Positions 1-37,195 of a stretch of DNA of 37,195 nt are shown piece by piece. Source of the stretch: Bacteroidota bacterium (GTDB taxonomy: Bacteria > Bacteroidota > Bacteroidia > CAILMK01); NCBI GenBank assembly GCA_026391915.1, contig JAPLCZ010000297.1, positions 1 to 37,195 on the forward strand, in the 5' to 3' direction. The notes beneath the pieces were generated by a model, which was not told the origin of the DNA, did no database searches, and worked only from the letters and a program-made list of their open reading frames with translations. Numbering within the stretch: position 1 is the stretch's first letter; every line of letters begins with the position of its first letter. Position numbers and translations under genes: made by a program.

Positions 1-88
1 GGGTAAGTATGTGCTAGAGATGCGCTTTTGCAGGTGCATAGTTAAGGATTTAATTTATAAATGCAAAATATTAGTGTTTTTTACCCCC

Positions 89-197
89 AACCCCTAAAAG
101 GGGGCTTTGACCCTGCTTAACCTTGAACCTTCATCAGAGAGGAAGTCCCCTTTAGGGCATGTCCCGAAGTCCTTTCGGGAGGATTTAGGGGTTTTTT
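89..197. repeat. Dispersed inverted repeat with nested hairpin
   Basis: A C-run/G-run element: the left arm at 89-107 (aacccctaaaagggggctt) pairs imperfectly with a right arm at 143-159 and again with the atttagggg run near 182-190. A separate perfect 7-bp hairpin (tcccgaa/ttcggga, 162-180) interrupts the right arm, as if one repeat had landed inside another. It looks like a non-coding intergenic repeat of the kind scattered through Bacteroidota genomes. That it recurs in this genome is inference, because no second copy lies in the window. Confidence 0.5.
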
Positions 198-199
198 CT

Positions 200-227
200 G
201 ACAACTGACAACTGACAACTGACAACT
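200..227. repeat. Heptamer tandem repeat upstream of kdsD promoter
   Basis: Four exact copies of the heptamer gacaact end five bases before the promoter element at 232-239. Similar but degenerate low-complexity tracts precede several other promoters in this window. Copy number could change by slippage and alter promoter spacing or upstream contacts; that effect is inference. Confidence 0.8.
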
Positions 228-231
228 GTTT

Positions 232-239
232 TACCTTTG
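232..239 (+). promoter_or_regulatory. Bacteroidota -7 promoter element (kdsD)
   Basis: TACCTTTG matches the Bacteroidota housekeeping sigma -7 consensus TAnnTTTG exactly. It lies 30 bases before the TTG at 270 chosen as the kdsD start. Its last three bases also form the in-frame TTG at 237, which would therefore be at or upstream of the transcription start. Confidence 0.65.
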
Positions 240-269
240 CGCTATACTACACCTCAAATAAAACTCCTT

Positions 270-1238
270 TTGACCAAAGAAGAAATACTCAAAGCCGCTG
301 CAGAAGTTATTGCCATAGAAGCTCAATCCATACTGAATTTGCAGGGACATATTGCGGAAGATTTTTATAAAAGTGTTATTGCCATCCATCAAACCAAAGG
401 TAGAGTGGTGGTAACGGGTATTGGCAAAAGTGCCATTATAGGGCAAAAGATGGTGGCAACTTTTAATAGCACCGGCACACCTGCCCTTTTTATGCATGCC
501 GCAGATGCCGTGCATGGAGATTTGGGGATGATACAGCCGGGGGATTTGGTGCTGTGCATCTCTAACAGTGGCAATACGCCGGAAATAAAATTGCTGATTC
601 CGTGGCTAAAACAAGGCGGCAATTTGCTGATTGCTATGGTGGGGAATTTGGAATCGGACCTTGCTGTTAACGCAGATTTTGTTTTATACGCAGGGGTAAA
701 TCAGGAGGCGTGCCCCAATAACCTAGCGCCCACCAGCAGCACTACAGCACAAATGGTAATGGGTGATGCGCTGGCAGTATGCCTGCTGCACCAAAGGCAG
801 TTTTCGGCAGATGATTTTGCAAAATTTCACCCGGGGGGTGCCCTGGGCAAAAAGCTTTATGTAAAAGTTGGCGACATCTACAAAGCCAATGAAATGCCTG
901 CGGTAAAATTGGAGGACAGCCTGCAAACGGTGATATTGGAAATTACCTCTAAACGGCTTGGCGCTACTGCTGTGCTAGATGCCAATAATGAGTTGGCAGG
1001 AATTATTACAGATGGAGACCTCCGCCGACTGCTAAATAAGGATGTAGATTTGCGTAGCATTGCAGCCAAAGATATTATGGGGGCAAGCCCAACCACAGTA
1101 TCCGAAACCCAATTGGCAGCAGAAGCGCTTGACATAATGCGTAACAAAAAAATAACTCAGATAATAGTAGCTGATGGCAAGAAATATCTTGGCATAATTC
1201 ACATACATGACCTCAACCGCGAGGGCTTAATTTTTTAA
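270..1238 (+). CDS. kdsD: Arabinose-5-phosphate isomerase (KpsF/GutQ family)
   Basis: Interconverts ribulose 5-phosphate and arabinose 5-phosphate, the first step towards Kdo for lipopolysaccharide. The protein has an N-terminal SIS sugar-isomerase domain (motifs GIGKSAIIGQK, SNSGNTPEI, APTSSTTAQMVMGDALA, FHPGGALGKKL) followed by two CBS domains (ITDGDLRRLL in the first, IIHIHDLNREG at the end). From the TTG at 270 it is 322 residues, close to the E. coli enzyme (328). An in-frame TTG at 237 would add 11 residues, but it lies inside the promoter -7 box, so 270 is preferred. manC follows six bases after the stop, so the two are probably co-transcribed. Identity is very likely; the exact start is less certain. 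Confidence 0.92.
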   Translation: MTKEEILKAAAEVIAIEAQSILNLQGHIAEDFYKSVIAIHQTKGRVVVTGIGKSAIIGQKMVATFNSTGTPALFMHAADAVHGDLGMIQPGDLVLCISNSGNTPEIKLLIPWLKQGGNLLIAMVGNLESDLAVNADFVLYAGVNQEACPNNLAPTSSTTAQMVMGDALAVCLLHQRQFSADDFAKFHPGGALGKKLYVKVGDIYKANEMPAVKLEDSLQTVILEITSKRLGATAVLDANNELAGIITDGDLRRLLNKDVDLRSIAAKDIMGASPTTVSETQLAAEALDIMRNKKITQIIVADGKKYLGIIHIHDLNREGLIF

Positions 1239-1244
1239 TCATAG

Positions 1245-2327
1245 ATGAACAAAAATAATTTCGGGGTGATAATGGCAGGTGGCGTTGGCAGCCGCTTTTG
1301 GCCATTAAGCCGCAAACAATTTCCTAAGCAATTTATTGATATTATTGGGGACGGCACTACACTCTTCCAAAAGGCGTATAACCGCCTTGCCAAGCATTGC
1401 CTGCCAGAGAATATTTACATTGTAACCAATGAGGGTTATAGAGGTATAGTAAAAGAACAAGTGCCTACGCTTACTGATGACCAGATTCTGGGTGAACCCA
1501 GTGCCCGCAACACAGCGCCATGTATTGCTTATGCCTCTTTTAAAATACATGCAAAGCGCAAAGATGCAGTGATTGCTGTGGTGCCATCAGACCATTTAAT
1601 ATTAGATGAAAAGGAGTTTGAGGCTACTATGAATGCGGCGTTTGAAACGGCAGGCAATAGCAATAATCTTATCACCATTGGCATAAAACCCAGCAGGCCA
1701 GATACCGGCTATGGCTACATTCAAATGGATGAAGACAGCAGAAGTGGGGATGCTTTTAAGGTGAAAACTTTTACTGAAAAACCGAACCTTGAGCTTGCCA
1801 AACAATTTTATGAGAGTGGTGAGTTTCTATGGAACTCAGGTATGTTTGTATGGAAGGCTTCTGTGATAAAAGAGCAATTGCATAAACATACCCCAGAGAT
1901 TTATTCTCTATTTGTAAAGGGCGAAAATCTATTTTATACTAAGGACGAAACGCCATTCATCAATAAAATGTATGACCTCTGCCCCATGATTTCTATTGAC
2001 TATGGGGTGATGGAAAAAGCAGATAATGTATTTGTACTCCCCGGCAATTTTAGCTGGAGTGATATAGGTACCTGGAACGCCCTCTATGAGTTTGCGGAAA
2101 AGGATGCCAACAATAATGTAATCCGTGGTGAGATGGTGCTAAGCCGCAATACCACCAACTGCATTGTTAATGTTTCTGATAAAAAATTAGTGGCTTTAAA
2201 GGGTTTGAATAATCTCATTATTGTAGAGGCTGATGGTATCCTCCTCATCGCGGATAAAGACAAAGAACAGGAAATCCGGCAGGTGGTTAATGATGTAAAA
2301 CTAAAGCACGGGGATAAGTTTGCTTAG
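1245..2327 (+). CDS. manC: Mannose-1-phosphate guanylyltransferase
   Basis: Makes GDP-mannose from mannose 1-phosphate and GTP in the cytoplasm, supplying mannose and fucose-type sugars for glycans. The nucleotidyltransferase signature is at the N-terminus (MAGGVGSRFWPLSR, then KQFPKQF), followed by GEPSARNTAPCIAYA, VVPSDHLI, FTEKP and the FLWNSGMFVW and SWSDIGTW blocks typical of the family. At 360 residues it is the short form, without the C-terminal phosphomannose isomerase domain of ManC/AlgA fusions. It begins with ATG six bases after kdsD, which suggests one operon. The stop codon lies inside an 11-bp tandem duplication (2319-2340) that runs into the terminator hairpin. Confidence 0.93.
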   Translation: MNKNNFGVIMAGGVGSRFWPLSRKQFPKQFIDIIGDGTTLFQKAYNRLAKHCLPENIYIVTNEGYRGIVKEQVPTLTDDQILGEPSARNTAPCIAYASFKIHAKRKDAVIAVVPSDHLILDEKEFEATMNAAFETAGNSNNLITIGIKPSRPDTGYGYIQMDEDSRSGDAFKVKTFTEKPNLELAKQFYESGEFLWNSGMFVWKASVIKEQLHKHTPEIYSLFVKGENLFYTKDETPFINKMYDLCPMISIDYGVMEKADNVFVLPGNFSWSDIGTWNALYEFAEKDANNNVIRGEMVLSRNTTNCIVNVSDKKLVALKGLNNLIIVEADGILLIADKDKEQEIRQVVNDVKLKHGDKFA

Positions 2328-2337
2328 GATTTGCTTA

Positions 2338-2362
2338 GGATTTTTTGCTTCGCAAAAAATCC
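2338..2362. terminator. Bidirectional hairpin between manC and convergent gene
   Basis: Perfect 11-bp inverted repeat GGATTTTTTGC / GCAAAAAATCC with a TTC loop, between two convergent genes. The stem contains the T and A runs, so it could act on either strand. It follows an 11-bp direct duplication (2319-2329 and 2330-2340). Confidence 0.65.
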
Positions 2363-2369
2363 CCACCCA

Positions 2370-3635
2370 CTAATCTATTTGCTTTTTCTTTTTAGCAGCA
2401 GGGAATAAAACATTGTTAAGTATAAGCCTATAGCCCGGGCTGTTGGGGTGCAGATTCATTTCTGTGGGCGGCTCACCCACCATGTGCTGGTAATCTTCGG
2501 GGTCATGCCCACCATAAAAAGTCCACATGCCTTTGCCAAATTCTCCATGAATATATCGGGCTTCATTCAGTGATTTATTTTCCCCCATTACGGTTACAGT
2601 AGGCTTAATAGTTTCCTTGCGGAAGGCAGTAGTTTGTCCGAAGAACCCTTTGATAATTTTAGTGTGATTCTGGCAAAGCATACTTGGGATTTGGTCCCAC
2701 TTTGCTGAATAAGTAAATAGAGAAAAGAAATCTGTTTCTTCATTTACTATTGCTTGCCTTTGTTGTGTGGCATCAATATCTGAGAATTCATATTCGGCAG
2801 GGTTGCGCACCAAATGAAACTTCTGGAATGCAAAAGTTTTGGTGAAATCAAGTTTGCTCTCAGCGCGTGGGTCGGCGGGGTCACCATCAAACATGCTTTC
2901 GCATATATCTGTTCCATCTGCTGCGAGGCTAATATCATAGCTATCTGTAGCGGAACACATGGCAAATAAATACCCACCACCTGTTACAAAATCTTTAATC
3001 TTTTTAGCCACTGCAAGTTTTAATGCTGATACCTTTTTATATCCCCAGCGGGATGCTGTTGTTTCGGCCTCTTTCACTTCAGCTTTATACCAAGCGGTTT
3101 CTCTATACTGCGCCCAAAATTTTCCATATTGCCCGGTAAAATCCTCATGGTGCAAATGCAACCAATTATATTGCGCCAATTTATTCTGCAAAACCTCATC
3201 ATCAAAAACTACTTCGTAAGGGATTTCAGCGTAGGTCATGGCAAGGGTTACGGCGTCATCCCAAGGTTGTTTTGTTTTAGGGGAATAGACTGCAATTTTA
3301 GGTACGGTTTCCAGTTTTACAATGTCCATATTGGCTTCTGGGTTGGCAATGTCGGCTTCTATTTTTGCGTATTGTGCATCCGCCAAAATCTGGTAGGTTA
3401 CTCCCCGAATCAGGCACTCCTTTTCAAATATAGAATTGAATTTGCATCCAAAACTTCCACCTCTATAATTAAGCATCCAATCCACAGTTTGTGCTTTGGT
3501 GAGAATCCAATAAGCAATGCCGTATGCCTTTAAATGGTTCTTTTGCTCTTCATCCATAGGGATGTAAATATAGGCGGCATAGGTACTTTTAGTAATGGCT
3601 AAAAGGATAATACAAACTAATAAAATCTTCTTCAT
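2370..3635 (-). CDS. Exported protein of the 'asparagine synthetase B'-labelled Bacteroidota family
   Basis: About 421 residues from the ATG at 3635, which gives a clean signal peptide (MKKILLVCIILLAITKSTYA) ending just before AYIYIPMDEEQKNHLKAYG. An alternative start at 3680 would put 15 extra residues before the signal and is not favoured. To my recollection relatives are often called asparagine synthetase B, but I see no AsnB glutaminase or synthetase domain. Instead there is a mid-protein GGGYLFAMCSATDSYD segment, resembling the nucleophile elbow of class I amidotransferase-like or ThuA-like folds, and a C-terminal GKGMWTFYGGHDPEDYQHMVGE segment. It follows RNase R by 60 bases and is probably co-transcribed. 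The function is unknown; the transferred name should not be trusted. Confidence 0.75.
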   Translation of the reverse strand: MKKILLVCIILLAITKSTYAAYIYIPMDEEQKNHLKAYGIAYWILTKAQTVDWMLNYRGGSFGCKFNSIFEKECLIRGVTYQILADAQYAKIEADIANPEANMDIVKLETVPKIAVYSPKTKQPWDDAVTLAMTYAEIPYEVVFDDEVLQNKLAQYNWLHLHHEDFTGQYGKFWAQYRETAWYKAEVKEAETTASRWGYKKVSALKLAVAKKIKDFVTGGGYLFAMCSATDSYDISLAADGTDICESMFDGDPADPRAESKLDFTKTFAFQKFHLVRNPAEYEFSDIDATQQRQAIVNEETDFFSLFTYSAKWDQIPSMLCQNHTKIIKGFFGQTTAFRKETIKPTVTVMGENKSLNEARYIHGEFGKGMWTFYGGHDPEDYQHMVGEPPTEMNLHPNSPGYRLILNNVLFPAAKKKKQID

Positions 3636-3695
3636 GGAGGGGTGAAATTTGTAGTTCAGGATTTTACAAGAATGGTGCAAGGAAAAAATTTATAC

Positions 3696-5828
3696 CTACC
3701 CCACAAACTCCATATCAATATTCCTTTGGATAAGATTGGCAGCAGCAATTTTTACAGTAACTAAGCCACCTAATTGGTAGGTCTTTCCAGTGTTGTGCCC
3801 ACGGACAAGGAATCGTTCTTCTTCAAAAATATAATGGTCATCATTCATATTGCTTAGGCGCACCATGCCCTCGCATTTGTTGTTGAGTATTTCTACAAAA
3901 ATCCCCCACTCAGTAACACCAGAAATAATCCCTTGGAAATCTTCACCCACATGGGCACTCATATACTCAACTTGTTTATATTTAATGGAGGCACGTTCTG
4001 CCTCAGAGGCTCTTACTTCCATCAAGCTGCAATGTTTACTTTCTGCCTCAATCTTATCTTGATTTACGCCCTTTTTACCTGCTAGGTAATGCGCCAATAA
4101 CCTATGCACCATTACATCAGGGTAGCGGCGGATGGGTGAAGTGAAATGTGTGTAATAATCAAACGCCAACCCATAATGGCTGGTTTTGGTGGTGGTATAA
4201 ATTGCCTTTGCCATTGTGCGAATTGCCACAGACTGCAACATATTTTGTTCTGGCTTTCCCTCAATATTTTTAAGAAGATTGTTAAGGGAAAAAGCAAGCG
4301 TTTTTTCATTTTTGGTATCAATGCGGTAACCAAAACCAGCAGCAAGTTTGGCGAAGGCTTCCAACTTTACTTCATTGGGTTGGTCATGCACACGATATAC
4401 AAAGGGGAGGGTTTCTAAGTTTTTACTTTTCTTAAAAACATATTCTGCCACCTTGCGGTTAGCAAGCAACATAAAATCTTCAATGAGTTTGTGGGCATCT
4501 TTGCGCACCTTTTTTACCACCTCCAAGGGTTTCCCGTTTTCATCCAATTTAAACTTCACTTCTTCGGTTTCAAAAGAGATTGCCCCTGCTGCAAATTTTC
4601 TTTCGCGGAGTTTATAAGCAAGTTTATTCAGGGTTAATAATTCTTTGGAAAATGTACCCTCCTTTGTTTCTAAAACTACCTGTGCTTCCTCATAACTAAA
4701 ACGCTTTTGAGAACGGATAACAGTTCTGCCATACCACTCTTTTTGCACCATGGCATTTTCATCCAATACCACCACTACAGCAAAGCAAAGTTTGTCTTCA
4801 TCAGGGCGTAGGGAACAAAGATTATTGGAGAGTTTCTCTGGCAACATAGGTATCACCCTATCCACCAAATAAACAGAAGTGGCTCTTTCAAAAGCCTCCT
4901 TATCCAATTCCGATTCTTCTTTTAAATAATAAGAAACATCAGCAATATGTATCCCCACTTCCCATTGGTCATTTCCTAAATCACGGATGCTGAGGGCATC
5001 ATCAAAATCTTTGGCATCGGCGGGGTCAATAGTAAAGGTAGGCACGGTGCGGAAGTCCCAACGATTTTCTATTTCTAATTCAGGAATTTCTTCTTTAATA
5101 GCTTCTGATTCCTTCTCAACTATAGCAGGGAATTCCTGCGGCAAATTGTACTCATAAATAATGGAGTTCATCTCTGTTTGATGTTCACCCGGTTTGCCCA
5201 AAACCTTTAGTACTTTGCCTGTAGGGTTCTTTTGTTTTGGGTCCCAATCTGTGATGGCAACCAATACTTTTTCACCATTTTTAGCACCATTCAATTTATT
5301 GATAGGTACAAAAATATCGGTATTCATTTTCTGATTATCAGGCACCATAAAAGCAAACTTTTGTGAGAGCTGAATCACCCCTGTAAATTCTGTTTTTAGG
5401 CGTTTGATAATCTCTACCACTTCGCCTTCTGGCCTTTTGGATTTACGGCTTGGGCGCACCGCTACTTTTACAATATCACCATTCAAAGCGGTGTTCATTT
5501 GGTTGGATTGCACAAACACATCATTCTCTTCTCCATCAACAATAATAAAGGCAGCGCCTTGGCGTGTCATATCCACTCTGCCCTCTACAAATTGATTTTT
5601 AACCACTGTTTTGTATTTGCCAGTTTCAGGCTCTATAATGTAGCCTTCCGCTATTAAATTAAGGAGAGATTCCAACAACAATTGCCTTTCTTCATGCGCA
5701 TGCAACTCCAGCTTTGCGCCTAATTGTTTGTAGTTAAAACTTTCCGTTGGGTGTTCTCTGAAAAAATTAATCAGCGAACTCTTAATCCCTCTTTTGGATT
5801 TATGATTGGGTTTCTTTTTGGTAGCCAT
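3696..5828 (-). CDS. rnr: Ribonuclease R (RNB family 3'-5' exoribonuclease)
   Basis: Degrades structured RNA processively from the 3' end. The 710-residue protein has a lysine-rich N-terminus with a winged-helix region (about 15-70), cold-shock RNA-binding domains (about 75-220), the RNB catalytic domain and a C-terminal S1 domain (around GIISGVTEWGIFVEIL). The catalytic aspartates are present in TIDPADAKDFDD at residues 268, 274, 276 and 277, with the same 0/6/8/9 spacing as the metal-binding Asp residues of E. coli RNase II. HFTSPIRRYPDVMVHRLL is also typical. It starts with ATG at 5828, 10 bases after a perfect TAGCTTTG promoter element on the minus strand. It lies between a toxin-antitoxin pair and the exported protein, all on one strand. 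Confidence 0.96.
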   Translation of the reverse strand: MATKKKPNHKSKRGIKSSLINFFREHPTESFNYKQLGAKLELHAHEERQLLLESLLNLIAEGYIIEPETGKYKTVVKNQFVEGRVDMTRQGAAFIIVDGEENDVFVQSNQMNTALNGDIVKVAVRPSRKSKRPEGEVVEIIKRLKTEFTGVIQLSQKFAFMVPDNQKMNTDIFVPINKLNGAKNGEKVLVAITDWDPKQKNPTGKVLKVLGKPGEHQTEMNSIIYEYNLPQEFPAIVEKESEAIKEEIPELEIENRWDFRTVPTFTIDPADAKDFDDALSIRDLGNDQWEVGIHIADVSYYLKEESELDKEAFERATSVYLVDRVIPMLPEKLSNNLCSLRPDEDKLCFAVVVVLDENAMVQKEWYGRTVIRSQKRFSYEEAQVVLETKEGTFSKELLTLNKLAYKLRERKFAAGAISFETEEVKFKLDENGKPLEVVKKVRKDAHKLIEDFMLLANRKVAEYVFKKSKNLETLPFVYRVHDQPNEVKLEAFAKLAAGFGYRIDTKNEKTLAFSLNNLLKNIEGKPEQNMLQSVAIRTMAKAIYTTTKTSHYGLAFDYYTHFTSPIRRYPDVMVHRLLAHYLAGKKGVNQDKIEAESKHCSLMEVRASEAERASIKYKQVEYMSAHVGEDFQGIISGVTEWGIFVEILNNKCEGMVRLSNMNDDHYIFEEERFLVRGHNTGKTYQLGGLVTVKIAAANLIQRNIDMEFVG

Positions 5829-5838
5829 GATATGGGTT

Positions 5839-5846
5839 CAAAGCTA
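5839..5846 (-). promoter_or_regulatory. -7 promoter element (rnr)
   Basis: TAGCTTTG on the minus strand, exact match to TAnnTTTG, 10 bases upstream of the RNase R ATG. It would let rnr be transcribed independently of the upstream toxin-antitoxin genes. Confidence 0.6.
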
Positions 5847-5897
5847 CAGCTATTTATAGAGAGCCGCCAAAAAGCTAAAGGTAGCAGAGATTGGCTA

Positions 5898-6233
5898 TTA
5901 TGTATCCAGCTCTAAACTCTCTATCATTTCCTTTAGCTCATTTTGCTTAAGGTCTTGCTTTTCGCCCTTGTCATAAATAGTAAGCAGATATACCGTTTTA
6001 TTTTCAATGTATAAATAAGTGATAACTCTTGCACCACCACTTTTACCCTTTCCTTTGCTATGTATTGCCAGCCGAATCTTGTAACATTTGTTCCCGATTA
6101 AAGTACCAGTCTCAGGGTTTTCAAGGATATCGTCAATCAAACCTGAATACTCAACTTTTAGTGATGGAAATTTTTTAACCAATCGTTTGAGTTCTTTCTC
6201 AAAGCGATGAGTTGGTATAATGCTATAACTCAT
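5898..6233 (-). CDS. RelE/ParE-superfamily toxin (type II toxin-antitoxin)
   Basis: A 111-residue basic protein with the RelE/ParE layout: an N-terminal helical hairpin (THRFEKELKRLVKKFPSLKVEY), a central KCYKIRLAI strand, then ARVITYLYIENKTVYLLTIYDKGEKQDL, the usual beta-strand core of these toxins, which reads like the HigB/RelE group. Such proteins typically cleave mRNA at the ribosome or poison gyrase; which applies here cannot be told from sequence. Its ATG overlaps the end of the upstream small gene by 11 bases in another frame, the arrangement expected for a coupled antitoxin-toxin pair. It has only a short gap (69 bases) before rnr. Confidence 0.78.
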   Translation of the reverse strand: MSYSIIPTHRFEKELKRLVKKFPSLKVEYSGLIDDILENPETGTLIGNKCYKIRLAIHSKGKGKSGGARVITYLYIENKTVYLLTIYDKGEKQDLKQNELKEMIESLELDT

Positions 6234-6432
6234 TTAATAAATCCTGAGCTGTTTTTAATTTGAGTTTTCCTTGCTTGTGCAGGCGCACTTCTTCAGCAGC
6301 TTCCTTTAAATCTTCCCATAATTGGGCAGTAGCTGCTGATAAAGGCTTTGCATTTTTTACAAATGAAAGACTCTTTAAAACCTTCATCCCAAAGGTTGCC
6401 TCATCATCTTTAATATCAATTAGAATTTTCAT
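6223..6432 (-). CDS. Probable cognate antitoxin
   Basis: A 69-residue acidic N-terminal, basic C-terminal protein immediately upstream of, and overlapping, the RelE-like toxin gene. It starts MKILIDIKDDEATFGMKVLKSL, contains a helical middle rich in Glu and Lys, and ends KTAQDLLNEL. I see no helix-turn-helix, so DNA binding, if any, would be through a short N-terminal strand. The assignment rests mainly on size, order and the 11-base overlap with the toxin. A perfect TAACTTTG promoter element lies 19 bases upstream. Confidence 0.68.
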   Translation of the reverse strand: MKILIDIKDDEATFGMKVLKSLSFVKNAKPLSAATAQLWEDLKEAAEEVRLHKQGKLKLKTAQDLLNEL

Positions 6433-6451
6433 TTCTCTTTCTTATTAAATG

Positions 6452-6459
6452 CAAAGTTA
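6452..6459 (-). promoter_or_regulatory. -7 promoter element (toxin-antitoxin operon)
   Basis: TAACTTTG on the minus strand, exact TAnnTTTG match, 19 bases before the antitoxin ATG. Confidence 0.6.
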
Positions 6460-6502
6460 AATTAACAATCCTAAAATTATCCGCAACCAACTTCAAACTT
6501 TT

Positions 6503-6544
6503 CCTGACCCCTACCCCCTAATTCCTGCCCCCTATATCCTAATT
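6503..6544. repeat. Imperfect 21-bp tandem duplication forming a promoter
   Basis: Two adjacent 21-base units (6503-6523 and 6524-6544) match at 17 of 21 positions. Both end in taatt. In the second copy that ending continues into TAATTTCG (6540-6547), the likely -7 element of the next gene. The promoter therefore sits at the edge of a tandem duplication. Confidence 0.7.
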
Positions 6545-6547
6545 TCG
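6540..6547 (+). promoter_or_regulatory. -7 promoter element (lutA-like gene)
   Basis: TAATTTCG, a one-base variant of TAnnTTTG (TTCG is seen again at 27087-27094). It ends only seven bases before the ATG at 6555, so the transcript would be nearly leaderless. Confidence 0.5.
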
Positions 6548-6554
6548 CCCCTCC

Positions 6555-7280
6555 ATGCTTGATGTAGAAATTTTTATCCCGTGTTATGTTGACCAGTTCT
6601 TCCCGCAAACCGGGTGGAACATGATTAAAGTGCTAGAGAAAGCGGGATGCAAAGTGCATTATAATCCGGAACAAACCTGCTGCGGACAACCAGCCTGGAA
6701 TGCGGGCTATAAAGACATGACCAAGCCCGTTGCAGAGAAATGGCTCAATGAGTTTGGCAACAGCCAACACCCCGTGGTTTGCCCATCAGGCTCATGCACT
6801 GGGATGATTAAAAACTATTATGAAGAGATGTTTAAAAACAGCTCTTACCACCTTAAAATGCGGGAGACCCAAAGCAGGCTTTTTGAGTTCTCCGAATTTG
6901 TAACTGGTCAATTAAAGTTTGATGATTTTGGTGCAGAGTTCCACACCATTGCCACCTACCATGATGCCTGTGGCGCTTTGCGTGAGTGCCGGATAAAAGA
7001 TGCTCCACGCCAACTCCTAAAAAAAGTAAAAGGCTTGCAATTGGTGGAGATGAAAGACTGCGAAAACTGTTGCGGTTTTGGCGGTACTTTCTCTGTGACT
7101 AATGAAGCTATTTCTTCATCCCTTGCCGCCCAAAAGGTGGAGGATGCATTGGCTATAGGGGCAGAGGTAATTATCTCTACAGACCTTAGTTGCCTTATGC
7201 ATTTGGATGGCTACATTCGCAAACAAAAACTAAATATTAAAACCATGCATATTGCCGATGTGTTGGCGAGTGGGTGGTAG
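6555..7280 (+). CDS. LutA/YkgE-type (Fe-S)-binding CCG-domain protein
   Basis: A 241-residue protein with two CCG (cysteine-rich) domains. The first has Cys10, Cys42-Cys43-Gly44, and Cys76 and Cys81; the second has Cys139, Cys172-Cys173-Gly174 and Cys213. This is the layout of LutA, a subunit of the LutABC lactate oxidation complex, and of related heterodisulfide-reductase-like subunits. No lutB or lutC lies beside it, so a role in lactate oxidation would depend on partners encoded elsewhere. The last Cys pair typical of the family is reduced to one (C213, LSCLMH). The gene ends just before the TMTC-like gene with a 14-base gap. Confidence 0.85.
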   Translation: MLDVEIFIPCYVDQFFPQTGWNMIKVLEKAGCKVHYNPEQTCCGQPAWNAGYKDMTKPVAEKWLNEFGNSQHPVVCPSGSCTGMIKNYYEEMFKNSSYHLKMRETQSRLFEFSEFVTGQLKFDDFGAEFHTIATYHDACGALRECRIKDAPRQLLKKVKGLQLVEMKDCENCCGFGGTFSVTNEAISSSLAAQKVEDALAIGAEVIISTDLSCLMHLDGYIRKQKLNIKTMHIADVLASGW

Positions 7281-7294
7281 AAAGTTTTACTATC

Positions 7295-9295
7295 ATGGCA
7301 AAGAACAAAAAACAAAAATACCAGCAGCAGCCCGCCTCAAAACCTGAGGTAAAGAAGAGTGCAAAGGCTAACAATTCGGCGGCTAACCCCCTACTTAAAT
7401 ACCTGCTGCCATTGGGTGTGGTGGTGGTTACTTTTATTGCGTTTTATCCGGCTCTCAAAAATCTATTTGTTAACTGGGATGACCCTGGGTACATCACCCA
7501 AAATGGCATCATACAACACATCAGTCTCAAGAGTTTTTTTAGCGATAATAAATACCAGATGGGGAACTTCCACCCACTCACCATGTTGAGCTATGCCATT
7601 GAGTATTCATTCGTAAAACTCAGCCCTAAACTTTACCATTTTGATAGCATTGCCATCCATTGCCTCACTACGCTTTTGGCTTTTTGGTTTACCAAAAAGC
7701 TTACAAAAAATAACACTATTGCAGCCATTACTGCTGTGCTTTTTGGCATACACACCATGCATGTGGAGTCTGTGGCGTGGGTATCTGAAAGGAAGGATGT
7801 AATGTTTGGGTTTTTCTTTATGGCAGCTATGGTTGCCTCTCTTTTTTATAGAGAAAAAACGGATGGCAAACAATGGATTTATTATGCTTTAATCATTGTT
7901 TTATTTGTGTGCTCTTTACTCAGCAAAGCGGTGGCAGTGCCATTGCCCGTTGTACTTTTATTGATAGATTATTATCAAAGAAGAAAACTAAATGCAGCTT
8001 TATTTTTGGAGAAGATTCCTTTCTTTATTCTCTCTTTAATTTTTGGATATATTGCCATAGTTGCACAAAAAAGTTTTGCGGCAATAGAGTTAGGCGATAA
8101 AGATTTTACCTATACTTTTATTGAAAGAATTTTCCTTGCGTCCTTTGCGCTTTTCACCTATTTATGGAAGGCCGTTCTCCCCATTAATCTCTCTTGTTTT
8201 TATCCTTATCCATTAAAAGAAGGCAGTAGTTTACCCCTAGAATATTATTTTTATCTCCCCTTAATTTTGGGCTTAGGATTTTTGGTTTGGCAGTTTGGGC
8301 GGAAGAATAGAGATGTAATTTTTGGACTGGGATTCTTCTTGGTTACCATTGCGCTTTTGCTGCAATTGCTACCTGTGGGTAGTGCTATAGTGGCGGATAG
8401 ATACGCCTACCTTGGTTACTTTGGTTTGTGCTTTTCGGCAGGATGGTTTGTTAATAATTTGCTTGAATCTCAACCCCAAATGCGAATGGTTTATCTGGGT
8501 GTATTGATAGCCTATTGCGGCTTTATCACCTACCTAACTATGGAACGCTGCAAAGTGTGGAAGGACACCATTGCCCTTTGGACGGACTGCATTGAGAAGT
8601 ACCCAAAACTCCCCCACGCATGGAATAATTTAGGCTTTGAGTATTACGAAAAAGATTCGTTTGATAAAGCACTCCCACTCTTTAATAAAGCCATTGAGAT
8701 GAACCCTAATTTCAATAAACCCTATGTAAACCGCGCTGAGATTTACCGCAAATTTGGGCAGCAGTTTCAGTCACAAAATAACATTCCAAAGGCAATAGAA
8801 CAATTCAACCTTGCAGAGAAAAGTTTTAACAAAGCATTGGAAATTGACCCTGAAACTTATGAAGGTTATTTGGGCAGAGCCATCCTATATAGTATCCTGC
8901 AAAAAATACCGGAAGCAGGGAAAGATTTCCGCAGAGCACTTAGCATAAAACCTATCTTCCCAGAGGCGCATTGCAGCTTTGGAAATTATTATGATATGAC
9001 GGGGAATTACGACTCAGCCCTATACCAATATGGGCTTGCCATTGAGCAAAAACCCGAGTTCTTTGATGCCTACTCAAACAAAGCAAAAGCACAATTCAGA
9101 AAAAAGCAATTCAAAGAAGCAATCCCTGATTTGGATAATTGCATCCGCATAAAACCTGAGGCAGGTGAGCCCTATTATTACCGAAGCCTTTGCCATTACC
9201 AATTAGGTGATAAGCAAGCCGCATTGAATGATGCACAGCTTGCACAAGCCAATGGCTTTGGGGTTGACCCGAAATATCTGGAGCAGTTGCGGTAA
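7295..9295 (+). CDS. Multi-spanning membrane protein with C-terminal TPR repeats (TMTC/GT-C-like)
   Basis: About 666 residues from the ATG at 7295 (MAKNKKQKYQQQ); an upstream GTG at 7274 would overlap the previous gene. A basic soluble head is followed by roughly ten membrane segments (about residues 35-430), then TPR repeats to the end (AWNNLGFEYYEKDSFDKALP, GNYDSALYQYGLAIEQKP, FKEAIPDLDNCIRIKPEAGE). The first periplasmic loop has FVNWDDPGYI and later HVESVAWVSERKDV, both resembling the acidic-motif loops of TMTC and other GT-C glycosyltransferases. It could therefore use a lipid-linked sugar to modify exported proteins. Enzymatic activity is inference; the topology is clear. Confidence 0.8.
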   Translation: MAKNKKQKYQQQPASKPEVKKSAKANNSAANPLLKYLLPLGVVVVTFIAFYPALKNLFVNWDDPGYITQNGIIQHISLKSFFSDNKYQMGNFHPLTMLSYAIEYSFVKLSPKLYHFDSIAIHCLTTLLAFWFTKKLTKNNTIAAITAVLFGIHTMHVESVAWVSERKDVMFGFFFMAAMVASLFYREKTDGKQWIYYALIIVLFVCSLLSKAVAVPLPVVLLLIDYYQRRKLNAALFLEKIPFFILSLIFGYIAIVAQKSFAAIELGDKDFTYTFIERIFLASFALFTYLWKAVLPINLSCFYPYPLKEGSSLPLEYYFYLPLILGLGFLVWQFGRKNRDVIFGLGFFLVTIALLLQLLPVGSAIVADRYAYLGYFGLCFSAGWFVNNLLESQPQMRMVYLGVLIAYCGFITYLTMERCKVWKDTIALWTDCIEKYPKLPHAWNNLGFEYYEKDSFDKALPLFNKAIEMNPNFNKPYVNRAEIYRKFGQQFQSQNNIPKAIEQFNLAEKSFNKALEIDPETYEGYLGRAILYSILQKIPEAGKDFRRALSIKPIFPEAHCSFGNYYDMTGNYDSALYQYGLAIEQKPEFFDAYSNKAKAQFRKKQFKEAIPDLDNCIRIKPEAGEPYYYRSLCHYQLGDKQAALNDAQLAQANGFGVDPKYLEQLR

Positions 9296-9355
9296 AAGTA
9301 TTTTATTATTCGCCTTCCAACTTCAAATTTCAAATTTTAAACTTCAAACTAACAT

Positions 9356-9363
9356 TAGCTTTG
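9356..9363 (+). promoter_or_regulatory. -7 promoter element (porX)
   Basis: TAGCTTTG, exact TAnnTTTG match, 25 bases before the porX ATG. It is preceded at 9318-9350 by a degenerate tandem run of cttcaaa/tttcaaa units. Confidence 0.62.
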
Positions 9364-9388
9364 CGCTACAATAAATACCTAACTACAA

Positions 9389-10939
9389 ATGCAAACAAGA
9401 ATACTTTGGGCGGATGATGAGATTGAATTCTTAAAACCACATATCCTTTTTTTAAGGGAGAAGGGTTATGAGGTTGTGCCTGTAACCAGCGGCACAGAGG
9501 CGGTGGAAGTTTGTTCTCAAAGCCATTTTGATATTATCTTTTTAGATGAAAATATGCCGGGCCTTAGTGGGTTGGAGGCATTGAGTCGCATAAAAAATAT
9601 TAGGCCGGAAGTACCAGTGGTAATGATTACCAAAAGCGAAGAGGAATACCTGATGGAAGATGCCATTGGGGGGCAAATTGCCGACTACCTAATCAAGCCA
9701 GTAAATCCCCGGCAGATTTTATCATCCATCAAAAAATTATTAGATAAAAAAGGATTAGTGGATACCGCCGTTACCCGCAACTATCAGCAGGAGTTTATGC
9801 GCCTCAGCAATAGAATAAATGACAGGCTCACCCACGAAGAATGGGTAGAGGTGTTTAAAGATTTAGTGTTTTGGGATATGCAATTGGCAAATAGCAGCAG
9901 TGAAGGAATGCGTGATGTTTTGGACTCCCAATTCAATGAAGCTAATGGCAACTTCTGCAATTTTGTGATAAAAAATTATACCTCATGGGTTCGCAATATG
10001 GATGATGCCCCACTGATGTCCCATACTCTTTTATCCAAGAAGTTAATTCCCCTCCTCAATGAGCCTGACCCAGTTTACGTAATCCTAATTGATAACCTCC
10101 GCTACGACCATTGGAAAGCAATTCAGCCTAAAATATCTGAACTGTTTAGAATTAATGAAGACACCTGCTACTATGGCATTTTGCCCACTGCCACCAACTA
10201 TGCGCGTAACGCAATTTTTGCAGGGATGCTGCCCATAGATATTGAAAAAAGATTCCCAAATTTATGGTTGAATGACGAAGAAGAAGGTGGGAAAAATCTT
10301 TGCGAAGATGAGTTTCTGCATGACTTTTTGAAACGCACAAGAAGGGATATAAAAACCTCTTACAACAAAATAACTAACCTTGATGCAGGGCGACATTTGG
10401 CGGATAATATCACCAATTTATCCAGCAATAAACTCAATGTAATTATCTACAATTTTGTGGATTTACTAAGCCATGTGCGCACAGAAATGGAAGTAATAAA
10501 AGAGTTGGCGGAGGATGAATCCGCTTACCGTTCATTAGCCCTAAGTTGGTTTGAGCACTCCCCTCTTTATGAAATACTGAAACGGATTTCTGAGAGAAAA
10601 GCAAACGTTATTATAACTACAGACCATGGCTCTGTGCGGGTGCGCAAACCCACCAAAATTGTTGGAGATAAAAATACAACCACCAACCTCCGCTACAAAA
10701 ACGGAAAGAATCTCAACTACGAAAAAGGAGAAGTGTTTGAAGTCCGTACCCCTGAAGATGCAGGCTTGCCACGCCAACATGTTAGCTCTAGCTATGCCTT
10801 TGCTATTGAAGATTATTTTTTGGTGTACCCCAATAACTTCAATCATTTTGTCAACTTTTATAAGAACACTTTTCAGCATGGCGGGCTCTCAATGGAGGAG
10901 ATGCTGATACCCATAATTACTATGCAGAGTAAAGAGTAA
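9389..10939 (+). CDS. porX: PorX: response regulator with PglZ-type phosphodiesterase domain
   Basis: A 516-residue protein with an N-terminal CheY-like receiver (acidic pocket Asp9-Asp10, phospho-acceptor Asp53 in FLDENMPG, Lys in LIKPVNP) and a C-terminal alkaline-phosphatase-superfamily PglZ domain (ILIDNLRYDHW, PTATNYARNAIFAG with the likely nucleophile Thr, ITTDHGS). This architecture and length are those of PorX, the two-component regulator paired with PorY that controls type IX secretion in Porphyromonas and Flavobacterium relatives. Known PorX binds zinc and hydrolyses oligonucleotides. A PorY kinase is not in the window. tsaE begins five bases after the stop. A T9SS cargo gene follows tsaE, which fits the role. 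Confidence 0.93.
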   Translation: MQTRILWADDEIEFLKPHILFLREKGYEVVPVTSGTEAVEVCSQSHFDIIFLDENMPGLSGLEALSRIKNIRPEVPVVMITKSEEEYLMEDAIGGQIADYLIKPVNPRQILSSIKKLLDKKGLVDTAVTRNYQQEFMRLSNRINDRLTHEEWVEVFKDLVFWDMQLANSSSEGMRDVLDSQFNEANGNFCNFVIKNYTSWVRNMDDAPLMSHTLLSKKLIPLLNEPDPVYVILIDNLRYDHWKAIQPKISELFRINEDTCYYGILPTATNYARNAIFAGMLPIDIEKRFPNLWLNDEEEGGKNLCEDEFLHDFLKRTRRDIKTSYNKITNLDAGRHLADNITNLSSNKLNVIIYNFVDLLSHVRTEMEVIKELAEDESAYRSLALSWFEHSPLYEILKRISERKANVIITTDHGSVRVRKPTKIVGDKNTTTNLRYKNGKNLNYEKGEVFEVRTPEDAGLPRQHVSSSYAFAIEDYFLVYPNNFNHFVNFYKNTFQHGGLSMEEMLIPIITMQSKE

Positions 10940-10944
10940 AGCCT

Positions 10945-11370
10945 TTGGAAGAATACACCATTTCCAGCCTTGAAGAATTAAGAAATACTGCCGAAGAAAT
11001 ACTTCGCAATCACGCAAAGGTAAGAGTGTTTTTGTTGGAAGGAAATCTGGGTGCTGGCAAAACAGCATTCGCAAAAGAAGCAGCTAAAGTTTTAGGAATA
11101 AAGGATGAAGTAAGCAGCCCTACTTTTTCTATCATTAACGAATATAATGGAGATGAAAACACCGTTTTTCATTTTGATTTATACCGCCTAAAAACCACTG
11201 ATGATTTATACCAAATTGGTTTTGAAGAATACCTTGATAAGCCCGGCTATAAATTTATTGAGTGGCCGGAAATTGCAAAGCCAATTCTTTTTGGTGAAGT
11301 GATAGAAATTAGATTTGAGATTTTGGTAGATGGAGATAGGAAGATAAAGACTCAAAAGAAATTATATTAA
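10945..11370 (+). CDS. tsaE: TsaE, ATPase for tRNA threonylcarbamoyladenosine synthesis
   Basis: A 141-residue P-loop ATPase that works with TsaB and TsaD in forming t6A at position 37 of ANN-decoding tRNAs. The Walker A motif (EGNLGAGKTAFAKEA) is near residue 30, followed by VSSPTFSIINEY, the switch segment HFDLYRL, and KFIEWPEIAKP; all are diagnostic of TsaE. The start is a TTG five bases after the porX stop, and no in-frame ATG lies before the Walker motif, so translation may be coupled to porX. Confidence 0.95.
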   Translation: MEEYTISSLEELRNTAEEILRNHAKVRVFLLEGNLGAGKTAFAKEAAKVLGIKDEVSSPTFSIINEYNGDENTVFHFDLYRLKTTDDLYQIGFEEYLDKPGYKFIEWPEIAKPILFGEVIEIRFEILVDGDRKIKTQKKLY

Positions 11371-11372
11371 GG

Positions 11373-11427
11373 CTTCGGCAAGCTCAGCCTGACAGTCCAT
11401 ACATTTGTCACCCTGAGCTTGCCGAAG
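11373..11427. repeat. Intergenic inverted repeat (22-bp arms)
   Basis: Arms at 11373-11394 and 11406-11427 pair at 20 of 22 positions around an 11-base loop. The outer sequence is cttcggcaagctcag and the inner ends are tgaca/tgtca. It lies just after the tsaE stop. It resembles dispersed palindromic repeats of Bacteroidota, and it could also act as a transcript-end hairpin. Confidence 0.75.
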
Positions 11428-11521
11428 GGCTATTACTAAAAAGTATTAACCACATAAATTTTTGGATTGATAAATATTTGTACTTTTACACCATCAAACA
11501 AAAATCTAAAACATCAAACAC

Positions 11522-14500
11522 ATGAAAAACATCTACAAAATTTTATTGATTGCATTTGTTGCATTCGGCTTTAACCAAAGCCTGAAAGCACAGTATTGCT
11601 ACCACACTTATAGCACAGGTTGCAGCAGTGGTGATTCCCTTTCCTGGTTTCAGGTAGGTAGTTTTATTCATACCTCCGGGTGTGATACTTCATCCAAAGC
11701 AATAGCAGGATATGACAGCAGCGGACTTTTATTAACCATCCCTCTTATCCGTGGAAATGCTTATCAAGTAATTGCAAGTGTTGGTGCCGGAGGTGGCGCA
11801 TCAACCAATATGAATTTTGCGGTTTTTATTGATTACAACCACGATGGAGATTTTGATGAGGCAAACGAAATAGTAATTGTAGATAACAACAGAACTGATA
11901 GTTTAAATGTTTTCTTTACTGTTCCAGCTTATGTAAAAGCAGGGAAAACACGCCTTAGAATTGTTACAGCCCAGAGTACCACAGTAAATTATTTAGATAC
12001 CACAGCGCCTTGCAATAGCAGCTTCACCAATGGAGAAACAGAAGACTATACAGTGGACATAAAATCACCTCATAAAGATGCACAGGTAACAGCCATTCTT
12101 TCACCATTCAATTATTCATGCGCAACTCCCAGCCAGACTGTTGCGGTAATTGTTCGCAACACTGGATTGGATACTTTAAAGAATCCTATTATTGGATTAA
12201 AAGTTACAGGAGGTGCCACAGGTACCTATACTGATACCCTAACAAAAAATCTTGCCTATGGGCAGCAGGATACTTTACTCTTTACACCTACAATTAATAC
12301 TAGTGCCGGGGGTGTTTTTAACCTTTGGTCATACTCAACTTTGGTAGGTGATACTGATAAAAGTAACGATACTTTTTCATTAAGCGCATTGATATATTCT
12401 GTTCCTGCCACTCCTAAAGTTACCAATGGCTTTGATTGTAAACCTAACACCGCACTCACGATTTCAGCCATTTCTTCTACCGCAAAAACCAAAACCTATT
12501 GGTATGCTTCTTCAACTTCTGATACTTTGCTTGCAGTAGGAGATACTTTTATTACTCCTAAACTTTTGGCTTCAAAAAAATATTTTGTTGAAAGCCAGTA
12601 TGAATTATTAGATACTCTTGGGACCAACTTCGTTGGTGGCAGAGTAAATAACGGGAACATGTTTGATGTGGTTGCAAAATCTACAGTAACTATTGATAGC
12701 TTTGATGTAGCAACCACAAGTACTACCTCTGTTGTAGTGGAAATTTATTACAAAACCGGAACCTATATAGGTTATGAAACTAGCCCAAAAGCATGGAAAT
12801 TATTAGGCTCCAAAACCGTTACGGGTGCTGGAACCAGCAACCCAACAATGGTAAAAATTGGCAATCTGCATTTAACTGCGGGCACAAGATATGGACTTTA
12901 TGTTCGCTACAACACCAATGTGGCTTCTTATGATTTTGGCTCAAATCATTATGTGGGTAAAGATATGGACATTATTACAGGCTGTTCATTAGGTGGGAAA
13001 TTTTCAGCTGGTACAACATCAATAGTACCAGTGCGGAATTGGAATGGCAGACTTTATTACCATATCAAAACTTGCCCAAGTGCAAGGGTGGCTGTAAATG
13101 CTACCATCAGCAAAGTGAAAAATAATTTGAAATTTAATTCTTCATGCATTGGTTCTCCAGTAAGTTTTTATGATTCTTCTGCCTTAGGTCTTAACTCCGG
13201 AACCATCACTTCTAGGAATTGGACTTTTGGTGACCCAACCACAGGAAGTGCAAATAAAGATACTGGCGTGGTAACAAAGCATACCTTCTCTGGCGCAGGA
13301 ACATTTGTTGTAAAAATTGTCTATACCACATCAATGGGTTGTAAAGATTCAATTACAAAATCGGTAAGTGTTACTAAGCCTGCTACAGCCGGATTTAAGA
13401 TTACTAAATCCTCAATTTGCTTAGGAGATTCTGCTAAATTTACAAATACTTCTACAGGCACAGGCACTCTCACTTACAAATGGGATTTTGGGGATGGCAA
13501 TTCTGCCACCAGTACAAACGCCTCTAATATTTATGTTAAATCAGGCTCTTACAAAGTTATACTTTCAGCAGGTTCAGGGACCTGCTTTGATTATGACACC
13601 CAAAGCATAACGGTAAATGCTTTACCTATTGTTAAACTAACTGCAAAAGGTTGCGGTAATGATTACACGGCCACACTTACACCAAGTGGTGGTTTAGTTA
13701 ATTGGGGTGATACAACTACCACATCAACAAAACTTAATCATACTTATGCGACTGGCGGTACTTATCTAATTACTGGATTCTACACTGACGCCACAACAGG
13801 TTGCAGAGGTATGGATACTTTAACGATTACAACTCAGGCAAAGCCTAAAGCAAATTTCTTCTATAAGGATTCTGTTTGCCAAGGCACACCAGTAATGTTT
13901 ACAAATGTTTCTATAGGCAGTACCCTTACTTACCTTTGGAGTTTTGGCGATGGCAACAGTGGTACTACAAAAGACAGTACATACTCTTACCCTTCTTTCG
14001 GCGTTTATACCGTGAAATTAGTTTCTACAAATAGTGCTGGCTGCGCTGATTCAATAACAAAAACACTGAGAATTTTCCCTAACCCAGATGCCACTTTTAC
14101 CTATGTTAAAAAAGGTTTGCATATAGTTGTAAAAGCCACTGATACCACACAAACAAAATATGATTGGAACTTTGGTGATGCATCTACAGGAAGTGGGTTT
14201 GCAACCTCACACACCTATGCAAAAGATGGCACTTATAAAGTAAACCTAAAGGTAGAGTCAAAAGACAATTGCAGCGATACAACCTCACAATCTGTAACCG
14301 TAATTATGACTAGCATAGCCCAAGCCGGAAATCAATTTGGAGTGTCAACCTTCCCAAATCCTTTTAAAGAAAACACAACACTTTCTTATTCACTTACCCA
14401 ATCAGAGAATGTAAAAATATCCATTACTGATATTGCAGGTAAAAACATGGGCGAGGTTTATAACGGAAGGCAGGATGCAGGTTCTCATTCTCATCAACTC

Positions 14501-14596
14501 TTAGCAAATAATAAGGTCTTGAATGCTGGAATTTATTTCATCAAAATACAAATAGGAGATGCCACCATTAATAAACAGGTGGTCATCCTCAAATAA
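11522..14596 (+). CDS. Secreted PKD-repeat protein with type IX secretion sorting domain
   Basis: A 1024-residue cell-surface or secreted protein. An N-terminal signal peptide (MKNIYKILLIAFVAFGFNQS, cleavage near LKA-Q) is followed by a GEVED-like domain (residues about 70-180; FIDYNHDGDFDEANE, NGETEDYTV). Next come a CARDB-like beta segment and a jelly-roll-like region, then about five PKD or PKD-like domains between about 540 and 930 (WDFGDGNSAT, WSFGDGNSGT, WNFGDASTGS). The end (about 930-1024) is a T9SS type A sorting domain: FPNPFKENTTLSYSL, ITDIAGK, LNAGIYFIKI, QVVILK. It would be exported by the Sec system, then by T9SS. I see no enzymatic domain; adhesion is the likely role. It follows porX-tsaE and has its own terminator. 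Upstream, AATATTTG at 11473-11480 matches the promoter element at 7 of 8 bases. Confidence 0.88.
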   Translation: MKNIYKILLIAFVAFGFNQSLKAQYCYHTYSTGCSSGDSLSWFQVGSFIHTSGCDTSSKAIAGYDSSGLLLTIPLIRGNAYQVIASVGAGGGASTNMNFAVFIDYNHDGDFDEANEIVIVDNNRTDSLNVFFTVPAYVKAGKTRLRIVTAQSTTVNYLDTTAPCNSSFTNGETEDYTVDIKSPHKDAQVTAILSPFNYSCATPSQTVAVIVRNTGLDTLKNPIIGLKVTGGATGTYTDTLTKNLAYGQQDTLLFTPTINTSAGGVFNLWSYSTLVGDTDKSNDTFSLSALIYSVPATPKVTNGFDCKPNTALTISAISSTAKTKTYWYASSTSDTLLAVGDTFITPKLLASKKYFVESQYELLDTLGTNFVGGRVNNGNMFDVVAKSTVTIDSFDVATTSTTSVVVEIYYKTGTYIGYETSPKAWKLLGSKTVTGAGTSNPTMVKIGNLHLTAGTRYGLYVRYNTNVASYDFGSNHYVGKDMDIITGCSLGGKFSAGTTSIVPVRNWNGRLYYHIKTCPSARVAVNATISKVKNNLKFNSSCIGSPVSFYDSSALGLNSGTITSRNWTFGDPTTGSANKDTGVVTKHTFSGAGTFVVKIVYTTSMGCKDSITKSVSVTKPATAGFKITKSSICLGDSAKFTNTSTGTGTLTYKWDFGDGNSATSTNASNIYVKSGSYKVILSAGSGTCFDYDTQSITVNALPIVKLTAKGCGNDYTATLTPSGGLVNWGDTTTTSTKLNHTYATGGTYLITGFYTDATTGCRGMDTLTITTQAKPKANFFYKDSVCQGTPVMFTNVSIGSTLTYLWSFGDGNSGTTKDSTYSYPSFGVYTVKLVSTNSAGCADSITKTLRIFPNPDATFTYVKKGLHIVVKATDTTQTKYDWNFGDASTGSGFATSHTYAKDGTYKVNLKVESKDNCSDTTSQSVTVIMTSIAQAGNQFGVSTFPNPFKENTTLSYSLTQSENVKISITDIAGKNMGEVYNGRQDAGSHSHQLLANNKVLNAGIYFIKIQIGDATINKQVVILK

Positions 14597-14619
14597 ACAA
14601 TCACAACCTATGTCAATCA

Positions 14620-14652
14620 CAGAAAGCCTCCCGAAATTCGGGAGGCTTTCTG
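14620..14652 (+). terminator. Strong rho-independent terminator
   Basis: Perfect inverted repeat CAGAAAGCCTCCCGAA / TTCGGGAGGCTTTCTG around a single A (the innermost pairs must open to form a loop), followed by ctttttat. It lies 24 bases after the T9SS cargo stop and before a convergent gene. Confidence 0.88.
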
Positions 14653-14689
14653 CTTTTTATGGTGTTTAAGTCTTGATGGAAATTCAGAA

Positions 14690-15316
14690 TTAAAGAGTCT
14701 TCAACCCATCACCCTTTACATAGTTTTTATAAACTTCTGCAAAGAAAACAGAGAAGCCAATGGTTACCCATGGGGCTTGCAAATCGCTGGTTCCATCTAT
14801 AAAACCAAACGGAACAAAGCGGTAACCAACACTGGCGCCAATGCCTACCACATCACGGATTTTATAGGTGGCATTTACAAAAGGCTCTAACAAAAAAACA
14901 TTGTGTTGATTTCTTCTATCCGTATTTACGACATTATAAACAGTGCCTGCGCCGGGCATTAGTCCGCTGCTAAGTTTCCATTTTTTGGTATCAAAAAAAT
15001 GGTATTCTGCGTACACAGAACCATAGTAAAAGTGCAGTCTGCCGCTAACTGGATTTCCATTAACTATTATGTCTTCATCCAAATCTTTTGGAAGCCATGC
15101 GTATGCAATTCCTGTAGAAAATTTGTCATTAAAAATAACTCCTGCCCTAAACCCTGTAAGCGAAACAGGATGTTTGCGAAGACGGGTGTTTACACCAATA
15201 ATAGAGAGGTCGGGTTCCGGATTAGTAAAAGTTATTTTAGTGATTTGCGCACTGCACACGCCACAGTAAATTGTGAAAAAGCAAATGAGAATTTTATGAA
15301 ATCCATTATTGCCCAT
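14690..15316 (-). CDS. Probable outer-membrane beta-barrel protein, function unknown
   Basis: About 208 residues from the ATG at 15316. A signal peptide (KILICFFTIYCGVCSAQ) precedes alternating amphipathic strands rich in Tyr, Phe and Gly (FSTGIAYAWLP, LHFYYGSVYAEYHFF, VGIGASVGYRFVPFGF), ending VTIGFSVFFAEVYKNYV. This is the look of a small outer-membrane barrel. The ATG overlaps the 3' end of the previous gene by 11 bases; a GTG one codon earlier is possible. It is the last gene of the mutY-ssb-gldE run. I do not recognise a named family. Confidence 0.65.
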   Translation of the reverse strand: MGNNGFHKILICFFTIYCGVCSAQITKITFTNPEPDLSIIGVNTRLRKHPVSLTGFRAGVIFNDKFSTGIAYAWLPKDLDEDIIVNGNPVSGRLHFYYGSVYAEYHFFDTKKWKLSSGLMPGAGTVYNVVNTDRRNQHNVFLLEPFVNATYKIRDVVGIGASVGYRFVPFGFIDGTSDLQAPWVTIGFSVFFAEVYKNYVKGDGLKTL

Positions 15317-16298
15317 CACGCATTCTCTGAACTGTTATTTCTGGGTTGGCTAACTTAATGGCAACATAAGGGAATTGGGCGTCCTTCCTTTTTAAATAGA
15401 AAAAACAGTTGCTATCAAACCTTATTGTTTTGGTTTCCTTTTTATCAGCAAAAGGGGAAAGAGGTTTTCTGCCAGTAGTTTTTATTTTGAGTCTATCCTC
15501 AATATGGTTATACTTTTTTTCTGTTGAAAAATACTCAGAGAGTTCCGCTGAGGTATATGTTTTTTCAAGATAAAAATCAATGCCCGGCAAAATGATTTTG
15601 TAAGTGGTATTGGCAATAAAATTAGCAGGCGCTATTAGGGTACTTATCTTTTTGAAAGCAGTAGTTAAATCTTCTTCATTTCCGTTATACCAAAATGCTT
15701 CATCGTTATTGTCGGTTTTGGTTTTAAGCAGAATATCATTTTCCAATTTATAAATCCAGATGGAGTCCTTAGAACTTTCATCCAATGCAGCAGGGTCATA
15801 GAGCAGGCTTTTAATTTTTTTGCCATGAAATTTTAGCATATCCTGGGTTTCAATAAAGCCTGGTGGCAACTGTACATTCCTGAAAACATAACTAAAAAGC
15901 AAAGCATCATTCTTCTTAATATTTTTGAACTCCACAGGTGGATGGTTAGGAAACTTAGTGCGCAGTTCCGCAGTTATTTTTTCGTTATTGATATCATTAA
16001 ACACCCCTGAATAAGTAACAGAAATATTGGAAGGCAAAGTGGTTTTTATTTCATTCATCCCACCAAATTGTGCTGGTGCACCTGCATTTACAAGGGCTAA
16101 CATCATCCCTGCATTAAACACTAAATTTTTATCAGCAGAGGGTTGGTAAGGATGGGGTTTTAGGATGGTATTTTTAAGGGTGTCTGCATCTGCAGTAAAG
16201 CCACCACCAAGCCTGCCAAACTGTGAGTAATAATACATGGAGTAAAAAATAACAAAGGAAACGGAGGCTACCGAAAGGTAGATAAAAGCTTTTCTCAT
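15306..16298 (-). CDS. Membrane-anchored protein of unknown function downstream of gldE
   Basis: A 330-residue protein with one N-terminal membrane segment (AFIYLSVASVSFVIFYSMYYY) and a presumably periplasmic body with no motif I recognise. It contains SVTYSGVFNDINNEKITAEL, ALLFSYVFRNVQLPPGF and a C-terminal strand-rich part (YKIILPGIDFYLEKTYTSAE). It starts six bases after the gldE stop and overlaps the barrel gene behind it, so it is in the gldE operon. It occupies the place where gldD usually stands in Bacteroidota, but it does not resemble the gliding lipoprotein GldD: it has no lipobox and is far longer. Confidence 0.65.
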   Translation of the reverse strand: MRKAFIYLSVASVSFVIFYSMYYYSQFGRLGGGFTADADTLKNTILKPHPYQPSADKNLVFNAGMMLALVNAGAPAQFGGMNEIKTTLPSNISVTYSGVFNDINNEKITAELRTKFPNHPPVEFKNIKKNDALLFSYVFRNVQLPPGFIETQDMLKFHGKKIKSLLYDPAALDESSKDSIWIYKLENDILLKTKTDNNDEAFWYNGNEEDLTTAFKKISTLIAPANFIANTTYKIILPGIDFYLEKTYTSAELSEYFSTEKKYNHIEDRLKIKTTGRKPLSPFADKKETKTIRFDSNCFFYLKRKDAQFPYVAIKLANPEITVQRMRDGQ

Positions 16299-16304
16299 GA
16301 GGGA

Positions 16305-17657
16305 TTATTCATCACCGTTTTCAGTAGCGGGATGGTAGGTAATTTTTATTCTGTTAATTTTTTTCTTGTCCGCGGATTCAATCTTAAAACTAAAATTTTG
16401 GTAAGATACTATCTCTCCTATTTTAGGTATTTCGCCTTTAAGTTCTACCACCATTCCGCCAATGGTTTCCACCTCTCCACGTATTTTCTCAAAGGTATCT
16501 TCCTCAAGGCTCATTACTTTTATAACATCGCTAAGGGAAGTCTTTCCGGTAAAAATAAAATTGTTGTCATCAAGGCGGCTATAGAAAATTTCATCATCAT
16601 CAAACTCATCACTTATGTCACCAACAATTTCTTCTAAAATATCCTCTAAAGTAATAATTCCTTGTGTGCCGCCATACTCATCCACCACTACGGCCATATG
16701 TATTTTTTCAGTTTTAAATTCCTGCAAAAGGTCATCAATCATTTTGCTTTCCGGCACAAACATGGGCTTGCGGATAAGGCTTTGCCATTCAAAATTTTCT
16801 TTGTTAGAGAGGTGTGGAATTAAATCTTTGATGTAAAGAATTCCTACCACTTCATCCAACCTTTCTTTATAAACCGGCAGGCGTGAGTACCTATTCTCAT
16901 TAATGTTTTTCAAGAGCTCTTCAAAGGGAGTTTCAATATCATGCGCCACAATATCAATCCTTGAAGTCATGATTTGTTTTACATTGGTAGTGCTGAAACT
17001 GATAACCCCTTTCAGTATTTTCTTTTCGTGGAGTGTGGTTTTATCATCCGAGGTAATTTCTATAGCATGGCGTATTTCATCAATCTTTAAATCATGACCA
17101 CGGCTATCAATTCTTTTTTCAATTACTTTGGTTGCCTGAATCATTACAAAAGAAATAGGATACAAGATTTTATTGAGGATAAACATTGGGTACGCCATCA
17201 CTGTTGCAAACTGGCGGTTATAATGTGCAGCATACACTTTTGGCGTTACCTCACCCAACAAAACAAGGGTAAAGGTTACGGTTACTATCTCAATAAAAAA
17301 CCTAAGATTTTTTGCTGATTCGGAATCTCCAGGCAACACCGAATGCATAAAGTCTGCAGCCAAAATTGCTACAGCAATATTCACCAACGTATTAATAATA
17401 AGGATGGAAGCAAGCAACTCCTTAGGCTTCTCAAGCAGTTGAATAATGGTTTTATGAAAAGGATGTTTGCTTTCTTGCAGCTCAATCAAGTCTTTATTTT
17501 TTAAAGAAAAAAACGCAGACTCAGACCCTGAAATTGCCGCAGCAATCAGTATCAGCAAAAAGATAACGCCTATCTCAACAAGATTCCCTGCTGAAAAATT
17601 AGATAATAGAATAATAGCAGCCGGAGGTATCCCCGGCTCACTTGCAATTATGCCCAA
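16305..17657 (-). CDS. gldE: GldE-like CNNM/CorC-family membrane protein
   Basis: A 450-residue protein with an N-terminal DUF21/CNNM membrane domain (GVIFLLILIAAAISGSESAFFSL, LLASILIINTLVNIAVAIL, LVLLGEVTPKVYA), a pair of CBS domains (IMTSRIDIVAHD, RYSRLPVYKERLDEVVGILYIKDL, MAVVVDEYGGTQGIITLEDILEEIVGDI) and a C-terminal CorC_HlyC domain (residues about 365-440). In Bacteroidota the copy next to ssb and mutY is GldE, associated with gliding motility and thereby T9SS function. The start is a TTG 21 bases after ssb; a stop codon lies immediately upstream, and no later in-frame ATG precedes the membrane domain. Confidence 0.88.
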   Translation of the reverse strand: MGIIASEPGIPPAAIILLSNFSAGNLVEIGVIFLLILIAAAISGSESAFFSLKNKDLIELQESKHPFHKTIIQLLEKPKELLASILIINTLVNIAVAILAADFMHSVLPGDSESAKNLRFFIEIVTVTFTLVLLGEVTPKVYAAHYNRQFATVMAYPMFILNKILYPISFVMIQATKVIEKRIDSRGHDLKIDEIRHAIEITSDDKTTLHEKKILKGVISFSTTNVKQIMTSRIDIVAHDIETPFEELLKNINENRYSRLPVYKERLDEVVGILYIKDLIPHLSNKENFEWQSLIRKPMFVPESKMIDDLLQEFKTEKIHMAVVVDEYGGTQGIITLEDILEEIVGDISDEFDDDEIFYSRLDDNNFIFTGKTSLSDVIKVMSLEEDTFEKIRGEVETIGGMVVELKGEIPKIGEIVSYQNFSFKIESADKKKINRIKITYHPATENGDE

Positions 17658-17678
17658 TTAAATGTTGATTGGTTCATA

Positions 17679-18143
17679 CTAAAATGGGAGGTCATCGCTT
17701 CCCATTTGTTGGGTTGCCTCAGTTACATCTTGATGAACCGGTGCAGGTGCTTGTTGTTGGTTACTGTTGGAGTAATTATTTCCACCGCCATTGCTTCCGC
17801 TGTTTGCGCCATCTTCTTTCTTGCCAAGCATTTGAAGTTGTTCAGCAACTATCTCAGTAAAATATCTTTTTACGCCATCTTTATCATCATAAGTACGGCT
17901 GGTGATTTTCCCTTCAATATAAACTTGCTTCCCTTTCTGAAGATATTTTTCAGCAACGATAGCAAGCCCTCTCCAGGCAACTATGTTATGCCATTCGGTT
18001 TTGTCTTGACGGTTGCCATCTTTATCTTTATAACTTTCTGTGGTTGCAAGAGAGAATGTTGCTACTGGCACATTGTCCATTACATACTTAATTTCTGGGT
18101 CTTTACCCAAATTGCCTACAAGGATTACTTTGTTTACACTCAT
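17679..18143 (-). CDS. ssb: Single-stranded DNA-binding protein
   Basis: A 154-residue OB-fold protein that coats single-stranded DNA in replication and repair. The N-terminal domain (MSVNKVILVGNLGKDPEIKY, TEWHNIVAWRGLA, GKQVYIEGKI) is canonical. A Gly/Ser/Asn/Gln-rich linker then leads to the acidic tip DDLPF that recruits partner proteins. It lies between mutY and gldE on the same strand. Confidence 0.97.
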   Translation of the reverse strand: MSVNKVILVGNLGKDPEIKYVMDNVPVATFSLATTESYKDKDGNRQDKTEWHNIVAWRGLAIVAEKYLQKGKQVYIEGKITSRTYDDKDGVKRYFTEIVAEQLQMLGKKEDGANSGSNGGGNNYSNSNQQQAPAPVHQDVTEATQQMGSDDLPF

Positions 18144-18182
18144 GTCTGTTTATTTTTAATTAGCCGTTAAAATTACAACAAT

Positions 18183-19235
18183 TTACAAAACCGCAAAATC
18201 TTTTAAAAAATTCTCAATGGGTTTGGGTAGCGGATAGTCTTTTAATTTTGTAAAGGGTACAAAGATATAATCTCCTTTAATCTGTTCCCTGATACTTTTT
18301 AACTCAATTTTATAGAAACTGATTTCCAGCGTTTGGTGGGTGAGTTTGTGGGTTATTTTTTTCAGATTATTTTTTTTAAGAGTCGTTAAATCCAAATCAA
18401 GGCTTTGAAAAATTTTCACCTTCCCCCCTTCATTTTCTTCTAAAGGGAAATCATACAACCCCTGCCAAATATCTCCCGCTTCCCGCTTTTTTAGGATAAG
18501 ATTTTTCGCATCATGTATAAATAGATAGTGTAGATATCTTGTCCGAACTTTTAGTTTTTTTAGTTTGATGGGGAGGATTTCTGTGAGGTTATTCTCCTTC
18601 GCTTTGCAAAATCTATTGATAGGGCATTCCTCACATTTAGGGTTTTGAGGTGTACAAATCATAGCGCCCAATTCCATCATTGCCTCATTAAAATCTCCAG
18701 GGTTCTTTTTATCAAGTAAGGAGTTTGCCAATATAGAATAATGCTTTTCAGCCCCATTTTCATTGATGGGAATTTCATCCTCATAAAGGCGGGAGAGTAC
18801 ACGGTAAACATTGCCATCCAGCACCGCCACGGGTTTATTATAGGAAATAGAAGCAATGGCCGCAGCGGTATAATTCCCAACCCCTTTTAGTTTTTTTAGC
18901 TCCTCAAATTCTTCTGGAAAGCTTGCATTATAATTTTCAACAATATCCTTTGCAGCAGTATGGAGATTCCTTGCTCTTGAATAATAACCCAACCCTTGCC
19001 ACAGCTTAAGCACCTCCTGTTCACTTGCCTTGGCAAGCGCCTCTACATCCGGGAAAGCAGAGATAAATTTAAGATAATAAGGCATCCCTTGGGCCACTCT
19101 TGTCTGCTGAAGAATGATTTCTGAGAGCCAGATTTTGTAGGCATCTTTTTGCCCCCGCCAAAGGAAATCCCTTTTTTCTGCCCTGAACCAGCGCAAAATT
19201 TCCGTCTGTATATTTTTAATTATCAAGGGTTTCAA
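18183..19235 (-). CDS. mutY: A/G-specific adenine DNA glycosylase
   Basis: Removes adenine mispaired with 8-oxoguanine. It has the helix-hairpin-helix (LKKLKGVGNYTAAAIASI), the catalytic Asp in AVLDGNVYRVLSRL, the WLSEIILQQTRV block, the [4Fe-4S] cluster cysteines (CTPQNPKCEECPINRFC) and a C-terminal NUDIX-like domain. The TTG at 19235 gives about 350 residues and begins just before the conserved domain. Upstream in-frame starts at 19289 (ATG) and 19319 (TTG) add low-complexity hydrophobic residues and run into the divergent hup promoter, so they are less likely. The start remains the weakest part of the call. Confidence 0.93.
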   Translation of the reverse strand: MKPLIIKNIQTEILRWFRAEKRDFLWRGQKDAYKIWLSEIILQQTRVAQGMPYYLKFISAFPDVEALAKASEQEVLKLWQGLGYYSRARNLHTAAKDIVENYNASFPEEFEELKKLKGVGNYTAAAIASISYNKPVAVLDGNVYRVLSRLYEDEIPINENGAEKHYSILANSLLDKKNPGDFNEAMMELGAMICTPQNPKCEECPINRFCKAKENNLTEILPIKLKKLKVRTRYLHYLFIHDAKNLILKKREAGDIWQGLYDFPLEENEGGKVKIFQSLDLDLTTLKKNNLKKITHKLTHQTLEISFYKIELKSIREQIKGDYIFVPFTKLKDYPLPKPIENFLKDFAVL

Positions 19236-19244
19236 AACAATCAG

Positions 19245-19286
19245 CAAAAATAAACTATTTATATAAAGATTAATAATATAAATTTG
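19245..19286. promoter_or_regulatory. Divergent pair of -7 elements between mutY and hup
   Basis: On the minus strand TATTTTTG (19245-19252) faces mutY; on the plus strand TAAATTTG (19279-19286) faces the HU gene. Both match TAnnTTTG exactly. They lie 26 bases apart, back to back, so their upstream contacts must overlap and the two transcripts may compete. Confidence 0.6.
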
Positions 19287-19334
19287 CATGTTACAAAACC
19301 TAACTAAAACACTAACCAACTAAATTTTAACAAC

Positions 19335-19625
19335 GTGACTAAAGCAGATGTAGTTTCAGAAATCGCAGCAAAAACTGGTACTGATAAAAGTACCGTTTCT
19401 GATGTTGTAGAAAGTTTCTTTACCGTCCTAAAAGACAACATGGGTAAAGGAACCAATGTTTACTTCCGTGGCTTTGGTAGCTTTATCGTGAAAAAAAGAG
19501 CACGTAAAGTAGCCAGAAACATTGCGAAGAACACCTCTCTTATCATTGAGCCACACTATGTGCCGGCATTTAAACCTGCCAAAACATTTGTGGAAAATGT
19601 AAAGAAAAAAGTAAAAAAGAAGTAA
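19335..19625 (+). CDS. hup: HU/IHF-family DNA-binding protein
   Basis: A 96-residue nucleoid protein that bends DNA as a dimer. The N-terminal helices (MTKADVVSEIAAKTGTDKST) and the beta-arm region (VYFRGFGSFIVKKRARKVARNI) match HU, with the usual GFGSF turn and a C-terminal lysine tail. The start is GTG. A -7 element lies 48 bases upstream. It is divergent from mutY and heads a plus-strand group with a TPR protein, bL38 and RNase G. Confidence 0.95.
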   Translation: MTKADVVSEIAAKTGTDKSTVSDVVESFFTVLKDNMGKGTNVYFRGFGSFIVKKRARKVARNIAKNTSLIIEPHYVPAFKPAKTFVENVKKKVKKK

Positions 19626-19646
19626 AACTCTTTAAAGAACCAAAAA

Positions 19647-20480
19647 ATGCAATCAGCCCGAATTAAGCAATTAGCTTTATTTCTACTTGCCATTGGGTTG
19701 GTTGCATTTTTATTTATTAATGGCAGAAATAACTCTTCTGCCTTAGTGAATGAAAAACCATCATCTATTAAAAAAGATGATGACCTAAAACAAGGTTTTG
19801 ACTTTGCCATGTTTGAAAAAGACGTGAAAAGAAAACTCGGCAAAAACGAAATTGAAGAGATTAATAACTTAGAAAAAAACCTAACAGATAATAAGAATTT
19901 GCTAGCCCTTGCTGAAAAATATGATAAATTAGAGAAACCTGTTTTGGCAGGTTATTACTATTTTCAATTGGCGGGCAAAGCAAAATCAAATGCTGATTAC
20001 TGGCAAAAGGCAGGGAAGAAATTCTTTGAAAGTGCTAGCCAATTCAGTGATTCATTAACCTTTATTTACCTTGCCGGGCTATCCACTAAATCTTATGAAA
20101 AATCTTTGGAGATAGCACCTAATAACCTTGATGCAAAAGCTGATTTAGCGGTAAATTATATTGAAGCCAGCCCAGACCCCATGAAAGGCGTTGGCTTACT
20201 GCGCAGCATTATACAAACAGACTCCATGAATAAAAAAGCCATTATGTATCTTGGCTTTTTCTCCATGAAATCAAAACAATACCCTAAAGCTATTAAACGC
20301 TTTGAAAAACTAGTAGATATTGACCCTAACTATCCCTATTACCTCCGCTATTTGGCTGAGGCATACATAGCAGGTGGCAGAAAAGAAGATGCAATAAAGA
20401 CATTGCAAACTTATAAAACCAAGGTGCATGATAAGCGCCTATTGGATGAAGCAGATAAAGTAATTAATAACATAAAATAA
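19647..20480 (+). CDS. Membrane-anchored TPR-repeat protein
   Basis: A 277-residue protein with one N-terminal membrane segment (about residues 7-25, LALFLLAIGLVAFLFING) and a soluble region made of TPR-like helical pairs (KSYEKSLEIAPNNLDAKADL, YPKAIKRFEKLVDIDPNYPY, EDAIKTLQTYKTKV). It starts 21 bases after hup. Probably a scaffold; partners cannot be named from sequence. Confidence 0.78.
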   Translation: MQSARIKQLALFLLAIGLVAFLFINGRNNSSALVNEKPSSIKKDDDLKQGFDFAMFEKDVKRKLGKNEIEEINNLEKNLTDNKNLLALAEKYDKLEKPVLAGYYYFQLAGKAKSNADYWQKAGKKFFESASQFSDSLTFIYLAGLSTKSYEKSLEIAPNNLDAKADLAVNYIEASPDPMKGVGLLRSIIQTDSMNKKAIMYLGFFSMKSKQYPKAIKRFEKLVDIDPNYPYYLRYLAEAYIAGGRKEDAIKTLQTYKTKVHDKRLLDEADKVINNIK

Positions 20481-20491
20481 ATACGAAGGAT

Positions 20492-20584
20492 ATGCCTTGC
20501 GGAAAAAAAAGAAAACGTCATAAAATCTCTACGCATAAGCGTAAAAAAAGACTTAGAAAAAATAGACATAAAAAGAAGAAATAA
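20492..20584 (+). CDS. bL38-type ribosomal protein (AURKAIP1/COX24 domain), 30 residues
   Basis: A very short, extremely basic protein beginning MPCGKKRKRHKISTHKRKKR and ending in a Lys-rich tail; 22 of 30 residues are Lys, Arg or His. This is the AURKAIP1/COX24-domain peptide found across Bacteroidota and reported in the Flavobacterium johnsoniae ribosome as bL38. It is easily missed by gene finders because of its length. It lies 11 bases after the TPR gene and before RNase G. A gaagga run ends one base before the ATG, too close for a standard Shine-Dalgarno site. Confidence 0.85.
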   Translation: MPCGKKRKRHKISTHKRKKRLRKNRHKKKK

Positions 20585-20594
20585 CCCTTTGATG

Positions 20595-20610
20595 GGCTGC
20601 TAAAGCAGCC
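20595..20610 (+). terminator. Short hairpin after bL38
   Basis: GGCTGC / GCAGCC with a TAAA loop, followed by a broken T tract (tttggttagttgtttt), 10 bases after the bL38 stop. It could be a weak terminator or a processing site before rng. Confidence 0.45.
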
Positions 20611-20678
20611 TTTGGTTAGTTGTTTTAGAAACCTCTCTGCCAGGAGAACCCGTTTCACCTTAAACTTCTTTTAATCAT

Positions 20679-22196
20679 TTGTCAAAAGAACTTATAATTC
20701 AAACTTCCCCTGAGGGGGCAGAGATTGCTTTGCTTCAAGATAAGCGCCTGATTGAGCTTCACCACGATAATGTGGATGAAGACTTTTTGGTGGGCGATAT
20801 TTATTTGGGCAAAGTAAGAAAGCTCATTCCCGGGCTCAATGCTGCTTTTGTGGATATTGGGCATGAGAAAGATGCCTTCCTCCATTACCATGACCTTGGC
20901 CCTAACCTACCCTCCCTACTTAAGTTTGGGGATTCTATTAAAAAAAGTGGGCAGATACAAACCTATGTGGATGTATTCCGTAACCTGCCAACTATTAATA
21001 AGAATGGGAAGATAGAAGATGCCCTAGAAACAGGTCAGCAGATAATAGTGCAGATTGTTAAAGAACCCATCTCCACCAAAGGGCCTCGACTTACTTCGGA
21101 AATTAGTGTGCCGGGTAGGTTTTTTATTCTTATTCCTTTCTCTGAGACTATCTCTTTCTCCAAAAAAATAAAAACAAAAGAAGAGAGAGACCGCCTCAAA
21201 CGCATTATCCTTGAGTTAAAACCTAAGAACTTTGGGCTCATTGCCCGCACCAATGCAGAGGGCGTGAGTGATGAGGAACTCAGAGCAGATTTTGAAAAAC
21301 TAATTAATGATTGGGCGGGTATTGTAAAAGCCCTTGCCACTGGCAAAGCCAAGCTTTATAGTGAAGCGGTGAAAACCGAATCCATATTGCGGGATATCCT
21401 CAACGCTAGCTTTGAAAAGATTACCGTGGATAACCCCACCATCTATAAGCGCATTAAAACTTTTGTGCAAAGTATCTCCCCTGGGCAGGAGGATATTGTG
21501 AAATATTATAAGGGTGATAAACCCGTTTTTGAGGCACTGGAAGTGGATAAACAGATTCGCAGCCTCTTCAATAAAATTGTGAATTTGGGTGGTGGCTCTT
21601 ACCTGATTGTTGAGCATACCGAGGCAATGCATGTGATAGATGTGAACAGTGGTAGCAAAAAAGGCAAAACCGCCAACCAAGAAGATACAGCACTAAAGAT
21701 AAACCTTGAAGCCATTGATGAAATTGCCCGCCAACTACGGTTGCGGGATATGGGCGGTATTATAGTAATAGATTTTATTGATGTGAAATCTGCCGCCAAT
21801 AAAAAGCTGGTGTATGAAAAAATGCGTGAAGCTATGACCGCAGACCGCGCCAAACACACCATCCTCCAGCTCACAAAATTTGGGTTGATGCAGATTACCC
21901 GCCAGCGTGTGCGCCCAGAGATAAATATGGAGGCATCAGAGCCATGTGAGGTGTGCAACGGCACCGGTGTGGTACCTAAAGGAGTGCCTATTAATGAAGA
22001 ATTAGAAAACCGCATCACCCAGATGATAATGGAAAAAGGCCTTAAACGGCTTACCGTAAAACTCAACCCACTATTGCAGGCATATTTCACCAAAGGCATT
22101 ATTAGCCGCAGGCTAAAATGGCTACTGGATTACCGCTGCAACGTAAAGCTGATAGCAGTGGAAGGTATGCTACTAAATCAGTATGAGTTTGAGTAA
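20679..22196 (+). CDS. rng: Ribonuclease E/G family endoribonuclease
   Basis: A 505-residue single-strand-specific endoribonuclease. The N-terminal S1-type domain (DIYLGKVRKLIPGLNAAFVDIGHEKDAFLH) is followed by the DNase I-like catalytic core with the metal-binding aspartates in MHVIDVNSGSKKG and GGIIVIDFIDV. The zinc-link cysteines are in CEVCNGTG. It lacks the long C-terminal degradosome scaffold of E. coli RNase E, so it is the RNase G type. The start is a TTG (LSKELIIQTSPEG), consistent with family alignments. It is the last gene of the hup group and is followed by a clear terminator. Confidence 0.95.
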   Translation: MSKELIIQTSPEGAEIALLQDKRLIELHHDNVDEDFLVGDIYLGKVRKLIPGLNAAFVDIGHEKDAFLHYHDLGPNLPSLLKFGDSIKKSGQIQTYVDVFRNLPTINKNGKIEDALETGQQIIVQIVKEPISTKGPRLTSEISVPGRFFILIPFSETISFSKKIKTKEERDRLKRIILELKPKNFGLIARTNAEGVSDEELRADFEKLINDWAGIVKALATGKAKLYSEAVKTESILRDILNASFEKITVDNPTIYKRIKTFVQSISPGQEDIVKYYKGDKPVFEALEVDKQIRSLFNKIVNLGGGSYLIVEHTEAMHVIDVNSGSKKGKTANQEDTALKINLEAIDEIARQLRLRDMGGIIVIDFIDVKSAANKKLVYEKMREAMTADRAKHTILQLTKFGLMQITRQRVRPEINMEASEPCEVCNGTGVVPKGVPINEELENRITQMIMEKGLKRLTVKLNPLLQAYFTKGIISRRLKWLLDYRCNVKLIAVEGMLLNQYEFE

Positions 22197-22229
22197 GTAG
22201 AAAATATCAATTTGAGGTATGATATATAG

Positions 22230-22263
22230 ACCTCCAAGTTTTTGAAAACCTTGGAGGTTTTTT
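22230..22263 (+). terminator. Rho-independent terminator after rng
   Basis: ACCTCCAAG / CTTGGAGGT, a 9-bp stem with an 11-base loop, followed at once by a run of six T. It lies 33 bases after the RNase G stop. Confidence 0.85.
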
Positions 22264-22509
22264 ATTTATTATTAGACATACTATTTTTATTGTTTGATAC
22301 TTTTATTTTTTTATTTGAAATGATTAATTTTTACTTTGAGATTTTTTTTATTTTTATTGATGCAACTAAATAAATATTAGACACATTTTTTTATTACATT
22401 GATATAATTAATTATTACATTTAACTTTTTATATTTTTATTTGACGAAGTTAATTTTTTGTTTGACATATTATTTTCTACCTAAATTTTTCATCAAACAA
22501 AAATTTTAT
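22264..22509. other. Extremely AT-rich leader with degenerate repeats
   Basis: By hand count 22261-22500 contains about 35 G+C in 240 bases (about 15%), far below the flanking genes. It holds no ORF of note. A 35-base unit occurs twice (22308-22342 and 22434-22468) with 27 matches, and TTTGA preceded by a T run recurs at least five times. It leads into the promoter of the orphan gene at 22551. It could be an AT-rich regulatory region for a nucleoid silencer, or the mark of an insertion. Confidence 0.6.
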
Positions 22510-22517
22510 TATATTTG
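22510..22517 (+). promoter_or_regulatory. -7 promoter element (orphan gene)
   Basis: TATATTTG, exact TAnnTTTG match, 33 bases before the ATG at 22551. Its TTG is also an in-frame apparent start codon at 22515 that should not be used. Confidence 0.6.
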
Positions 22518-22550
22518 CCTAAATTTTTATTATCACCAATAGTAATTTTT

Positions 22551-23483
22551 ATGAAGCAAAATATAAAAAGAAAATACCTGCTTAAAGATACTGAATTGCA
22601 TACTAAAGCATCTTTATTTCATAGTTGTTTGGTAACTTACCTTACTGAATTTAGTTCTCGTTTTCTATTTATTAATCAACAATATATTGATGATTTTGAA
22701 CAACTTATTGAATCATGTAGAAAATATCCTCATGATTCTGGTAATATAGCTGACGGAAGAGTATATACAGGTGAGGTTAAGCAACTCATAAAGCTTGCAA
22801 AAGATAAAATTAGTGAGGTAAAAGCCTATGCAAAGATAATATATCCATCTGAGGATATTAATGCTAATATCTATAACGCCAAAAAATTTCAGGAGGCAGC
22901 GGCAAACGTATCTAAGCTGTATGATTTGCTACTTCATGTGCATAATTTTGTTACCTCAGATGCCCGCAAGCCTGATTTTTTAGCCAAAGGCTATACCCAA
23001 ACGGATATGGATGCCCTCCTAACAACTGCGGAGGAACTCAGTGCCCAAAACACTATATCTGTAGCTGGCAAAACGGATAGGCAAACGGATACGCAAACCC
23101 GAATTGAGTTGCATAATCAGGTGTATGACCAGCTGAAAGTGATTAGAATTTGCGCCAAAGTGGTTTTTAGAACAAATAGGGCGGTTTATAATTTATTCAA
23201 CCTCAAAAAAGAGAGAAACCCTGTACCCACAACTATAGAGGTACTTGTAAATGCAGCACAAACCAATGCCAAACTAAAGGGCGCTACCATCACTATTGAT
23301 GGAAAAAAAACGTATGCCCCCAAAACCACTGCCCGCACCGGCAAAGTGAAATTTTTGATTGTAAAAGCCTCCCCTACTGTAAATATCAAGGTCATTCACC
23401 CTGATTATCCCCCCTATATTCTCACCGCCCAAAAGCTAAAACTGAAGAAGAAGAATGTGGTGAAAGTGGTGATGGGAGGTTGA
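22551..23483 (+). CDS. Unrecognised two-part protein (helical domain plus beta-sandwich tail)
   Basis: A 310-residue protein from the ATG at 22551 (MKQNIKRKYLLKDTELHTK). Residues about 1-220 look all-helical and lack a signal peptide or membrane segment. They include a run LLTTAEELSAQNTISVAGKT and a Thr/Gln-rich DRQTDTQTRIE stretch. Residues about 225-310 look like a small Ig or carboxypeptidase-regulatory-like beta domain (TIEVLVNAAQTNAKLKGATI, NIKVIHPDYPPYILTAQKLK). I do not recognise the family. It stands alone, with a very AT-rich leader on one side and palindromic repeats on the other. Codon use appears more AT-rich in its first third than in its last, which may point to a composite origin. 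Confidence 0.65.
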   Translation: MKQNIKRKYLLKDTELHTKASLFHSCLVTYLTEFSSRFLFINQQYIDDFEQLIESCRKYPHDSGNIADGRVYTGEVKQLIKLAKDKISEVKAYAKIIYPSEDINANIYNAKKFQEAAANVSKLYDLLLHVHNFVTSDARKPDFLAKGYTQTDMDALLTTAEELSAQNTISVAGKTDRQTDTQTRIELHNQVYDQLKVIRICAKVVFRTNRAVYNLFNLKKERNPVPTTIEVLVNAAQTNAKLKGATITIDGKKTYAPKTTARTGKVKFLIVKASPTVNIKVIHPDYPPYILTAQKLKLKKKNVVKVVMGG

Positions 23484-23518
23484 GAATTAATAATTAAAAA
23501 TGAAAAATGAAAAAAAAG

Positions 23519-23594
23519 CTGTCATTCTGTAAGAATCTTCCCTTGCATAAGAACTACAGTGCTATTAATAGGGAGGGTTCTTACAGAATGACAG
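23519..23594. repeat. Intergenic inverted repeat (25-bp arms)
   Basis: Arms at 23519-23543 and 23570-23594 share ctgtcattctgtaagaa and pair at 23 of 25 positions around a 26-base spacer. Both are flanked outside by aaaagct in opposite orientation. It has the look of a small palindromic mobile repeat (REP/MITE-like). It is unrelated to the 11373-11427 element except for the tgtca core. Confidence 0.72.
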
Positions 23595-23633
23595 TAGCTT
23601 TTCAGTTCTTAAAGAAGAAAGTTAATGGCTTTA

Positions 23634-23668
23634 TTCCTTGCCGTCCCCATTTATGGGACGGCAAGGAA
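23634..23668. terminator. Perfect 14-bp hairpin between convergent genes
   Basis: TTCCTTGCCGTCCC / GGGACGGCAAGGAA with a seven-base loop, six bases from the stop of the convergent lipoprotein gene. It is long and GC-rich but has no T run, so it may be a structural barrier or part of the repeat next to it. Confidence 0.5.
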
Positions 23669-23674
23669 GGCGCG

Positions 23675-24454
23675 CTACTTATATTCATAAATAGTTGTAG
23701 TTACTGTCGGGGTTACATTACCTCCCATGTGATGACAAGGTGTATAGCTTTCTACTTTTTTTGTAACATAGTTATTTGCATTTAGCTCATAGGTAAAATT
23801 TGAAGAAGCAGTTACACTTGAAGGTCCGCAAGGACAACCATTGGCATAGGAACCTCCAGAAGCTAAGTTATTATTTGCCTTACCAAGTAATCCATTATTA
23901 AATCCTAAATCAATCTTGTTTATTAAACTAGTAAAAGTGTAATAATTGCGGCACATAGAATTGAAGGTTACCTCAGTAATATTATTGTTATTCATTACTT
24001 GTGAAACAGTTTGTTTCCCTGTATCCAAAATTGTTTTTGATAGAAACCCATTAGTGTAATAGTAAGTATAAGAATGAACGGGAAATAACTTCCCATTTTT
24101 ATCAAAATCAGAATCAATCATTGCCTTTGCATAGCCATTAGCACCCATTTTATAAGTAGAAACAGAAATAATTTTATTTGAACTATCTGTTTTAACTTCC
24201 CTGATTACTGAATCTTTTGTATAAAAATTAACTGTAAAATCAAGACCACTTTTTAAAAAATGTTGATAATAAAGAATAGTGTCATTAGATAATTTCAAAA
24301 CATATTTTTCATCAAAGTAGGTCACATCTGGTGTGGTTGGGATTAAATCAGCGGTTGATTTTTTCTTGCAGTTAAATGTAATTATTACCAAAATAAAAAC
24401 AGCAATTCTGGCAACTATAGTAGCTAAACTAGCAAAAGTTTTTTTCTTCTCCAT
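23675..24454 (-). CDS. Putative lipoprotein of unknown function
   Basis: A 259-residue protein with a lipoprotein-type signal (hydrophobic IVARIAVFILVIITFN then Cys, followed by KKKS). The remainder is beta-rich with several Y-x-Y strands (SYTYYYTNGFLSKTI, NFTYELNANNYVTKKVESYT) and the ending TTTIYEYK. This resembles the DUF4595-type Bacteroidota lipoproteins, which carry repeated YxYd strands; that assignment is tentative. A central GCPCGPSS adds two closely spaced Cys. It is divergent from the E1 gene. A TAGATTTG element (24459-24466) lies only four bases before the ATG. Confidence 0.68.
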   Translation of the reverse strand: MEKKKTFASLATIVARIAVFILVIITFNCKKKSTADLIPTTPDVTYFDEKYVLKLSNDTILYYQHFLKSGLDFTVNFYTKDSVIREVKTDSSNKIISVSTYKMGANGYAKAMIDSDFDKNGKLFPVHSYTYYYTNGFLSKTILDTGKQTVSQVMNNNNITEVTFNSMCRNYYTFTSLINKIDLGFNNGLLGKANNNLASGGSYANGCPCGPSSVTASSNFTYELNANNYVTKKVESYTPCHHMGGNVTPTVTTTIYEYK

Positions 24455-24458
24455 CCAA

Positions 24459-24466
24459 CAAATCTA
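24459..24466 (-). promoter_or_regulatory. -7 promoter element (lipoprotein gene)
   Basis: TAGATTTG on the minus strand, exact match to TAnnTTTG. It ends four bases before the ATG at 24454, implying a leaderless transcript or a chance match. Confidence 0.4.
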
Positions 24467-24539
24467 ACTTTCTTTTTTCACTTTCAAATTGCCACATTTT
24501 CAAATTCTCAAATTGTTCTAATAACTGCCAACTGCTAAC

Positions 24540-24547
24540 TAATTTTG
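24540..24547 (+). promoter_or_regulatory. -7 promoter element (E1 gene)
   Basis: TAATTTTG, exact TAnnTTTG match, 11 bases before the ATG at 24559. It directly follows heptamer-like units (aactgcc, aactgct, aactaat), the last of which supplies the TAAT of the element. Confidence 0.6.
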
Positions 24548-24558
24548 CATAAATTTTT

Positions 24559-26973
24559 ATGGCAATGGAAACAGCGGAGCTAACAAACAGCAGCATCACT
24601 TTAGAGGAGTTTAAAAAAACGGTGTTGGATGATTATAAACTGGGTATGGAGAGCCGCCATGCCTCTTTGTTGGGCAGAAAAGAGGTGCTTACCGGCAAGG
24701 CTAAGTTTGGCATTTTTGGGGATGGGAAAGAGGTGGCGCAAATTGCCATGGCTAAGGCTTTTAAAAACGGGGATTTCCGCAGCGGCTACTACCGCGACCA
24801 AACTTTTATGTTTGCCATTGGTGAGAGTGATGTAAAAAAATTCTTTGCGCAGCTATATGCTGATACGGATATTAATAATGAGCCGGCATCTGGCGGCAGG
24901 CAGATGAATGGGCATTTTGCTACCCGAAGTCTGGATGAAAATGGCGACTGGAAAAACCTGATGGAAATTAAAAATTCCAGTGCTGATATATCACCTACGG
25001 CAAGCCAAATGTTGCGGTTGGTGGGTTTGGCGTATGCCTCCAAACTTTATAGAAATAACCCTGATTTACATCAGTATAATACCTTCAGTAACCAAGGGAA
25101 TGAGGTGGCATTTGGCACTATTGGTAATGCCTCTACAGCAGAAGGGATTTTCTGGGAAAGCATCAACGCCGCAGGTGTGTTGATGGTGCCTATGGCAGTA
25201 TCTATTTGGGATGATGGCTATGGGATTTCAGTGCCTAATAAGTATCAGGTTACTAAGCAGGATTTATCAGAAATACTTAGCGGCTTTGCCTATAATGAGG
25301 AGAAAGAAGGGGGGTATCAAATCCTCAGCGCCAACGGTTGGGACTACCCTGCTTTGGTAAAAATGTATAATGATGGAATTAATATTTGCCGGGAAAATCA
25401 TCGCCCTACAATTTTTCATGTTAAGGAATTAACCCAGCCACAGGGGCACTCTACTTCCGGCTCTCATGAGAGGTACAAAAGCAAAGAAAGGCTGGCTTGG
25501 GAAGAGGAGTTTGATTGCCTAAAACAAATGCGCAAATGGATGATTGAATCTACTATTTCTACCGATGAAGAGTTGGATGAAATAGAGAAAAATGCCAAAG
25601 ACTATGTGCGCAAAATGCAAAAAGAGGCGCTGGAAGATTTCCTTTCTTCTATCAAAAAAACAAGGGAAGAGTTGAGTGGATATTTGGAGGAAGCTGCTGC
25701 TCAAAGCAATTTATCAGAAAGTATTTTAGCCATTAATCAATCCATGAAAACCTCATTGGATGTTGATAAAAAAACACAGGCAAAAGCGGCTTGGGAGTTC
25801 CTCAGAATTACCAAAGATGAAAACTTAGAAGCCAAAGCAAAAGTGATAGAATGGCGGAAAAATATCTTCCAGAATTCCTTTGAAGATTATAATGATAAAC
25901 TCTATTCTGGCAATGCCTTAAAGGTTGCTGAGGTGCTACCCCAATACGCCGATGATGCTGCCATAGTGGATGGCAGAGAGGTGCTTGTTGCCTTCTTTGA
26001 ACAGGCATTTGCCAACAACCCCCGCATCTTTGCTTTTGGCGAAGATGTAGGCAAAATTGGAGATGTAAATCAGGGATTGGCAGGCATGCAGGAGAAGTTT
26101 GGGGAGTTAAGGATTACAGATACTGGCATCCGCGAAGCAAGTATTGTTGGGCAAGGGATTGGTGCTGCTATGCGTGGTTTGCGCCCCATTGCCGAAATAC
26201 AATATCTGGATTACTTGCTGTATGGATTACAAATTTTGAGTGATGATTTATCAACCCTTTATTACCGAACCAAGGGCGGACAAAAAGCACCTTTGATTAT
26301 TAGAACCAGAGGGCATAGGCTGGAGGGAGTTTGGCATTCAGGCTCACCCATGGGTATGATAATTCATGCGCTAAGGGGGATGTATGTTTGCGTGCCACGC
26401 AGCATGACCCAAGCAGCAAGATTTTATAATACCCTCCTAAATTCAGATGAACCCGGGTTAATTATAGAACGCTTAAATGCTTACCGTATCAAAGAAAAAA
26501 TGCCATCCAACCTTGGCGAAATGTATATGCCCCTTGGCGTACCCGAAACTATAGTTGAAGGGAAGGACGTGACTATAGTTACCTATGGCCCATGTGTAGA
26601 TATTGCTGCGGAAGCCATCACCAAACTTAATGAAACAGGTATTTCTGTAGAATTAATTGATGTGCAAACGCTACTGCCTTTTGATGTAAATCACAGCATA
26701 GTAAACTCAATAAAGAAAACCAACCGCATCCTCTTTCTTGATGAAGATGTGCCGGGTGGGGCAACTTCATATATGATGCAGCAAGTTTTAGAAGTACAAG
26801 GTGGCTATGCCTTTTTAGACTCACAACCTAAAACACTTACCTCGCATGCCCACCGCCCTGCCTATGGCTCTGATGGTGATTATTTCTCAAAACCTAATGC
26901 TGAGGATATTTACAACATCGTTTATCAAATGATGAATGAGAGTAATCCTCAAAGGTTTCCATTATTTTTGTAA
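24559..26973 (+). CDS. Fused alpha/beta 2-oxoacid dehydrogenase E1 (branched-chain or pyruvate type)
   Basis: Thiamine-diphosphate-dependent decarboxylase component of a 2-oxoacid dehydrogenase complex. At 804 residues it joins the alpha subunit (about 1-450) and the beta subunit (about 460-804; AFGEDVGKIGDVNQGLAG, IGAAMRGLRPIAEIQYLDYL, HSGSPMGMIIHA, VTYGPCVDIA, FLDEDVPGGATSYMMQQ) in one chain, a known arrangement in Bacteroidota. The cofactor motif GDG-X26-NN is recognisable by spacing, but here it reads Gly189-Asn190-Ala191 and Asp218-Asp219. The Asp and Asn metal ligands appear exchanged. The substrate (branched-chain 2-oxoacid or pyruvate) cannot be settled from sequence; E2 and E3 are not in the window. 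Confidence 0.9.
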   Translation: MAMETAELTNSSITLEEFKKTVLDDYKLGMESRHASLLGRKEVLTGKAKFGIFGDGKEVAQIAMAKAFKNGDFRSGYYRDQTFMFAIGESDVKKFFAQLYADTDINNEPASGGRQMNGHFATRSLDENGDWKNLMEIKNSSADISPTASQMLRLVGLAYASKLYRNNPDLHQYNTFSNQGNEVAFGTIGNASTAEGIFWESINAAGVLMVPMAVSIWDDGYGISVPNKYQVTKQDLSEILSGFAYNEEKEGGYQILSANGWDYPALVKMYNDGINICRENHRPTIFHVKELTQPQGHSTSGSHERYKSKERLAWEEEFDCLKQMRKWMIESTISTDEELDEIEKNAKDYVRKMQKEALEDFLSSIKKTREELSGYLEEAAAQSNLSESILAINQSMKTSLDVDKKTQAKAAWEFLRITKDENLEAKAKVIEWRKNIFQNSFEDYNDKLYSGNALKVAEVLPQYADDAAIVDGREVLVAFFEQAFANNPRIFAFGEDVGKIGDVNQGLAGMQEKFGELRITDTGIREASIVGQGIGAAMRGLRPIAEIQYLDYLLYGLQILSDDLSTLYYRTKGGQKAPLIIRTRGHRLEGVWHSGSPMGMIIHALRGMYVCVPRSMTQAARFYNTLLNSDEPGLIIERLNAYRIKEKMPSNLGEMYMPLGVPETIVEGKDVTIVTYGPCVDIAAEAITKLNETGISVELIDVQTLLPFDVNHSIVNSIKKTNRILFLDEDVPGGATSYMMQQVLEVQGGYAFLDSQPKTLTSHAHRPAYGSDGDYFSKPNAEDIYNIVYQMMNESNPQRFPLFL

Positions 26974-27051
26974 AAGTTAGTTCCCTCTATTGAAAATTAT
27001 GATGAATAAACTTTTTTTCAGGGTAGAGGAATCAATTTTTAGTTTACGTAG

Positions 27052-27094
27052 TATCTTTGTTCTACTCAGCATAAAAATTTATTAATTAATTTCG
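27052..27094 (+). promoter_or_regulatory. Two candidate -7 elements (nucleotide-sugar dehydratase gene)
   Basis: TATCTTTG (27052-27059, exact) and TAATTTCG (27087-27094, one variant base) lie 100-136 bases before the ATG at 27195. The gene would have a long leader, unlike most others here. Confidence 0.45.
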
Positions 27095-27194
27095 CACCCA
27101 TAGATAAACCTCTACACAATCGCTAAGCTGTTTTTCCCGGTTACTAATCAACACTTATTTAACAAGTGGTTTAACAGTTTAAAAAAAAGGTTTT

Positions 27195-29147
27195 ATGAAG
27201 TTAATTAAAAAAATTCTCAGTAAGAGTTATGCACCTAGCTGGCTCATCCTCCAAATTGATTTAGTATTCGTTGCGTTCTCAGTGGTTCTGGCTTATCTGC
27301 TAAGGTTCAATTTCAATATTGATAAGCAAGAGTTCTCAGGACTCTTACCAAACATTTTTGCTTTTGTCTCGGTAAGGTTGGTGTTATTTTATTTCACCAA
27401 AACTTACCACGGTGTGGTGCGCTATACAAGCACACAGGATGCAAAGCGGATATTTATTTCGCTTACTGCTGGCACCATGATTATTTCGGCAGCAAACGCT
27501 GCTTACTACTATAATAACCTTACTGAATTTGTCCCTTTCTCAATTATTATAGGTGAGTATTTTGCCACAGCTTTAATGATGAGTTCTTTCAGACTTTTTG
27601 TAAAGATTATTTACTCTGAAATCAAAACATTTGATGTAGAAAAAAAGAATGTGGTGATTTATGGTGCTGGTGAATCTGGGTTGATAACCAAGAGGACAAT
27701 TGACCATGATAAGGAGAGCCGTAAAAAAATTATTTGCTTTTTTGACGATGACCAAAAGAAATCTGATAAGTCACTTGAGGGAGTAAAAATTTATAATTTT
27801 GATGATGATTTTGACCACATTATTAGCAAGTATAAAATTGATGAATTGATTATTGCTATTCAGGATAATATGTCGCGGAAGCGCAAAGAAGAGATTGTAG
27901 ATAGATGTATTAAAAATCATATACATGTAAAGATTGTACCTTCTGCCAATAGCTGGATTAATGGAGGATTCTCTGCACAACAGATTAAAGATGTAAATAT
28001 TGAAGACTTGCTGGAACGTGACCCAATACAGCTTAACCAAGAGGAAATTTTAATTCAACTCAGTGATAAAACGATTCTGGTAACAGGTGCTTCTGGTTCT
28101 ATTGGGAGTGAGTTGGTAAGGCAAATTATCCGGTTCTATCCAAAACAAATTATCCTTGTTGACCAAGCAGAAACACCACTCTATGAATTGGAGTTGGAAC
28201 TCAAAGAACAAAGCAGTTACATAAATATGATTGCTGTAATTGCTGATGTTACCAATAAGCGCAAGATGGAACAAATCATCAGCAAATACAAGCCTGAAAT
28301 TATATACCATGCAGCGGCTTATAAGCATGTGCCGTTGATGGAGGATAACCCTATTGAGGCTGTAGTTACCAATATACAAGGCACCAAAAACATGGCTGAC
28401 CTTGCTATTAAACATCATGTTAAAAAGTTTGTATTTATTTCTACTGATAAGGCTGTAAACCCTACCAATGTGATGGGTGCATCTAAAAGGATTGCGGAGA
28501 TTTACGTACAATCATTGAATGGCTATTTAAGAAATACCAAGAGTGGGGTAACAAGCTTTATCACAACAAGATTTGGAAATGTACTGGGTTCTAATGGTTC
28601 TGTAATCCCAAGATTTAGGAGACAGATAGAAGCCGGTGGACCAGTCACTGTTACTCACCCTGAGATATGCAGATATTTTATGACCATTCCAGAAGCTAGT
28701 CAGCTAATACTTGAGGCGGGTATGATGGGAAAGGGCGGAGAAATTTATGTGTTTGATATGGGTGAGCCTGTAAAAATTGTTGACCTTGCAAAGAAGATGA
28801 TTCACCTATCAGGCTTTAAAGCTGGGCATGATATACAGATTACTTTTACAGGACTAAGACCTGGTGAAAAAATAAAGGAAGAACTCCTCAACAACAAAGA
28901 AAAAACACTCCCAACTCATCATGCAAAAATAATGATTGGGAAGGTAAGAGAGTATCCTTTTGAAATGGTTTATAGGGAAATTACTGAACTCCTTGAAATG
29001 GCGGAAACAGAAAATGAAACCAGAGTGGTTGCCAAAATGAAAGTGGTAGTTCCTGAGTTTATAAGCAATAATTCTGTGTTTGAAGAATTAGATAAAATGA
29101 GCTTGAGTTCAGAATTAAATTTCAACCAATCATATTCAGATAAATAG
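27195..29147 (+). CDS. Membrane-bound nucleotide-sugar 4,6-dehydratase (CapD/PglF/WbpM family)
   Basis: A 650-residue protein. Four N-terminal membrane helices (about 15-135) are followed by a first Rossmann-like CoA-binding domain (VVIYGAGESGLI near 156) and a second, extended-SDR domain with NAD motif TGASGSIGSE near residue 297. The catalytic region is STDKAVNPTNVMGASKR, in which the SDK and downstream Lys replace the usual Tyr, as in inverting UDP-GlcNAc 4,6-dehydratases. It prepares the first sugar for capsule, O-antigen or protein glycosylation. It stands alone, with no glycosyltransferase cluster beside it. The next gene starts 30 bases downstream. Confidence 0.93.
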   Translation: MKLIKKILSKSYAPSWLILQIDLVFVAFSVVLAYLLRFNFNIDKQEFSGLLPNIFAFVSVRLVLFYFTKTYHGVVRYTSTQDAKRIFISLTAGTMIISAANAAYYYNNLTEFVPFSIIIGEYFATALMMSSFRLFVKIIYSEIKTFDVEKKNVVIYGAGESGLITKRTIDHDKESRKKIICFFDDDQKKSDKSLEGVKIYNFDDDFDHIISKYKIDELIIAIQDNMSRKRKEEIVDRCIKNHIHVKIVPSANSWINGGFSAQQIKDVNIEDLLERDPIQLNQEEILIQLSDKTILVTGASGSIGSELVRQIIRFYPKQIILVDQAETPLYELELELKEQSSYINMIAVIADVTNKRKMEQIISKYKPEIIYHAAAYKHVPLMEDNPIEAVVTNIQGTKNMADLAIKHHVKKFVFISTDKAVNPTNVMGASKRIAEIYVQSLNGYLRNTKSGVTSFITTRFGNVLGSNGSVIPRFRRQIEAGGPVTVTHPEICRYFMTIPEASQLILEAGMMGKGGEIYVFDMGEPVKIVDLAKKMIHLSGFKAGHDIQITFTGLRPGEKIKEELLNNKEKTLPTHHAKIMIGKVREYPFEMVYREITELLEMAETENETRVVAKMKVVVPEFISNNSVFEELDKMSLSSELNFNQSYSDK

Positions 29148-29151
29148 TTTT

Positions 29152-29159
29152 TATCTTTG
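29152..29159 (+). promoter_or_regulatory. -7 promoter element (lipoprotein at 29178)
   Basis: TATCTTTG, exact TAnnTTTG match, 18 bases before the ATG at 29178. Its TTG (29157) is an in-frame apparent start that should not be used. Confidence 0.6.
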
Positions 29160-29177
29160 AAGCAAAATTATAAACAC

Positions 29178-29768
29178 ATGAAAAAATACACACTGCTATT
29201 AGTTCTTTGCGGCTTTGCTTTAACAGCTACAAAATGCAAAAAGAAAGACCCAACACCTACCACTACTACCACCTCTAGTACTACCACAACTACCACTGGG
29301 CCTACTTATGTTAATGGTTTTATAATGACCCCAAAGGGAGGAACTGCAATTACCATAGATATGCTAAATGCACAACCGCTTGACTCTGCCTACTATGATA
29401 ATATTAATTTAGCTAACGAAACCTACGCTAGTTTGTATGATGAATTTGTAAGTTGGAGTGGCAAAACAACGGGGAAAGACACCTTCAATTTACAACTGCA
29501 TTTTGGTGGCAATAAAGCCGGGACTTATGGGATAAATAATGCTAGCTCTAATGGCACAAGTATTACTCTTGAAATAAAATCAACTGGAGAAAACTACACT
29601 TCATTACCTGGTACTGGAAGCATTGTTGTATCTAGTTATGGTGCTATTAAAACTGGTAAAATATCAGGAACATTTACTTGCAAAATGGTGAATGACATTG
29701 ATACGGCAAAATATTTCATGTTAACCAAAGGTAAATTCTCTAGGTATAGAGGTCAAGATAAAATGTAA
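29178..29768 (+). CDS. Small lipoprotein with Thr-rich linker, function unknown
   Basis: About 196 residues from the ATG at 29178 (MKKYTLLLVLCGFALTATKC), a lipoprotein signal with Cys at the expected place. KKKDP and a Thr/Ser-only linker follow, then one beta-rich domain (NTFNLQL-type strands: KDTFNLQLHFGGNKAGTYGI, SITLEIKSTGENYTSLPGTG, GAIKTGKISGTFTCKM). The linker length could vary by slippage of ACT/ACC codons. It resembles small Bacteroidota surface lipoproteins generally; I cannot name it. Confidence 0.65.
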   Translation: MKKYTLLLVLCGFALTATKCKKKDPTPTTTTTSSTTTTTTGPTYVNGFIMTPKGGTAITIDMLNAQPLDSAYYDNINLANETYASLYDEFVSWSGKTTGKDTFNLQLHFGGNKAGTYGINNASSNGTSITLEIKSTGENYTSLPGTGSIVVSSYGAIKTGKISGTFTCKMVNDIDTAKYFMLTKGKFSRYRGQDKM

Positions 29769-29789
29769 CTCTTTTTTTAATGAGAAATA

Positions 29790-29819
29790 AAAGGCGATGA
29801 ATCTTTCATCGCCTTTTTT
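29790..29819 (+). terminator. Rho-independent terminator
   Basis: AAAGGCGATGAA / TTCATCGCCTTT, a 12-bp stem with a TCT loop, ending in a run of six T. It closes the lipoprotein gene 21 bases after its stop. Confidence 0.88.
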
Positions 29820-29839
29820 GTTTTAGCGCAATTCCATTT

Positions 29840-29847
29840 TACCTTTG
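29840..29847 (+). promoter_or_regulatory. -7 promoter element (paaA)
   Basis: TACCTTTG, exact TAnnTTTG match, 27 bases before the paaA ATG. It is identical to the kdsD element. Confidence 0.62.
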
Positions 29848-29874
29848 CTAACAATAGAAAATTAAAAATAGATT

Positions 29875-30822
29875 ATGTACGGAGGAGGATATGTTGACCC
29901 TAAAGAAAGGATGAATGATACGGTTGTGCAAGACGACCCTGAAAAATTAGCGGCCTTTGAAATGCCTACTGAATATAAACGTCAATTAATCCGCATGATT
30001 GAACAACATGCACACTCCGAGATAATTGGTGCATTGCCGGAAGGCACTTGGATTACAAGAGCCCCAGGCTTCAGGCGTAAAATGGCAATTATGGCGAAAG
30101 TGCAAGATGAAATTGGGCATGCCCAATTGCTTTATAGCGCAGCCGAAACTTTGGGCAAACCACGTGAAGCCATGCTTAATGATTTGATTTCTGGTAAAAG
30201 CAAATACTCAAATGTTTTTAACTATCCGGCAGAAACTTGGGCTGATGTAACTGTAATAGGATTTTTGATTGATGCTGCCGCCATTGTAAATCAAATTGCA
30301 AATTCAAAAGGAAGCTACGGCCCATATTGCAGGGCATTGGAAAGAATTTGTTACGAAGAAGCTTTTCATTTAAAACAAGGGCATGATGCTTTTGTTGCGT
30401 TAGCGGTGGGTACAAAAGTTCAACGGGAAATGCTACAAGCCGCACTAAACCGTTGGTGGAAACCCATCATGCATTTCTTTGGCCCCTCTGATAAAATTTC
30501 AGTGCATACAGAAAAATTGATGAGATGGAAGGTAAAGATGGCAAGCAATGATGATATGCGGAATCAGTTTTTGAGTACCTATGTTCCTAAAATTCAAGAA
30601 CTGGATTTAACGCTGCCTGACCCCAACCTACGCAAGAATGAAGAAACAAAAGAATGGGAATTTTCTGACCCGGATTGGGATGAATTCTTTAGGGTAATTA
30701 ATGGTGATGGACCTTGCAATTCAGAACGACTTGCCGTAAGGCGTTGGGCAGAAGAAAAAGGTAGATGGGTACGCCAAGCGGTTAATAAAATCAATGATAG
30801 GTATGTGACGCCACATGCTTAA
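29875..30822 (+). CDS. paaA: Phenylacetyl-CoA 1,2-epoxidase subunit A (PaaA)
   Basis: A 315-residue ferritin-like di-iron monooxygenase subunit that forms ring-1,2-epoxyphenylacetyl-CoA with PaaC and the PaaE reductase. The sequence starts [15 protein letters not shown] and carries the metal-binding helices [32 protein letters not shown] and [15 protein letters not shown]. The length is normal for PaaA. No paaB, C, D or E follows; the next gene is on the opposite strand with a 10-base gap. It has its own promoter and lies after a terminator, so it is a single-gene unit here. Confidence 0.92.
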
Positions 30823-30832
30823 AACTAATTGA

Positions 30833-32071
30833 CTACCTCCCCAATAAAAAATTAATATAGAGCCTTGGGCTAAGGAGTTTTTTCTTTTCGTTTTTGGCAT
30901 AAATCAATTCGCGGATGAGGGTATTTATCCCTTTTCTGTTTGAGATAAATTTTATTGAATTCAGGATAAAACCATTTAGATATTTGCGATGAATTATGGG
31001 GTATGCAAGTTTGCCAAGGGCTAAACTGTTTTCTAATTTTTTGTAAAGAGATTTTTCAAACTCTTCTAAAAATGCTTTTGAAAAATCACCAACCACCAAA
31101 GCATCCCTTGCTTTTAGTGCGGCCCTCTTTCCGCTTTCCATTGCCTGCGGAATTCCATTGCCAGTGATAACATCAATCAACCCCGCAGAATCACCAATCA
31201 CCATAAATCTGTTGCCTGAAATAATGTGATTTTTTAATCCTAAAAAAAGTGGAGAGCCACTATAATTCCCTATTTGCTTTGCCGATTTAAACTTCTCTTT
31301 AAGCAGAGGGTTAGATTTTATAAAAGCTTCAAAAGTTTCCCTCATATTAAAATGATGAACATCATTAAGTACCACAAGGTTTGCGTTGCATACGCCATTA
31401 GGCAGTGGGGAAATGTAGAATCCTCCAGGCATCAAAGTTTTATCTACAAAAAGCTCTGTGAAAAACTCATTGAAATCTACCCCCTCAAAATAAGCGCGAA
31501 TGCCAATGGCAAAATGCTTTTTCTGTTCCTGAAACCCAAAGTATTTATCCACTAAAGGCGAGTTAGAGCCACAGGCAGCAATAATAATTTTTGCTCTGAT
31601 GATTTCATTTTCTTTACTATGAATTTCAATATAATCTTGATGATGAATTACCTCAGTAACCAAAAAGTTTTCTTTCAGTTGAGAGTAATTATTTTTCTTC
31701 ATTTCATTCACCAAAACCAAATCAAAATCATACCTACTCATGCCATAGCATCCAGGTTCATTTAGGTTGCCATCCAGTGGTAAAAAATCAAACTTAATTG
31801 AGTTGCCACCGGTAGGGTAGATATTAGTCCCTATGATTGGCTGGATAAGTTTTTTCTTCCTTAACTCAGCAAGAATATCAGGGTTTATTTCATTCAATAT
31901 TCGCAGCACTTGTGATGGATAAATATCCCCACATGCCTTATGCCTTGGGAAGCTTGCAGCATCAACTACTATATGATTTATTTTCTCTCTGCTAAGGAAA
32001 ATACTTGCTACCGAACCAGCAGGGCCGGCACCAATAACGCATACATCAGTTTCAAGAATTTTCTTTTCCAT
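30833..32071 (-). CDS. FAD-dependent oxidoreductase, geranylgeranyl reductase/FixC-like
   Basis: A 412-residue flavoprotein. The FAD-binding GxGxxG motif is at the N-terminus (CVIGAGPAGSVASIFLS), followed by the family block FPRHKACGDIYPS and, later, RFMVIGDSAGLIDVITGNGIPQAMESG, which binds the FAD ribityl chain. This layout matches geranylgeranyl-reductase-like enzymes of lipid or quinone metabolism; the substrate is not evident. It starts 24 bases after the helicase stop and ends an apparent minus-strand operon. The convergent paaA ends 10 bases away. Confidence 0.85.
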   Translation of the reverse strand: MEKKILETDVCVIGAGPAGSVASIFLSREKINHIVVDAASFPRHKACGDIYPSQVLRILNEINPDILAELRKKKLIQPIIGTNIYPTGGNSIKFDFLPLDGNLNEPGCYGMSRYDFDLVLVNEMKKNNYSQLKENFLVTEVIHHQDYIEIHSKENEIIRAKIIIAACGSNSPLVDKYFGFQEQKKHFAIGIRAYFEGVDFNEFFTELFVDKTLMPGGFYISPLPNGVCNANLVVLNDVHHFNMRETFEAFIKSNPLLKEKFKSAKQIGNYSGSPLFLGLKNHIISGNRFMVIGDSAGLIDVITGNGIPQAMESGKRAALKARDALVVGDFSKAFLEEFEKSLYKKLENSLALGKLAYPIIHRKYLNGFILNSIKFISNRKGINTLIRELIYAKNEKKKLLSPRLYINFLLGR

Positions 32072-32095
32072 AGCACTTATTCCAACGCATCCTTT

Positions 32096-34084
32096 CTAAT
32101 TCTTCTCTCCTAAATTTTCAAGATGTTTCATCACAAACCGCAAATCAGCATAGGAGACTGAATCTCCTAAAGCGGCTTTAGCATTAGGTAGTGTTGCACC
32201 AGGATTGGTCTTAAAAAAAACAGAAATACTATCTACTTTATCTTCACTGATGAAAGAAGAAACATTCAATTTTCCCTTTCCTACATAATGCGCCAAATGA
32301 CCTTCAATGGTTCCTGTAGAAAACCCCCGTTCTTTAGCAATTTCATCTATGGTTTTGCCTGATTTATACAACTCAAAACTTAGGCTTTTGGTGTCGGGCT
32401 TATCATCGTTTTTTTTTACACCCCTCTCTCTTTTTTGAGGAGGAGTGAGAGAAGTTGTAGTGATATTATTCTTCTCACAATAATTAAAAATAATTTCAAT
32501 AATTTCCTCTCCAAACTGTTTGAGTTTGGTTTTACCCACGCCACTTATTTTGCCAAGAGCCTCTAGAGTTGTGGGGAGATAATTGGTTAAATCCACAATA
32601 GATTTTGTAGGGAGGATGATGTACATGGGCACATCCCTTTCAATGGCTAAATCATCACGCCACTTCTTTAATTCCACATAAAGCGCAGGATACGGAATGT
32701 CTTTGGAAACAAAAGCTTTTGAAGGTTCAGTATTTTTCAGGCTTGCCCTGTAGTCAATTTCCGCATTGGCTTTGGCGTGTAAAAAATCTATTGTTTTAAA
32801 ATTATTTTGCGCTGATTTAAGGCAAGCTAATTTCACAAATGCTTCCGACTGAAATTTCTCCAACGCCTCCATTGCAGATTTTTTTACAGTGGTATTGTCG
32901 GTTTCAATAGCCAGCATTTTAGTTGGTTGGTAGATGATATTTTGTACTTTCTCTAGAAAATAATGTGTTGCCTTTTTTACCCTTTCCTGTAGTTCAATAC
33001 TTTCCTCAGGCAAGGGCACTCCATTCAATAATTGTTGCAACTGAAATTTGAATTTGTCCGCAACATTAAATATCTCAGTATGGGATGTCGACTCTATCTT
33101 TTCCAACTCAGAAATAAGATTAGCACCCAAAGTATTTCTATTTTCATTGGCAATTTTTTTCAATGCAAAATACTTGGTTCGCAGTTGTTTGAAATCAAAT
33201 AATTCAAACAATAAATCTTGTTGATATTCGGTTTTAAATCCTGCTAATAATTCATCATCAGGGGCATTGCGGCGCACATCATTATTAAAGTCCGAGATAG
33301 TATCATCTGTCTTTACACTTTTTAAACGCAGGGGAGAACTCAACACCATTCCCTCAAAACTTTTGCAACGGCTTAGGGCTACATACACCTGCCCAAAAGC
33401 AAAAGATTCTGAGGCGTCAATTATCGCTTTATCAAAAGTAAGCCCTTGGCTTTTATGGATGGTAATTGCCCACGCCAACTTCAAAGGGTATTGGGTAAAA
33501 CTGCCCACCACATTCTCAGAAATCTGTTTTGTAGTTTCATCAAGGGAGTATTTCATATTCTCCCACGTCATTTTATTAACTGCAATTTCATTGAAATCTC
33601 CCGGGCATTTTACAAAAATATCAGAGCCATTAATGCTCATAATCTTTCCAATTTTTCCATTATAGAAAAGCTTATCGCGGCTGTTATCATTTTTTACAAA
33701 CATTACCTGCGCGCCTACTTTAAGTTCTAATTCCAACTCTGTTGGGTAGGCAAAAGCTGGGAAATCACCAGTAATATCAGCAGTAAAAACTGAGGAAGCA
33801 TTATACAAAGAATTCAGTTTTCTTTGATTGATATTTTGTGCCGTAGCATTATGCGTAGTAAGGGTTATATACCCTTCCGACTCATGCGGACTAAAGTTAG
33901 GGATATACCTTTCGTTGATTTCCGAAATCACTTCTGCATCCAATTCGTTGTGCCGTACTTTATTTAATAAGCCAATAAAATACTCATCTGATTGTCGGTA
34001 AATATGTTTTAGCTCAATGCAGATTGGCTCTGTTTTTTTGAGGGCTCTGCTACTAAAAAAATACAGTCTTGCAACACCCGCCAC
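32096..34084 (-). CDS. PIF1-like helicase, C-terminal part (frameshifted relative to 34009-34560)
   Basis: 662 codons open from a GTG at 34084, but real homology starts at about 34060 (FFSSRALKKTEP). It holds the remaining SF1 helicase motifs (LAWAITIHKSQGLTFDKAIID, YVALSRCKSFEGM), then an HRDC domain (DLAIERDVPMYIILPT..., LEALGKISGVGKTKLKQFG) and a C-terminal helix-turn-helix (ELYKSGKTIDEIAKERGFS). Joined to the upstream part by a -1 shift it would make one protein of about 821 residues. Alone it lacks the nucleotide-binding site, so it should be inactive unless the shift occurs. It may be a frameshifted pseudogene, a programmed frameshift, or a sequencing error in a seven-base run. Confidence 0.82.
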   Translation of the reverse strand: MAGVARLYFFSSRALKKTEPICIELKHIYRQSDEYFIGLLNKVRHNELDAEVISEINERYIPNFSPHESEGYITLTTHNATAQNINQRKLNSLYNASSVFTADITGDFPAFAYPTELELELKVGAQVMFVKNDNSRDKLFYNGKIGKIMSINGSDIFVKCPGDFNEIAVNKMTWENMKYSLDETTKQISENVVGSFTQYPLKLAWAITIHKSQGLTFDKAIIDASESFAFGQVYVALSRCKSFEGMVLSSPLRLKSVKTDDTISDFNNDVRRNAPDDELLAGFKTEYQQDLLFELFDFKQLRTKYFALKKIANENRNTLGANLISELEKIESTSHTEIFNVADKFKFQLQQLLNGVPLPEESIELQERVKKATHYFLEKVQNIIYQPTKMLAIETDNTTVKKSAMEALEKFQSEAFVKLACLKSAQNNFKTIDFLHAKANAEIDYRASLKNTEPSKAFVSKDIPYPALYVELKKWRDDLAIERDVPMYIILPTKSIVDLTNYLPTTLEALGKISGVGKTKLKQFGEEIIEIIFNYCEKNNITTTSLTPPQKRERGVKKNDDKPDTKSLSFELYKSGKTIDEIAKERGFSTGTIEGHLAHYVGKGKLNVSSFISEDKVDSISVFFKTNPGATLPNAKAALGDSVSYADLRFVMKHLENLGEKN

Positions 34085-34560
34085 TCATCATCTTTAATTA
34101 CCGGAGAGAGCTGATGCAAATCCCCAATCATCAATAATTGAACACCACCAAAAGGTTTTGTGGTATTGCGGTATTGGCGAAGAACAGAATCAATTCCATC
34201 CAGCAAATCTGCCCTCACCATACTTATTTCATCAATTACTAATAGGTCAAGGCTTTTAATAAGATTGATTTTTTCTCTGTTAAATCTTCTAAATCCATCC
34301 TGAGTTCTGGGTTCTGCATCTGGGATGTTTGGCCCAAAAGGAAGTTGAAACAAAGAGTGAATTGTTACCCCACCTGCATTGATTGCCGCCACTCCTGTTG
34401 GCGCTACAACAGCCATTCTTTTTGGCGTTACCTTTTTTAGATTATGCAGGAAAGTAGTTTTACCAGTACCTGCTTTACCGGTTAAGAAAATATTCTTATC
34501 CGTAAACTGTACAAAGTCAGAAGCAAGTTGGAGTTCGGGGTTGGTTTCCATTTCCATCAT
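34009..34560 (-). CDS. PIF1-like helicase, N-terminal part (ends early after frameshift)
   Basis: 183 codons containing Walker A (LTGKAGTGKTTF, Lys34), motif Ia (VVAPTGVAAINAGG), Walker B (LLVIDEISMV, Asp110-Glu111) and motif III (MIGDLHQLSPVIKDDEW). After residue 169 the frame carries 14 unrelated residues and stops, while the helicase continues in the -1 frame. Its ATG overlaps the stop of the M28 peptidase by one base (TAATG), implying coupled translation. This is the ATPase half of a PIF1/RecD-like SF1B helicase with HRDC, probably acting in DNA repair or replication. Confidence 0.82.
   Translation of the reverse strand: MMEMETNPELQLASDFVQFTDKNIFLTGKAGTGKTTFLHNLKKVTPKRMAVVAPTGVAAINAGGVTIHSLFQLPFGPNIPDAEPRTQDGFRRFNREKINLIKSLDLLVIDEISMVRADLLDGIDSVLRQYRNTTKPFGGVQLLMIGDLHQLSPVIKDDEWRVLQDCIFLVAEPSKKQSQSALS
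34054..34060 (-). other. Candidate -1 frameshift heptamer T TTT TTA
   Basis: On the minus strand the zero frame reads ATT TTT TTA GTA. The heptamer T TTT TTA fits the X XXY YYZ rule and is the one used by HIV-1. A -1 shift here makes the next codon AGT at 34054, exactly the frame of the C-terminal half. I found no convincing stem-loop just downstream. Confidence 0.5.
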
Positions 34561-35672
34561 TAAAACCCATATTCACTTAGAAGATAAAGCAAGCCCGCAA
34601 GACCCGCGGCACCCATCTCCAATTCCCTTTTATTTACCCCGTCAAAAGTATCTGTTTTGGCGTGGTGGAAGTCAAAATAGCGTTGGCGGCCGTTTTCTTC
34701 ATTCATAAAAAGCACCACACGGATTGTTCTTTTGGGTTTTATACCTGTGGCAACAAACAGCCTTAATGCATCAATAGATTGCACTACTCCTGCCCCATCA
34801 TCATGGGCTCCTGTACCCAAATCCCAGCTATCCAAATGCCCACCAATTACTATGATTTCCTCAGGATGTTCAGTGCCTTTTATCTCACCTACTACGTTAT
34901 GAGAAAGCACATCTGGCAATTGGTCTGCACTGAGTGTTAATTGTATTTTCAGATGTGCATCCTCTTTTAAAAGTTTGCTGAGAAACTCTGCCATATTGGT
35001 GCTAATTGCCGCGGCAGGAACTTTCTTGATGGAGTCCACATAGCGCATTGCACCAGTGTGTGGGAAATCATCTAACCGCAAACTCATTGACCTGACTATT
35101 GCGCCCACTCCACCATATTTTGATGCCTGAGATGCACCACTCCCTCTTTGGTTTACCGCACCTCCATAGGCAGTAAAAGTACTAAGGTGTGTGGGGTTCA
35201 TAGGTCTGTTAAAAAACACAAATTTTCCTTTCACTTTTGCCTCACCCAAAGCTTTTAATTCATCAAAATCTTTCACCTCTATAATCTCTGCCGTGAGGGG
35301 TTTACCTCCCGTGCCAATACTCATCCCAAGGGCGCAAACAGGCACTTGAATTCTCTTTCCTTTGCCGGTGATAATCCACAATTCTTCTTTTGCCCCGCGT
35401 ATCCAATGCGGCACCATTACCTCTTGTAGAAATACTCTATCAAACCCCAAACCTTCCATTGTTTTCTTTCCCCAAATTACTGCGTTTTCTGCTTGTTTTG
35501 AGCCGCTAAGTCTGGGACCACCATTGCAGAGTTCACGCAGCATTTCATAACATCTGCCTTTGCTAAGTTCTTCATTAAAGAAGGTTTTTAGCACCGCAGA
35601 ATCTGTTTTTTGCGCTTGCACATTTGCTAAAAACAATAAGAAAATAATTGTGGTGAGGAGTTGCTTTTTCAT
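34560..35672 (-). CDS. M28-family metallopeptidase, apparently with an internal deletion
   Basis: A 370-residue exported zinc peptidase of the aminopeptidase/carboxypeptidase Q type. It has a signal peptide (MKKQLLTTIIFLLFLANVQA-Q), a PA-like insert and the M28 motifs His279-Leu-Asp281, His290-Asp291-Asp292 (GTGAHDDGAG) and Glu325-Glu326 (NEENG). Residue 328 then passes directly to QRYFDFHHAKTDTFDGVNKREL, the family's C-terminal block with the last metal His. Relatives as I remember them have about 80 more residues here, including the Asp ligand of an ESDxGG motif. The enzyme is therefore probably inactive. It heads the peptidase-helicase-reductase run; TTAATTTG at 35691-35698 matches the promoter element at 7 of 8 bases. 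Confidence 0.83.
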   Translation of the reverse strand: MKKQLLTTIIFLLFLANVQAQKTDSAVLKTFFNEELSKGRCYEMLRELCNGGPRLSGSKQAENAVIWGKKTMEGLGFDRVFLQEVMVPHWIRGAKEELWIITGKGKRIQVPVCALGMSIGTGGKPLTAEIIEVKDFDELKALGEAKVKGKFVFFNRPMNPTHLSTFTAYGGAVNQRGSGASQASKYGGVGAIVRSMSLRLDDFPHTGAMRYVDSIKKVPAAAISTNMAEFLSKLLKEDAHLKIQLTLSADQLPDVLSHNVVGEIKGTEHPEEIIVIGGHLDSWDLGTGAHDDGAGVVQSIDALRLFVATGIKPKRTIRVVLFMNEENGRQRYFDFHHAKTDTFDGVNKRELEMGAAGLAGLLYLLSEYGF

Positions 35673-35737
35673 TGTGGGTGCAAATTAAGACTAAGAATTT
35701 TTAGACTTGGTGGGTGGATGAAATTACAGGGGAAAAA

Positions 35738-35813
35738 TTAACCACAAAGAACACAAAGTAAAAACGCACAAAGTTCACAAAGACTAAAAATTCTTAATAT
35801 CCTTTGTGGTTAA
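35738..35813. repeat. Inverted repeat with internal CACAAAG tandem units
   Basis: ttaaccacaaag (35738-35749) and ctttgtggttaa (35802-35813) form a perfect 12-bp inverted repeat. Between and within them cacaaag occurs four times at 9-15 base spacing on the left side. It lies between the BatA-like gene and the M28 peptidase promoter. It resembles a dispersed intergenic repeat family. Confidence 0.72.
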
Positions 35814-35819
35814 GTAACC

Positions 35820-37195
35820 CTACCTCCAAATCCTCGTCAACACCGTCTCTCCTAATAAAAATATTATAGCGGCAATGATAAAGTACTTCCATAAGGAGTT
35901 GCCTTGGTTTATTTCTTTTACCGCAGTTGTCATGGAGGCTTTAGTAGCATCTAGAAATTTCATGTTTAATGCAGCGCCTTTTTCTTTTAATTCATCAGCT
36001 GTTAAAAACTTCATGATGGATTCATTTCTATCATAATTAAAGGATACAGAATTAGTGGCTTTTTCATTAGGCGAACCTACAGAATAATGCCCCGCCTCTC
36101 TGATAAATCCCTCTACATATAAACTCAACGCACCATCCACAGCGCGTTGCGGCGGCGTTACCTCAAACTTATTTTTAAAGATTTTTACTACCTCTTTTTT
36201 GTCATTGTTTTGCCCAGATTGCTTAAGCATTGTCGGCGCAATCTGCACATAATTATCCTTACCAATGGCATAGGCTATTCTACCACTATTCTCTGTGTAT
36301 AATGCCATGCGGTACATCAATGGTAGAAACAAAGCATGGTTAGTTAGGTTGCACCAATCCTTATTAATGCCTGATGCCAACACGTAAATAAAGCCTTTGC
36401 CGGCAGTAGATTGCGTGAGGAATGCATCTCCATTTGCCAACCGCATCAGCACATTTACATTTGTATTTTTTGAGGTGGATACGGAATAATATTTCTTTAC
36501 TTCCGGCAGATTAATGTTGGCGGATATATCATCAAACACGCCTGCAAAAAAAGGATTCTTTACCGCAAAGTCATTCACTTTATAACCTGTATTATTTAAA
36601 GTAGAAAGCATGGGTGCACCCTCCGCTTGCAGGTATTCATTATAAGAATTTGTGTTGATGTTTTCATCAGGAATTAGTAACACATTGCCACCGTTTTTGG
36701 CATATTCACTAAGCGCTGAGGCAAAGCCCGAACTTATATTTTCTACCCCATTAAGGATAATAAATTTATGAGAAGCAAAGCCCGAATAGTCCAGATTGCT
36801 GGCAGAAACCTCCTCTACTTTAAAAGCTTTTTCGGCATTAAATGCTCTGATAATTTCAGGAGCCTTTTTAGTGCCATTCACACATAAAATCCCTACTTCA
36901 TCAGCTACATTAAAGTTGAAATAAAAGGCATCATCAAAAGTAATTGGGTAATCAGTAATAGTAACCGATGCCTGATTATTCCCTTTCTCTGTAACCGTAA
37001 AATTCATCTTTATTTCTTTGTTGCCTTTTGCCGGAATACTAAAGTTTGCCAATGATTTTTGTTTGCCATTAATGGTCAATGTCAGCGTTCCTTCTTCTAC
37101 TGGTTCTTCCGAAGCATTGATAATTTTAGCAACAATTGTATTGCTTTGGTTGAGTTGCCAGATAGCCCCCTCAAACCATACAGAATCAATATAAA
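35820..37195 (-). CDS. BatA-like membrane protein, C-terminal part (cut by window edge)
   Basis: The reading frame is open to position 37195, so the start lies outside the window; at least 458 residues are present. It shows beta-rich Ig-like segments (SNTIVAKIINASEEPVEEG, NFTVTEKGNNQASVTITDYP), then an amidotransferase-like alpha/beta region (HKFIILNGVENISSGFASAL, EYAKNGGNVLLIPDENIN) and a single C-terminal membrane helix (LWKYFIIAAIIFLLGETVLT). This is the layout of the C-terminal half of BatA-domain proteins common in Bacteroidota, whose N-terminal membrane helices would lie upstream. Their function is not known with certainty. The assignment is moderate because the diagnostic N-terminus is missing. 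Confidence 0.65.
   Translation of the reverse strand, partial: YIDSVWFEGAIWQLNQSNTIVAKIINASEEPVEEGTLTLTINGKQKSLANFSIPAKGNKEIKMNFTVTEKGNNQASVTITDYPITFDDAFYFNFNVADEVGILCVNGTKKAPEIIRAFNAEKAFKVEEVSASNLDYSGFASHKFIILNGVENISSGFASALSEYAKNGGNVLLIPDENINTNSYNEYLQAEGAPMLSTLNNTGYKVNDFAVKNPFFAGVFDDISANINLPEVKKYYSVSTSKNTNVNVLMRLANGDAFLTQSTAGKGFIYVLASGINKDWCNLTNHALFLPLMYRMALYTENSGRIAYAIGKDNYVQIAPTMLKQSGQNNDKKEVVKIFKNKFEVTPPQRAVDGALSLYVEGFIREAGHYSVGSPNEKATNSVSFNYDRNESIMKFLTADELKEKGAALNMKFLDATKASMTTAVKEINQGNSLWKYFIIAAIIFLLGETVLTRIWR

Follow-up and report, generated by a model that had tools for sequence, protein, structure and literature searches.

A PIF1-like helicase gene of a Bacteroidota draft genome, probably broken by a 13-base deletion beside a codon run that mimics a viral frameshift signal

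We examined a PIF1-like helicase gene that is divided between two overlapping minus-strand open reading frames (ORFs) in a 37,195-nucleotide stretch of Bacteroidota DNA (the window), corresponding to contig C128 in a draft genome of 325 contigs. The features of the locus are:

34560..34009, minus strand: ORF1, the 5' helicase fragment (183 aa; Pfam PIF1, PF05970, E=3.7e-28)
34084..32096, minus strand: ORF2, the open frame with the downstream helicase half (662 aa)
32096..34063, minus strand: 3' fragment in the -1 frame, with the second RecA-like half, HRDC and HTH_40 (Pfam, alignment)
34054..34060, minus strand: T TTT TTA heptamer, conserved Y-F-F-S coding sequence in a shifted frame
34055..34065, minus strand: break region TGTATTTTTTT, 11 bases as against 24 in relatives

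ORF1 is the PIF1 ATPase half, with Walker A, Walker B and the GDxHQLxPV motif present. In the alignment, 165 in-frame residues precede the break and are followed by an out-of-frame tail that runs to the stop at 34009. The 3' fragment opens with TAT TTT TTT AGT AGC (YFFSS), matching relatives, and its residues 1-260 match solved PIF1-type structures. Taken across both fragments, the domains are those of the PIF1-like helicase class (PIF1 ATPase, second RecA-like half, HRDC and HTH_40). The ORFs overlap by 76 bases and differ in frame by -1. The minus-strand sequence at the junction is GAC TGT ATT TTT TTA GTA GCA in the ORF1 frame and CTG TAT TTT TTT AGT AGC in the ORF2 frame, and the T TTT TTA heptamer occupies the canonical -1 register at the junction. 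The first-pass annotation had described two helicase halves offset by -1 that meet at such a heptamer in the correct register; the ORF list and the junction sequence confirm its coordinates, frames and offset, and the register was verified as well.

Relatives were drawn from 60 relative genomes together with genomes of the same family and order and GTDB genomes, which gave 71 sequences aligned across the site. Bacteroidota PIF1-like HRDC/HTH_40 helicases (e.g. L032 GWA2_31_9 and L039 Pelobium manganitolerans) carry the same motifs at the site as the window copy and are 50-60% identical to it over the whole length; the closest, L032, reaches ~60% identity in the joint alignment. These helicases are encoded in one frame of ~810-870 aa with four extra loop residues, whereas the window copy is broken. 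A single open frame spans the site in 71/71 aligned relatives, and only the window copy is interrupted, at 34055-34065. A literature search on PIF1/HRDC helicases in Bacteroides turned up nothing specific.

The break region TGTATTTTTTT is flanked upstream by GAC (34068-34066), the last codon shared on that side, and downstream by AGT AGC. The spacing from HQLSPV to FFSS is 56 bases in the window and exactly 69 in eight close relatives; 13 bases are therefore missing from the helicase gene. At the protein level, the distance from motif Q to FF is exactly 22 residues in 66 of the 71 relatives and 18 in the window, and the net 13-base loss amounts to the removal of four residues, together with a change of frame, in a loop whose length is nearly constant among relatives. 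The earlier remark that this loop is about four residues shorter than in relatives, as a 13-base deletion would explain, was thus right, and the suggestion of an inactivating indel is supported by the relatives' spacing as regards the loss itself. We conclude that the helicase gene has very probably (probability about 0.93) been broken by a net 13-base deletion, with no programmed frameshift.

In this reading, the deletion lies in the short, near-fixed-length loop between the GDxHQLxPV motif and YFFSS. The frame shifts at the deletion, and translation from the start would yield a 183-residue product that lacks the second RecA-like half and the C-terminal domains. Because 13 = 1 mod 3, the TAT TTT TTT AGT codons fall into the -1 slippage register. 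Close relatives encode Y-F-F-S as TAT TTT TTT AGT or TAT TTT TTT AGC, and the ORF2 frame of the window agrees with them, as it does with the TAT TTT TTT AG(T/C) found at YFFSS in the closest Bacteroidota helicases. The most frequent form at the site is TATTTTTTT (18/71 relatives), and TTTTTTA occurs there in 17/71. As the aligned codons indicate, the heptamer is the family's ancestral Y-F-F-S coding sequence in a shifted frame and not a recoding signal. A conserved Phe-Phe-Ser codon run can mimic a viral frameshift signal exactly after a nearby deletion.

Apart from the deletion, the helicase fragments break three invariant columns of the alignment (intact relatives break zero to six), no second lesion was found in them, and the flanks are otherwise clean. 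On this sequence evidence the deletion event is recent or non-biological. No second copy of the helicase was found in the same genome. Within the bacterial family the helicase is not universal: two drafts, each of them incomplete, show no copy.

The split is probably an ordinary small-deletion break that arose by assembly error or recent mutation. The lesion itself is read directly from the sequence; its origin, whether error or recent deletion, we infer, and an assembly or consensus error seems a somewhat likelier source of the 13-base loss than a true inactivating deletion. This preference comes from a survey of broken genes that covered 0.46 Mb of the draft, counting the window. The purF gene (L188, G000:C22, 3013-4890, plus strand) is split at NYQDNL-VIDDSIVRG, with 1 base missing relative to seven relatives, and is whole in relatives where it was found. 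The gpmI gene (L203, G000:C162, 3142-4528, plus strand) is ~125 bases short and changes frame, from the conserved TFFFSGG. Each is the sole copy, and no BPG-dependent mutase (gpmA) in the same draft scored above the cut-off; gpmI is the only phosphoglycerate mutase found. A living genome without PurF and phosphoglycerate mutase is unlikely, and draft errors are therefore the likelier common cause. Suspicious frame-switch pairs, those that have no ATG close by, are also about twice as dense in this draft (56 per Mb) as in the same-family genome G001 (28 per Mb). Since the draft has frame-breaking gaps in housekeeping genes, its other 'split genes' deserve distrust.

The strongest competing account is that the organism itself recently lost these bases in a genuine inactivating deletion, which would make the gene a young pseudogene; we rate it somewhat less likely than not. 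Besides the clean flanks, it is favored by the kind of lesion: multi-base deletions are typical of mutation, and losses of 13 bases are unusual for short-read sequencing error. As the helicase is, in addition, not universal in the bacterial family, a true loss is plausible. Nor is the sequence generally poor, given that rpoB and rpoC of the same genome are intact and that the helicase is the one broken gene noticed within the window. Against a young pseudogene stand the broken sole copies of purF and gpmI, since a growing cell would hardly be expected to do without both at once.

The other accounts fare much worse. A lone one-base error or indel in a seven-base homopolymer, also raised in the first-pass annotation, draws on the location of the A7/T7 run (34055-34061) at the junction. 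We reject it as very improbable, since the run has the same length in the window as in close relatives (L032-L037 also have seven T's) and the loss is of 13 bases, not one.

A programmed -1 frameshift at the T TTT TTA heptamer, proposed as a means to set the ratio of a short ATPase fragment to the full-length helicase, appears more improbable still. The heptamer does lie in exact register at the junction, and in this respect the window resembles dnaX, the IS3/IS1 transposases and HIV-1 gag-pol, which share an in-register X XXY YYZ at a -1 frame change. Unlike in those systems, the split is not conserved, there is no shared stimulator and 13 bases are missing. The comparison of homologues that had been suggested as a check on conservation of the split went against the proposal: it is present in 0/71 aligned relatives, every one of which has an uninterrupted frame. 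The frameshift product would itself be four residues short in a loop of near-invariant length, and the conserved codons already account for the heptamer. In-register T TTT TTA is, moreover, common in this AT-rich genome, because it occurs seven times in the 26 other ORFs of the window (10,666 codons); in-register X XXY YYZ with a second triplet of A or T occurs 70 times in the same codons.

The 87 nt of RNA downstream fold slightly better than shuffled sequences (z -2.1), which speaks for the proposal, but the significance is gone once upstream bases are included (z -0.6), the predicted hairpin begins at the slippery site so that the usual spacer is absent, and two close relatives show no comparable fold (z +1.0 and +0.2). 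The first-pass annotation had seen no clear stimulatory hairpin downstream; there is a weak, spacerless stem that is missing from the two relatives folded, and not a conserved structure at the proper spacing. Frameshifting measured in E. coli reaches only ~0.3% at the best heptamers when no stimulator is present, and the U_UUA tetramer is weak, barely above background (PMC4066793). With no relative split, 13 bases lost and a hairpin that is not shared, programmed frameshifting was rejected. Equally far-fetched is a tolerated lineage-specific deletion in which low-level slippage on the pre-existing, conserved heptamer would supply small amounts of a full-length helicase that lacks four residues.

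Several further observations were made in the draft that contains the broken helicase gene. A POT-family peptide transporter (L202, G000:C161, 1614-89, minus strand) is broken after FFSPLI, with more sequence apparently missing. No slippery heptamer was seen in the junction sequences of purF, gpmI or this transporter. Repeat proteins and a histidine kinase are apparently split by frame changes (L111, 38-3133, plus strand; L208, 6451-2652, minus strand; L204, 6222-5129, minus strand). CoaC and CoaB occupy two different frames that overlap (L098, 13080-11887, minus strand), an arrangement that may be natural; CoaBC was dropped as a further broken gene, as CoaC and CoaB are also separate ORFs in several relatives.
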